This document shows, one piece after another, positions 1-49,064 of a stretch of 49,064 bases of DNA. Position numbers and translations under genes: made by a program. This stretch comes from a virus. The stretch is from the IMG/VR virus record IMGVR_UViG_3300005563_000010, positions 1 to 49,064 of that record; one strand, written 5' to 3'. Within the stretch, counting starts at the first letter, position 1. Each line of letters begins with the position of its first letter. The notes below the pieces were generated by a model. The model ran no database searches. It was not told where the DNA came from and was given only the letters and a program-made list of their open reading frames with translations.

Positions 1-80
1 AATTCGCCGGTATATTGATCGTACCAGTCCCCGTAATACGTCAGTACTTCACAATAGCCTGACAATAAGTAAGCACGGAA
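1..80. repeat. Terminal direct repeat, left copy (circular overlap)
   Basis: Bases 1-80 are identical to 48985-49064. The repeat lies inside the portal gene, and removing one copy keeps the portal frame open across the junction (48984 is a multiple of three). This looks like the overlap of a circular or circularly permuted assembly, not a physical phage end. Confidence 0.95.
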
Positions 81-830
81 TGAACTAAATCCATCCATCG
101 CGTAAAGTCGATCCCGTTGGGACCAATCCCCGTCAAAGGTCCGTGCGTTAAAACGCACATCTTTGAGATAATCATATAATTCTTGGTATTCTGCTTGGTT
201 TTGATCGTTAGTCATACGATCAAGGAGGGCTTTTAGCTCTCCCATGGAGATAATAGACCGTACAAACTTCGGAGAAGACATAAAATCCTCTGCCGTGGGG
301 TTCATAACCATATCTAAGGGGTTAATTCGACGTATTGCAGGACCGATATACCCTGCTTGGGTCATTGTAGGCTGTTGAGTCCGGTAATCTGCCCACTCTA
401 CAGTGGCAAAACAGTTCCCAAAGTCAATGTAGTCCAGAATAATCTTATCAATTTCATGCTTAAAACTAGGCTGCTCAATAGCCCAAGACATATAATTGAC
501 AATACTATCCCGCTTTGCAACGTCGTTGGAGTCTCGCTCATTAGCTTCCCATATAAGCCACTTACGCTTTGGAAAAAGCGTTGCGGTATAGTTGCTGTAG
601 AGGTTGTCTCTGATTTGACAGAGCTTTGGGATAGTGGTTCGGTTCTTCCACGGGTTATTGCTATTAGTTGTCTGGCTTGTGTCGGTAGCATAAACATAAC
701 GGCGTATCTCTTCCTTGTCGACTTTCCAGTTCGCACGGAGTGTATCCCACTCTAACCAACGTTCAGTCAGTCGAGTAGCGAGCAAATCAGGTGAAAGGAC
801 GTTTTCTAGTTCTAGTGTCTTACCAGTCAC
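1..830 (-). CDS. Portal protein, N-terminal part (continues at 48984)
   Basis: The portal forms the dodecameric ring at the head vertex through which DNA is packed and ejected. The frame is open from a GTG at 830-828 to the window edge and joins in phase to the reading frame ending at 48003, giving about 603 aa in total. The GTG overlaps the terminase stop as GTGA (830-827), which fits translational coupling and decides the start. N-terminal residues read VTGKTLELENVLSPDLLATR. The order terminase-portal-scaffold-capsid supports the call. The length is somewhat above T7-type connectors (about 535 aa). The gene is cut only by the arbitrary linearisation point. Confidence 0.85.
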   Translation of the reverse strand, partial: MTGKTLELENVLSPDLLATRLTERWLEWDTLRANWKVDKEEIRRYVYATDTSQTTNSNNPWKNRTTIPKLCQIRDNLYSNYTATLFPKRKWLIWEANERDSNDVAKRDSIVNYMSWAIEQPSFKHEIDKIILDYIDFGNCFATVEWADYRTQQPTMTQAGYIGPAIRRINPLDMVMNPTAEDFMSSPKFVRSIISMGELKALLDRMTNDQNQAEYQELYDYLKDVRFNARTFDGDWSQRDRLYAMDGFSSFRAYLLSGYCEVLTYYGDWYDQYTGE

Positions 831-2404
831 TGCATACCGCCGAACCGCGCGTGGAATTGATTAGGTTTTTCATTTACTAACTTCTGGTGATTAAACATAT
901 TCATTGGAGGTACTGCGAAATCAACAGCACTCGCGAGGGCGTCTTTGACGTCATCATGTGCCGGATTAGTAAATACCAGTTCTTCTTCAAGGACTTGGGT
1001 GTTACCACCTTGGTAATGCCAAATCTGATGATTGGCGTACTTAGGTTCAAGGATAGACATAATTCGTTCTTCCTTACTTCCTTGCCAGCGAGAAGGGCGA
1101 AACTCATCGACAGACAAGGATAAGCCATGGGGACGGATGTAGTTGTCCTTCAAATCCTTGACAATAACAGCTTGGGCTACCGAGACTTCACATCTGATCT
1201 TCCTAAATCCCCACTTCTGGTAGAGAGCCAGTATATGGGCGAAGTAATCAGAAATCTTATCAGTCTTAAACCGATCTATCTCTAGTATGTAGTAATTGTT
1301 TTGCCCGTCAACACCCAAGACGACAATGGAGGTGCTATCTGACTTCTTTCCTGTGGAGTAAGCAAAGTCAACCGAGGCCACGACGTTAAGACGTTCCCGT
1401 TTAAAAAACCAATTGTAGTCCCGTCTGGAAAGATAATTCTGGTCGTAGTATTGGAAGAGGTCTCTCTGGATCGGGGAACTGTCGATGTCGTGTGGATCGT
1501 TATAGTATTGGGCTCTGAAGTGAACCTTATTGAGGTATTGAGATCGTTTGGTATCGAGAACTTCTTGGTTAAAACCCCACCACTTCCCGTCAGGTCCCTG
1601 AGACCGGGGCCAGATAAATTCTCCAGTACCGTCTCCAGCAGTCTCGACAGGCCATTCACGGATGTCAAATAAGCTATTTTGATCTTTGTGAACAGGGTTA
1701 CCGTATTCGTCATAACTAGTTATTTCCATCTCGGAGAGGGAAGAATACAAATCAAGGGGGTGATACCGAGTACCAACAACCCATTCTTTTGCATCTACTG
1801 TTTCAATCGAAGACAGGAGCGAATACTGGTCACGAACCTTTCCACGACCGTCTTCAGTGTAAGCGTTATTAGATACAACGACGTCATCAAGTACAGCGAT
1901 GTCGCAATGCATACCAACAATATTCGAAGTAAGACCAGCAGTAAAAATACTGGGATCACGTATTGACCATTCTTTACGACGGGGGTCGTCAACGGAGATT
2001 TCTCTTTCAGTCCATTTCTCGCGTTTGGCTTCTTCTCTTTCGACCATATCAGGCCAATACAACCGATAGACGTCTGAAGTGAGAATATCCTTCATAAACT
2101 TCAACTGCTTAGTAGCGAGGTTACTAGTAGAAGAAATATACAGAATACGAAGAGTAGGGTCTTTAGTAAGCTCCCAGACACATCGATAAGCGATTAACGC
2201 GCTCTTCATGTGATCTCTAGGTAACAAAAGAAGCTGATGATTCTTCGCGTTACCGCTAGTCCACCAGCTAATGACTTCTCTATGGATATTGCCCAGTACA
2301 CGCTTAGGCTGTACTAGGTTAATAAAATCTACGAGGGAGGACTCAGCTTGTTTACGTCGTTCTTTACGACGAAGTTGAAGGTCTGAGAGTTTTTCTTTAG
2401 CGAT
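827..2404 (-). CDS. Terminase large subunit (packaging ATPase-nuclease)
   Basis: This is the motor that cuts concatemeric DNA and pumps it into the prohead. The frame encodes about 525 aa. A P-loop-like segment LLLLPRDHMKS is followed by a Walker B-like stretch IAVLDDVV. The C-terminal half carries RNase H-like nuclease aspartates, in VASVDFAYSTG and near VKDALASAVDFAVPP. The first TTG (2227) falls inside the P-loop and cannot be the start. Upstream the frame holds no ATG, GTG or TTG; an ATC at 2404 overlaps the stop of the preceding gene as TAATC, mirroring TAATG and TAGTG junctions of its neighbours, with GGAG upstream. I infer ATC initiation, or an ATG changed by mutation or sequencing error. 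Confidence 0.88.
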   Translation of the reverse strand: MAKEKLSDLQLRRKERRKQAESSLVDFINLVQPKRVLGNIHREVISWWTSGNAKNHQLLLLPRDHMKSALIAYRCVWELTKDPTLRILYISSTSNLATKQLKFMKDILTSDVYRLYWPDMVEREEAKREKWTEREISVDDPRRKEWSIRDPSIFTAGLTSNIVGMHCDIAVLDDVVVSNNAYTEDGRGKVRDQYSLLSSIETVDAKEWVVGTRYHPLDLYSSLSEMEITSYDEYGNPVHKDQNSLFDIREWPVETAGDGTGEFIWPRSQGPDGKWWGFNQEVLDTKRSQYLNKVHFRAQYYNDPHDIDSSPIQRDLFQYYDQNYLSRRDYNWFFKRERLNVVASVDFAYSTGKKSDSTSIVVLGVDGQNNYYILEIDRFKTDKISDYFAHILALYQKWGFRKIRCEVSVAQAVIVKDLKDNYIRPHGLSLSVDEFRPSRWQGSKEERIMSILEPKYANHQIWHYQGGNTQVLEEELVFTNPAHDDVKDALASAVDFAVPPMNMFNHQKLVNEKPNQFHARFGGMQ

Positions 2405-2685
2405 TACACTAACACTCCGGAGACAACAGTTACATGTTGTCCACCGTTGGTATATGGGGTAGTAGAAATGTTAAGACTGCCATTAGCAGCTTGCATTCCA
2501 GAAGGGGTGACCGGAACAGTGACGTTATAAGCTCCACAAGGGGCATATAAGCCTATAGGTCCAGAGGTTACTGATTGAAAAACATTGACAGCACCATCAG
2601 GAGAATAAAGCCCCGTATAGGTTGCTCCGTTAACAACTGCGACATTCCATGAACCATCTGCTGCGAATTTACCTGTATAGGCCAT
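2404..2685 (-). CDS. Small repeat protein, possible virion decoration
   Basis: A 93-aa protein built of about four 20-residue repeats: GKFAADGSWNV, GLYSPDGAVNV, GLYAPCGAYNV and GMQAANGSLNI. The repeated G-[FY]-x-x-x-[DC]-G-[SA]-x-N-V pattern suggests a beta-rich repeat fold such as those on phage surfaces. ATG at 2685 overlaps the stop of the upstream gene (TAATG). It lies directly before the terminase in the late operon. The function is not recognised; a structural or adhesive role is inference. Confidence 0.75.
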   Translation of the reverse strand: MAYTGKFAADGSWNVAVVNGATYTGLYSPDGAVNVFQSVTSGPIGLYAPCGAYNVTVPVTPSGMQAANGSLNISTTPYTNGGQHVTVVSGVLV

Positions 2686-2963
2686 TAAGTTTTACTCACA
2701 CGGACGAAACCTTGTCCGTGGGACAATTCGTCGAGTTTTTTTTCGATCATTTGAATACGGGTGTCTTGGACGGCGACTTTAGTTAGAATATTACCCAACT
2801 GTGTAAAAGCTTCAGCAAGACTACGTTGATTTTCTTTGATATGGTTTATGTCAGTCTTCAAACCTTGAATTTCAAAGCGGAGACCAAGAAAGAAACCATA
2901 TGCAGCAGCACCAGCTAAAGCTAATTTAATAATAGAATCAAGATTTTGAATAATAAATTCCAC
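2685..2963 (-). CDS. Membrane-anchored coiled-coil protein
   Basis: A 92-aa protein starting with GTG at 2963, which overlaps the preceding stop as TAGTG. An N-terminal membrane segment (about residues 11-27, IKLALAGAAAYGFFLGL) is followed by a helical, coiled-coil-like region with a heptad-like pattern to about residue 84. This layout fits holin-associated or i-spanin-type lysis accessories, or a virion membrane protein, but no family is recognised. It sits between small late genes upstream of the terminase. Confidence 0.7.
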   Translation of the reverse strand: MEFIIQNLDSIIKLALAGAAAYGFFLGLRFEIQGLKTDINHIKENQRSLAEAFTQLGNILTKVAVQDTRIQMIEKKLDELSHGQGFVRVSKT

Positions 2964-3145
2964 TAGTCTGGCAACCTTATAGCTGTTTCAGGTTCTATAA
3001 GTTTAGAAATCCTAGCTTTCTTGGCTTCTGCCTGTTGTAAGCTTAACGCTTGAGAAGACAAAATATTCAACAACACAAGCGTAGCTTGTAAGTCAAGTTT
3101 ACTTAAAGCTTCTTCTAGGTTATTCTTAGGTTGTAACTTAAGCAT
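2963..3145 (-). CDS. Small late protein, unknown
   Basis: A 60-aa, leucine- and alanine-rich helical protein starting ATG at 3145 (MLKLQPKNNLEEALSKLDLQ). It overlaps the next gene by one base. Small terminase subunits often lie here, but 60 aa is short and no DNA-binding motif is evident, so I leave the function open. Confidence 0.6.
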   Translation of the reverse strand: MLKLQPKNNLEEALSKLDLQATLVLLNILSSQALSLQQAEAKKARISKLIEPETAIRLPD

Positions 3146-3239
3146 AAGTATCTTACTTAATATTAACTAATGTAACTAAGGTTACTTAGTACTTAGTATA
3201 ACCTAGGATACATAAGTACCCTAGGGTATACTTAAGGGG
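3146..3239. repeat. AT-rich palindrome-dense spacer, copy 1
   Basis: A gene-free gap inside the late operon, rich in TAAG/CTTA and CCTAGG steps. It contains CTAAGGTTACTTAG, which can fold as a CTAAG/CTTAG hairpin. It shares ACTAAGGTTACT and a downstream GATACATA-x-GTA with 4960-5018, so the two spacers look like diverged copies. A regulatory or replication role is possible but not shown. Confidence 0.55.
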
Positions 3240-3350
3240 TTAAGGAACCCAGCGGCGGAAAGGATATCCGACTAGGTTGAAGGCGATAGCGAATCCAATG
3301 CCGAAAGCAAGCCCTCGGAGGATTTCAATCACGAAACCATCAAGTGTCAT
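3240..3350 (-). CDS. 36-aa membrane miniprotein
   Basis: ATG at 3350 overlaps the stop of the upstream gene as ATGA, with GGTGAA just before it. The translation is MTLDGFVIEILRGLAFGIGF followed by AIAFNLVGYPFRRWVP. It has one hydrophobic segment (about residues 11-27) and a basic C-terminus. Hydropathy and coupling support a real gene; the function is unknown. Confidence 0.6.
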   Translation of the reverse strand: MTLDGFVIEILRGLAFGIGFAIAFNLVGYPFRRWVP

Positions 3351-3718
3351 TTGTTCACCTTAGCATCGACTGTCTTGTCGGCTTCTTTCTTCTGAGCTTC
3401 GACTAGCTTGCGATTCTGCTCTTCTGCAGCATCCTTAGTAGCCTGTGCTTCAGCCTGAGCCTTACGATCACTGTCATACGACGGAGCGACACCAAGACGG
3501 ATGGACTTGAGGTCTTCATCGCTTGCTTCAGCGACGTCATCGAAGTCATTCGGATACTGCTTCTGAAGAGACTTCTTCTCATCCTTAGTCAGACGGACTG
3601 CACCGAGAGCGACGTTCTCAGTCTCACCAGTCGGGTACATGATGGTGACAAGCTTGGTGTTCGTAGTCGAAGGGGTGATAGACGTCACCGCGACTTCACG
3701 GTTCTTATAAATAGCCAT
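3347..3718 (-). CDS. First late-operon gene, charged helical protein
   Basis: A 123-aa protein (MAIYKNREVAVTSI...). The N-terminal half is predicted beta-rich; the C-terminal third (from about residue 80) is a highly charged Ala/Glu/Lys helix ending in KVNK. It is the first minus-strand gene next to the divergent control region, so it heads the late block. The family is not recognised. A head accessory role is only a positional guess. Confidence 0.75.
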   Translation of the reverse strand: MAIYKNREVAVTSITPSTTNTKLVTIMYPTGETENVALGAVRLTKDEKKSLQKQYPNDFDDVAEASDEDLKSIRLGVAPSYDSDRKAQAEAQATKDAAEEQNRKLVEAQKKEADKTVDAKVNK

Positions 3719-3902
3719 ATTTGTTCCATTATTAGGGTTAATTGAATACTGCAGGGCAGGTCGCTTAGCAGTTCTTATAAGCCCCTTGTCAAGGGAAATA
3801 TCGTCATTTAAGACAAAAATACCTCTTGACTAATTCATTAATTAGAGTTAAACTCTAACTTCGAGAAAGTATATATTTTTTTAGGATTTTGTCAATAAAA
3901 TA
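3719..3902. promoter_or_regulatory. Divergent early/late control region
   Basis: This gap separates the two oppositely oriented transcription blocks. On the plus strand, TTGACT (3826-3831) is followed after 17 bp by TAAACT (3849-3854), a weak sigma70-type promoter for the 3903 gene. The -10 lies inside a perfect inverted repeat, TTAGAGTT-A-AACTCTAA (3842-3858). A second inverted repeat, CCCTTG-T-CAAGGG (3783-3795), contains TTGACA on the minus strand. The palindromes could be operators; no regulator gene is recognised. Confidence 0.5.
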
Positions 3903-4127
3903 ATGGATTTAGTAGATATATCAATAGTTTCCCGGCGCAAAGCAGGAGAACGTCGAAAGTCTGGGATAGGTTACAATAAAGAACCTAAACCTATTAATCC
4001 TGAACTATGGAGTGGGTATTTAACAGCAATGAATCATAATAAACATTCAGATTTGATTTATAGAGAAGCTCAAGGGGGTTTTGAAAAAAGAGGTAAACCC
4101 CGCAACCATCCTGATTGGTTTGAGTAA
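3903..4127 (+). CDS. First early gene, small basic protein
   Basis: A 74-aa basic protein (MDLVDISIVSRRKAGERRKS...) rich in Lys, Arg and Asn. ATG at 3903 has no clear Shine-Dalgarno sequence, so the start is uncertain. It is the first plus-strand gene after the divergent region; such positions often carry host-takeover genes. No family is recognised. Confidence 0.5.
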   Translation: MDLVDISIVSRRKAGERRKSGIGYNKEPKPINPELWSGYLTAMNHNKHSDLIYREAQGGFEKRGKPRNHPDWFE

Positions 4128-4140
4128 ATTGTATCGAAGA

Positions 4141-4329
4141 ATGAACCCTAAGCAGTTGGAGAAAGTAATGGACGAACTACACCACTGGCGTAAGATGAAA
4201 GACTACCTCCCAAAGGAGCTTAAATCAATTTATCTTATGAACGGCAAATTATCTACCGAAGGCCTGAAATCCGAGTATGAACGAGGTTTTGTAGATTGCT
4301 GGAACAAACTGATCTACCACTGCTCCTAG
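4141..4329 (+). CDS. Small early protein, unknown
   Basis: A 62-aa protein from ATG 4141 (MNPKQLEKVMDELHHWRKMK...). The same frame extends to a TTG at 4081, which would overlap the previous gene and give 82 aa. The ATG is preferred although its ribosome site is weak. Mostly helical and charged; no family is recognised. Confidence 0.5.
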   Translation: MNPKQLEKVMDELHHWRKMKDYLPKELKSIYLMNGKLSTEGLKSEYERGFVDCWNKLIYHCS

Positions 4330-4454
4330 ATAGGCCCTAGGATTCAATTAGAAGCCCACTGGTGCGTTTAAATGTACCGAGGCTACCAAGGTAGCACCCC
4401 TGAATTTCAGTTATACTGAGCCTTCCTAGAGGCTTGAAAGGATGTTTTAGTGAA
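4330..4454. other. Gap with dispersed-repeat copy and short palindrome
   Basis: No credible gene. Bases 4353-4372 (AGCCCACTGGTGCGTTTAAA) differ by one base from 26973-26992, and the preceding 30 bases are also similar. A related string occurs at 15277-15305. GCTACC-AA-GGTAGC forms a palindrome near 4383-4396. Confidence 0.5.
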
Positions 4455-4559
4455 ATGAACCATGATTTGTATTTATTGGTTAATTTAGGGATTATTAGTT
4501 TGATTATGTACTGGAGCCAGCATAGCTGGCAGAGGAGCAATAAATGGACAAATACGTAG
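4455..4559 (+). CDS. Possible 34-aa membrane miniprotein
   Basis: A short frame, MNHDLYLLVNLGIISLIMYW then SQHSWQRSNKWTNT, with one hydrophobic stretch. It overlaps the better supported 4544 gene and has only a distant AAGGA upstream. Kept as a low-confidence candidate because of its hydropathy. Confidence 0.25.
   Translation: MNHDLYLLVNLGIISLIMYWSQHSWQRSNKWTNT
4514..4533. repeat. 20-bp repeat with GCCAGC-ATA-GCTGGC hairpin, copy 1
   Basis: GAGCCAGCATAGCTGGCAGA is identical to 8716-8735. It forms a 6-bp hairpin just before a ribosome site in both places. It may be an RNase processing site or a stabilising 5' hairpin. Confidence 0.75.
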
Positions 4560-4642
4560 GATTTCTGTATCTCTTAGGTTTCTTTGCTGTCATCGGAGTA
4601 TTTGGAACGATAATGCTAACGATGGGTAGGAAATTTTGGTAG
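4544..4642 (+). CDS. 32-aa single-span membrane miniprotein
   Basis: ATG at 4544 follows a good GAGGAG ribosome site (4532-4537). The translation MDKYVGFLYLLGFFAVIGVF continues GTIMLTMGRKFW: one transmembrane helix with a short basic tail. The hairpin repeat 4514-4533 lies directly upstream. Function unknown; early phage miniproteins of this kind often act on host membrane enzymes. Confidence 0.6.
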   Translation: MDKYVGFLYLLGFFAVIGVFGTIMLTMGRKFW

Positions 4643-4959
4643 CGTTTTTCAAAGAAAAACTTGGTGAGATATTTTTGAGGTGTAAATGAGGGAGAGGTTA
4701 GTGTGAGGAAAAGCAAAGGTTAAACTGCTTGATCGTAAGTACCCCTCTCTCCCTCAGAAATTCTGGCGCGATATTTTTGGACTGCACTTCATGCGCGTCT
4801 CGTGACCCCCCGACCCCCCGCTTCGAGTTCTGACGGATGTCTTCAATCGTCAATCGTGAGTTGCGAATGCCTCGCAAGAGCAGAAAAGACTGTGATGAAT
4901 GTTAAGTTACGTCACTCGTAAGTTGATACCTTGTAACCTCAGTAACCTGAGTAAGTAAG

Positions 4960-5018
4960 GTGTTATACTAAGGTTACTAAGTATACTTATGTTATAACAT
5001 AAGATACATACGTAAGGG
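4960..5018. repeat. AT-rich palindrome block, copy 2
   Basis: Shares ACTAAGGTTACT, a following TAAG/CTTA series and GATACATA-x-GTA with 3170-3225. It contains the 18-bp palindrome CTTATGTTATAACATAAG (4986-5003). The two copies flank the divergent control region and first early genes. Confidence 0.6.
4986..5003. promoter_or_regulatory. 18-bp perfect palindrome (operator or origin element)
   Basis: CTTATGTTATAACATAAG reads identically on both strands. The length and central AT content suit a dimeric DNA-binding protein. No cognate regulator is identified. Confidence 0.55.
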
Positions 5019-5099
5019 GGAACCTTGCTACCTGCGAATGATTATCAAAACAGAACAAATAGGGGGTGAGATAGCTTGGCCTTGGTTTGTTCTCATTAG

Positions 5100-5116
5100 T
5101 GTGACCTAGCGTCACA
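5100..5116. promoter_or_regulatory. Dyad TGTGAC-N5-GTCACA
   Basis: A perfect 6-bp inverted repeat with 5-bp spacer. The half-sites match the CRP/Vfr half-site TGTGA but with seven bases between the TGTGA and TCACA units, one more than consensus. Confidence 0.45.
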
Positions 5117-5170
5117 TACGTTAGATTATTCGGATTATCAGCAATGGATTTAGGATTATCCGAAGGGTTA

Positions 5171-5186
5171 TGTGAGGCATATCACA
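5171..5186. promoter_or_regulatory. Consensus-type CRP-family site
   Basis: TGTGA-GGCATA-TCACA matches exactly the established CRP/Vfr consensus TGTGA-N6-TCACA. It lies upstream of a terminator-ended, gene-free stretch. Binding by a host CRP-family protein is inference. Confidence 0.5.
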
Positions 5187-5364
5187 TTGCATTGCACCAT
5201 ACGTTTAGGGGCTAGGCGAGGCTAGGGAGGTCAGGGAATAGCCATCCAATCGGCAGGGGGTTGGCATGGTCGAAGGTCCAAGGCCATTGGTTGGCCTTCC
5301 TATTCGTTGTGCACCTGCGAATGTTATGCGTCTAACGCATAGCTTTAAGCACGCTATCGTACAC

Positions 5365-5397
5365 AGAGCTATGACATACGCGCATAGCTCTTTTTTG
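5365..5397 (+). terminator. Intrinsic terminator
   Basis: AGAGCTATG (5365-5373) pairs perfectly with CATAGCTCT (5383-5391), followed by a T run. It follows no gene, so it probably ends a leader or a small RNA transcribed from within 4643-5364. Confidence 0.8.
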
Positions 5398-5609
5398 TTG
5401 GGTTTAGAAGTATTCTAAAGAAAACGTCATAACTCGGGTTGCATCGGGACATTGTCGGGTTTAGGATACTCGGAGTTGATCGGGGTAACTGATTGGCTAC
5501 TAAGCCGGGAATACCTAGCCAGCGTGCAATGGTATCGCTTAGGGTTGTTTCTCATTGTGAACCGTCTTGCATTGCCTACGCCTAACCCGTCGGGGAAAGG
5601 AATAGAGCA
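5398..5609. other. Gap without recognised feature
   Basis: About 210 bp between the terminator and the next ribosome site (AAAGGAA near 5596). No convincing gene, promoter or repeat is seen. Confidence 0.5.
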
Positions 5610-5702
5610 ATGACTAACCATGTTAACCCGTGGGAATACGCTATCACTCTGACAGGTTTGGCCGTGTGGACTGTCTGGTTTGCCGCAATGGTGACGCTAT
5701 GA
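5610..5702 (+). CDS. 30-aa single-span membrane miniprotein
   Basis: ATG at 5610 follows GGGGAAAGGAA. The product MTNHVNPWEYAITLTGLAVW continues TVWFAAMVTL and is one membrane helix after a polar N-terminus. Its stop overlaps the next start as ATGA (5699-5702). It contains the first CTGACAGGT copy. Function unknown. Confidence 0.6.
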   Translation: MTNHVNPWEYAITLTGLAVWTVWFAAMVTL

Positions 5703-5956
5703 TTAGCCTCATTCATACGCGCGGCAGCGTGACAGTCCAATATCCAAGCCTTGAAGAATACGAACAACCGCCTAGCAAATACGCAATTGGTTGGACGAAA
5801 CCTAACTACCCAATGCCTGCTATTCCTCTGATAGTCTCACTTGATGAAACAGAGGTAACACTTTGGTCTGACCCTGTTGACGTAGGTCCGGACCTAGTAG
5901 AATGGCGAAAGGCTTTGGTTACATGGTCCATTTTTGGGCCGCCGACTTACATCTGA
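5699..5956 (+). CDS. Early protein, unknown
   Basis: 85 aa from the ATG coupled to the upstream miniprotein (MISLIHTRGSVTVQYPSLEE...). The frame also reaches a GTG at 5630, but the ATGA junction argues for 5699. Proline-rich in the middle and rather hydrophobic at the end; no family is recognised. Confidence 0.6.
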   Translation: MISLIHTRGSVTVQYPSLEEYEQPPSKYAIGWTKPNYPMPAIPLIVSLDETEVTLWSDPVDVGPDLVEWRKALVTWSIFGPPTYI

Positions 5957-6017
5957 AAGGTTTACAACCACGGGTTAGACGCGGGCAATGTGAGACACAA
6001 CAGAAGGACTAAAAGCT

Positions 6018-7322
6018 ATGGCTAACTCCAAGAATAAGGCGTTGCTCTCTTCCGTTGCTTCTTTCGCCGCTCCTGACACTCTGACAGGTTCGGCCGACAA
6101 GGGCATCAGCAAGGCGGACAAGGCTTTGCTGAAGACAATCCGTAGTACATTTGAGAGCGAAACCGGCCATGACTGTAAGGTGACTGATCAGGGCATTCTG
6201 GATATCGTCCAGAACGTCACGAAAGCCAAATTCATTGAGATGGATTTGGAGGATCAGATTGCGTTGTTTGTGAAGGCAGAGGAAGCCTTCAAGGGCATTG
6301 CGATTTCTGATCCGTCAATCAACGGGTTGGTTGCCCGGTTCGATGAACCTTTCTATGCGGAGACAGAAACCTGCATCGAAGCATTCATCAAGTCGAAGCA
6401 ATCGACGCTGGATATTCTCGGTCAATTGAAGCGGGTTTGGTCGAAGGACCAATTCGACAATTGTCCGTATCCCGGCAGCACGGCTGATGACGTCAAGGGA
6501 ACGAACTATTCCCCTGATATCGTTGAGAAGAAGGCGGTAGCGGGTGGCAAAATCCGTACCGTATTCACAGACGATTTGGTTTACGCAACGCCTATGGGCA
6601 AGCGTTTTCAAACCGATATGGACGACGCGACCAATGAACTCAAGGTTTCTGGTTCCGTTACCCGGTTCAAGGGCAAGGGAAAGCAGGAACTTCGGGATAT
6701 CTTCAATACTGCGAAGCAACACCGCGACGCATTGCGGAAGATGTTCCGGACGTCCATCCAGTTGCACCACAAGCTATCGGCAATCGATGGTATGCCGCTG
6801 GTTAAGTGGAGTTGGATCAAGGGAAGCGATCCGAAGTGCCCGGTCATGCCAAAGGACTACCGTTCGGCTGAATTCTTCAAGATCAGCCGTTCAACCAAGC
6901 CTATCTGGTTGGTTCCGGTTGTCGATGGTGAACCGGACCACGCCAAGGGTAAGGAATACAGCGCCAGCCAAATCATTGCTTTCGATCCGGCCAAGGCATT
7001 GACCATGCCCGAAGGTGGAACCGTCGGCAATCTCATTGACAGTGCCAAGGGTGAACCGGATACCCCGGAAACCATGGGCGAGAAAATGAGCGTCGAAGAA
7101 TTCGATACCGGTTTGGTTGTCTTCAATGCCCGGCTATCGAATACTGCGGAACGTGCGGCGCTGCGCAAGCGGGCCGTTGAGCCGAACAATGAAGACTTGA
7201 GAGAAAGCGTTTGCGCTCTGTACCTCAATCTCAAGGGCTTCTATGACGCCAATGCGAAATGGTATGACGAGCGTATCAACGGCAAGTCGGAACCACAGAA
7301 GAAGACGGGAACCGACGACTAA
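6018..7322 (+). CDS. Large early protein of unknown function
   Basis: A 434-aa soluble protein with AAGGAC upstream of ATG 6018 and its own terminator just after the stop. The N-terminus is Ala/Ser/Lys-rich (MANSKNKALLSSVASFAAPD); the middle has mixed alpha/beta character with GGKIRTVFTDDLVYATPMGK near residue 176; the C-terminus is charged (KSEPQKKTGTDD). Codon choice favours G/C third positions more than the late genes, suggesting high expression. I recognise no domain. The single-gene unit between regulatory regions suggests abundant early product, perhaps acting on the host. Confidence 0.85.
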   Translation: MANSKNKALLSSVASFAAPDTLTGSADKGISKADKALLKTIRSTFESETGHDCKVTDQGILDIVQNVTKAKFIEMDLEDQIALFVKAEEAFKGIAISDPSINGLVARFDEPFYAETETCIEAFIKSKQSTLDILGQLKRVWSKDQFDNCPYPGSTADDVKGTNYSPDIVEKKAVAGGKIRTVFTDDLVYATPMGKRFQTDMDDATNELKVSGSVTRFKGKGKQELRDIFNTAKQHRDALRKMFRTSIQLHHKLSAIDGMPLVKWSWIKGSDPKCPVMPKDYRSAEFFKISRSTKPIWLVPVVDGEPDHAKGKEYSASQIIAFDPAKALTMPEGGTVGNLIDSAKGEPDTPETMGEKMSVEEFDTGLVVFNARLSNTAERAALRKRAVEPNNEDLRESVCALYLNLKGFYDANAKWYDERINGKSEPQKKTGTDD

Positions 7323-7339
7323 CCTAGCCTAACCAACTC

Positions 7340-7370
7340 ACCCCCGCGCCAGCAATGGCCGGGGGTTTTT
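7340..7370 (+). terminator. Intrinsic terminator after the 434-aa gene
   Basis: ACCCCCG (7340-7346) pairs with CGGGGGT (7360-7366), followed by TTTTTC. It lies 18 bp after the stop at 7322. Confidence 0.85.
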
Positions 7371-7601
7371 CTTTGTCTCGCGTCTGGTGGCATACCGTAT
7401 ACTGTATACCAGCGGGTGTGGTATCTTTACCACAGTGTGTCTTAAATGTCACACTGTCGTTTCTGACAGGTCCACATAACTCGTGTGCAGGTGCGTCCAC
7501 ATAACCTTTTGACTTACCTAAACCAAGGACATGGTGGGGTAGGGGTAGTAAACGATTATAGCTATAACTCAGAGACCAAGCCTGATTGTCTTGGACTTCA
7601 T
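7371..7601. promoter_or_regulatory. Intergenic region with tandem hairpins and direct repeats
   Basis: Gene-free. TGTGGTA-TCTT-TACCACA (7417-7434) and CAGTGTG/CACACTG (7433-7456) are adjacent perfect 7-bp inverted repeats sharing two bases. GTCCACATAAC occurs twice with a 25-bp period (7470-7480, 7495-7505). One CTGACAGGT lies between (7463-7471). The array looks like an operator or iteron cluster before the 7602 promoter. Confidence 0.45.
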
Positions 7602-7630
7602 TTGCAATCAAGAGTTGTTTGTGGGATAAT
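7602..7630 (+). promoter_or_regulatory. sigma70-type promoter
   Basis: TTGCAA (7602-7607), 17-bp spacer, GATAAT (7625-7630). The upstream ACTTCATTTGCA is shared with the promoter at 9592. It would drive the small genes from 7804. Confidence 0.6.
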
Positions 7631-7638
7631 ACAAATAA

Positions 7639-7803
7639 TGGAGGAAGAGACGACGGGAAACGAACTGCTTCGAGCAAGTCCTCCATCGTTCGGTGACGCC
7701 CGTTGGTTAGCTAGCAAAACAGTGCCTTGTCTGAGGGAAACCTGAAGTCAGACAACTCTGACCCGAGGAGTATAAACACGGGTATTACTCAACAGGAGCC
7801 ATC
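7639..7803 (+). ncRNA. Structured leader RNA of the early small-gene operon
   Basis: The transcript from 7602-7630 would begin near 7637. ATGGAGGA (about 7639-7646) pairs with TCCTCCAT (about 7679-7686), closing a domain with an inner TGCT-TCG-AGCA hairpin. GTCAGA-CAAC-TCTGAC and CCCG/CGGG pairs lie further down. No credible protein is encoded. It may be a 5' untranslated stabiliser or regulator. Confidence 0.4.
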
Positions 7804-7995
7804 ATGGCAGAACGTTATACCCCTGAAGACTACATTGCTCTCGATATCGGAGAGTACAGACGTCGCTTCGGCGACGAAACCAAAGGTATCAGCGATGAAC
7901 GTCTGTTCGATCTCGTGATGGGAACGGACGACGATCTCGATGATGACCAATGGATTGCTCTGTTCAAGGCAGAGCAGGCCAAGGCTCACGCCTAG
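7804..7995 (+). CDS. Small acidic early protein
   Basis: 63 aa with AGGAG upstream of ATG 7804. Strongly acidic, with a DDDLDDDQW cluster near residues 42-50. Such DNA-mimic-like charge is typical of phage inhibitors (as in T7 Ocr), but length and sequence do not match Ocr and the role is unproven. Confidence 0.75.
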   Translation: MAERYTPEDYIALDIGEYRRRFGDETKGISDERLFDLVMGTDDDLDDDQWIALFKAEQAKAHA

Positions 7996-8225
7996 GTCTA
8001 GGCACGCCCCTTGTGGGTGTGCTGACATCAGTCCTATGCACAGGTTTGGAACTGCGTCTACCTCGTCCTCTCTGTGTTCATCTTTTCTCTATGATCTAGT
8101 AACCCCTGCCACAGTGCACAGTAGATCATTAGTGAAGGCATGACACGTAGGCCAAGCAGACGTACTGCTTCCTTTGTGTGTAGGGCTGACGCCAGCACAT
8201 CGCTGGGTTAATCGGGAGTTAACTC
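7996..8225. other. Intergenic hairpin cluster
   Basis: No credible gene. GCACGCCC/GGGTGTGC folds near 7993-8012, GATCTA/TAGATC near 8092-8127 and CCAGC/GCTGG near 8192-8207, before GGGAG of the next gene. The stems may be processing sites. Confidence 0.4.
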
Positions 8226-8429
8226 ATGAAACGAATTGTTAATTGCCAGTTGATTGGACTTGAGAAAGTCAATCATGTGCAGTATCGGGCATGGCTTCAA
8301 CGCACGGGAGAACATCCTGTGTTAGGTGCTGAACGGCAAGGTCAGACGACGGTAACGTCGTTGGTTCTTCGTATTGATTTCGAGAACCATCTTATCGAAA
8401 CTCTAAATACGATCTATCGCTATGACTAA
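8226..8429 (+). CDS. Small early protein, unknown
   Basis: 67 aa, ATG 8226 after CGGGAG. Mixed composition (MKRIVNCQLIGLEKVNHVQY...). Its end overlaps the next gene by 8 bp. Not recognised. Confidence 0.7.
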   Translation: MKRIVNCQLIGLEKVNHVQYRAWLQRTGEHPVLGAERQGQTTVTSLVLRIDFENHLIETLNTIYRYD

Positions 8430-8562
8430 GCCAGCATTCATCAAACTGCTTATCAATGGGATTGAATTCATGATCCCTTGGGGTTGGGTAGATAGATGGT
8501 GTGTATGGCCGTACTTCTACAAGACTCCTCGTCATGACAACGACAACAGGAGATGGACATAA
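8422..8562 (+). CDS. 46-aa Trp/Tyr-rich protein
   Basis: ATG 8422 overlaps the upstream stop; the stop at 8562 overlaps the next start as TAATG. The protein MTKPAFIKLLINGIEFMIPW then GWVDRWCVWPYFYKTPRHDN is rich in aromatic residues and may be membrane associated. Coupling on both sides supports it. Confidence 0.55.
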   Translation: MTKPAFIKLLINGIEFMIPWGWVDRWCVWPYFYKTPRHDNDNRRWT

Positions 8563-8717
8563 TGTGGATATGGTATTGCCCTGAAGGTGGGCTCGAACAC
8601 CGCACCCTACTCGTCGTAGGATGGCGTGTACTCCATCGGCTTAACGTCGATGGTATTCCGTGGGTTAAGCTTGGTAAGTCCGAGGTTAACCGTCAATCAC
8701 TTAACATACTCAACTGA
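8562..8717 (+). CDS. 51-aa early protein
   Basis: ATG 8562 overlaps the previous stop (TAATG). Begins MWIWYCPEGGLEHRTLLVVG. The stop is followed at once by the 20-bp hairpin repeat (8716-8735). Not recognised. Confidence 0.55.
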   Translation: MWIWYCPEGGLEHRTLLVVGWRVLHRLNVDGIPWVKLGKSEVNRQSLNILN

Positions 8718-8735
8718 GCCAGCATAGCTGGCAGA
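8716..8735. repeat. 20-bp hairpin repeat, copy 2
   Basis: Identical to 4514-4533. Again it lies before a ribosome-binding site (GGGAG near 8739). Confidence 0.75.
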
Positions 8736-8749
8736 TATCGGGAGCTACT

Positions 8750-9088
8750 ATGAATACACCTGTTGCCTTCACCAAGGATGTCACGACACACAACATCCCT
8801 CGCAATGACCCTGACGAAGCCTTACGTATGATCGAAGAGGCTTTGAAGGCACCGTTGCCACTGCCTGTCCAGAAGTTCTGCAGTGAGATCGACAAGAACT
8901 TCGAGACTACTGCGGTATCTCTTGAGATCACTGCAAGTAACCTTGAGCGTGCTGCTGCTGAGCTTCGCAAGCGTGCCAATGACTTGCGTGATGCATCCCC
9001 TGATGTCCGAGGACATGTCGAACGTTGGATTTCCTTCGAACGGGAATCCAATGAGAGGGGTAAGTTCCTTCAATCATTGTTTAAGTAA
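8750..9088 (+). CDS. Helical early protein
   Basis: 112 aa after a GGGAG site. Residues from about 45 to 85 form a long charged helix (ITASNLERAAAELRKRANDL). It resembles small coiled-coil early proteins; no family is recognised. Confidence 0.75.
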   Translation: MNTPVAFTKDVTTHNIPRNDPDEALRMIEEALKAPLPLPVQKFCSEIDKNFETTAVSLEITASNLERAAAELRKRANDLRDASPDVRGHVERWISFERESNERGKFLQSLFK

Positions 9089-9102
9089 AATTCATTCGCT
9101 GA

Positions 9103-9123
9103 GCGGGGTCTGACAGGTCCCGC
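9103..9123 (+). other. Intergenic hairpin
   Basis: GCGGG (9103-9107) pairs with CCCGC (9119-9123); one copy of CTGACAGGT (9110-9118) lies in the loop. No T run follows, so a processing site is more likely than a terminator. Confidence 0.5.
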
Positions 9124-9145
9124 CAGCCACTGTACAGGAGGGGTT

Positions 9146-9310
9146 ATGCTTAAGGTATTAATCGTTGATGACGACAGTGACGTCGGAGACGCATGGGAGT
9201 ATAAATTCCCGCGTAATACACCGTGGAGTGATATCCAGACGGTGGTGCGGCTGTTACATCCTACGTGTCAGTCGGTATCTATCGAGGTAGTCCCTGAGGT
9301 AGAGGACTAA
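9146..9310 (+). CDS. 54-aa early protein
   Basis: ATG 9146 follows a very strong AGGAGGGG site. Begins MLKVLIVDDDSDVGDAWEYK. The start resembles a response-regulator strand (VLIVDDD), but 54 aa is far too short for a receiver domain and the rest does not match. Unknown. Confidence 0.65.
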   Translation: MLKVLIVDDDSDVGDAWEYKFPRNTPWSDIQTVVRLLHPTCQSVSIEVVPEVED

Positions 9311-9367
9311 GTAGATATAGGAACGGCGCTGGTTCGCGCAGCATACACACAAATATCGGAGTTGTCA

Positions 9368-9583
9368 ATGACAAAATACTACTTTGGTTACAATAAGTTT
9401 ACTGGTCAGACTTTCCCAGTGAAATGGTATGAAGAAGGTGGCAAACCCGTCGGTGGTAGGCCCATCCAGATCATGCAGAAGGTCGAGATTACGTTCGATC
9501 AGTTCAGGAACACGGCGTTGTCTGTACTGGAGGCTGAACATCCGTTTATTCCGGAAGTCAGTGAACAGAAGCCGGAAGTCTAA
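9368..9583 (+). CDS. 71-aa early protein
   Basis: ATG 9368 follows GGAG with suitable spacing; an in-frame TTG at 9362 is less likely. Starts MTKYYFGYNKFTGQTFPVKW. Soluble, not recognised. Confidence 0.65.
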   Translation: MTKYYFGYNKFTGQTFPVKWYEEGGKPVGGRPIQIMQKVEITFDQFRNTALSVLEAEHPFIPEVSEQKPEV

Positions 9584-9591
9584 AACTTCAT

Positions 9592-9620
9592 TTGCATTAC
9601 AACCCTAGGTGGGTTATAAT
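9592..9620 (+). promoter_or_regulatory. Strong sigma70-type promoter
   Basis: TTGCAT (9592-9597), 17-bp spacer, consensus TATAAT (9615-9620). The upstream ACTTCATTTGCA matches the 7602 promoter. It would drive the 9663 gene and probably the replication region. Confidence 0.75.
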
Positions 9621-9662
9621 GTTTTCACGATCGAGGCATGACTAACTCTTCGGGAGAGAGAA

Positions 9663-10241
9663 ATGGCGAACCGGAATATCCAACAGAAGATACTCAAGAT
9701 GAAACGTCGCAACCGCTACGTCAGATTGAGTGGAGGGGACACGAAGTTCCTGACTAAGTCAGGTCCAATACCGTTTACTGAAGACGCGCAAGGCAAGACT
9801 ACGACTGGTAAGGCTGCGCGTATCTTAGTAGGCAAGGTAAGCTTCAGTCGTCAGGTCATCAACACCGGGCGTGGTCCCGATGCTGAACGAATGCAGGAAT
9901 ACTACCAGCGTTTGCATTCCTTCGATGTAAACCTACCTGAGACTATCGGCGCTGTATCGATTGACAAGATTGTGTCTGGCCGCCGTAGTGAGGGAGGACT
10001 GCGTCTTAAGGATTTAGAGAATACTTACGCCACCTTCATTAAGGGTGTGCCTAAGGAATGTCACATCAATTACCTCGATGACCACGAAGCCAGACTTGAT
10101 CTGTTCTTCGCTGGTAATCAGTGGTTCTGGGTAGAAATCAACTACAAGGCGAAGTTCTGTCGCCGTAGTATGGTTTACCCCAATAAGAAGCGAGCAGAAA
10201 TCGCTCTTGAGAATAAGATAACATGGGTTGAGACTATCTAG
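9663..10241 (+). CDS. Early/middle protein, unknown
   Basis: 192 aa; GGGAGAGAG upstream of ATG 9663. The N-terminus is very basic (MANRNIQQKILKMKRRNRYV), consistent with nucleic-acid binding. First gene after the strongest promoter seen. No family is recognised. Confidence 0.75.
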   Translation: MANRNIQQKILKMKRRNRYVRLSGGDTKFLTKSGPIPFTEDAQGKTTTGKAARILVGKVSFSRQVINTGRGPDAERMQEYYQRLHSFDVNLPETIGAVSIDKIVSGRRSEGGLRLKDLENTYATFIKGVPKECHINYLDDHEARLDLFFAGNQWFWVEINYKAKFCRRSMVYPNKKRAEIALENKITWVETI

Positions 10242-10511
10242 TCTCCCTTGTCTTGACTGCCTTCGACCTCCTGCTCCCGTTAACTCGGTCGTTGATCTTG
10301 GACTTACGTGCCCCCAAGAGCCAGTCATTCTGATGACGGTGGTTGCCATCCGGCAGAGTCCTCCCGAGACTTCACCCACCGTCGTAGCCCCCGGTGTGCC
10401 CGCCCCGACGCACCGGGGGCATTCCTTTCCCCAGTATATTGCGTTGCCTCGAAAGGGGCTATTTTATTGTGTCTTTTTTATTAGACCGTTTGGTCACACT
10501 TGGAGAAAGCA
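10242..10511. other. Structured intergenic region
   Basis: No credible gene. GCCCCCGGTG (10387-10396) pairs perfectly with CACCGGGGGC (10411-10420). A second arm pair GACGGTGG/CCACCGTC encloses about 30 bases just upstream. The strong stem lacks a T run; it may be an mRNA end stabiliser or processing site. Confidence 0.5.
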
Positions 10512-10979
10512 ATGGAGAAACTATGGGATAAAGTCGAAGTTCTCTACCGGGGTAACCCGGAAGGATGGTGGCTGTTGGGAGCAGTCATTATCGTAGCATG
10601 GTTGACCTGCGTCCCGTGGCGCAGGAATATGGAGTGGGTTCTTTCGAACCCGAAAGGACGGGGCAAGATGTTACGGAAAAAGAGAAGGGAGTTTGTCGAA
10701 CAACAAGCTATCGATGATTTCGTTCACATAGTCGAGGAACGTTGGTTTCACGGCGTGTACTCTGATGAAGAGAAGAAGGAATTGTATCGCCGCTTTCGTT
10801 TGGCATTTCCTACTGTCCGTGATCTCTTCCCCTCACCTGAGTTGCTGAAGGAAGCTATCAAACGCCGTAAGGAGAAAGACCTTTTGGTTAAGGTAAAACT
10901 TCCTGATGCTGTGTCGGAGCTTGATCCCAAGCCTCGACATATGTTTCACTCGTCTTTCCGCAAGTCCGTGACTGCTTGA
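10512..10979 (+). CDS. Membrane-anchored early protein
   Basis: 155 aa from ATG 10512 after TTGGAGAAAG (an in-frame TTG at 10500 lies in the ribosome site). One membrane helix near residues 17-34 (GWWLLGAVIIVAWLTCVPW), then a long basic cytosolic part. An inner-membrane protein of unknown role. Confidence 0.7.
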   Translation: MEKLWDKVEVLYRGNPEGWWLLGAVIIVAWLTCVPWRRNMEWVLSNPKGRGKMLRKKRREFVEQQAIDDFVHIVEERWFHGVYSDEEKKELYRRFRLAFPTVRDLFPSPELLKEAIKRRKEKDLLVKVKLPDAVSELDPKPRHMFHSSFRKSVTA

Positions 10980-11009
10980 TAAATAGTCACACCGCATCTT
11001 AAGGAGCAC

Positions 11010-12482
11010 ATGATGCAAACGGGTACAATCGTTAGCCGAAGAGCAGGCCACTTCCCTCCGAACGACTTCTGGGAAGCCGTGCTTAAGGCTAATCCTCATG
11101 GTTGGGGAGCAACCGTCTTCAAGGACGGTGCATTCTTAGTTAGCACTTCCGATGAAGGTGCTGACATCGAACTCATTCAAGGAGCCTTGAAGGAATTCGA
11201 AGATTGCGACATCACCTTTCAGTTCGTATCTTCGGATACGGCACTGTCGAAGGTTGATATTCCACCGCATATCCTCGTCATCAAGAAGGACGAAGACGAC
11301 GCGGAAGTCCCGCAGATTCTTGCCTTCGTCGATGGCAACTACACGGCGTACGCCAAGACTGGGTCTTCTCATCCGCCGGAATATCATATGGTGATGGAGT
11401 ACCTTCAGCCGAAGGTCGAGAACATCTATGATATGCTGGAAGGTGACCTCGATAAGGTCTTCAGCCAGTTCGAGAAGCCACACTTCAAGAAGGAACTGAT
11501 CCTTACGTCGGTTTCTCGGGGTACTATTACTTTGGTACTTGCGAATGGCAAGTCCATCACCTTCCATCAGGGTGATCTTGCCGCTGAATACCCGTGGGGT
11601 TGGTCGTCGAATACCCACGGTTATGCCACCGAGGCCAAGAAGACGGAGGCGGCTCCTGCGAAGAAGCCGAGTATGTTTTCTGCGGGCACGAAGAGCACTG
11701 TTAGGGAGAAGGCTTCGGTTGCGAATGCCAAGCCTGCCATTGAATCCGCTGCGGCGGTTCAGCCTCTCAAGACTGACACTGCTATCACTCAGAAATACAT
11801 CGTCAAGCGTTCTGCTCCGCCTGACTCATGTACCAGCCGCAAAGACAAGAAGGGTTGGTACGGCACTCGTATCGGTTATCTTCCGCAAGGTTGGTCCGAC
11901 CGAGTCGAAATCGAATACTACGTCGAACCCAATACCGGCAAGCTTCTCACCTTCGCTCAGGTCAAAGCTCTCGGCTTGGGTGCTGCAGGTTTACCGGCAC
12001 TCAAGAATCCTTCTCGCGTCAGCGAGAAAGACCTTGACACCGACAACATTCCTGAAGTCAATCAGGAAAAGGTCAACGACAAGCCCGTGGACAAGGCAGT
12101 AACGGCAGAGCGGCTTCCGCTGATGTCGCCGGATACACGAAAGCATATCCATGCTATGCTGGCTAAGCCGGAGGTGAAGAAACTCATCGCCGAGAATGCC
12201 CAGATCGTCGAGGACCCGAAGGTCGTTGCTGCTCTCGAAGCGAAGTTCGTCGACTTCGCGAAGCAACTCGGCCTGAAGTCCATCGATGAATTCCTGATGT
12301 GGGACTACGGGATGTTCCTCGATCTCGGTACGACGAAGCCTGAAGGACTGGCTGTAATGGCATGGTCGTTCAGGAATATCATTGCGTACCATCGAACGAA
12401 GAAGGCAGAGAAGACCGAGACGGCTGAAGGGGAAGCTCCTCCTCAGAAGACGAAACGGCCTTCGATGTTTGCTACCGGCTAG
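11010..12482 (+). CDS. Large early protein with amidotransferase-like N-terminal domain
   Basis: 490 aa, AAGGAG before ATG 11010 (or 11013). Residues about 1-205 resemble phage class-II glutamine-amidotransferase (Ntn-hydrolase) folds: NPHGWGATVFKDG near 30 and a late PWGWSSNTHG near 195. The catalytic N-terminal Cys of that family is absent (MMQTG), so it may be non-catalytic or not related. A linker rich in Ala and Lys follows. The motif PSMF occurs twice, at KKPSMFSAG (about 222) and at the extreme C-terminus KRPSMFATG, suggesting a short binding peptide. It lies before the replication genes. The assignment is tentative. Confidence 0.75.
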   Translation: MMQTGTIVSRRAGHFPPNDFWEAVLKANPHGWGATVFKDGAFLVSTSDEGADIELIQGALKEFEDCDITFQFVSSDTALSKVDIPPHILVIKKDEDDAEVPQILAFVDGNYTAYAKTGSSHPPEYHMVMEYLQPKVENIYDMLEGDLDKVFSQFEKPHFKKELILTSVSRGTITLVLANGKSITFHQGDLAAEYPWGWSSNTHGYATEAKKTEAAPAKKPSMFSAGTKSTVREKASVANAKPAIESAAAVQPLKTDTAITQKYIVKRSAPPDSCTSRKDKKGWYGTRIGYLPQGWSDRVEIEYYVEPNTGKLLTFAQVKALGLGAAGLPALKNPSRVSEKDLDTDNIPEVNQEKVNDKPVDKAVTAERLPLMSPDTRKHIHAMLAKPEVKKLIAENAQIVEDPKVVAALEAKFVDFAKQLGLKSIDEFLMWDYGMFLDLGTTKPEGLAVMAWSFRNIIAYHRTKKAEKTETAEGEAPPQKTKRPSMFATG

Positions 12483-12600
12483 GCACTACACTCAATCGAG
12501 CGTAGTGTAGTGGAGACGGTCAGATGCCTCTGACAGGTCTCAGGGGCGGCGGTGATGGCGGATTAGCCGCCGCTCCTTCCTTGTCCGCTATGGAGGTAAT
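12483..12600. other. Intergenic hairpins
   Basis: CACTACAC (12484-12491) pairs with GTGTAGTG (12505-12512). GGCGG-ATTAG-CCGCC folds near 12556-12572. A CTGACAGGT copy lies at 12530-12538. GGAGG at about 12593 serves the next gene. Confidence 0.5.
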
Positions 12601-13245
12601 ATGCTTCAAGCAGTAAGAAAATGGTTTGACGGTGTCGATGAAGCTGCTGTGTCATGGCACAGACAGAACATCCTCACTCCGGATATCTGGAAACTCGAAC
12701 AATCTCAGTTTCAGAATATCTTCATCCCTGACGACATGATGATGGGGAATATTAACAATCATCTCATCGCAGACGCTGCTCGTGAAGGTACGAAGCCGAC
12801 GCATCCGGCGTGCTTCACCCTCGAACAGTTCACGATGTTCGAGAAGGATTTAGGGGAACACAGCTTTCCTATACCGATGCCGAAGGACTACGAACCGAGT
12901 GGTTACTTCCGTGTTCGTCCACGTCCGGCCAAGATCAAGGGCCAGCTTTATACAATCTTCTCACAGAGGATAAAAAAGCTTGACATCCATCGCCAGAATG
13001 GTGTACAGTTCCAGCGCATCAGGACATTGATCCATTTGCCGCACCGTCAGGTGAAGTTCAGCAAGGAACGTCCTCTTCCCGAAATCTCCCGCGAATACTT
13101 CCGTTCTGTCGAAGCATGGATGTACGTCGGTATTCCGTCGTACTGGGATGACATGATCGGGGACCTCCTGCAAATCCGTGAGTGCGATCAATACTCACTC
13201 GACAATCCCAAAATCTGGTTGGAAAACTATTACAAATTCGAGTAA
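12601..13245 (+). CDS. Replication-region protein, unknown
   Basis: 214 aa with a strong GGAGG site. Soluble, with MMMG and aromatic-rich segments (MLQAVRKWFDGVDEAAVSWH...). It overlaps the primase-helicase frame by 68 bp and is likely cotranscribed with it. No domain is recognised. Confidence 0.75.
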   Translation: MLQAVRKWFDGVDEAAVSWHRQNILTPDIWKLEQSQFQNIFIPDDMMMGNINNHLIADAAREGTKPTHPACFTLEQFTMFEKDLGEHSFPIPMPKDYEPSGYFRVRPRPAKIKGQLYTIFSQRIKKLDIHRQNGVQFQRIRTLIHLPHRQVKFSKERPLPEISREYFRSVEAWMYVGIPSYWDDMIGDLLQIRECDQYSLDNPKIWLENYYKFE

Positions 13246-14797
13246 GCTCGTCGAAGCACATATCCCGTGTCCGTCATGCCCTTCCTCAGATGCATATTGC
13301 GTCTATGATGATGGACACGGGTATTGCTTTGCTTGTGCTTACTATAAGCCCAAGGAGGGCATTGGTTTCTTGGACGACAAAGCTACGTATGAGTATTTAA
13401 CTCAACGAGGAATTAATCAGAGTACATTTGAATTCTACAATTCTAAAACCAAGATAGATGCGGATGGTAAGCCTATTTCTATAGGATTTCCGTATCCTAA
13501 TGGTGCCATGAAGATTAGAGAATTACCTAAAGGTTTTAGGACCACCGGAGATATCGCTAAAGGTGGTCTGTTTGGTCGTAATAAATTTGGGGCAGGCAGC
13601 CACAAATACGTGACCATAACTGAAGGAGAGTTAGATGCTCTATCGCTTTGGCAAGTTCTTAAGTCGCCTGTGGTGTCTGTGCGGAGTTCTACTTCTAGTA
13701 AGCTGGACGCCAGTATCGACCGAGCATGGCTCAATTCTTTTGAACGCATCTATCTCGCGTTTGACGGAGATCAGCCGGGAAGGGAAGCTGCAGCTACTGT
13801 CGCTAAGCTCTTCGATTACAACAAAGTATATGACGTTCGTTTCCCCGGAGGCGACCGCAAAGACGCCAACGACTACCTCCGACACGGAGAAGAGTCCGAA
13901 CTAAGGAACATCTGGTGGAATGCCAAGAAGTTCCTTCCGGACAATATCATATCCTCGTTGGATGTGATGGAGAAGGAACTTTCGGTACCACCTAAATGGG
14001 GTATTACGTATCCATTCCCTACCTTAACTCAAATGACTTACGGGTTGAGGACAGGGGAGGTTGTGCTTGTTACTGCACCATCCGGTGTCGGTAAGACAGA
14101 ATTCATGCACACCCTTCTTCACCACCAACTGAAGGAAACTGACGATGCGATTGGCGCAATCTTTCTCGAAGAGAGTAAGCAGAGACTACTTCAAGCAGTG
14201 GCGGGTATTGAACTCCGCCGTCCAGTCCACCTTCCAGACAGCGGTTGTACTCCTAGCGAGACGTACAGTGCTCTCAAGCAGGTGGTGCGCTCCGATGATC
14301 GTCTGCACATTTACAGTCATTTCGGTTCTGACAATCCAGAAAGCCTTCTCGACACTATTCGGTTTCTCGTTGCTGCCCGTGGCTGTCGTTGGATTTACTT
14401 CGACCTTATTTCTCTGGCCGTTGCTGGCCTTGGCGGAGATCGTGAGAGGGAAGCCCTCGAATACATCTCAGCCCGCCTCGAAATAATGACACAGGAGCTT
14501 GACTTTGGTCTGATTATGGTCAGTCACGTCAATGACTTCGGTCAGACCAGAGGCTCCCGTATGATTTTAAATAATTGTCACATCAGGATTGATCTCAAAC
14601 GTGACGTTGCATCGGAGACTGACAGGTCTCGGCGGACGACGTACATGACGATTACGAAGAACAGACCTGCCTCCAAAACAGGTCCAGCGGGTACGTTGTT
14701 GTTCGACCCGGTTAGTTATACTCTTAGTGAAGAGTTTGGTACAATCGAGTCCCCTTCAATCATACCCGTATGGGAGCAAGAACATGAACTGGCTTAA
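13178..14797 (+). CDS. Primase-helicase (T7 gp4-like)
   Basis: A bifunctional replisome protein: primes lagging-strand synthesis and unwinds DNA as a ring. In 539 aa the order is complete: zinc-binding Cys31, Cys34, Cys50, Cys53 with HGYC; TOPRIM primase motifs TEGELDALSL (148-157) and LAFDGDQPGREA (193-204); RecA-like helicase with Walker A APSGVGKT (300-307), Walker B RWIYFDLISL (404-413) and MVSHVND (447-453). T7 gp4 is 566 aa. The only normal start is GTG 13178, which overlaps the upstream gene by 68 bp and leaves a short nonconserved N-terminus before HIPCPSC; a later unusual start cannot be excluded. It lies upstream of the polymerase. Confidence 0.93.
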   Translation: MSAINTHSTIPKSGWKTITNSSKLVEAHIPCPSCPSSDAYCVYDDGHGYCFACAYYKPKEGIGFLDDKATYEYLTQRGINQSTFEFYNSKTKIDADGKPISIGFPYPNGAMKIRELPKGFRTTGDIAKGGLFGRNKFGAGSHKYVTITEGELDALSLWQVLKSPVVSVRSSTSSKLDASIDRAWLNSFERIYLAFDGDQPGREAAATVAKLFDYNKVYDVRFPGGDRKDANDYLRHGEESELRNIWWNAKKFLPDNIISSLDVMEKELSVPPKWGITYPFPTLTQMTYGLRTGEVVLVTAPSGVGKTEFMHTLLHHQLKETDDAIGAIFLEESKQRLLQAVAGIELRRPVHLPDSGCTPSETYSALKQVVRSDDRLHIYSHFGSDNPESLLDTIRFLVAARGCRWIYFDLISLAVAGLGGDREREALEYISARLEIMTQELDFGLIMVSHVNDFGQTRGSRMILNNCHIRIDLKRDVASETDRSRRTTYMTITKNRPASKTGPAGTLLFDPVSYTLSEEFGTIESPSIIPVWEQEHELA

Positions 14798-14954
14798 TGG
14801 ATTGTCTCAGGAAGAAAAGACTGAGATGTACCTCGATGCTACTGCTGCGTATAATGCTGGTATTATAAACGAATTAGAGTTACGTCAAACGTTGGCTAAG
14901 TTAGGTTATAATGCCACCGAAATCTCAGAGATTGAGAAACAGCATAGGCCGTGA
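14784..14954 (+). CDS. Small replication-region protein
   Basis: 56 aa from ATG 14784 after GGGAGC, overlapping the primase-helicase end by 14 bp. Helical and acidic (MNWLNGLSQEEKTEMYLDAT...). Unknown. Confidence 0.6.
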   Translation: MNWLNGLSQEEKTEMYLDATAAYNAGIINELELRQTLAKLGYNATEISEIEKQHRP

Positions 14955-14961
14955 GGTCACC

Positions 14962-15141
14962 ATGATTGTACTTGCTAACACCGACTACTACAAACTTCAA
15001 CAACTAAAAACAATGGGGAAAACCCATGAAATTCCAAAGAACCCAGAAGGCAGTTTTAATGACTTTTGTCCTTCTCCTAGCGGGGAAGTTTCCGTCGAGG
15101 TTCGGGAGAGTATTCCGAGGCTGGGTCATGAAGCAACTTGA
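14962..15141 (+). CDS. Small protein, overlapped by another frame
   Basis: 59 aa from ATG 14962 with GAGGT close upstream (MIVLANTDYYKLQQLKTMGK...). Its last 116 bp are shared with the gene at 15026 in another frame. Both have usable ribosome sites; this one is the less certain. Confidence 0.45.
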   Translation: MIVLANTDYYKLQQLKTMGKTHEIPKNPEGSFNDFCPSPSGEVSVEVRESIPRLGHEAT

Positions 15142-15187
15142 AGATAAATACCCATTATTTCATTGGGCAGTAAAGGATAAGGAATGA
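15026..15187 (+). CDS. Overlapping 53-aa membrane-type protein
   Basis: ATG 15026 follows GGGGAAAA. The protein MKFQRTQKAVLMTFVLLLAG then KFPSRFGRVFRGWVMKQLED has a basic N-terminus, one hydrophobic segment (10-20) and a basic tail. The stop overlaps the next start as ATGA (15184-15187), which favours translation. It is largely nested in the 14962 gene in another frame. Confidence 0.5.
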   Translation: MKFQRTQKAVLMTFVLLLAGKFPSRFGRVFRGWVMKQLEDKYPLFHWAVKDKE

Positions 15188-15537
15188 GCACAGCAGAGGA
15201 TACTTTAGAGGAAGAACTTCGACAAACGAAGTATCCTAAGTTTCGTGTCTTGACTGGCGGTGGAATGCCTCCAGAAGGCCCTAGGAAGCCCACTGATGAG
15301 TTTAATTGGTTGGCAGCACAAGAAGTAGGCACCCACTTTTGGACGCGCCACAGGGCTTCTAAAGAGGTCGATTACAATGAGTATTTCATCAGATTTATGA
15401 ACCTGCCTTGGGCTGTACTGCTTGAATGGCGGTTGCCTGATGGCAAGATTTTGAATTATCCTGTTGATCCCCAGAGGTTTTCGAATATGTTTGAACCTCC
15501 AGTGGTCCTAGGAGTAGAAAAACAAGAGTCACTTTAA
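15184..15537 (+). CDS. Conserved-looking replication-region protein
   Basis: 117 aa, ATG coupled to the upstream stop (ATGA). The segment GPRKPTDEFNWLAAQEVG (about 32-49) is encoded by DNA similar to the dispersed repeat at 4332 and 26953. Function unknown; placed between primase-helicase and polymerase. Confidence 0.7.
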   Translation: MSTAEDTLEEELRQTKYPKFRVLTGGGMPPEGPRKPTDEFNWLAAQEVGTHFWTRHRASKEVDYNEYFIRFMNLPWAVLLEWRLPDGKILNYPVDPQRFSNMFEPPVVLGVEKQESL

Positions 15538-15555
15538 GTGACCAAGGAGACTGCT

Positions 15556-15729
15556 ATGGGAATTGTAATTGGTCCGATTGACCACGCAACTTGGTACTGC
15601 ATGAGGCAGTGCCGGGAAAGTATCGCGTACCTGCGAACCCTTAATAACTCTATCTATGATATCGAGATTAAGGGTGAGCAGGAGATACTTCGTCACTTCA
15701 TGAATGGCATCGAAAGGAAAGTAGCTTGA
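15556..15729 (+). CDS. 57-aa protein
   Basis: ATG 15556 follows AAGGAGA with good spacing; the longer GTG form at 15538 is less likely. Starts MGIVIGPIDHATWYCMRQCR. The end overlaps the next gene as TTGA. Confidence 0.6.
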   Translation: MGIVIGPIDHATWYCMRQCRESIAYLRTLNNSIYDIEIKGEQEILRHFMNGIERKVA

Positions 15730-15860
15730 ACGTATTCCGCACTATCGTTTACGTCGCTGTGTTGGCAGCAGCAACGCTCTACATCTACGACCATGTTCAC
15801 ATCGATTGTTACAACATCCTTGGTTTCAAGGGCTGTAACACGGTCGTAACGAAGCCCTGA
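15726..15860 (+). CDS. 44-aa secreted or membrane miniprotein
   Basis: TTG 15726 overlaps the previous stop (TTGA) and follows AAAGGA. A hydrophobic N-terminal helix (about 4-20, FRTIVYVAVLAAATLYIY) leads into a polar tail with two Cys. It ends 10 bp before a terminator. Export or membrane anchoring is inferred. Confidence 0.5.
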   Translation: MNVFRTIVYVAVLAAATLYIYDHVHIDCYNILGFKGCNTVVTKP

Positions 15861-15870
15861 TAAAGTTAAG

Positions 15871-15895
15871 CCCGCCTTAGGGCGGGTGTTTGATT
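15871..15895 (+). terminator. Intrinsic terminator
   Basis: CCCGCC (15871-15876), loop TTAG, GGCGGG (15881-15886), then a T-rich tail. It separates the primase unit from the polymerase gene and may be only partly effective. Confidence 0.75.
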
Positions 15896-15911
15896 ATTTT
15901 AGAGAGATTAT

Positions 15912-17837
15912 TTGAGAATAGTTATAGACATTGAGGCAGATGCCCTCGTTGACCCGAAGCACATCTGGCTCGCTGTCTGTAAAGACATCGATACCGGACA
16001 ACGGTATATATTTCACGAAGGAGATAGAGATGCATTCCTTGCCTTCGCTGAGAAGGTTGATAGATGGATTAGTCACAACGGGCTCGGATATGATTTTGTT
16101 GTGCTTCGCGCCCTTTGGGGTTACGATTGTCTTGATCCTAATCGACATTACGATACGCTTATCCTCTCGAAACTTATTGATTATTCCCGGAGTGGACATT
16201 CGATAGAAAACTACGGTGAAGAATTCGGAATACCTAAGGGTAAGTTCGTAGACTTCAGTAAGTATTCACAAGAGATGGAGGATTACTGTGTACGAGATGT
16301 GGACATCTGTCATCGGATTTATCTTAAATACAAGAAATACATTAGTAATCCTTTACACGTTGATAGTATTAAACTGGAGCATGAATTCCAGTTGGTCGTC
16401 AACGATCTTCACAGCAATGGCTTTGCTTTTAATTCTGTTAAAGCTCGCAACCTTTTAGATAAAGTCGAAGCTGACCTCGCTATTCTTGATAAGGATATCC
16501 TTGAGGCGTTTCCACCTAAGCTCAAGCTTGTAAGGGAGATCACACCTAAGGAGACTAAGCATGGAACGTTATCCAGAACTGATTTTCGGTGGTTGGATGG
16601 TACTGATCTATCTGAGTATAACGGTGGGCCATTTTGCCGCTGCGCATGGACTAGCTTTAATCCGTCGTCGCACAAGCAGATTGTCGAAATCCTCACACAA
16701 GCGAAGTGGTCTCCGGTAGACCGGACTCAGACACATATCGATACTGAACGGACGTACAACCAATTAAAATACAGGAAAGGGGTTGACACCGAGAAGAAGC
16801 TGTTGTATGATAAGCTTCAATCGTTGAAGAAGACAGGCTGGAAAGTCAATGAAGCTAATCTCGATACCCTCCCTCCTAAAGCTCCCGCGTCAGCAAGAAC
16901 TCTAGCTAAACGAATACTACTAGAGGCGCGACGTCGAACACTCACAGAGTGGTTGGATTTAGTCCAAGAAGACGGACGTATCCATGGACGCTTTCAGGGC
17001 ATCGGTGCATGGACACACCGGATGGCCCACCAAAATCCCAATACTGCCAATATCCCTAATGAATTCGACACCGCAGGCAAGAAGAAGCTTCTCGGTAAGG
17101 AACTCCGCTCATTGTGGTGTGCCCCTAAGAACCGTCTGCTCGTAGGTGTTGATGCTGAGGGCATCCAACTACGTATCTTTGCTCATTTGATAAATGAGCC
17201 CGAGTTTACTCGCGCTTTAGTCGAAGGGAAGAAAGATGACAAGACCGATCCGCATTCGCTTAACCAATCAATTCTCGGCAGTGTGTGTAAGACTAGAGAT
17301 GCAGCCAAACGGTTCATTTACGCATTGCTTCTCGGAGCCGGACTTGATAAGCTCGCTGAGATACTTGGATGCTCAAAGGAAGAAGCAAAAGAAGCTCTTG
17401 ATCGTCTGTTGGTTCGGTACGGTGGGTGGCAGTTGCTTCGTGAAGAAGTGTTTCCTAGAGATGCGAAACGAGGCTGGTTTGAAGGACTGGACGGTCGCAA
17501 GGTACGCATCCCCGGAGATACCGAGGGATCACGCAGACATCTTGCAATGTCAGGCTATCTCCAAAACGGTGAAGCGATTGTTATGAAGAAAGCTGCCGTG
17601 TGGGCACATCCGCAAGTATTAGCGTTAGAGGGTCTTCCTGTAAATCTTATTCATGACGAGAACCAAGACGAATGTCCCAACAACATGACGATAGCTCTGC
17701 AGATTGCTAAGATCAGAGCAAGGTCTATTGAGTGGGCAGGGGAACAACTAGGTTTGAAATGTCCGTTAGCTGGGAGCTACTGGAATGACAAAGCCAAAGA
17801 CTACACCATCGCTACGAATTGGGCTTACACACATTGA
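15912..17837 (+). CDS. DNA polymerase, family A (T7 gp5-like)
   Basis: The replicative polymerase with proofreading, 641 aa, TTG start after AGAGA. The 3'-5' exonuclease motifs are intact: DIE (D6, E8), SHNGLGYD (54-61) and YCVRD (125-129). Polymerase motifs: THRMAHQNPNTANIP (368-382); motif A VGVDAEGIQLR (D414, R421); motif B RDAAKRFIY (R462, K466, Y470); motif C HDE (581-583). The Tyr in motif B matches T7 Y526. The protein is about 60 aa shorter than T7 gp5, roughly the size of its thioredoxin-binding insertion, so it probably lacks that loop. No 5' nuclease domain. Confidence 0.95.
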   Translation: MRIVIDIEADALVDPKHIWLAVCKDIDTGQRYIFHEGDRDAFLAFAEKVDRWISHNGLGYDFVVLRALWGYDCLDPNRHYDTLILSKLIDYSRSGHSIENYGEEFGIPKGKFVDFSKYSQEMEDYCVRDVDICHRIYLKYKKYISNPLHVDSIKLEHEFQLVVNDLHSNGFAFNSVKARNLLDKVEADLAILDKDILEAFPPKLKLVREITPKETKHGTLSRTDFRWLDGTDLSEYNGGPFCRCAWTSFNPSSHKQIVEILTQAKWSPVDRTQTHIDTERTYNQLKYRKGVDTEKKLLYDKLQSLKKTGWKVNEANLDTLPPKAPASARTLAKRILLEARRRTLTEWLDLVQEDGRIHGRFQGIGAWTHRMAHQNPNTANIPNEFDTAGKKKLLGKELRSLWCAPKNRLLVGVDAEGIQLRIFAHLINEPEFTRALVEGKKDDKTDPHSLNQSILGSVCKTRDAAKRFIYALLLGAGLDKLAEILGCSKEEAKEALDRLLVRYGGWQLLREEVFPRDAKRGWFEGLDGRKVRIPGDTEGSRRHLAMSGYLQNGEAIVMKKAAVWAHPQVLALEGLPVNLIHDENQDECPNNMTIALQIAKIRARSIEWAGEQLGLKCPLAGSYWNDKAKDYTIATNWAYTH

Positions 17838-17964
17838 GTGTGAACCCATCTGGAACAAGGAGGACCAAATAGAATTGTTTGATATGTATTTAAAAACCAC
17901 TGGTGAGTGGTTAGGTTCGAAACGTCTATTAATTTATTGTGAGAAATTTGATGCCAGTTTATGA
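17785..17964 (+). CDS. 59-aa protein overlapping the polymerase end
   Basis: ATG 17785 after GGGAG, overlapping the polymerase by 53 bp in another frame and extending past it. Reads MTKPKTTPSLRIGLTHIECE. Unknown; it fills the spacer before the SSB. Confidence 0.5.
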   Translation: MTKPKTTPSLRIGLTHIECEPIWNKEDQIELFDMYLKTTGEWLGSKRLLIYCEKFDASL

Positions 17965-18118
17965 AGGTGAAGTAGTTATGCGTTATCCGTATGTCGTTGA
18001 CATGGATGACGAAGAGTCAGCAGAGTATGAAATGATTACTCTTGCTAAAGAAGATTTCCCCGAAGCTACAGGTTTTTCTGTAACCGGGTTGCGTAAGACT
18101 AAGGATATTTCTATTTAA
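17951..18118 (+). CDS. 55-aa acidic protein
   Basis: ATG 17951 overlaps the previous gene end; the stop overlaps the SSB start as TAATG. Acidic centre (MDDEESAEYEM). Translational coupling to the SSB is likely. Confidence 0.55.
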   Translation: MPVYEGEVVMRYPYVVDMDDEESAEYEMITLAKEDFPEATGFSVTGLRKTKDISI

Positions 18119-18609
18119 TGGCTAGCACCGAAATGGTGGACGTACAAGGTAAGATCAAGTACATCCACGCAGTATCATTTAATAAATTCGAGAAGTGGGC
18201 AGTTACCTTCTACCCTACCCCTGCCTCCCGTGAGATCATCATGGACCTTCAAACCCAAGGTGTGAAGAACACATGGAAGAAGGACGAAGACAATCAATAC
18301 TATATATCATTCAGTCGTGATCCTACTAAGATGATGCGTGGTAAGGTCGTAGCTTTTACGGCTCCTAAGGTGATTGACAGCACCGGCCAACCCATGGATG
18401 GAACTAAGATAGGACGAGACAGCGACGCTACTATTCGCCTAGAGGTCTACCAACACGGTACACCTTCAGGTGGTAAGGCTAAGGCTGCACGATGGGATAG
18501 TATTCGTATCGATCATCTCGTACCATATGATCCCGATAAATCATTAACCGCAGAAGAAGCTGCTAACATCAAAGAGTTGGCTGCCTCTCCAGAACAGGAC
18601 CCTTGGTGA
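18118..18609 (+). CDS. Single-stranded DNA-binding protein (gp2.5-like)
   Basis: 163 aa. Coats ssDNA at the fork and contacts the replisome. A beta-rich body with conserved-type aromatic residues (FNKFEKWAVTFYP near 23-35) is followed by an acidic tail ending SPEQDPW, the aromatic-terminated acidic tail expected of the gp2.5 type. Position right after the polymerase and an SSB-like size support the call; residue-level conservation cannot be checked here. Confidence 0.75.
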   Translation: MASTEMVDVQGKIKYIHAVSFNKFEKWAVTFYPTPASREIIMDLQTQGVKNTWKKDEDNQYYISFSRDPTKMMRGKVVAFTAPKVIDSTGQPMDGTKIGRDSDATIRLEVYQHGTPSGGKAKAARWDSIRIDHLVPYDPDKSLTAEEAANIKELAASPEQDPW

Positions 18610-18764
18610 TGAAATTCATTCTTGTAATTCTCGGATGTTGTCTTTGGTGGAAACCTGTAGAATTTGAAAGCAAAGAAGAATGTGAAGCAGCCGGAGTTCG
18701 AGTTGAAAAGAACTTAAAGTCAATATTTAAAGATAATCCTGATATTAAATATAGGTGTATATAG
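18609..18764 (+). CDS. 51-aa exported protein, possible lipoprotein
   Basis: ATG 18609 overlaps the SSB stop (TGATG). A signal-like start, MKFILVILGCCLWW, contains ILGC, which approximates a lipobox. The rest has an ECEAAG segment and a late Cys, a pattern seen in small secreted phage proteins. An outer spanin is possible but the gene is far from the lysis cassette. Confidence 0.5.
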   Translation: MKFILVILGCCLWWKPVEFESKEECEAAGVRVEKNLKSIFKDNPDIKYRCI

Positions 18765-19297
18765 TGACTATTACTGAAGCATTAGCTGAAATTAAGACTA
18801 TTCTTAAGCGTATCCAAAGCAAGCGGGAGTTCATTGAAAGCTACCAACTCCGGTTGGATAGCCTGAAGGACCCGCTTGAGAAGGACGGTGGTTCTGCCAA
18901 GGCTGTCCTTGAAGCAGAGCAGGCTGTCTCCGATCTTGAAGCACGTATCGTCGCTCTCCGCGTCGGTATCCAGAAGGCAAACGAAGACACTACGATCTCC
19001 ATTGAGGGTGTCGAGAAGCCTATTGCTGACTGGCTGATCTGGAGACGTGAGATTGCACCCGGCCGTGAACGCTTCCTTAACAGCCTGACAGGTCGTCTGG
19101 CGCAGGCGAGAGCCAGCGTGCAAGGCAAGTCATACACTTGGGGAAACGACAAGTCAGCTACCGAGAAAGCTGCTGATATCGTCGTTAACATCGACGAAGC
19201 CAAGCTGTCGAAGGACAAGGAACAAATGAAGAATATCCTTGGTCAACTCGATGGTCAGCTTAGTCTCAAGAATGCTACTGTTCTTTTGAATATTTAA
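18764..19297 (+). CDS. Coiled-coil protein before the RNA locus
   Basis: 177 aa from GTG 18764, which overlaps the previous stop (TAGTG); a GTG nine bases earlier is also possible. Long helices dominate (residues about 4-75 and 120-175). Unknown function. It is the last gene before the 2.2 kb RNA region. It carries one CTGACAGGT at 19085-19093. Confidence 0.7.
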   Translation: MTITEALAEIKTILKRIQSKREFIESYQLRLDSLKDPLEKDGGSAKAVLEAEQAVSDLEARIVALRVGIQKANEDTTISIEGVEKPIADWLIWRREIAPGRERFLNSLTGRLAQARASVQGKSYTWGNDKSATEKAADIVVNIDEAKLSKDKEQMKNILGQLDGQLSLKNATVLLNI

Positions 19298-19429
19298 ACC
19301 CATACTGTGGACTCCCTGAGCATTGCGACGGGGGATATAAGGGTTAAGTTGGAGACCACTCCACAGTATCAATTACTTTCTATAGCGAAGTGAGAAAACA
19401 ATAAGCAAAGATTAACCTCCTTAAGAGGT

Positions 19430-19446
19430 CTTGACTTTTAATCAAG
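19430..19446 (+). other. Lys-type anticodon-arm-like hairpin
   Basis: CTTGA-CTTTTAA-TCAAG folds as a perfect 5-bp stem with a 7-nt loop that would display UUU with the correct flanking U33 and A37. It overlaps the acceptor-like strand of the tRNA-like fold at 19437-19511, so the two cannot both form. No matching D-arm or acceptor for a normal tRNA-Lys is found around it. Confidence 0.35.
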
Positions 19447-19511
19447 TTGCTTATGGTTAGCAAACCGGCAAAAGACCTACGGGTCTTGTGGTTCGACTCC
19501 ACATATTAAAG
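19437..19511 (+). ncRNA. tRNA-like fold without anticodon arm
   Basis: 75 nt. TTTAAT (19437-19442) pairs with ATTAAA (19505-19510); D-arm-like TTGC/GCAA (19447-19450, 19460-19463) has a 9-nt loop with GG; T-arm TGTGG/CCACA (19487-19491, 19499-19503) carries the canonical-type loop TTCGACT. In place of an anticodon arm is AAGACC-TACG-GGTCTT (19472-19487), a 6-bp stem with a UNCG-type loop. It could be a degenerate tRNA or a tRNA mimic. Confidence 0.4.
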
Positions 19512-19791
19512 CTTAACGCTTAGCATTCAAAGTTCAGATTTTGAACGCTCAACTGTTAACTTTAAAAGCTATTTAAAAATCCATCGGTTATCTGGTGTAT
19601 GTAGAGATATATACAATCTGCTTGCTTATCGGCAGATACTCAGGATGGTGGCTGCTATACGGAAGTCTTTTAATTTGTTACTTGGTAGTAAGGTTATCGC
19701 AAGAGCCTTGGGAAGTCTTAAACGCACAGAGTATTTCCTGTGACTACCACTTTTAGTTTTCGTCAGTACAAATGCAGAAGACCTTTACCTC

Positions 19792-19812
19792 GCAGGATGA
19801 CTAGGTCTCCGC
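19792..19812 (+). other. Conserved loop hairpin, copy A
   Basis: Loop ATGACTAGGTCT (19797-19808) closed by GG/CC, with further GC pairs across a bulged A. One base differs from the main loop consensus. Confidence 0.55.
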
Positions 19813-20191
19813 TCGGATGTGGACCGGGTTGAAGGTATTGTCTGGCCGAAAGGCGTACATCACACGCAAGTAAGCTATCTCCGGATAGCACGAACGCTGT
19901 GTACCGACTTGCAATCGGCTGACGAAGAGCCGAGCCTCCGCGTCCAAAGCGTTGAGGTTCACCCCAACGTACAGGTGTGATCGTATCAGGTGTACGTTGC
20001 ATACTCCGTAGGTCAGGGAGTCCCGTTGTGTTACCCGACGGAGGCTAAAACAGGGAACACCAAGGTGTATATCGATGTACGTCCGGGTCGCCGGTTAACA
20101 GTCAGCAACACCTACAGTTCCTACTTCGGTGGGTGGTCTCCCCTTCGGAAAGTGAGACTACGGTAGTGAGCAAACGCTACGTCCAACACCA

Positions 20192-20209
20192 ACCATGACT
20201 AGCTCTGGT
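20192..20209 (+). other. Conserved loop hairpin, copy B
   Basis: Loop ATGACTAGCTCT (20195-20206) closed by ACC/GGT. Confidence 0.65.
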
Positions 20210-20485
20210 AGACAGCACTGAGAAGTCCTCGTTGAAACTCTTAATCCCATCGGGGAGGTAGAGGGTGATGTATGGACTGGATGAAACGTCAGTGAGACGA
20301 GTTCATCAAACGAAGTACATCGGCAGTGTAGAATTGCCCTTAGGCGTTAACGTAGAGGACAGGAGAGCCCAACTCTACAGGTATAGCCTGTAAGTTAATT
20401 ACATAGGGTATCCATAGAAGATGTTATTCTGCACAGGTGAAAGTTAGACGAAGGGTACGTCTTACCTAGGAGAATAAGGCTTATG

Positions 20486-20503
20486 GCCATGACTAGCTCT
20501 GGT
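20486..20503 (+). other. Conserved loop hairpin, copy C
   Basis: Loop ATGACTAGCTCT (20489-20500) closed by GCC/GGT (one G-U pair). GACTAG here is also complementary to CTAGTC at 20607-20612, which follows a T-loop-like GTTCAAATC (20592-20600), so an alternative long-range pairing is possible. Confidence 0.6.
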
Positions 20504-21154
20504 ACGGTCCCTCCGCTTAAAGGATGTAGAGACGAGTGCCGCCACGCCCGCAAGCTTAGATGGCATGAAACCCATCAGTGGTTGTATGGAGGTTCAAATC
20601 TCCCGTCTAGTCCGTAGCTCAGATAATGGAAAACAACCGACACTACAGAAAGGTGTCAACCGATTACTCTAGCCCTTAGGCTTTGGCCCTACCGCTGGGT
20701 AGAGCAGGAGCACTGTTCGAACGCATCAGGACCTGCGTGACATTCTCCGCAGAAACCGTGGCCCGTGGTTGAACGCATGGCCCATTGGGTTGTCATATAC
20801 CGTTTGACTGGAAGGACAAGGCCCTGTAGCATACCCCGCTGTGTGCAGTGGTGAACTGCAAGTCTTGCGACGACGAACAGCGAAATCAATACAGGAAGAA
20901 CTGATCCGTCTGGGTATCTAATACCTAGTCACGTCGGTTACGCCCGGTAGACTGTTTCTCTATTTGGGTCACATACTGCGTACATTCGCAGAGAACACCC
21001 CGTACATAAGTCTTCCGTTGGTAAGAAGTGGCCAACAAAGCAAACAGGGGATCACCGCTACTCTGTTAAGATTAGGGGGACTGCCCCACGCGAAGGCGTA
21101 GGATGTCTTTCAACCGTCTGTGTGGATGGGCTTCTTACATAGCTCTATGTCCCA

Positions 21155-21175
21155 AACCATGACTAGCTCTGGGTT
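21155..21175 (+). other. Conserved loop hairpin, copy D
   Basis: Loop ATGACTAGCTCT (21159-21170) closed by CC/GG with AA/TT beyond one unpaired G. Confidence 0.6.
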
Positions 21176-21270
21176 AAGCATAAACGCCGGATAACATGGA
21201 AGACTATATCTGCAGAGAGTGTTCGACTGAGTGTTAACCAAACACCCGAACCAAGCACAAATGACTGTCC

Positions 21271-21288
21271 GGTATGACAAGCTCTACC
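21271..21288 (+). other. Conserved loop hairpin, copy E
   Basis: Loop ATGACAAGCTCT (21274-21285) closed by GGT/ACC, the reverse of copy B's ACC/GGT closing pairs. Confidence 0.65.
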
Positions 21289-21484
21289 TCAACTCTAGTA
21301 ACGCCAGATTAGCGTGAACCACGAAATGGAGTTGCTGATAGCACACGAACTACCCCATTCATCCATCGTGGGAGATGAATATGACACACGTGAAGTACTA
21401 CCTCATCGCAGTTCCCTCTCGCTGGAGTTCTTTAATACTCCGTAAGCAACTGGGACAACCTCCTTAACAAAGAGGGGTAACGAT

Positions 21485-21510
21485 GGGGGGCATGACAAGC
21501 TCTGCTCCCC
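21485..21510 (+). other. Conserved loop hairpin, copy F
   Basis: Loop ATGACAAGCTCT (21492-21503) closed by a 7-bp stem GGGGGGC/GCTCCCC (one G-U). It lies 27 bp before the start codon at 21538. Confidence 0.7.
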
Positions 21511-21537
21511 GCCCCAAACCCCCGGACGGAGATTAAC

Positions 21538-21861
21538 ATGGCAAAAGGTTCGTACGGAGAGATTGTCGCTCTCCTTGAATACTTCGACAAAAAGAACGTC
21601 CCTGTGAAACCAGCTAAGCGCTTTGGCAAGGGACAGAAACAGAAGAAATTTGATCTAGTTGAGCTACTTCGGCAGAAGAAAGAAGAGACTGAAATGCTGG
21701 AGAAGTTCCTAGAGGAACAGGCTAAACTGAAGAAGAAGGACGACAAGAAACCAGAGAGTAAAGGACCACAGCTTAAACACATCGAGTGGTTCATCATTGG
21801 TATTCTTAGTTATCCCTTCGTTGGTCATCTTTACCAAGCAATGTTGGTGGTGCCGAAATGA
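21538..21861 (+). CDS. Basic protein with C-terminal membrane segment
   Basis: 107 aa from ATG 21538 after CGGAG. A Lys/Glu-rich helical body (to about residue 78) precedes a hydrophobic C-terminal segment (WFIIGILSYPFVGHLYQAML). A tail-anchored membrane protein of unknown role. It overlaps the next gene (ATGA). Confidence 0.7.
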   Translation: MAKGSYGEIVALLEYFDKKNVPVKPAKRFGKGQKQKKFDLVELLRQKKEETEMLEKFLEEQAKLKKKDDKKPESKGPQLKHIEWFIIGILSYPFVGHLYQAMLVVPK

Positions 21862-22046
21862 AGTTAGAATTCAAAACTGACGTCCAAACTCTCTGTGAAC
21901 TCGTAATTGAATACTGTGAAAACGGTAACGCAGCCGGAGAGTATGACGGCAACGATCCTCGACTTCAAAGCATGGCTGAAGATACTCTGAAAAATCTAGC
22001 ATTCAAGGTTAAACAAGCCGAAGAAATGCGTATCTGGAACCTGTAA
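21858..22046 (+). CDS. 62-aa acidic protein
   Basis: ATG 21858 overlaps the previous stop (ATGA). Helical and acidic, MKLEFKTDVQTLCELVIEYC. Unknown; ends one base before the phosphatase start. Confidence 0.65.
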   Translation: MKLEFKTDVQTLCELVIEYCENGNAAGEYDGNDPRLQSMAEDTLKNLAFKVKQAEEMRIWNL

Positions 22047-22047
22047 T

Positions 22048-22773
22048 ATGAAATACTACGCAATAGCTGATCTACACGGTCGGTATGATCTGTTGTTGGA
22101 GGCTATCAACAAAATCTACGATCACGCTGGCAAAGACGACTACAAGATTATTACTCTCGGTGACTACATTGACCGTGGCCCCAAGAGTATGCAGACCATC
22201 GAACATCTCATGGGACGTACAGGGGATTCTGTGTGTCTTCAAGGAAACCATGAGGCTATGATGGTTGAGACAATAACTACGCCTTTGATGCCCGGTTGGT
22301 GGGTGGGTAATGGTGGAGACGCAACTCTACAGTCTTATGGCTGGGGCGGCGCACCTTATTCCATCCATGCATACGATGTCGTGCCTAAAGCTCACATCGA
22401 ATGGATGAAAAACCTTCCTCTATACTTTGAGACAGAGAAACAAGTATTCGTCCACGCAGGCATCCCACAGGACAATATGAACCTTCCCCCAAATTCTAAA
22501 TTCTCTCACAAAGAGAAACACTTGCGGGAACAAATGATTTGGATGTTGTATGACAAACGTACCGCAGGTGGCTGGAAAGGCAAACACGTCGTCCACGGAC
22601 ACCACCAATTCGAAGATGGTCCTCACGTCTGGCATGGGCCTAAGGGCGGGAGAACTGACCTTGACTGTTATGCGTGGCGGACCGGGCGTCTCGTTGTGGG
22701 CGTCTTCGATGACACCCAAGGACATGCAATCGACTACATAGAAATCAAGGACGGAACTTTCGGCGTTGCCTAA
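22048..22773 (+). CDS. Calcineurin-like metallophosphoesterase (Ser/Thr phosphatase type)
   Basis: 241 aa, close in size to the lambda protein phosphatase (221 aa). All metal-binding motifs are present: DLHG (8-11), GDYIDRG (38-44), GNHE (66-69), HAG (136-138) and VHGHH (182-186). The family removes phosphate from proteins or cyclic/diadenosine nucleotides using a dinuclear metal centre; GDxxDRG and GNHE in this spacing are the PPP signature. The substrate in infection is unknown. Its end overlaps the exonuclease start. Confidence 0.93.
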   Translation: MKYYAIADLHGRYDLLLEAINKIYDHAGKDDYKIITLGDYIDRGPKSMQTIEHLMGRTGDSVCLQGNHEAMMVETITTPLMPGWWVGNGGDATLQSYGWGGAPYSIHAYDVVPKAHIEWMKNLPLYFETEKQVFVHAGIPQDNMNLPPNSKFSHKEKHLREQMIWMLYDKRTAGGWKGKHVVHGHHQFEDGPHVWHGPKGGRTDLDCYAWRTGRLVVGVFDDTQGHAIDYIEIKDGTFGVA

Positions 22774-23614
22774 CATAAATACCCTCATACCTGACATCTA
22801 CTCACTCGTTGGAGGCGAAGATGGTATCACCGATTTTCTCGCATCCAATATGGGTGCTGACATTGCAAGCGCTGTCCAGACTTCCCTCAGAAAGCAACCA
22901 CGGCGTGGTCTACGTCTGTCCGCCCTCGGACCGAAGTGTCCATGCCAGTTGTGGTATTCAGTCAATCGACCAGAGCTTGCCGAACCCCTTCCTCCACATG
23001 CAAAGATTAAGTTCACCTTCGGGCACATAATCGAGCATATGATAATCGGTCTTGCTAAAGCTGCGGGACATGAAGTCACAGGAGAGCAAGATGAACTCAC
23101 TCTTGACGGCGTGGTTGGGCACAGGGATTGTGTCATTGACGGTTGTATCGTTGATGTCAAATCTGCTGCTTCCCGTAGCTTTCTCAAGTTTCGTGACAAG
23201 ACGATCTCTCAGGATGATCCTTTTGGGTATTTGGATCAGCTCGACGGGTACACTGTGGCCTCTCTGGATGACCCATTGGTACGCATTAAAGACCGCGCTT
23301 ACCTTCTCGCAGTAGATAAACAACTAGGACATCTCGCATTATATGAACACAAAATTAGATCGAACTCAATTAGAAGTAGAATTGAATTGTACAAAGAGTA
23401 TGTTGGAAGACCTAGCCCACCTGATTGCAATTGCGGAACGGTTGCGGATGGGAAGTCCGGCAATCAGAAGCTCGACGTGCGAGCATCTTATTCAGCTTAC
23501 AAACATTGCTGCTTCCCAAATCTTAGAACTTTCCTCTATGCAAATGGACCTGCCTACCTTACAAGAGTAGTTAGAGTTCCTGACGTACCAGAGTTGACAA
23601 AGACATTACATTAG
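22766..23614 (+). CDS. PD-(D/E)XK exonuclease (RecB/Cas4-like)
   Basis: 282 aa with TTG start overlapping the phosphatase. Nuclease signature: GHIIEH (86-91), RDCVIDG (D121), VDVKSA (D130, K132) and a QxxxY motif (Q158, Y162). Cysteines CPC (58-60) and a C-terminal set (DCNC, HCC) are placed as in Cas4-type Fe-S nucleases, so an iron-sulfur cluster is possible. Likely roles are host DNA degradation and recombination, as with T7 gp6. Confidence 0.85.
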   Translation: MPNINTLIPDIYSLVGGEDGITDFLASNMGADIASAVQTSLRKQPRRGLRLSALGPKCPCQLWYSVNRPELAEPLPPHAKIKFTFGHIIEHMIIGLAKAAGHEVTGEQDELTLDGVVGHRDCVIDGCIVDVKSAASRSFLKFRDKTISQDDPFGYLDQLDGYTVASLDDPLVRIKDRAYLLAVDKQLGHLALYEHKIRSNSIRSRIELYKEYVGRPSPPDCNCGTVADGKSGNQKLDVRASYSAYKHCCFPNLRTFLYANGPAYLTRVVRVPDVPELTKTLH

Positions 23615-23622
23615 AGTATATT

Positions 23623-23841
23623 ATGGATATAGCCGAAATTGGTGCTGAGTATACATTTATATTTAATCGTTTAAAGAAGCTTAATAAAGCTATCGAAAAC
23701 ATTGTTAAACAAAACACTCAATTGAAAGAAGCCAATCGAAAGCTTCGTGAAGAACACGGTACTTGGGAAAACCGCGAAGCTGCCAGAGAACGTCTATTAG
23801 ATAGTTTAAATGACAAGATTGAAAAGCTAGAAAATGTTTGA
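23623..23841 (+). CDS. Coiled-coil small protein
   Basis: 72 aa, almost wholly helical with heptad leucines and charged residues (FNRLKKLNKAIENIVKQNTQ). The ribosome site is weak. Overlaps the next gene by 8 bp. Unknown. Confidence 0.6.
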   Translation: MDIAEIGAEYTFIFNRLKKLNKAIENIVKQNTQLKEANRKLREEHGTWENREAARERLLDSLNDKIEKLENV

Positions 23842-23998
23842 GAAATACCAGAAGAATGCATGGAGGTTTATTTGGACCCAGCGCAGAGACGAATTAGTAA
23901 AGGCGTGTGCTCGCTACCCGACGTCTGACAGGTACGCCGCCCGCAAGGCAGAGCTAGACGAATTGAATAAAAAGCTTGAAGAACTCGACGCGGAGTAG
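23834..23998 (+). CDS. 54-aa helical protein
   Basis: ATG 23834 overlaps the previous stop. Charged helical protein, MFEKYQKNAWRFIWTQRRDE. Contains CTGACAGGT at 23925-23933. Overlapped at its end by the endonuclease VII start. Confidence 0.55.
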   Translation: MFEKYQKNAWRFIWTQRRDELVKACARYPTSDRYAARKAELDELNKKLEELDAE

Positions 23999-24353
23999 AC
24001 ACCTTCTCCGTAAGTACGGCATTACGGAGCAGCAATATGATCAGCTTTATGACCAACAAAAAGGATGCTGCGCTGTTTGTCAACGCCATTCTTCGATGTT
24101 TCGAAATCGACTTTCAATCGATCACGATCACTACTCCGGGCACGTCCGTGGATTGCTGTGTATCCATTGTAACCGATATATCGTCGGAAGACACCGTAAA
24201 GATGCTGGGGCAGATTTACTTAGACGAGCTTACGAATACCTTATAGCTGAGTATCCCGGCTGGATAGTACCACCTAAACCCAAGACTAAGAGAAAACGAC
24301 ATGGCAAGAAATTACGGACTAAACGACAACCAAGAACCTCTGTGGTACACTGA
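23976..24353 (+). CDS. Endonuclease VII-like Holliday-junction resolvase
   Basis: 125 aa, TTG start. His-Me finger nuclease with paired zinc ligands C32-x2-C35 and C62-x2-C65 around the catalytic DHDH-x2-G-x2-RGLLC block (49-62) and a trailing N66. This is the recombination endonuclease VII signature; it resolves branched replication intermediates before packaging. The C-terminus is very basic (KPKTKRKRHGKKLRTKRQPR). T4 endo VII is 157 aa, so the C-terminal dimer domain seems reduced. Confidence 0.9.
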   Translation: MKNSTRSRHLLRKYGITEQQYDQLYDQQKGCCAVCQRHSSMFRNRLSIDHDHYSGHVRGLLCIHCNRYIVGRHRKDAGADLLRRAYEYLIAEYPGWIVPPKPKTKRKRHGKKLRTKRQPRTSVVH

Positions 24354-24477
24354 TGAAGACTACAACGACATGAAGACTGCCATGTACTGGGCAGGGGCTG
24401 CTGCGGGAGTCATCGGAACACTAGTAGTCGAGACTGCTTTCGGTATCGCCTACGCATGGACACATGGGTGGTTTTAA
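24301..24477 (+). CDS. 58-aa membrane protein
   Basis: ATG 24301 after AAGAG, overlapping endonuclease VII by 53 bp. An acidic N-terminus is followed by a membrane helix (about 29-51, WAGAAAGVIGTLVVETAFGI). The stop overlaps the next start (TAATG). Confidence 0.6.
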   Translation: MARNYGLNDNQEPLWYTDEDYNDMKTAMYWAGAAAGVIGTLVVETAFGIAYAWTHGWF

Positions 24478-24629
24478 TGGAAGAAGAATGGACTTGGAAA
24501 GGAACCTTGAAAAAGGTTAAGTTTTACAACGGAGGGGGTTGGCATGTTTGGACCTTCTACTACTTTCTAGGTATTCCTGTTGGCATGGGTGGTCCAAACG
24601 GTTCTAAGAAAGAAGAATTCGCTGACTGA
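24477..24629 (+). CDS. 50-aa aromatic-rich protein
   Basis: ATG 24477 overlaps the previous stop. MEEEWTWKGTLKKVKFYNGG then GWHVWTFYYFLGIPVGMGGP. Rich in Trp, Tyr and Gly. Unknown. Confidence 0.55.
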   Translation: MEEEWTWKGTLKKVKFYNGGGWHVWTFYYFLGIPVGMGGPNGSKKEEFAD

Positions 24630-24771
24630 CTACTCTGCTATTCTAGACTGTTATTCTATAACTGAACTTTTAGAACTAAACGATAAAACTGAAGAAGAAT
24701 TACTGATCTTTCTCGTAGAGGAAGGTTATATAGATTTACCTGACGTACAACCGTTGGACTTAGATGATTAA
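24580..24771 (+). CDS. Small acidic helical phage protein
   Basis: Up to 63 aa. The core TDYSAILDCYSITELLELND then KTEEELLIFLVEEGYIDLPD resembles a widespread small phage protein type whose function is unknown. The start is unclear: TTG 24580 gives 63 aa, while a CTG at 24622, overlapping the upstream stop, would begin just before the core. Confidence 0.55.
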   Translation: MAWVVQTVLRKKNSLTDYSAILDCYSITELLELNDKTEEELLIFLVEEGYIDLPDVQPLDLDD

Positions 24772-24940
24772 GAAGACTAAGCATCCCGCTAATCGCGGGG
24801 AACGTCTAGCCATCAAGGCTAAGCGTACCAAGAAGATTCACCCGAATGCTTCACCTGTATTCAAGTTGCTCCAAGAGAGGGAGTTACAAGATGCGTCAGC
24901 CCCGGAACATCGAGATTTACCTCAACGACAACACGATTAA
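24764..24940 (+). CDS. 58-aa basic protein
   Basis: ATG 24764 overlaps the previous gene by 8 bp. Lys/Arg-rich N-terminal half (MIKKTKHPANRGERLAIKAK). Possible nucleic-acid binding. Overlaps the next gene in another frame. Confidence 0.55.
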   Translation: MIKKTKHPANRGERLAIKAKRTKKIHPNASPVFKLLQERELQDASAPEHRDLPQRQHD

Positions 24941-25097
24941 AGACGCTATCTCTAGTCTGTTGTATACTCTCAATATCGTTCGAGACGACGAAGAAATCCT
25001 TTCTCTGTCTCTCGGTGAAGTCAACATGGACGGAGCACGTCCCATCCTATTCAACATCATCACTAACAGGGAGCCCGAAGTCATCGTCCATTCTTAA
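24891..25097 (+). CDS. 68-aa early protein
   Basis: ATG 24891 after GGGAG; a longer frame from 24846 is less likely. MRQPRNIEIYLNDNTIKDAI... Alpha/beta, acidic. Unknown. Confidence 0.6.
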   Translation: MRQPRNIEIYLNDNTIKDAISSLLYTLNIVRDDEEILSLSLGEVNMDGARPILFNIITNREPEVIVHS

Positions 25098-25164
25098 TTT
25101 CGATAACTCCAATTTTAATAACAATAAATTATTTAGGACATTTAGTCCCAATAAAGGAAAAAAC

Positions 25165-25359
25165 ATGAATGAACACACTACTGCGCCTATGGGCGAAACT
25201 GAAGTCACTGGTGTCATCTCTGACGTCAAGTATTACGTCACCGACGCCGACGGTAATCGTGTCGAAGTCCCCTTCGACCCCAGTAACGGTGAAACCTCAT
25301 CTGAGGAAACCACGGTCTACATCGCAGCAGATGAAGCAGACCACATCACCGTCCACTGA
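25165..25359 (+). CDS. 64-aa acidic protein
   Basis: ATG 25165 after AAGGAAA. Very acidic, Thr/Val-rich (GVISDVKYYVTDADGNRVEV). Unknown. It precedes the two-hairpin RNA. Confidence 0.65.
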   Translation: MNEHTTAPMGETEVTGVISDVKYYVTDADGNRVEVPFDPSNGETSSEETTVYIAADEADHITVH

Positions 25360-25375
25360 TACAATCAACGTCCAC

Positions 25376-25510
25376 GTACTGTAATTTACTCGGCGTTGCC
25401 ACGAAATCACCGTGTGTGGTTGGTTACAGTACTAAGAGGAAGAGTCGAGGAGCTAACACCACCCGAAAGGGCATAGGGTTGCTCCACTAAGCTCTTCCTC
25501 TTTTCTTTTG
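25376..25510 (+). ncRNA. Two-hairpin structured RNA with terminator-like tail
   Basis: Hairpin 1: GTACTGTAA (25376-25384) with TTACAGTAC (25424-25432), 9 bp perfect, enclosing CCAC/GTGG. Hairpin 2: AAGAGGAAGAG (25434-25444) with CTCTTCCTCTT (25492-25502), 11 bp perfect, enclosing GGAGC/GCTCC and CCC-GAAA-GGG. It ends in TTCTTTT and the next gene starts at 25519. This could be a terminator, a riboswitch-like leader or a small RNA. Confidence 0.65.
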
Positions 25511-25518
25511 AGGTTATT

Positions 25519-26343
25519 ATGTTAGATTGGCCAGAATATTTAGATATTCGACAAAGATACTTCGGTGAGAAACGTACCGAAGCAAGAACTAATTACCGTA
25601 AGTATAAAGAATTTCAAGAAAGAAAATCTATGAATTGTTTTGACTTTGACTGTAAAGGGTGTGATAAACCCCGTGATAAATCTACGGAAGCTAAATTGTC
25701 TATTAATGATTTTTATAAAGCCAAAGCTGCATTAGAAGCAGCTAATGTTCCAGAACCTTATTTTTATTTAGCACCTTTGCCTACGGCAGTGCCATGTGTG
25801 GAGTGTCCTCCACCGTGTACGGCAGCACCCAAATTTAAATGGGGCTGTAAAAAACAAGAAGGGAAAACCCCAATGCGTTACAATGAAAACAATGCTACCG
25901 CTATCGTCTCGACTGCCAAGACTGACGCTGCTGTCCAGCGTGATTACTTCATCGGTCGTCTGGAGAATGCTCGTTATCCCCAGTGTTCCAAGCTGGAGAA
26001 GCTGTTTAACCTTCACGTCGATAACACCCCGAAGACTTTCGCCGATGCAATCGCTGCCATCAAGGCTGGTGATTACACCATCGACAAGAATATTCAGAAG
26101 CGTTACGACGAGTTCAAGGACGAAGGCAAGCTGGACAATTGGTACTGGGGTTATCAGTACGGTATCGTCTGGAATGGTCCGAAGCCTGACTACAAGGGCT
26201 ACGAAGCTGCTCTGTATGATCTGGAAGCCCAGATGAACACTGCTCGTGACACGATTATGTCTGGTGATGCCGCTGCGATGAAGGCTGCGGTTGAGACGTT
26301 CGAAGCGTGGACTCCGACGGTGGCAACGACTACCGCTCAGTAA
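25519..26343 (+). CDS. 274-aa frame of two unlike halves; internal gene likely from 25873
   Basis: Residues 1-118 are Cys-rich (CFDFDCKGC, VPCVECPPPC) and use AT-ending codons. From Met119 (25873), preceded by AAGGGAAAA, codon choice switches to G/C-ending codons and the protein becomes a 156-aa soluble, Ala-rich, alpha-helical type ending TPTVATTTAQ. Either this is a real fusion, or two genes share one frame with the second starting internally. Last gene of the plus block, followed by the convergent terminator. No domain is recognised. Confidence 0.7.
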   Translation: MLDWPEYLDIRQRYFGEKRTEARTNYRKYKEFQERKSMNCFDFDCKGCDKPRDKSTEAKLSINDFYKAKAALEAANVPEPYFYLAPLPTAVPCVECPPPCTAAPKFKWGCKKQEGKTPMRYNENNATAIVSTAKTDAAVQRDYFIGRLENARYPQCSKLEKLFNLHVDNTPKTFADAIAAIKAGDYTIDKNIQKRYDEFKDEGKLDNWYWGYQYGIVWNGPKPDYKGYEAALYDLEAQMNTARDTIMSGDAAAMKAAVETFEAWTPTVATTTAQ

Positions 26344-26385
26344 GAATCAAGGTAAGCTGGCACAAGACTAGCACCTAACAAAACT

Positions 26386-26417
26386 AAAGCCCCTTCCTTA
26401 CGGAGGGGGCTTTTTTT
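26386..26417 (+). terminator. Convergent bidirectional terminator
   Basis: AAAGCCCCTTCC (26386-26397) pairs with GGAGGGGGCTTT (26402-26413), loop TTAC, then a T run on the plus strand; the minus strand also has T-rich sequence after the stem. It lies between the convergent ends of the early (26343) and late (26442) blocks. Confidence 0.85.
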
Positions 26418-26441
26418 GTGCCTAAATTCCTAGATTGGTAG

Positions 26442-26624
26442 CTAAATGTCGATGCCCAGACCGGTCGTCGGGTCTAATTCAGCACCTTCCAGAGCTTTAT
26501 CAGTATTTAATTCGTTAGGTGTTTTAATCATAGTATCATCGACATCCTCAGGTCTGATATACCACGGATGTGCAGCAGCTTGGAACTCGTCGTCAAAGAG
26601 ATGACCCATACCAGTACCGATCAT
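26442..26624 (-). CDS. Last late gene, small acidic protein
   Basis: 60 aa, MIGTGMGHLFDDEFQAAAHP..., acidic. ATG overlaps the stop of the upstream gene. Unknown. Confidence 0.6.
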   Translation of the reverse strand: MIGTGMGHLFDDEFQAAAHPWYIRPEDVDDTMIKTPNELNTDKALEGAELDPTTGLGIDI

Positions 26625-26866
26625 GTCTTATATCCTTTATGAGGAGGTTGACGTTTACGGTTAGCTCTACGCGAAGTCACCTTCGTAGGTACATGATCGA
26701 GACTACCAGTAGGATGATAACCGACATGGTCGAGTTCTTTCTTGTCACCTTTATGAACTAAGCCTTTCTTCATGGCTTTATATCGTGCACGTCCACGGGC
26801 TGCACGTCGTTTCTTCTGTTCTGGGGAAGACTCCCATTTATTCTCTTTGGCGTAGTTTCTAGCCAT
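26621..26866 (-). CDS. Small basic HNH-remnant-like protein
   Basis: 81 aa, strongly basic. The arrangement SSPEQKKRRAARGRARYKAM then KKELDHVGYHP and a late SRRANRKRQP recalls a widespread phage protein with HNH-like DH...NR spacing, but the Cys/His set of an active HNH nuclease is missing. DNA binding or a virion role is inferred. It follows the ejection-protein genes. Confidence 0.7.
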   Translation of the reverse strand: MARNYAKENKWESSPEQKKRRAARGRARYKAMKKGLVHKGDKKELDHVGYHPTGSLDHVPTKVTSRRANRKRQPPHKGYKT

Positions 26867-29196
26867 TACTGGTTAGTCCTTATTGGGGCTCCAATGGGTT
26901 GGTCTGACAGGTTTCCAGAGATAATACCACGTGTCTGGTATGGCTCTAGAGTAGGCCTAGGAGGCTCTACGGAGCCCGCTGGTGCGTTTAAAAACGAACC
27001 TAGGGAATAGTCAGGCTCTGGTGCGAAGCGGCTCACAGGGGCTTGTACGTCCTTGATTTTACCACCATTAGCTGTAATCAACGAGCGCATAATCTGAGCA
27101 GGGACTCCGTCAATCTCCTTCGTAGGAGTAAACCCGTTGTCACGGAGAACCTTGAAGAGATAAGCGTCTACGTTAGTCCCCTCGGTTTTAGCAATGTTAG
27201 CGATATTACGTAATCCACTGTTAAGGTTAGTAACTGCACGATATGGCAGGTTGACCATAGTTTCTTGCAGGCCATGTAACGGACTTCCATCTTTGTTAGT
27301 TAGTGTCAATTCTTTCTTTTCAGCATTCCAGCCTACACGGAAGTTACCTTGTGCAGCAGTCTCGTTGAGGTCACGGACATTACTTCCGAACTGGTCTGCG
27401 AACTCACCTTTACTCCAAGCAGAATACTTATTCCAGTCTGACTTATCACCTCTAGTCCAGATGGACTGGGTGACCTTTTGGTCAGTAAGATCGGCGAATG
27501 CTGAGCTTCTGCCCTTGACCATACCACCCTTGGCAGGATCGTAGTAGTCATCCATCAACTGGCTCATCGTACCTTTATTGACCTTAGGATCATAAAGATA
27601 GTTGACGACGTTCTTGATAGCTTGAGGGGAGGCAGTAGGTTCAGACAACGTCTGTCTAATTTCTATGAGGTTCTTGTAGGCTTGTCCGGGGACAGGATTT
27701 CCTGAGATATTACCAGCCTGCTTGAGTTCGTCCATACTTTGTTTAAATGAATATATCTGACCATCCGTTCCGTAGTATTTACCACCAGTCTGGGCTACGG
27801 CTTGTGCACTCTGTTGAGTCACAAGATCACTTAAGTCTTTATCCAAATTATTACCAAGGGCTTTACCCTGCAGCAGAGGAATAAAGTTAGGCATTAATTT
27901 ATTAATGACTGTGTAAGTCTGGACTGTAGCTCCAATAGTCGGAGAGTTAAGGACAGAGAACTGTTTGTTATTGACTATAGCAGTAGCTGCATTCTGGAGA
28001 TGATACGCAGGAGAGAATTGCTTATCAGCGATTAGCTCCCTAGTCTTATCAAACAATCCACCGATAGTCTTATCGACAATACCTTTAGTGGCATCAGGTC
28101 CTATAGCATCAGCAACTGATTTACCATACGTACCATCAGGTTTCTGAGGACGTACGGTCAATGCACGCATCGTTTGATTATAAGCTTGTACGTGAAGGGC
28201 GGCGTAACGCTCAGCTAAACCTTGATAAGCTTCATCATTAGCTTTCTCAGGATGCAAAGAAAGATCAGCCATCTTATCAGCGATATCTGCAGGAGACATG
28301 TCACCGTTGGTGTACTTCTGTGAATTATAGAAGTGTGTCGTAGCTGCAGTCAATGCAACACTGTTGGCGTAATCTGTCGCAGTCTTGAGTGTCCCAGTCT
28401 GGTCATTCTGGTTGGCTTCGAAGGCTGCTTTCTTGAGAGCGAGGCTACTTCTGATACCATTGTTATCAGCGAGATACTGGGCTACCTTTTGGTAGTTACC
28501 AGTCTTCTCAAATTCAGCTAAGACTTTGTCATTATCAGGGAAGCCACTCTCGACGATCTTGTTACGCCAGTAGTCGTGTTCCTTCGCAGCAGTCGTTCCT
28601 TGACGTGAAATGTCTTGGATGATGCTGTCGATGTAAGCATTAGCAGGAGTTACTCCTGTGATGTGACTAATTTGCTGGTCGATGTAGTCTCGGTATCCGG
28701 GGTAGGTGCTTCTAAGGTCTTTCGCGATGTCGCCCAGACGTTGATAATACGTGGTCTGACTAATCTTGTTGCCATCTAGTCCTGCTTGAATGACACCTGC
28801 TCTAGCGATGCCTTGGTTAATAGCGTTAGGAACATTAGCCTGAGTGTTAGCCATAAGGTCTACAGGAGCATTCGTAGGTCCTTCAGCACCATCAGCAGGA
28901 GCACCGGGATTACTTCCGGGTACCGCCGCTGCACCAGCACCATAGTTCTTAGTAGCTGTTAGAACGTTAGTGAAGTCTTGGCGTTCTTTATCTACTCTAT
29001 CGTAGACATCACTCTTAATGACACCTTTGACAGTACTGTCTGCGAGTTCTGCTACACCTTCGATACCTTGACCGATAGTTTTAAGAGCTATGCCGCCAGA
29101 CTCATCAGCTTTAGGCTGAGAAATACTATCCGAATACTTGAAGTAGTTCGGCATCTTGTCATCAGCTTTAGCTACCTCTGGATTGAAAATTGCCAC
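26866..29196 (-). CDS. Internal virion protein (DNA ejection)
   Basis: 776 aa. Position after tail-tube genes and next to the giant virion protein, Ala/Gln/Asn-rich helical composition and size fit podovirus internal core proteins (T7 gp15/gp16 roles) that leave the head to form the DNA conduit through the cell envelope. Starts MAIFNPEVAKADDKMPNYFK. A low-complexity Gly/Ala/Pro stretch lies near 87-110. DNA at 26953-26992 near its 3' end matches the dispersed repeat at 4325-4372. Family-level assignment is by context. Confidence 0.75.
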   Translation of the reverse strand: MAIFNPEVAKADDKMPNYFKYSDSISQPKADESGGIALKTIGQGIEGVAELADSTVKGVIKSDVYDRVDKERQDFTNVLTATKNYGAGAAAVPGSNPGAPADGAEGPTNAPVDLMANTQANVPNAINQGIARAGVIQAGLDGNKISQTTYYQRLGDIAKDLRSTYPGYRDYIDQQISHITGVTPANAYIDSIIQDISRQGTTAAKEHDYWRNKIVESGFPDNDKVLAEFEKTGNYQKVAQYLADNNGIRSSLALKKAAFEANQNDQTGTLKTATDYANSVALTAATTHFYNSQKYTNGDMSPADIADKMADLSLHPEKANDEAYQGLAERYAALHVQAYNQTMRALTVRPQKPDGTYGKSVADAIGPDATKGIVDKTIGGLFDKTRELIADKQFSPAYHLQNAATAIVNNKQFSVLNSPTIGATVQTYTVINKLMPNFIPLLQGKALGNNLDKDLSDLVTQQSAQAVAQTGGKYYGTDGQIYSFKQSMDELKQAGNISGNPVPGQAYKNLIEIRQTLSEPTASPQAIKNVVNYLYDPKVNKGTMSQLMDDYYDPAKGGMVKGRSSAFADLTDQKVTQSIWTRGDKSDWNKYSAWSKGEFADQFGSNVRDLNETAAQGNFRVGWNAEKKELTLTNKDGSPLHGLQETMVNLPYRAVTNLNSGLRNIANIAKTEGTNVDAYLFKVLRDNGFTPTKEIDGVPAQIMRSLITANGGKIKDVQAPVSRFAPEPDYSLGSFLNAPAGSVEPPRPTLEPYQTRGIISGNLSDQPIGAPIRTNQ

Positions 29197-29199
29197 GAA

Positions 29200-32100
29200 T
29201 TATTGGTCTTTCTTGATTGATTTACGGAAAGCTTCTCTATAAGCTTCTTGTTTATCGGTGGGAACGAACTGTAAGAAGTAACGTTCATCTGTAGTAGTCA
29301 ATGTATCTCTGTTCATCGAGGCATCTCTGGCAAGATACTTACCCCAAGCTTCTATAGGGATGTTACGACTAGTCAGTGCAAAGAATGCACGTTTGTTGTA
29401 ATCGTTTGCTTGTTTGTTGTCATTATTCATGACAGCCTGTTCAGCCAGCCGACGTTGTTCGAGGTATTCATTACCTCCTTCGTCGTACAATGCTGTACGT
29501 TCTTTCAGAGAAGTATCCTTGATACGTTTGTCTTCAATACGTTGGTCAGTCAGTCCTGTGATAGTACGGAAGAAAGCATCTACCTTAGACACATCAGATG
29601 TTGGTCTTCCGTGACTATCCAGCCACTTACCATAAGCAAGAGCATACTGGAGACGTCGATAATCACTCCAACTGTTAGCGACACTCAGTGGAGCAATCCA
29701 ATCATCAGCCATTAATGGCCAAGCTTCCTTAGCAGGATTACCTTCTATCATCGAGTAAATGGCATTAGTAAACGGACGTAGACTTGCTATTTCCTTACCG
29801 ACTGTAGTACCAGAAGCACCAAGAACAATCTTCCAGAACTTCGGGTCTTCAGACATCAAGTCTTTGATTACCTGCAGTCCGTTGGGATTGAAGCGACTGT
29901 TGAAGTTATAGAACGTACCTTTCTGAAGATCACCGTGTCCTATTGCATAAGACAGAAGAGTACTAACCGTACCTTCCATAATTAACGTAGAGGGTAGGCT
30001 GGCTCCGGGGACGTAAGGTTCTCCACCTTGACCGGGAAGTGTTCCTTGGATAGCATGGTTTCTGATGATGTCTCCGAGAGGCAGTCCTGTAACACCTGTA
30101 GAGCCTGCAGCACCACCTAACATCGCATAGAGCACCATCATCCTAGCACGAACATACATCCGATCTCTAAGACGGCTATTCTCTGACGGACGATAGACAC
30201 CGTCTTTGTCTTTAACCAATCTTGTCTGGAAGTTATCAGCAAGGTTTTTACCCCAGAAGACATCCATGATTTTCTTCATGTAGTCATAGAATTGCATAGG
30301 AACACCAATAAGTCCTTTGTTAAGAACTGTATTAGCGTCTCTAGTCATCAACGTATTGAGGTAGTTAGCTCGGTAGAGTATCTTACCTTCTTCGATAGGA
30401 CCGATCTTCATCGTAGGATTAGCACGACGGAACTCCCTGAAGGCTGTATACCATGCACCGAAGCGTACATTGAGGTTACCAGCATTGAAGGGTATCTGGC
30501 CTATAGAGCCAAGTGTCTTAATGTCGTTGCGGAAGAAGCTTTGCTTATGTAGACCGTTGTCCAGAGAGACTTCGTTACCGATAGCTCCGAAGCCAGTTCT
30601 TAATAGAATTCTACGAGCTTCAGTAAGCTCTCCGGGCTTCCAACCAAAGTTAGTAGCTAGGCGATCAAGATGTGCAAGTACTTCAGGTTTACCATTAACT
30701 AAGCTCCAGATGTGCATCCATGAACCGAAGGACCCTGCAGTAGCGGCATCAAAACCAGCCAAACCAAAGATGGTTGTAAAAGCCATGCTCTGGACTACGA
30801 CTTGCTTAAGTGAGAACATCCCAAGGTTAAGGTGGAATGCCATACCTCTGACAAAGTCGACAGGATTACTGAGACGATCAAGCATCCATTCAGGAGCAAC
30901 TAACGGAGCCTTGACAGTCCGCAGAGCTACTCTCTTAGAAGTACTTGTGCTACCTTCGATAGCTTTATCGAGTTTATCAACAGCACGATCTCTTCCAAGT
31001 TCATATAGAGCATCCGAGAGAGTTTGTTTAACTCCTTGAATAGCTACATCGATGGTAGAAGGCTGACCTACGAATTCCTTGATCTTATAACGATTACTTT
31101 GGGCGAGAAGCTTCCTGTTGGTATCTGCGTCTGCTTTGAACTTACCTTCATTGAAGTAGTAGAAAGGATTAGCTCTGATCTGTTGAATACTGGCATCAAG
31201 CAAACCCTTGTTCTCTTCTAACCAATGTTCAACAGCAGTGATCTTCATGTCATCCATGTAAGTACTGTTGACGATACGATTGAGAGCACGTGTCATCGTC
31301 GAGATAGGATCAGTCAGCTTCGCAGGGCGGAATTGATAGAAAGGCCTCTCGTTAGTACCTACGTTGAAAGGTTCATGGAGTTTGTAACTCTCACGGGCTT
31401 GACTGAAGGCAACTTGGAAGTTACGAGCCAATGAACCATGACGAGTACCATCGACAAACGTCGAACTGACTGCATCTGTCTTAGGATCAGTCTTTGTGTA
31501 TTTCTCTTCGAGGTTCTTATCCAACTGGAATATAGTTTTACCCATCGAGACAACACGGAACTCTTGACGAGGATCAGTACTGAAACGAGCAGGTTGGATT
31601 TCTCCAGTCTTAGGATTTTTACTGGGTCTAAAGCCTGAGTAGAGGTCTTTCCACTCGATATCGAATACAGACTTAGCGTAGGCTTTAGCACCCTTTGTAT
31701 CTCTCTTGCGAATGAGACGTGCGATCTCATTCATGTGTTTAGCGAAGTCCTCTCCCATAGCACGGTTAGATACGAAGCCAAACGTCGCATCACCTTCATA
31801 GATATGTTGAAAACGATTACCAATCTTCTGAGGACGGATGATAGCTTGCTTGACTGCGTGTTCGTAATCGTATTCCCAGTGTCCACCACCTCGGTAACCA
31901 ATCTGGTCATACGTCAGGGGCTTGCTCTTCATGTTATTACTGAAGACATACCGGATACGGAGGACATTTCCGTCTTCGTCATATCTAACGATAGGACGTA
32001 GTTCAGGGTTATAGATTTCAACGCCAGTGAACTTACCCTTTAAGACATCTGACCTGAAGTCGTTCTGGCGTGTAGTACCCATCTTATGAAAGTAAGTCTC

Positions 32101-34695
32101 ACTGCCATCGACACCATGAATAAGCATGACATCATCAGTAGCAGGAGGAACCTTCTTTAGTTGCTTGGCATCAAACTCCGGAGAGACAGTTTGTTGACCA
32201 TCCTTCACCGTAGTGAAACTCCAAGTCTCAACACCAACACGGGATTTATATTTGTATTCACTAGCCTGACGTAGGATGTGATCGAAATGATCCAACCTAC
32301 CAATAGCTAGGTAAGCCTGCTGTTCCTTAAATGTAGCAGGACGTTTGAAGTTACTTTCCCAGAAGAACTGTATCTCAGCAGGAGTCTTCATGTAGTAACC
32401 CGGCAGTGCAGTCTTAGGATCAGGCATAGTTTGACTAGCCACGAGTGCACGTGTGAACTGTTCAGCAACCATACGGTTAGCCCCAGTTACAGTACCGACA
32501 TACGACAGAGGCTTCTCGATGAGGACGTTACCATCACCGAGCATACCCTTGTAGATAGCTTCTACAGGAGCGATTTCTTGTTTGATTACATTGAGGAACT
32601 TAGTCTGTCCAAAGACAGTCTTAGCTCGGTTCTCATTCTCAGCTTTAGACAATGTGTCGTAAGGATTACGGACATATCCACCTACACCGAATAGGACATT
32701 ACTGGCCTGACTAATAGGAGATACGGAGGCATTGCTCAGGCTAGTAGTTCTTGCCCCGATAAGATTATCACGAACAAACGTCTGAGTTTCATCAAACGGT
32801 TTAGTAATGACAATACGGAAACCAAGACCTTGCTGTTCAATCCGGGCAGTTTCTTCAGTAAGAGGTTCTCCGAACTTCCTAGTCTTAAGATCATAAGGAA
32901 CTAAACCGGGTTCAGGATTAGCATGCTGCTGGACTTCAACCCCATCTGTATTAAGGATGACGTCATTGTCATCGAAATGTTTAATCTCAAAAGCCCTAGG
33001 CTTATAAGTCACCTTATCAGGATCAGAGTAGTCTTTCTGCAGGATGGCAGATGCAGGGAAGTAAATCTTACTCCCTGCCTGTCCTTGGATACCTTCAATA
33101 GGATACCCGTTGATACTAGCATGATTAGAAGCTAGTTCATAAGAACTAAACGGGACTGCACCGTAGTTACCAATGTGGACATCAAACAACACGACATCAC
33201 CAAGAGGCCCGGGACGTGCTTGGATATCCATGATCGTGCTTTCACGTCCATGGAATAGTGTCTTAACTCGATCAGCAACTTGACGGAAACCGTCTTCAGC
33301 CATAGCTGGAGTACGCATTACCTTACTAGAGTTAACTACGAGGTCGATGGTATTCTTTTCAAACCCAGCGGCAGCATCAAGCAACCTAGTGTGTTCTTCT
33401 CGGGAAAGATTACCGGGATTAGCTTTGTTTTCTTCTAAGTCAGAACGGAGATAACTGAAAAGCGTGTCAACAGCATCCTTAGTAGGATTAGGTTCAGTGA
33501 CACTATTGAGTGCTTTCTGGACACCAGCTTCTTTTACGTCACCAGCACCTTCAGCTATACTAGCTTTAGTAATCTGAGGAACGTTAGCTGACTTAACGAT
33601 GTCATCTACAGCCTTAGCAGCTTGTTGCTGTACTGGAACCAAAGCCCCACCACCGCCTGCAGGAGGTTCGGTAGGACCTGTAGGACGGTATACACCGTCA
33701 GCACCGGGAGATAAGTCTCCACCGATCTTGAGTTGATTGTCTCGGGCTATCCCAGAAGCTATCTTGAAACCCTTAAGAGCCGCTCCGGCTTGTGCTAGAT
33801 TAGCTACTTCTGTAGCATTATAGACAAACTTCTGAGACGTACTCATACCTGCGACACTCTGTGCCCACTGCTGTGCTAGCTGTGGTTCAGATGCTGACAG
33901 GTTATCTTTGATCTTATCGAATTCTTTTTGGAACTCAGGAGCAGGGAGTTTAAGGATTTCCTTGGCTTGTTCGTCCATGACGTTTCCGAGAAAACCTAAC
34001 CGACTGACACCGGGTACGTTACCTCTAAGCATAGCAGACTCGTAGAAACCAAGACTAGCTAACTGCTTGAGATCGTAAGTATTAATCTTAGCAATCTTGA
34101 CGTCAGTACCAAAGAAGGGTTCTTTGAAGTTCCAGAAGTTACTTTGGTCAATAACAGGTTGAAGGTTTTGTGATGCAGTCATGGCGTATTCACGCTTGAA
34201 CAATACATCGCTACCTCGATCCATGTAGGCTTTTACAGCCTCAGGGTTCTGAGCAGCAGCATCATTGAGAACTGTATCTCCATCCATACGTTCAGTAGCA
34301 TCATGTGCTGTATTGACGTATGCACGGGCGTAGCCTTGTTCGACTACTGATTTAGGATCAGCAGGAGGTGCATCGTACTTCTGGACGTCTTCAAGAGTAA
34401 GAGCCCTGCCTTTAGCAGCAGCCAGCTTGACTAAGTCTTGCTGACGCTTCTCTGCGGCATCTGCAGTGATCTGAAGAGCAGCATTCTCACGGAGAGTGTT
34501 CTCTTGACCTTGAACAATCCCTTGGAGGATTTGGTTGTAGTCCTGCTTGAGGACATCTCCGAGTCCCATGTGTGTCTTATAGGCACGAGTCTGTGCAACC
34601 TCTGCTGAAGGAGGCTGAGGAGGGGCTACACCAGTATCAATATTAATTGTAGGCTGAGGAGCTTCTGTAGTGTCGACATTAATCAAAGGCTCCAC
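29200..34695 (-). CDS. Giant internal virion/ejection protein
   Basis: 1831 aa, the largest gene (11% of the genome). Helical, charged, with a Pro-rich N-terminus (APQPTINIDTGVAPPQPPSA). Two hydrophobic zones near residues 1290-1350 and 1500-1560 (LSYAIGHG, MLGGAAGSTGVTGLPLGD) could insert into membranes. It matches the role of T7 gp16-like ejectosome proteins by size and location; I do not see a clear transglycosylase Glu motif. It is translated just before the 776-aa protein, 4 bp apart. Confidence 0.8.
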   Translation of the reverse strand: MEPLINVDTTEAPQPTINIDTGVAPPQPPSAEVAQTRAYKTHMGLGDVLKQDYNQILQGIVQGQENTLRENAALQITADAAEKRQQDLVKLAAAKGRALTLEDVQKYDAPPADPKSVVEQGYARAYVNTAHDATERMDGDTVLNDAAAQNPEAVKAYMDRGSDVLFKREYAMTASQNLQPVIDQSNFWNFKEPFFGTDVKIAKINTYDLKQLASLGFYESAMLRGNVPGVSRLGFLGNVMDEQAKEILKLPAPEFQKEFDKIKDNLSASEPQLAQQWAQSVAGMSTSQKFVYNATEVANLAQAGAALKGFKIASGIARDNQLKIGGDLSPGADGVYRPTGPTEPPAGGGGALVPVQQQAAKAVDDIVKSANVPQITKASIAEGAGDVKEAGVQKALNSVTEPNPTKDAVDTLFSYLRSDLEENKANPGNLSREEHTRLLDAAAGFEKNTIDLVVNSSKVMRTPAMAEDGFRQVADRVKTLFHGRESTIMDIQARPGPLGDVVLFDVHIGNYGAVPFSSYELASNHASINGYPIEGIQGQAGSKIYFPASAILQKDYSDPDKVTYKPRAFEIKHFDDNDVILNTDGVEVQQHANPEPGLVPYDLKTRKFGEPLTEETARIEQQGLGFRIVITKPFDETQTFVRDNLIGARTTSLSNASVSPISQASNVLFGVGGYVRNPYDTLSKAENENRAKTVFGQTKFLNVIKQEIAPVEAIYKGMLGDGNVLIEKPLSYVGTVTGANRMVAEQFTRALVASQTMPDPKTALPGYYMKTPAEIQFFWESNFKRPATFKEQQAYLAIGRLDHFDHILRQASEYKYKSRVGVETWSFTTVKDGQQTVSPEFDAKQLKKVPPATDDVMLIHGVDGSETYFHKMGTTRQNDFRSDVLKGKFTGVEIYNPELRPIVRYDEDGNVLRIRYVFSNNMKSKPLTYDQIGYRGGGHWEYDYEHAVKQAIIRPQKIGNRFQHIYEGDATFGFVSNRAMGEDFAKHMNEIARLIRKRDTKGAKAYAKSVFDIEWKDLYSGFRPSKNPKTGEIQPARFSTDPRQEFRVVSMGKTIFQLDKNLEEKYTKTDPKTDAVSSTFVDGTRHGSLARNFQVAFSQARESYKLHEPFNVGTNERPFYQFRPAKLTDPISTMTRALNRIVNSTYMDDMKITAVEHWLEENKGLLDASIQQIRANPFYYFNEGKFKADADTNRKLLAQSNRYKIKEFVGQPSTIDVAIQGVKQTLSDALYELGRDRAVDKLDKAIEGSTSTSKRVALRTVKAPLVAPEWMLDRLSNPVDFVRGMAFHLNLGMFSLKQVVVQSMAFTTIFGLAGFDAATAGSFGSWMHIWSLVNGKPEVLAHLDRLATNFGWKPGELTEARRILLRTGFGAIGNEVSLDNGLHKQSFFRNDIKTLGSIGQIPFNAGNLNVRFGAWYTAFREFRRANPTMKIGPIEEGKILYRANYLNTLMTRDANTVLNKGLIGVPMQFYDYMKKIMDVFWGKNLADNFQTRLVKDKDGVYRPSENSRLRDRMYVRARMMVLYAMLGGAAGSTGVTGLPLGDIIRNHAIQGTLPGQGGEPYVPGASLPSTLIMEGTVSTLLSYAIGHGDLQKGTFYNFNSRFNPNGLQVIKDLMSEDPKFWKIVLGASGTTVGKEIASLRPFTNAIYSMIEGNPAKEAWPLMADDWIAPLSVANSWSDYRRLQYALAYGKWLDSHGRPTSDVSKVDAFFRTITGLTDQRIEDKRIKDTSLKERTALYDEGGNEYLEQRRLAEQAVMNNDNKQANDYNKRAFFALTSRNIPIEAWGKYLARDASMNRDTLTTTDERYFLQFVPTDKQEAYREAFRKSIKKDQ

Positions 34696-35310
34696 TTAGT
34701 AAAGTCCTCCAGTATTACTTGCACCGGGAGTACCTGAGTAGTTACCCCCACTTGAAGACTTCCCAAATCCTGAAGACAAATTACCAATAAAAGGACCTGC
34801 CTTTAGAATACTTCCACCGAGCGAGGATAAACCTGCAGCTGATGCAGCGTCTCCACCTAAAGAAGCTAGTTGTATCTTATCTTGAGAGATAGTGTTATTG
34901 TATCCAGCGATTGCTCTGCCAGTCATGAGAGCGGAATTAATCCCATTCATGTTGAAGTTACCTTCATCAGTAACCTGAGCTAGACCTCCTTGTAAACCAG
35001 TACCAAACTGAGCACCTTGGGTTACAGCATTGTTTGTAGCTAAAGCTGTAGCACGTTGTGTATTACGCATGACTTCTAACTGCTGACGTCTACCAGAAAT
35101 TTCCATAGCCTTTTGTTTCTCAGCATTGATACCGAGTTCTTGTTTGGCTATGTCACCTGACACTGCAGCTTGTTGTTGAGCTATCTTACTTTGTTGTGTC
35201 CCTCCAAAAAGAGACATACCAAGTCCTACCGCAGATACTGCAGCACCTAGGTAGTTACCTGTAGCAGCACTTACACCCACTCCAGCGAGATCACCGAAAT
35301 CGAATGACAT
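34696..35310 (-). CDS. Internal virion protein, gp14-like
   Basis: 204 aa, rich in Ala, Gly, Gln and Ser, with a membrane-active-looking start (DLAGVGVSAATGNYLGAAVS) and a long Ala/Gln helix (40-100). Size, composition and place before the large ejection proteins match T7 gp14, which enters the outer membrane during ejection. The start ATG at 35310 overlaps the tail-nozzle stop. Confidence 0.7.
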   Translation of the reverse strand: MSFDFGDLAGVGVSAATGNYLGAAVSAVGLGMSLFGGTQQSKIAQQQAAVSGDIAKQELGINAEKQKAMEISGRRQQLEVMRNTQRATALATNNAVTQGAQFGTGLQGGLAQVTDEGNFNMNGINSALMTGRAIAGYNNTISQDKIQLASLGGDAASAAGLSSLGGSILKAGPFIGNLSSGFGKSSSGGNYSGTPGASNTGGLY

Positions 35311-37637
35311 TAAACACCTGTGTTCTGAGTTTCAAAGGACGACCACCCCATGATATCAAAGGGTTCTCCTGAAACTGATTTGACTTTAATTTGAAGAACA
35401 ACACCTTGTCCTCTGATCCTGTGACGTCTAAACACCATACCGAAGTTAGGTGACCAGATACGAGCTATCTGTGAAGTACTCCATCTCCCAGAGTTACCTG
35501 TATTGGCATAATCCCAGAGACCTTGGATTTTATATTGAGTAGGAATTTCATTACGACTGAAGACATAAATATAAGGTATTTGAAACCGTCGTTGACCCTC
35601 TCCATGGAGTTTGTAACCAGTGATGAAATAACTTTCGTAATCACTTGAAGACACCGCTGCCCAGTCTACATAATTATTGTCATTTAGTTCTGCGAAGGTG
35701 AAGTTGTATGTAACCCCAGTGAAATTAGAAGCTACAAATTTAAAACCAGCTGCAGGGGCATTACTACCTCCAACACCAGTTATATAAGAAACACCTTGAA
35801 TGCTGGGATTATCTTCAGGGAAACTGTAAGGATAGAAAGCTTTGTTATAAGTATTGTAATTCAACAGTCTATTAAAACTATATCTATCTGTAAGACTATT
35901 AGTGTCTGTACTTCGGTAAGCCCAAGTTACTACGTATTCAACTGGATCGTAATCACCTCTGGCAAACCTACGACAACCTGTAGGAATTTCATTATAAAAA
36001 CTAAGGATTGTACCAACCGTTATAGGATCAACTGACAATCCACCTTGCTGGTTTGTAGTCACTGCGTAGATACCTTCGTCATTCCAGAAGTAAGGAAGAC
36101 CGAGGACATTCACAAACGAAGTCGCCGAGAAAGTCTTAACTGAAGATATCTTAGTAATCGTGTAGTCTGTAGCAGAGAAACCAATACCTTGACTGCCTGT
36201 AATAAACCAAATGCCATTACCAGCAAAGACAAGAAGTCCATTCTGAATAGGGAAGAGCTTATAGATAGGTCCACAACCTTGGATAGTTATTACACCACCA
36301 TCGGTAGGAAGAAGGTTGAATAGTTCTTCTGAAGTAGGATCGTTAGTCTGATAGCAACGTCCAAACTGAGTAGTATTAATTGAGACTTGAGAGAAATAGA
36401 TATTCTCTGTCCAACTATATGGATAGTAATACCCAGCAACTACCTGTGTATCATTTACACCAGTATACCAAGCTCTACCTGCGTACCAAGCAACTGTACT
36501 AGGGCGCTTAGGAGTATTATATACAGGTACATTCAAACCAGTAAGAGCGGCTCTGTTCTGATTGAAAGCATTGATTATGTAAAAGCCCTTAGGAGCAGGA
36601 CCTGTACTCAGTGATGTATTGTTAACCGTAGTAGCAGGGTCGTAAATACCCGAGTTATTCTTGAAGGTCCACCATACATCTGAGTTACTTGGAAACAATC
36701 CTGTAGCGACTTGGAACGTCTGAATTTGAGCACTGGAAAGATCAGGGGCAATAGTCCAATCTGTAGCAGTAAGTCCTTGACCAGTAAGGAAGACAGTGAC
36801 ATTCATAGTCAATGTCGTTCCTATATAAGAAGTGACGTTTCCTGCTACGTACGTCTGAGACTGAATAATGGTTGTACCGGGATAATAGATATTACCATAA
36901 GCAATCGCTCTAGCTCCTACAATTACCGCTAAACCTGCAGGTATTGTAAAAGACATAGGTCCAGTATTGACTACGTTAGGTGTAGCAGAAGCTGCGTTCC
37001 AAGCGAAAGTATTTAACCAACCTTGGTTTTGAAGATTATATAAATGGAACGTAGTATCAACAGCAGGACGAACATTGTCAGCTACGTTAGCTTCTTGTAT
37101 ACCAACGAAGTCTCTGATTTGAATATTGATCTGTGTTGCATTAATACCGATAGTAGGAATGTAACTGAGATAGAAAGGTTCCGTAGCAGGATTAGTTATA
37201 AAGAGATAACCATTACCTTCTGCGTATTCACATTCAAAAGTATAAGGAGTACTAATACTTCCTTGAGGTAGAAAGCTTTGCAGATTTACCGTATCCGGCA
37301 TCAATGTTGTTGACATCGGAGATGTAACAGTAGCGTCGCTGTATTTATAGAAATGTAAAGTATTGCCTACTTGAAGAACAAATATCTGGCTTGTGCCGTC
37401 TCCACCGGCGTTTAACCATTTGAAATACGAAACAGCTACGTCTTGTCGATTAAATTGCGTAGTATCGAAGTTGTCTTCGTAATTAATTCCAAGTCTACGC
37501 AGAACATCTCCAACTAAGGTGTATTCACAATTGTCTGTATCCGTCGCAGCATTCTCAGGAAAATTAAGTCCTGTGAATTCTGTTATCAATCCTTTAGTGA
37601 AATTCTTTTCTACGTTGGTTAGAACTTGAGAAGGCAT
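35310..37637 (-). CDS. Tail tubular (nozzle) protein B
   Basis: 775 aa, beta-rich, opening with MPSQVLTNVEKNFTKGLITE then FTGLNFPENAATDTDNCEYT, typical of podovirus nozzle/stabilisation proteins that begin with a loading segment and continue as a beta-propeller. Repeated Asn/Thr/Tyr strands continue to the end. T7 gp12 is 794 aa. It follows tail protein A and a small gene. Confidence 0.82.
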   Translation of the reverse strand: MPSQVLTNVEKNFTKGLITEFTGLNFPENAATDTDNCEYTLVGDVLRRLGINYEDNFDTTQFNRQDVAVSYFKWLNAGGDGTSQIFVLQVGNTLHFYKYSDATVTSPMSTTLMPDTVNLQSFLPQGSISTPYTFECEYAEGNGYLFITNPATEPFYLSYIPTIGINATQINIQIRDFVGIQEANVADNVRPAVDTTFHLYNLQNQGWLNTFAWNAASATPNVVNTGPMSFTIPAGLAVIVGARAIAYGNIYYPGTTIIQSQTYVAGNVTSYIGTTLTMNVTVFLTGQGLTATDWTIAPDLSSAQIQTFQVATGLFPSNSDVWWTFKNNSGIYDPATTVNNTSLSTGPAPKGFYIINAFNQNRAALTGLNVPVYNTPKRPSTVAWYAGRAWYTGVNDTQVVAGYYYPYSWTENIYFSQVSINTTQFGRCYQTNDPTSEELFNLLPTDGGVITIQGCGPIYKLFPIQNGLLVFAGNGIWFITGSQGIGFSATDYTITKISSVKTFSATSFVNVLGLPYFWNDEGIYAVTTNQQGGLSVDPITVGTILSFYNEIPTGCRRFARGDYDPVEYVVTWAYRSTDTNSLTDRYSFNRLLNYNTYNKAFYPYSFPEDNPSIQGVSYITGVGGSNAPAAGFKFVASNFTGVTYNFTFAELNDNNYVDWAAVSSSDYESYFITGYKLHGEGQRRFQIPYIYVFSRNEIPTQYKIQGLWDYANTGNSGRWSTSQIARIWSPNFGMVFRRHRIRGQGVVLQIKVKSVSGEPFDIMGWSSFETQNTGV

Positions 37638-37942
37638 CAGTCTTTTACTTCAACAATCTGTATATTACGTCTACCGTAGTATTCATCAGCAAACTTCTTC
37701 AATGCTTTAAAACCAGTGAATGTCCCTTTCATAGCTTCAGGTACGATACCCATATCGTACTTAAGCTTCCAGAGACAACTCTGTTCATCCATTACTGCAT
37801 GGAGTTTGTTTTCTCCGTTGAACAGACGTGGGTCTGCAACACCAGAGGTATTAAGAGGCTTCTTACCATCTATAGGTTTGAGAACCAGAATTCTATCTGG
37901 TGATCTCATCTTGCTTTCAGGACTTATTGCCATTGGTTCCAA
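37637..37942 (-). CDS. Small late protein between tail genes
   Basis: 101 aa, basic (MEPMAISPESKMRSPDRILV...). Overlaps both neighbours (19 bp with the upstream gene, one base with the nozzle gene). Unknown; likely virion assembly. Confidence 0.7.
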   Translation of the reverse strand: MEPMAISPESKMRSPDRILVLKPIDGKKPLNTSGVADPRLFNGENKLHAVMDEQSCLWKLKYDMGIVPEAMKGTFTGFKALKKFADEYYGRRNIQIVEVKD

Positions 37943-38838
37943 CCTTGTGAATATCCATTACCGAAACCCCTAGTTCCGTAATAAACCCCTGACCGTCTTC
38001 CGAAGTTAGGCAGTTCATTGAAGTATGTAGGACGATTAGTGACAGATTTGTTCTTCTGAACATTACTCCAACCACGCTTAGCTTCTTGCATTGCAAGTTG
38101 ATGAGGCTGTTGTTTAAGTTCGTAGAAAGCGAGTGCAGTAGCTTCGTTCATAAGAAGCTGAAACTGTTCTTCTGCTAAATTAGGAACAAAACTATCTTCC
38201 ATCACCCAGTGTGGAATAATCCTACCCCAAGCCATAGTCTTACTAGATTGAAGAGTACTATCTTGAGTATTGTCATAACTATCGAAGATTACATAGTAAT
38301 TACTGATGATTGTGCAGTACTGGGGTTGACGATCATTCTTGTAATAAAGATTATAAGTACTATTGAAACCATTATTGTTATCAGTAAAACTAAATGTCTC
38401 GACGTCGTCTTCTTGAGGGTTAAAACTATTAACCATACTTATGAACTGTTCTTGAGGAAGAATAGTTACATACAGATAACCGGGAGCGGCATTGTCACCA
38501 TTACCACTATTATTCTGTATATCGACATTCAAATCATGTGTATACTGAAGATTACCAACACCATCTAGGACATTGCTGTCGAAGTACTTCAGCCACTTAA
38601 TAGCTGCTACCCCTTCAGGAACATACATCAATATCGGAGAATCTACATCCAATGACGGCTCTAACTGAATTAATTGTTCATGTTCAGGCAGAGGAACTCG
38701 ATTAACAATATCGAAATACTTCTGCTTGATTATAGTAGCTACCTGCAGAGATTCCGTAGTATCCCCGATAGAGTTGACTTCATCTGAAGACATCCTTGAA
38801 AGGATATCTTGAGTTAAAGCGAGTAGAGTTTGTTTCAT
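37924..38838 (-). CDS. Tail tubular protein A-like (head-tail adaptor)
   Basis: 304 aa. The start MKQTLLALTQDILSRMSSDE then VNSIGDTTESLQVATIIKQK is characteristic of a widespread podovirus gatekeeper/adaptor type that joins portal to nozzle. It is directly upstream of tail genes. ATGA overlap with the holin gene. Longer than T7 gp11 (196 aa). Call by recognised N-terminus and order. Confidence 0.72.
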   Translation of the reverse strand: MKQTLLALTQDILSRMSSDEVNSIGDTTESLQVATIIKQKYFDIVNRVPLPEHEQLIQLEPSLDVDSPILMYVPEGVAAIKWLKYFDSNVLDGVGNLQYTHDLNVDIQNNSGNGDNAAPGYLYVTILPQEQFISMVNSFNPQEDDVETFSFTDNNNGFNSTYNLYYKNDRQPQYCTIISNYYVIFDSYDNTQDSTLQSSKTMAWGRIIPHWVMEDSFVPNLAEEQFQLLMNEATALAFYELKQQPHQLAMQEAKRGWSNVQKNKSVTNRPTYFNELPNFGRRSGVYYGTRGFGNGYSQGWNQWQ

Positions 38839-39206
38839 TTACGGTTCCACATATTGATACCGATGTTACCAAGTAGAAAGGTTATAACAGCATAAGGGAG
38901 ATAAGCAGCTGAGGTTTGACCGAAAGAAGCTGTATGCCACATGTAGTCTTTAAGAATACTCTCGGCTACAATCGTATCCCAGCTAACTAGAAAAACCCAA
39001 ACAACTATTGGGAAACATACTAAGTCACGCATAAATCGTAACACGATGTCATCTTGAGTTGTCTGGATAATATTAGCAGCTATTTGGGCTTCCTGAACAT
39101 CAGAACTTCTATTGGTTTTAAGAATAGCGACTTCAGTGTCTTTAGATTTATTCCAAGCACTAACCAGTCCCTGTATAATAGGACCTATGATGGGAAGCCA
39201 AAACAT
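38835..39206 (-). CDS. Holin, gene-transfer-agent 3TM type
   Basis: 123 aa. Membrane segments at about 3-14 (weak), 65-80 (FPIVVWVFLVSWDTIV) and 99-117 (YLPYAVITFLLGNIGINMW), with a charged KTNRSSDVQEAQIAANIIQT loop. This matches the layout of the 3TM holin family known from gene transfer agents. It would open the inner membrane for the endolysin encoded upstream. The start overlaps the previous stop (TAATG). Confidence 0.75.
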   Translation of the reverse strand: MFWLPIIGPIIQGLVSAWNKSKDTEVAILKTNRSSDVQEAQIAANIIQTTQDDIVLRFMRDLVCFPIVVWVFLVSWDTIVAESILKDYMWHTASFGQTSAAYLPYAVITFLLGNIGINMWNRK

Positions 39207-39550
39207 TACTTAGTTTCCGTAGGAGTTTCAGCTGCAGCTTTCTTGAGTTTCTTCTTGGCTTTCTTAAGCTCAGGAACTTCAACAGTAGCGGTTTGAACCT
39301 TCAAGAGAGGATCATTAGCACGACGAGTGATTTCAGAGAAGATACCCTTCACGAAGGTAATAGCTCCGAGTGCCATAACTTGTTCTTTACTGAAGGCAGT
39401 TCCTGCTCCGAATAGACTAGTCAAAGGAGACCAATCCATGAAACCGATTGCTCCTGTAATCAAGCCGATAGCAGCTGTTGCACGAGCTTCGATGATTGAC
39501 CCGACAGGTCCGATGATAGACCAAATCTTGTCTTTAATTTTTTGAAACAT
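39206..39550 (-). CDS. Second membrane lysis protein (holin/antiholin candidate)
   Basis: 114 aa with two weak hydrophobic segments (about 8-36 and 60-72) and a Lys/Ala-rich tail (PELKKAKKKLKKAAAETPTE). Located between endolysin and 3TM holin. A holin or antiholin role is inferred from position; the tail could also bind nucleic acid. Confidence 0.6.
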   Translation of the reverse strand: MFQKIKDKIWSIIGPVGSIIEARATAAIGLITGAIGFMDWSPLTSLFGAGTAFSKEQVMALGAITFVKGIFSEITRRANDPLLKVQTATVEVPELKKAKKKLKKAAAETPTETK

Positions 39551-40264
39551 TTAATTCTTTCGATTGCGATATGCGTAGATTAAACAATCTACGATGAATG
39601 ATGTAGTGAGTAGACCCAGAGTATAAATAACCCAATGGGACTCGAAGGCTTGCCAGTAGTACCAAATACCTGAGGCACCTGCGGCAGCAATGACGGGACC
39701 AGCACCAGTTGTAGCACCGGGTTTAAAGACACCCATGAACTTCAGAAGACCTGCACAACCTAGTTGTCTATCAACAGCAGTAGGACTATAAACACCATCA
39801 GCAATATATTTACCTTGGGTGTATTGATCCGTTCCTGCCCAGATGTAAGGAGAAGGTACACCTTTACTAGCATAACCAAGTCCGTTGTATTTCTCCAGCA
39901 TAGCCAGAGCACCACCAACAGACCAGTCTTTATTCTTAGCAGCGTAAGGAGGACAGTTGACTAGTGCGTCTACTGCACCGTCTTCCCATGTCTTGAAAGG
40001 ACCACGTCCTTTAGGAACATGCACTGATTTCTTATTGAGGGGATCACCTTGCCCAAGTTGGGTATTCCAATTCTGACTGGCCTCACGTTCATGAACTACA
40101 GCGATGAACCACCAAGGAACTCCGGTAATCTTTTCAACAGATTGATACCTAGCCTTTGCAGGCACAGCCATCAAACGATTAGCTACTTTTTCAAACGCAG
40201 GACCCATCTGACTAGAGATGTGGCAGTTAGCCCAGCGTTTGGCATTCTGTTCTTGAAGTGTCAT
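39551..40264 (-). CDS. Endolysin with C-terminal membrane anchor
   Basis: 237 aa. The core VPWWFIAVVHEREASQNW (about 49-66), then LGQGDPLNKKSVHVPKGRGPF (73-93), is typical of a lysozyme-type phage endolysin family with the catalytic Glu in HERE. It cuts the peptidoglycan backbone. Unlike most endolysins, residues about 190-232 are hydrophobic (IYTLGLLTTSFIVDCLIYAY) and end in a basic tail, giving a likely C-terminal membrane anchor. The next genes are membrane proteins, forming a lysis cassette. Confidence 0.85.
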   Translation of the reverse strand: MTLQEQNAKRWANCHISSQMGPAFEKVANRLMAVPAKARYQSVEKITGVPWWFIAVVHEREASQNWNTQLGQGDPLNKKSVHVPKGRGPFKTWEDGAVDALVNCPPYAAKNKDWSVGGALAMLEKYNGLGYASKGVPSPYIWAGTDQYTQGKYIADGVYSPTAVDRQLGCAGLLKFMGVFKPGATTGAGPVIAAAGASGIWYYWQAFESHWVIYTLGLLTTSFIVDCLIYAYRNRKN

Positions 40265-40923
40265 ACAATAGCATCCTTAAAGGTCATTGCTTTGATGTCT
40301 CCAGCAGCAACCCTAGTTTGTAAATAAGCTGTAAATCCTTGGAAGACAGTTGGAGAAATCGTATACAGAGGGTCTCCAGTTGTATCACAGGAATGAATAA
40401 CAGGAATCCAAAGTCCACCTGCTGCGATTACTGCATCTAGTTGAGCAGACAACGAAGCTACGGTATCGGTTGAACTCCAACTAGCGGTACCACCGTCGTT
40501 GACGTAATGACGATTACTTACTGGGAATGTACTCCATGCAACGTTAGCGCATACGCGGACGTTATCATAAAGATCGTCTGATATCCCTGCGAGTTGGTTA
40601 CTCCAACTACGTTGAGTGGCTGCTAAAGACTTGGGAATAAATCCCAGTGTTCCCATACCATCTCGAACAGACTTGAGTTTATCTTTGGCACTATCTCGGT
40701 TGTTATTCCAGAGAGTAACCATATTAGCAGCAGGATAAGCACCTACTTCCCAACCAATAGACTGAGCAAGAATTAGATTATCTCTAGACCAGAAACCTGA
40801 AGTACCTACGGTGGCCGGGTCAACAAAGATAGTTCCGGGAATACCTTTACCAATCATGTCAAAGAGACAGTTAGTATAAGTAGAACCGTAGTAGTCGAAA
40901 GTCATAGCAATACGAGCGGACAT
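40261..40923 (-). CDS. NodB/polysaccharide-deacetylase-like protein, active site altered
   Basis: 220 aa downstream of the fibers. The NodB fold is suggested by IAMTFDYYGS (usual TFDDG), GIPGTIFVD (usual GxxATFF), GWEVGAYPAANM (usual HEIGNHTxxH) and a late WIPVIHSC. The metal-binding His-x3-His is replaced by Tyr and Met, so the classical zinc site looks lost. It may act as a fiber-associated glycan-binding protein rather than an enzyme. ATGA overlap with the endolysin. Confidence 0.7.
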   Translation of the reverse strand: MSARIAMTFDYYGSTYTNCLFDMIGKGIPGTIFVDPATVGTSGFWSRDNLILAQSIGWEVGAYPAANMVTLWNNNRDSAKDKLKSVRDGMGTLGFIPKSLAATQRSWSNQLAGISDDLYDNVRVCANVAWSTFPVSNRHYVNDGGTASWSSTDTVASLSAQLDAVIAAGGLWIPVIHSCDTTGDPLYTISPTVFQGFTAYLQTRVAAGDIKAMTFKDAIV

Positions 40924-40930
40924 ATTTTCC

Positions 40931-42826
40931 TTAGAAGTGTGAAGTCAAAGTAAGACCTTCGTAGACTTGTCCGAAGAAGGTATTGGCATTAGTACCATCA
41001 CCGACTTCTAGACTTGCTACAAAGTGTGCACCAATGGCGGGATCGACGTTCTGGGTACAACCTGCTTGAAACTCCGCCGCTAATGCAGCAGGGGTTTGAA
41101 CAGCCGTAGCTCTTGATCGGGTAACAAGACTATCTACTCCTATGCCAGCTTCAACGAAGGCTCCTGCTACAGCTACGAGCCGTATAACTTGAGCAAATGT
41201 AGCTACAATAGCATCTTCTGCTAATCCCATCACATAACTGATTTGATTAACAGCGGAGCCATTGGTTTGTCTCACAACAGCTGTGGTATAAGTATAAGAG
41301 GCGGTACTGTCGTTGACAGTAGTAGATACCTGAACTCTGTTGTAAGCATTCCAGACGTTAAGAATAGCGGCTACGCCAGAAGCACCTAGAACCCAATTAA
41401 GCTGGCTAGCAGCGCTGCTTCGAGTTGTACCTACGTACGTACCACGCGATGCACCGGGTCCGTTAGTAATAGCAATACTATTCAAAAGAATACCATTGAC
41501 CATGACCAAGGCTGTACCACCTGAACGGGTGGTATCGTTAGTCCAATCAGGACCGTGAGTTAAACGAAGTGTACCTGCATCATTCCATACAAACCAATCG
41601 TTGACCTTACTAGCACCAATGGCAGCAGGGTTCTTTGTAGTATCTGTAGTAAGTACGGAGATTTCAGTAAACGTCGTCTGGATCATATTAGTACCATCGT
41701 ACAGAGGTAACTGATTACCTTGGTACGGGGTATAATAAATAGTCGTCTTAGCAGCCTGAGTAGTAGACATCACAGGGGTTAAAGTCTGTAGTGTCAGTCT
41801 ACCTTGTGGTTTTATTGTAAAAGCAAGAGCACCAGTCTGACCATTAACAGATGAGACAGAACCCGCGCTTCCGATTGAAGACACCGTAGCATACTTCAAA
41901 GCATCTGAAGCAGCAGAGTCAGCGATCATGATCTTATCTGCAGCTACTGGGGAAGCTTTCAGAGTTAAGGCTGGGATACTAATATCACTCTCATTAGCTG
42001 TACTCCCCGTAGGATTACCCTTCAAAGTAAACGCTGGAGCAGTAGAAAGCATGGAGTTAGTGACTTTGTTAGCTCCGATGGTAGTTGCGTTACCAGTCGA
42101 AGAAACGTCACCAGTAAGGTTGGCGTTGGTAGTTACAGTGCCTGCAGTAAGAGCGGCAGCTGTTCCAGAGGCATTAGTAAGAACAACACTACTTGGGGTT
42201 CCTAACGCTGGGGTTACCAACGTAGGGGATTGGCTCATAACAAAGGTAGTACCAGTGCCAGTCTGAGAAGCTATAGAAGTAGTATTACCAACACTAGTTA
42301 TAGGGCCAGTTAGATTAGCGTTAGTAGTTGTGTTACCTGAAGTAAGACCTGCTGCAGTTCCTGTGAGATTAGTTCCGGGACCTGAGAAGTTTCCGCCGGT
42401 TACTGTGCCAGAGAAAGTCGGAGCAGCTATAGTAGATACGACACCAGCTGCTACATTGATGTTAGTGCCTGCGGTAACCCCTGCCGGAGGTGCCCAAGCT
42501 ACATCGTAATTGGTGTTACTGACTTTGCCTAGGATTTGTCCAGTCAAGCCTCCCGGAGGAATGGCATTGATTGTAACAGGACCGACGGTTAAACCGTTGA
42601 GGTCTCCTAGACGTACAGGTTCTGTAGTTCCAATAGGACCGGGAAGATTGACAATTCTATGAGAATCCATGTCAATTAAAGCAGCCATTTTGTTAGGAGA
42701 AGTCCCGTCACGAGAAAGGGTGTTCTCCATCGCTGTTACGATAGCATCGTTATTATTGTTTATCGTAGCAACAGCGGTAGTTTCGTTTTGAAGATTAACA
42801 AGATCGGTGAGATTAACTTTAGACAT
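40931..42826 (-). CDS. Tail fiber 2 (receptor binding)
   Basis: 631 aa. The first about 110 residues are paralogous to fiber 1 (TINNNNDAIVTAMENTLSRD then GTSPNKMAALIDMDSHRIVN). The shaft has collagen-like Gly/Thr/Ala repeats with LVTPALGTPSSVVLTNASGT, a common phage fiber repeat. The C-terminal part (from about 340) is unique and probably binds the host. ATG overlaps the fiber 1 stop (TAATG). Confidence 0.88.
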   Translation of the reverse strand: MSKVNLTDLVNLQNETTAVATINNNNDAIVTAMENTLSRDGTSPNKMAALIDMDSHRIVNLPGPIGTTEPVRLGDLNGLTVGPVTINAIPPGGLTGQILGKVSNTNYDVAWAPPAGVTAGTNINVAAGVVSTIAAPTFSGTVTGGNFSGPGTNLTGTAAGLTSGNTTTNANLTGPITSVGNTTSIASQTGTGTTFVMSQSPTLVTPALGTPSSVVLTNASGTAAALTAGTVTTNANLTGDVSSTGNATTIGANKVTNSMLSTAPAFTLKGNPTGSTANESDISIPALTLKASPVAADKIMIADSAASDALKYATVSSIGSAGSVSSVNGQTGALAFTIKPQGRLTLQTLTPVMSTTQAAKTTIYYTPYQGNQLPLYDGTNMIQTTFTEISVLTTDTTKNPAAIGASKVNDWFVWNDAGTLRLTHGPDWTNDTTRSGGTALVMVNGILLNSIAITNGPGASRGTYVGTTRSSAASQLNWVLGASGVAAILNVWNAYNRVQVSTTVNDSTASYTYTTAVVRQTNGSAVNQISYVMGLAEDAIVATFAQVIRLVAVAGAFVEAGIGVDSLVTRSRATAVQTPAALAAEFQAGCTQNVDPAIGAHFVASLEVGDGTNANTFFGQVYEGLTLTSHF

Positions 42827-44790
42827 TATTGACCGCCTATTGTAGAGAAGTAAATGATACCTGATAGATCGGTCAAAGCTAGAGAACCGTTGTAATTATT
42901 GATTGTGAAACCAGTTGTACCGATGCCAGTAACAGTTTGGTTATTGTCGGCATTATTGGATTTAGTAATAGAAATACTATAGTCAGCATTAGCCAAGGAA
43001 TTCGTAAATTGAATGGCATATACACCAGTTGTAGTTCTACTAATACTACCAATGTTGAATGCGTTAGTTGAAACACCTACACCGTTAGAGAACTTACCAT
43101 GTGAAGAAATACCTCCGATAAGTCCAGTAGCACCTGAACCAGTACCGTTGGCAACACCGGGCACTGTAACCAGTCTGTTAGCTGAGTTAAGTACAATCTG
43201 CTTACCAGCGGCAGGAACCGCAGCGACAGTAGATGTAAACAACAGTGCCGGATTAGTTACTGTTTCTTTAAGATTGGTTGCCGCGCCAGAGTTAGTAGGC
43301 GCAAGAGTTGTTCGACCTGCTACAGTAAATGCAGTAGACGTTTGATTGGGGAACGTTCCGTAAGTAAGAGAAGGATCGTTAGTTCCAAAGACCAAAGACG
43401 GGTAAGTGCTATTAGTAAAGGTAACACCACCACCAGTAATACTGTTGGTACTTGTAGTAACACCATCAGTTACCTTCTCACCGGGAAGGAAAGTTCCTGT
43501 GATCCATATACCCTGAATAGAAGTAGTATTAGAAGAGGTAATATACAGTTTAGCACCACTGGTAACACCAGTAACGATTGTTCCTGCACCGGGAATTGTA
43601 GGCCAACCAGTACTGCCTACGTTGGCAAGACCAACGGTGGCATTAAAGGGTTGAAGGGATACACCGCTGGCATTCAACGGACCTCCGTAACCTTCGTACA
43701 CAGCTCTCCAACGAATGACGTTCTCATCAAAGATATTATACGACGCACGTGCAGGGAGAGTATTACTAGGAATACGAGTTTGACCTGTTCCTAGATGACT
43801 GTCTGCACCTGTGATCTGTTTAGCAACGTTAGCAATAAATGCAGGATGAAGAGGAGCTTCTAAACGATTTTCAGCGACTAAGCCTCCGGTAGCATCTCCG
43901 GGATAACCTGAGTTAACACTGATAGTGAGTTGTTCGTTAGTAAACCCAGCGCCATTAGCTACACCCTTGGTATTATCGCTGTTAGCGAAGAACCTAAGGT
44001 ATACAAAGACATTACTAGAAGAATTAAGGAAGTTGACGTTTGCCGAAGAGAACTTAACACCACCTTCGATATCGATGTAAACAGCTGATTGCTGAGCAGC
44101 AATAGCAGAAGTATTAATCAGATTTGCTACTATAATTATATTATTTATAAGCGTAGTATTATCTGTGGTGTAATCGTTGACTGTGCCAAACCAACGAGAC
44201 TTATAGGTCTGAAAATCAAAGACACGAACCCAAGCTCCTGTAGAAGCTGCTATGGCGTTAGCTTTGACATAAATACCGTTGTTAGTATCAGCTGCAATCT
44301 GAGTGGTAAAATTACCCAATGTCCAAGCGAATTGCCCTATACGTCCAGCAGCAGCTAGATTAGCCCATTGGAAAGTCGTAGTATCAACCGCCTTTAGAGC
44401 TGTGATATCTGCAGCATTAGTAACGAAGTTACCTGTGACTACAGTAGGACTGGCCCAAGAGACGTCATAATTGGTGTTACTGTTCTTCTTTAGGATTTGA
44501 TTAGTAGTACCACCTGAAGGCAGAGGATCAAAAACTAAAGTCCCTCCACCTGAAAAAGTATTGAGATCAACTAGTCTGACAGGTTCATCTACAGTAATTG
44601 GAAGTGGAAGGTTGACAATACGATTACCATTCATATCGATTGTCGATGCCATCGTATTTGGAGATGTACCGTCTCTGGAGAGAGTATTATCGACGGCAGC
44701 AACAATGGCCGCGTTATTATTATTAATAGTCGTTGCTGCGGTAGTAGCGTCTATTAAGCTGCCAACGTCAGCCAGTGTTACTTTACTCAT
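42826..44790 (-). CDS. Tail fiber 1 (receptor binding)
   Basis: 654 aa from ATG 44790, which overlaps the stop of the upstream gene (TAATG); a GTG/ATG upstream frame extension of nine residues is less likely. The N-terminus TTINNNNAAIVAAVDNTLSR then DGTSPNTMASTIDMNGNRIV matches fiber 2 and attaches the fiber to the tail. Beyond about 115 the two fibers diverge; this one is rich in Asn/Thr/Gly beta repeats. Confidence 0.85.
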   Translation of the reverse strand: MSKVTLADVGSLIDATTAATTINNNNAAIVAAVDNTLSRDGTSPNTMASTIDMNGNRIVNLPLPITVDEPVRLVDLNTFSGGGTLVFDPLPSGGTTNQILKKNSNTNYDVSWASPTVVTGNFVTNAADITALKAVDTTTFQWANLAAAGRIGQFAWTLGNFTTQIAADTNNGIYVKANAIAASTGAWVRVFDFQTYKSRWFGTVNDYTTDNTTLINNIIIVANLINTSAIAAQQSAVYIDIEGGVKFSSANVNFLNSSSNVFVYLRFFANSDNTKGVANGAGFTNEQLTISVNSGYPGDATGGLVAENRLEAPLHPAFIANVAKQITGADSHLGTGQTRIPSNTLPARASYNIFDENVIRWRAVYEGYGGPLNASGVSLQPFNATVGLANVGSTGWPTIPGAGTIVTGVTSGAKLYITSSNTTSIQGIWITGTFLPGEKVTDGVTTSTNSITGGGVTFTNSTYPSLVFGTNDPSLTYGTFPNQTSTAFTVAGRTTLAPTNSGAATNLKETVTNPALLFTSTVAAVPAAGKQIVLNSANRLVTVPGVANGTGSGATGLIGGISSHGKFSNGVGVSTNAFNIGSISRTTTGVYAIQFTNSLANADYSISITKSNNADNNQTVTGIGTTGFTINNYNGSLALTDLSGIIYFSTIGGQ

Positions 44791-45047
44791 TAGCTTGCCG
44801 TAGTTACCGCGATCCAAGTCGTAGTGCCGTTATTGACAAACAACCGGGTAGAAGTGGAAGAACCTGTGAGGTTCAGATAAAGACTTCCCTTAGTAGCAGA
44901 GAAGGTCGGAGCGCCCGTACCAGCCAGAATATAAGGCTGATTAGCGACAGGGATAGCAACGTTAGTCATAGAGTCATACGAAAGACGCTGAGCATCTGCG
45001 ACTTCGGTGTTACCCGTAGTGTCGATGATTTGAATGGGAAGAGTCAT
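44790..45047 (-). CDS. Small fiber-associated or virion protein
   Basis: 85 aa. The C-terminal module APTFSATKGSLYLNLTGSST then STRLFVNNGTTTWIAVTTAS is a recurrent phage virion motif of unknown function. Located between the capsid-region terminator and the fibers. It could be a trimeric fiber base or adhesive module. Confidence 0.7.
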   Translation of the reverse strand: MTLPIQIIDTTGNTEVADAQRLSYDSMTNVAIPVANQPYILAGTGAPTFSATKGSLYLNLTGSSTSTRLFVNNGTTTWIAVTTAS

Positions 45048-45060
45048 TGTTTTCCTTTGT

Positions 45061-45090
45061 GAAAAAGGGGAGGGAGTTTAAGCCCTCCCC
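45061..45090 (-). terminator. Terminator after the capsid genes
   Basis: On the minus strand GGGGAGGG (45090-45083) pairs with CCCTCCCC (45074-45067), followed by TTTTTC. It lies 8 bp after the 45098 stop, separating highly expressed head genes from fibers. Confidence 0.85.
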
Positions 45091-45097
45091 AAGATCA

Positions 45098-45631
45098 TTA
45101 CTGAGTGATAGTACCAATACCGCGATACTTGATGCGGATTTTAACAACACCAGTGCCGGTAAACGTACCCACGGACGTAGCCGTGATGTATGCAAAACCA
45201 TCGGTGAAAGCCGTGGTAGTACCGATAGCAGTACCCGCACCCGAGACACCAGCAGTGTAGATCACCTTCTTACCCGCAGGGGTAATAGTGGCGAGGACTT
45301 CACCGTTGATGAAGGAACCAGCGGCAGTGCCACCAGTACCAGTCGTGGAGCGGTCCGAACGACAAGTGCCAATCGAGAAGGAAGTACCACCCGCAGCAGC
45401 TACTTCGACGTCCATTTCGACTTGTTCAACGAACACGCCGGTGGGGAAGAAGGTAGTATTGCCGAGAACGTACTGACCCGCAGGGACCAAGTTCGGAGCG
45501 AAAGTAACAGTGAATTCGATTTCGCGAGTTTCACCGTACGAGAGATAGTCACCCATCGTAGTGGGGACGGCCTTTGAGGTTCCGTACTGGACGTACAGTC
45601 CATCCGGGTTAAGCCAATTGCCTGCAACCAT
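45098..45631 (-). CDS. Head decoration/structural protein candidate
   Basis: 177 aa, beta-rich, Gly/Thr/Val-rich (VQYGTSKAVPTTMGDYLSYG..., IKYRGIGTITQ end). It follows the major capsid gene, before a strong terminator and with G/C-ending codons like the capsid gene, suggesting high expression. A capsid decoration role is likely by position. Confidence 0.7.
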   Translation of the reverse strand: MVAGNWLNPDGLYVQYGTSKAVPTTMGDYLSYGETREIEFTVTFAPNLVPAGQYVLGNTTFFPTGVFVEQVEMDVEVAAAGGTSFSIGTCRSDRSTTGTGGTAAGSFINGEVLATITPAGKKVIYTAGVSGAGTAIGTTTAFTDGFAYITATSVGTFTGTGVVKIRIKYRGIGTITQ

Positions 45632-45646
45632 AATATTATTCCTTTC

Positions 45647-46606
45647 TTAAACGGGCACTACGCCAGTTGCGGTGAGAATAATGACCATGTTTTCAGGGCG
45701 ATAAAGCTTGAAACCATACTCGGCGATAGTGAGGTATTCCTCCTGCTGCAGGTCCTTGTTGAACTCGCTGTAGACGGTCGGCATCTGACGGAAGCCACCA
45801 ATCCACGGCGTAGTATCACCGGGAGTTGCAGAGAAGAAGAAGTTAGCGACACCATTCGTAACCGTGATCGAGTTGACAGTTTCCGAAGCAATCGCCGGGA
45901 GGTAATTGCTGACGTAGATGTCAAAACCGAAGACATTGAAACGGAACTTGAAGCCCGTCATAATGCCATCGCGAACCACATCTGACCACATAGGAGTGGG
46001 CGTCAAGAGGTTAACGAGGTTAGCCTGAGTAGCCAGAGTATAGGCGACCGAGGGGTCAACGACGGCACAGAGGTTAACCAGCGGCACGTTGGCCTTGGTC
46101 AGAGCATACTGAGCCTTCTGGAAGTCAGCCAGAGTGATTGACTGTCCAGTACCACTGCCGACCCAACGATGGGAGGCGGTGTTGATGGTGTTAGAGTTAG
46201 ATGCAGTTTGTCCAGAGTTGCCAACGGCAAAAATCCGGGTCTCAACTGCTTCCATCAGCGCACGATGCTGGCGGGGCACGAAGGCCGCGATCACATCCTG
46301 AGCGTAGAAGCTATCACGCTTGAACTTTTCGCTGATTGCGTTAGCAGAGTACTTATACTGGTCGAACGAGAACGTGAAGTTACCCGTATCGAACTGATTG
46401 TACTTGATTGCCTGATTTTCGTTGAAATCGGCAGTTTCTGCTTCACCAATCGACGGAATGTTTAACGTATAGCCATCGGGGAAGTCGGAGAGAACCTTGA
46501 CAAACTTCATAGCGTTCAGATCATCCAACAGGAGTTCTTTGATCTGACGCGACCAAAGAGTAGTCCTGATAAGATACTGATTATTGGCGGAGGTAAAACC
46601 GGCCAT
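45647..46606 (-). CDS. Major capsid protein (HK97 fold)
   Basis: 319 aa, AAGGACTTCATT before ATG 46606. An N-terminal helix and beta-hinge (IGEAETADFNENQAIKYNQF), a spine-helix region with a RQHRALMEAVETRIFAVGNS segment (about 111-130), and late P-domain strands (GFKLYRPENMVIILTATGVV) fit the T7-like/HK97 capsid type. It follows the scaffold. Codon use is the most G/C-ending of the late block. Confidence 0.88.
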   Translation of the reverse strand: MAGFTSANNQYLIRTTLWSRQIKELLLDDLNAMKFVKVLSDFPDGYTLNIPSIGEAETADFNENQAIKYNQFDTGNFTFSFDQYKYSANAISEKFKRDSFYAQDVIAAFVPRQHRALMEAVETRIFAVGNSGQTASNSNTINTASHRWVGSGTGQSITLADFQKAQYALTKANVPLVNLCAVVDPSVAYTLATQANLVNLLTPTPMWSDVVRDGIMTGFKFRFNVFGFDIYVSNYLPAIASETVNSITVTNGVANFFFSATPGDTTPWIGGFRQMPTVYSEFNKDLQQEEYLTIAEYGFKLYRPENMVIILTATGVVPV

Positions 46607-46636
46607 TAATGAAGTCCTTAAGAGTTATATTAAAAA

Positions 46637-47344
46637 TTATCCATAGAATGCTTCACCTTGCTCAATGGCATCGTTATGCATCTGGACAGCGATTTTAGGA
46701 TCGAGATAGATTTTAGGATTAGTCTTCTTCATTTCCTGATAATAATTCCAATCACGCTTGGTCTGACCCTTCGGTTTAAAGCTCGAAAGCTGTTGGTTCC
46801 GGGGCGGTGCTTGGAAATCTTCCTTGGAAGTCTGGTCAAGTCCTACGAGACGAAAGATCGCCTCAGGGGACTCAGCAGCAATCTCATTGATCTGCTTAGG
46901 AGTAAGTCCGGTATCTCGTAGAGCGTCTTGGTAAGAATTACCAAAGCGTTCCTTTAGTTTGTTTTGCACCAGTGTAGCATTGGCTGTCTGTCGTTCTTTC
47001 ATCCGAGTTTCCTCGATGAGTGCGCGGACACGCTGATCGATGTCTACAGGTGTTTCTTTTTGGCTCTCTTTGTCTTCGTTCGCTGGGGTGTGTTCGCTAT
47101 TTGAAGTCTTTGCATTGATGATTTGGTCTCTCAATTCTTGCAAAGAAGCCGTGGCATCCAACTGTTCTTTCAAGGTAAGATAGTCTTTCGAAATATCGTC
47201 TTGACGCTTAGTAAGCGTATTTATAAAGAGGTCGGAGTTAACTTTCGCTTCGAGAATTTCTTCCTTGGACTTGTCGGCCCACTTGGCGAGAATCTCTTGG
47301 CGTTGTGAATCAGTTTGGTCAACTGGTTCGAATAGGTCTGTCAT
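46637..47344 (-). CDS. Scaffold protein
   Basis: 235 aa, acidic and helical, with coiled-coil segments (30-80 and 110-150), a low-complexity linker (SNSEHTPANEDKESQKETPV) and a basic C-terminal third. This is the classic layout of podovirus scaffolds, whose C-terminus binds the capsid protein during prohead assembly. It sits immediately upstream of the capsid gene. Confidence 0.82.
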   Translation of the reverse strand: MTDLFEPVDQTDSQRQEILAKWADKSKEEILEAKVNSDLFINTLTKRQDDISKDYLTLKEQLDATASLQELRDQIINAKTSNSEHTPANEDKESQKETPVDIDQRVRALIEETRMKERQTANATLVQNKLKERFGNSYQDALRDTGLTPKQINEIAAESPEAIFRLVGLDQTSKEDFQAPPRNQQLSSFKPKGQTKRDWNYYQEMKKTNPKIYLDPKIAVQMHNDAIEQGEAFYG

Positions 47345-47603
47345 TTGTTTCCTGTTGGTCTAGGTTTATAAGTTTGGATATTTGCTTTAAACAGCGGCGG
47401 TATCCAATCATATCCGCCTGACGGAAATCCCAATTAGGGATATCGTAAATCTTAGTATTGAGTTCGGTGTTGTCTACGTCTTCTTTCATTTCATTAAGTA
47501 AAGCTGTAAGACGTCTTAAGACTAATTTAGAACCCAATACTTCCTTTCGGAATTGTTCTTTTTCTTCTTCAGTAGATAAATGCTTGGTCCAAGCAGAAAT
47601 CAT
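47319..47603 (-). CDS. Small head-region protein
   Basis: 94 aa, charged and helical (MISAWTKHLSTEEEKEQFRK...). TAATG overlap with the upstream gene and 26-bp overlap with the scaffold. A type often found between portal and scaffold; function unknown. Confidence 0.75.
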   Translation of the reverse strand: MISAWTKHLSTEEEKEQFRKEVLGSKLVLRRLTALLNEMKEDVDNTELNTKIYDIPNWDFRQADMIGYRRCLKQISKLINLDQQETNDRPIRTS

Positions 47604-47788
47604 TACTTATTCCAATCTGATGCTTCTCTAGCTTGATCTTTTTCTTGGGAATAATCCCAGCGACCCTTCATACCATCGCGAAGAAGATCAGTTCCATCTG
47701 CAGGCAATGTCTGTGATTTAACATCTGCATGACGTGTAGGGAGCGGAGACGGAGAACCCGTCTGGATAGACATATTTGAAGGAGGCAT
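47603..47788 (-). CDS. Small head-region protein
   Basis: 61 aa, polar and Pro/Ser-rich at the N-terminus (MPPSNMSIQTGSPSPLPTRH), then charged. Coupled to both neighbours by one-base overlaps. Unknown. Confidence 0.65.
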   Translation of the reverse strand: MPPSNMSIQTGSPSPLPTRHADVKSQTLPADGTDLLRDGMKGRWDYSQEKDQAREASDWNK

Positions 47789-48006
47789 TAACCTTTTCCT
47801 TTTCCGGGAAATTTGATTACATTGTTAGGAGGACTTACTCCAAGAGACTTAGCAAGACCGTTAATAGCGTCACCCTTTTGAGTATTGCTGCTAAAAGTAC
47901 CTGCAGGATGGAGATTAGTCACATCAGCTAGTTGAGTTCCCCAGTGGTCATTCGTAGCCTCAAGGCCAGAATCTGAGGGATGAAAATCATTATCTATAAC
48001 TGTCAT
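47788..48006 (-). CDS. Small head-region protein
   Basis: 72 aa, ATG overlaps the portal stop (ATGA). Acidic N-terminal half, basic end (NNVIKFPGKGKG). Unknown. Confidence 0.65.
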   Translation of the reverse strand: MTVIDNDFHPSDSGLEATNDHWGTQLADVTNLHPAGTFSSNTQKGDAINGLAKSLGVSPPNNVIKFPGKGKG

Positions 48007-49064
48007 TGAGGTCCTTGAGGCATCTGTTGTGCTTGAGGTTGTGCGTTCATGTCGTAGTCTTCGCCCATGCCTGTCGCAGTACCCATCTTCTGGTGTAGTT
48101 TCTCAGAGAGGACTTGAGCTTGTGCCTGAGCATCAGCTTGTTCAGCGAGAGCGATGTACGGAGTGACTACTTCGTAGTCTTGGAGATCGAAGACGTTCTC
48201 TAGTATCTTAGCCAACTTTACTCCTGAGAAGTGTGGTTGGACGGTAGGCCATAAGTTGCTACCCGTAAGACTCGTGAGATTTTGGACAAGCTCAGCTTGC
48301 TCAGCAAAATGACGAGCAGCGATGGGCTTGATACGGCCAACTCCTGTAATGTCTTCAACACTAAGAGTTTGGAACGTAGCGACCTTAAGTTCATCATCGA
48401 ATACTTTGATTGTAGTGGACCCTGACAGGTTCCTACGAGCAAGTTCAAGCATTGCGTTAAGCAACGGCTCTACGATTTGTTCTTCGAACTGGTTGATCTT
48501 ATTCTGGAAGATACGGGCAGAGGCATTCTCTAACCGTTGGACTTCGTATTTAGTTTTTTCACCGGGAGAACGAAAACCCATGGCTTCGCCGGGGGCACCT
48601 GCCATCTTTTCCATAGTCTCAGTAAGCATACCCATCTTCGATTCACCTTGCATAATCGAGATGTTCGGTTGGATGATGTCTACGTCTCCTTCGTCGGAGA
48701 TGAAGATTTTTTCACCGGGCTGCCAGACATAGTCTTCAACGAATCCCTTGACCTTCTGGACAGGATACGCTGTGAGGTCCCAGATATCGGCTCCCATATT
48801 TTCAAGATGGTCCAGCCGGTACTGCATCCCGATAAGATTATCAAGAGGCCCCATACCCCATAGATTGTCCTGACGCTTACGCCATGGAACATGGTAGATA
48901 GGAGGTTGGCCGAAGAAACTAGGATTAGGTTTGTTACCAATAAGCTTATGCCTATCGACAACAGTGATAACGCGATTCTTTTGGAATTCGCCGGTATATT
49001 GATCGTACCAGTCCCCGTAATACGTCAGTACTTCACAATAGCCTGACAATAAGTAAGCACGGAA
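48003..49064 (-). CDS. Portal protein, C-terminal part (joins 1-830)
   Basis: Continuation of the portal reading frame. Includes the wing/stem-type region and a helical C-terminal barrel-like tail rich in Gln/Ala (QAQAQVLSEKLHQKMGTATG) ending MNAQPQAQQMPQGPQ. Bases 48985-49064 duplicate 1-80 and are not extra coding sequence. Followed without a gap by small head genes and the scaffold. Confidence 0.88.
   Translation of the reverse strand, partial: FRAYLLSGYCEVLTYYGDWYDQYTGEFQKNRVITVVDRHKLIGNKPNPSFFGQPPIYHVPWRKRQDNLWGMGPLDNLIGMQYRLDHLENMGADIWDLTAYPVQKVKGFVEDYVWQPGEKIFISDEGDVDIIQPNISIMQGESKMGMLTETMEKMAGAPGEAMGFRSPGEKTKYEVQRLENASARIFQNKINQFEEQIVEPLLNAMLELARRNLSGSTTIKVFDDELKVATFQTLSVEDITGVGRIKPIAARHFAEQAELVQNLTSLTGSNLWPTVQPHFSGVKLAKILENVFDLQDYEVVTPYIALAEQADAQAQAQVLSEKLHQKMGTATGMGEDYDMNAQPQAQQMPQGPQ
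48985..49064. repeat. Terminal direct repeat, right copy
   Basis: Identical to 1-80; see the left copy. Confidence 0.95.

Follow-up and report, generated by a model that had tools for sequence, protein, structure and literature searches.

A giant structured RNA in a clade of soil phages, with tRNA-like modules and a putative membrane protein encoded directly downstream

The window analysed here, the whole 49,064-base record IMGVR_UViG_3300005563_000010, comes from a podovirus-like phage with terminase, portal, head and tail genes and a T7-like replication module. Between an SSB-like gene (18118-18609) and a Cas4-type exonuclease gene (22766-23614) lies the stretch 19298-21537, in which the original prediction had seen no plausible gene. 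This was borne out, as the ORF listing contained no open reading frame of more than 79 aa wholly within the stretch, and the longest frame in 19742-21537 (79 aa) was below the mean of 105 aa in shuffled sequences. No tRNA was found in the window with ARAGORN or RF00005, and there is no recognisable promoter or terminator framing the giant RNA described below. The interval, for which several units had been considered possible, consists of two, a small RNA (module A, 19298 to ~19741) and a giant RNA (~19742-21537); the first is absent from the related contigs L031 and L096, where the giant RNA is present. The analysis supports the identification of 19298-21537 as a large structured noncoding RNA locus on the plus strand (Table 1). 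The giant RNA is probably co-transcribed with the phage replication genes; there are no transcript data.

Table 1 Features of the RNA locus and its homologues. Positions are those of the window (W) unless a related contig is named
Feature	Position	Strand	Basis or remark
180-aa gene, remote DIP1984 relative	18755..19297	+	upstream of module A
Module A, separate small RNA	19298..19741 (3′ end approximate)	+	conserved core in W, L092, L084, L101, L102
tRNA-like insert of module A: T-arm TGTGG-TTCGACT-CCACA and UACG-capped hairpin	19453..19512	+	sequence; minimum-energy fold
Giant structured RNA	19742..21537	+	ends approximate; 3′ end abuts start codon at 21538
5′ domain, closing helix 19756-19765/19920-19928 (10 bp)	19756..19928	+	consensus fold
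Hairpin with GUCCAAA loop, 11 bp	19931..19961	+	10 double substitutions
Hairpin CAACGTACA/TGTACGTTG, seen in the original prediction	19965..19999	+	5 double substitutions
Domain closed by 20064-20068/20186-20190 and 20072-20082/20174-20185	20064..20190	+	consensus fold
Recurrent hairpin, stem-UGACNNGCUC-stem, copy 1	20192..20209	+	
Recurrent UGACNNGCUC hairpin, copy 2	20485..20504	+	
Recurrent UGACNNGCUC hairpin, further copy	21270..21288	+	
Recurrent UGACNNGCUC hairpin, 3′ end, 9 bp stem	21485..21510	+	
T-hairpin domain, closed by TAGACG/CGTCTA (20445-20450/20604-20609)	20445..20609	+	6 double substitutions, 0 unpaired cells
T-arm-like hairpin GGAG-GTTCAAAT-CTCC	20588..20603	+	loop exceeds canonical by one base
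D-loop-like stretch TAGCTCAGATAATGGAA, 3′ of T-hairpin	20613..20630	+	CTCAGATAATGGAA invariant in W, L092, L096, L031
Long hairpin, 13 bp	20901..20936	+	6 double substitutions, 0 unpaired cells
107-aa Lys-rich protein, C-terminal transmembrane segment (hydropathy)	21538..21861	+	directly 3′ of giant RNA
Giant RNA homologues	L031 11010-12658; L092 13790-15662; L096 13026-14720		MAFFT/nhmmer

Relatives were collected by scanning IMG/VR with the window DNA polymerase, and the best 80 polymerase loci of several hundred related contigs were kept. About 60 of these best 80 contigs share the gene order pol, ssb, RNA, small gene and Cas4 exonuclease, with 1.5-4 kb between the SSB and exonuclease genes; the carriers of the giant RNA are viruses of bacteria, represented by soil phage contigs. 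The window RNA (19742-21537) was linked to L031, L032, L092 and L096 using blastn, MAFFT and nhmmer and matched L100 at E 8.8e-30 (nhmmer), and these contigs chain the window group to the other groups. The window DNA had no blastn match in annotated phages. The 15-mer CATGACTAGCTCTGG had 29 matches in viral contigs, none with broader homology, and the 15-mer CCAAGGTGTATATCG gave no homologue beyond the contigs already known. Searches that started from the SSB and from the small protein found nothing, probably due to these proteins diverging too fast for the pattern step of the search. The sole genome contigs with a related polymerase were only 27-30% identical, and therefore no host was assigned. 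The Roseobacter phages CRP-5 and CRP-13, the nearest described phages by polymerase, have no such noncoding interval, and no description of the giant RNA was found in a literature search.

RNAalifold analysis of the four-sequence window group gave a consensus of 374 pairs in which 170 cells were changed on both sides (double substitutions), compared with 85.6 ± 7.2 (maximum 99) in shuffled and refolded alignments and no more than 24 when the partners were slid. Three other groups, aligned separately, gave 181, 62 and 142 double substitutions against control values of 78 ± 11, 39 ± 5 and 82 ± 8, respectively. Since the shuffle controls preserve column composition but not phylogeny, these figures are indications and not probabilities. 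Well supported helices include 19931-19941/19949-19961, 20072-20082/20174-20185, 20445-20450/20604-20609, 20536-20545/20578-20587, 20639-20644/20652-20657, 20715-20720/20726-20732 and 20901-20917/20921-20936, and 7 double substitutions without a single unpaired cell were counted in the 10-bp helix of the domain at 20064..20190. Alignment of the window RNA is poor over its 3′ third, and helices there need caution. The long-range pairings 20211-20217/20422-20429 and 20430-20439/21447-21457 are predictions of the consensus fold that are invariant in the four sequences, and are neither supported nor contradicted. Many of the perfect stems of the original prediction are real and conserved with compensatory changes, and the comparison of covariation and coding in homologues that it had proposed came out in favour of an RNA. 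Its alternative stems fared unevenly: AACGTACA/TGTACGTT (19966-19973/19991-19998) has compensatory changes, whereas CCCCAACG/CGTTGAGG is unconserved in the relatives (alignment by eye). In the 3′-terminal UGAC..GCUC hairpin, L092 (~15570-15625) and also L096 have a whole additional hairpin within the loop, which suggests that the conserved bases belong to an internal-loop motif and not to a simple loop.

The assignment to the plus strand follows from the strand bias of the hairpin loops. UNCG loops closed by stems of 5 bp or more were found three times on the plus strand of the window (19478, 19880, 20125) and not on the minus strand, with 0.18 expected, consistent with the earlier observation of correct tetraloops on the plus strand only. 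The GNRA part of that observation did not hold for the window, where these loops were at chance (one on the plus strand, none on the minus strand, ~0.6 expected), although across the 62 intervals of the family GNRA loops are strongly plus-biased (GAAA 34:6 and GAGA 27:7, plus:minus). Other hairpin loops in the 62 intervals were confined to the plus strand (TTCGAGT 25:0, CTCATTA 15:0, CAGATTA 11:0, CAGATAA 9:0), as was the loop GTCCAAA across the family (9:0), and T-loops of the form GTTCRANTC occurred 76 times on the plus strand and once on the minus strand. The UGACNNGCUC loop is carried on differing stems at four places in the window, five in L031 and also in L100 (13 plus, 1 minus).

Canonical T-arms (at least 4 pairs) were present in 51 of the 62 intervals, which contain no tRNA gene except for one doubtful ARAGORN call in L081. 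Many of these T-arms are followed by a short capped hairpin, equivalent to an acceptor stem, and then by a D-arm with a conserved GG, the order of a circularly permuted tRNA. A loose descriptor, which tolerated long acceptor loops, was hardly better than its own shuffles and was rejected in favour of a short-loop descriptor and a covariance model. The short-loop descriptor detected 19 sites in permuted order, compared with 5.9 ± 2.1 when the flanks were shuffled. The covariance model, built from six sites, gave non-training matches down to E 2.4e-13, and 105 of its 107 matches were on the plus strand, mostly in the RNA interval, with the remainder mostly at or near tRNA-Leu genes (e.g. L069, L100). 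In an alignment of 22 modules, 97.3% of cells were paired and 10 of 13 pairs varied on both sides (70 cells), which was equalled in none of 500 shuffles; because this alignment was fitted to the model, the percentage paired is inflated, whereas the variety of pair types is unaffected. The tRNA-like module has 14 G-U pairs. The minimum-energy folds of L102, L069 and L091 are a permuted cloverleaf; the single-sequence fold energies of the modules are not unusual, and the case for them therefore rests on covariation. In the window itself, nhmmer placed the hairpin GGAG-GTTCAAAT-CTCC opposite the canonical T-arm at 14112-14128 of L100, within the match reported above. The window copy is degenerate and matched the permuted-module model only at chance level (E 0.16), and the full form is therefore not essential in every member. 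The connection with tRNAs that had been anticipated was upheld in so far as tRNA-like modules are built into the RNA; neighbouring tRNA genes are another matter, as ARAGORN found none in the window. Genes for tRNA-Leu (TAA) lie elsewhere in several of the phages (L057, L069, L075, L079, L081, L084, L086, L100, L106). Their T- and D-arms resemble the permuted modules, of which tRNA-Leu (TAA) is a possible evolutionary source.

Module A was found only in loci with the gene at 18755-19297 (the window, L092, L084, L101 and L102); its core is conserved and its tRNA-like insert variable. In the window insert the UACG-capped hairpin occupies the position of the anticodon arm and the T-arm was matched at E 0.03. 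At the same place, L101 has a full permuted tRNA that matches the YrlA model (RF02553) at E 2.7e-5; its score of 39.6 bits, against a gathering threshold of 69, was the best obtained, and the model was above gathering nowhere and had no match in the window. Relatives of the 180-aa protein in L101 and L102 match NF038048 (3.5e-6 and 4.5e-5), under the curated cut-off. The DIP1984-like gene and the ~0.4 kb structured RNA (18755-19741) form a cassette upstream of the giant RNA in some of the phages only, and together may constitute a Y-RNA-like ribonucleoprotein of their own.

Right after the giant RNA, 55 of 57 loci encode a Lys-rich protein of ~98 aa that has a single hydrophobic segment close to its C terminus and contains a loose P-[FIL]-[VI]-G-x-x-Y motif. 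The transmembrane call is a hydropathy score, which is moderate for the window copy (1.44). No consistent PHROGs or Pfam match was obtained for 38 members of this protein, nor an NCBIfam match for three. Two N-terminal types were observed among the proteins of L052, L056, L063, L101 and others, one with MxKGYGExxALLEY and the other with a Pro/Tyr/Gly-rich low-complexity sequence. In a sister clade with the same pol-ssb-exonuclease order, T-arms were present in 0 of 48 loci and the companion protein in 1 of 48, a doubtful case.

Rfam scans of the window and 13 relatives at gathering thresholds returned only ordinary tRNA genes, none of them in the window, and a permissive scan of the locus (E ≤ 5) gave just two matches, both obviously spurious. 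Since no Rfam family matches the window, identity with GOLLD, ROOL, OLE, HEARO, tmRNA or a group I or II intron was rejected; all of these except OLE, together with tRNA, had been named in the checks suggested beforehand, and none gave a window match. The original prediction had left a choice between a divergent GOLLD or ROOL and a new class, and of these two the new class is supported and the divergent member is not; there is no covariance-model match to either RNA. The bacterial Y RNA YrlA is a circularly permuted tRNA mimic composed of a T-arm, a capped acceptor stem and a D-arm (PMC11472068), a topology met in the relatives and only in degenerate form in the window. YrlA differs in being ~114 nt long and bound by Ro60, whereas the phage modules are embedded in a giant RNA, with up to several in one molecule; among the window proteins searched, a subset of the ORFs, none was identified as Ro60/TROVE. 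Two-piece or permuted tmRNA similarly combines a tRNA-like T-arm with an acceptor as part of a larger RNA, and has a permuted gene order, but the phage RNA lacks a tag frame and a free CCA acceptor, and the tmRNA model gave a partial, sub-threshold match in L101 only (29.3 versus 84 bits). For OLE RNA, the commonest immediate downstream gene encodes OapA, a charged membrane protein that binds OLE RNA and relocates it to the membrane (PMC12265935). The phage locus has the same arrangement, in which a large ornate RNA is immediately followed by the gene for a positively charged membrane protein, in the 55 of 57 loci given above versus 1 of 48 in the RNA-less sister clade. OLE differs in being ~600 nt, cellular and from Gram-positive bacteria (Bacillota), while the phage RNA has no Rfam match; OapA has four predicted transmembrane helices and the phage protein one, and no sequence relation between them was found. 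Giant phage RNAs, permuted tRNA mimicry and an RNA with an adjacent membrane protein are thus each precedented, but their combination is not in the literature searched.

At a probability of roughly 0.5, the giant RNA is best explained as a new family that serves as the scaffold of a membrane-anchored ribonucleoprotein, in the manner of OLE and OapA. Computation established the RNA identity, the plus strand, the conservation and the adjacency of the protein; expression, binding, localisation and a host partner are inferred. In this model the giant RNA (~1.8 kb here) would scaffold the particle, the Lys-rich arm of the downstream protein would bind the RNA, as judged from charge and position only, and the C-terminal segment would tether the particle to the membrane of the host, by analogy with OapA and OLE RNA. 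The tRNA-elbow modules, without an anticodon loop and without a free CCA end, may act as folding joints, or may capture a host factor able to recognise the tRNA elbow (RNase P, an enzyme that modifies T-loops, or the ribosome), as the Y RNA mimic does. A fuller and only tentative version is that a new class of giant phage RNA forms the core of a membrane-anchored viral ribonucleoprotein in which one to several permuted, anticodon-less tRNA mimics capture host tRNA-processing or translation factors while the cell is infected. Against the scaffold model, the co-occurrence of RNA and protein could reflect a single ancestral gain and not function: Fisher tests of this co-occurrence were extreme but take no account of relatedness, and a single such gain would be enough.

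GOLLD forms a 14-mer RNA cage, and the main rival is an assembly of RNA alone, in which homo-oligomers (a cage or ring) would form by loop-loop contacts, as in GOLLD and ROOL, and the membrane protein would be unrelated. Its size and ornateness place the phage RNA in the same class as these giant structured phage and prophage RNAs, which are cage-forming and of unknown function (PMC12286853), and the identical UGACNNGCUC loops on different stems, with AGCU palindromes in some copies, would suit quaternary contacts. This explanation is nevertheless unlikely, as the phage RNA has no sequence or covariance relation to GOLLD or ROOL, and the membrane protein is near-constant where the RNA is present and all but missing where it is not. 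The phage RNA also differs from GOLLD and ROOL in being two to three times longer, in lacking adjacent tRNA genes and in being co-encoded with a membrane protein. The RNA might instead be a structured leader, a 5′ UTR of great length through which translation of both the small protein and the exonuclease is controlled, given that it runs directly up to the ribosome-binding site and the start codon of 21538-21861 with no intervening terminator. Such a leader is improbable, because 1.8 kb of dispersed domains with tRNA-like modules far exceeds any known leader and conservation is not highest in the part closest to the start codon. The position between the polymerase and SSB genes and the exonuclease gene would also suit an element acting as DNA, a replication origin or packaging structure, for which little room is left by the strand-biased T-loops and UNCG- and GNRA-type loops and the G-U pairs of the tRNA-like module, all of which indicate RNA, and by the sister clade, which replicates without the interval RNA. 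A decayed island of phage tRNA genes, suggested by the resemblance of the T- and D-arms to the tRNA-Leu (TAA) genes, is the most disfavoured explanation and scarcely tenable, since the perfect stems with compensatory changes, the permuted order with short capped acceptor stems (19 sites versus 5.9 ± 2.1) and the covariation over the whole RNA show that the fold is under selection.

Very few RNAs of this giant structured kind are known, and most have no settled role. The phage RNA would be a further class of giant RNA, among the largest and so far confined to one phage clade, and the permuted tRNA mimicry of the bacterial Y RNA would recur within large viral RNAs. Its function is directly testable by pull-down and localisation, given the candidate partner protein encoded beside it and the tRNA-elbow modules that can be recognised in it.
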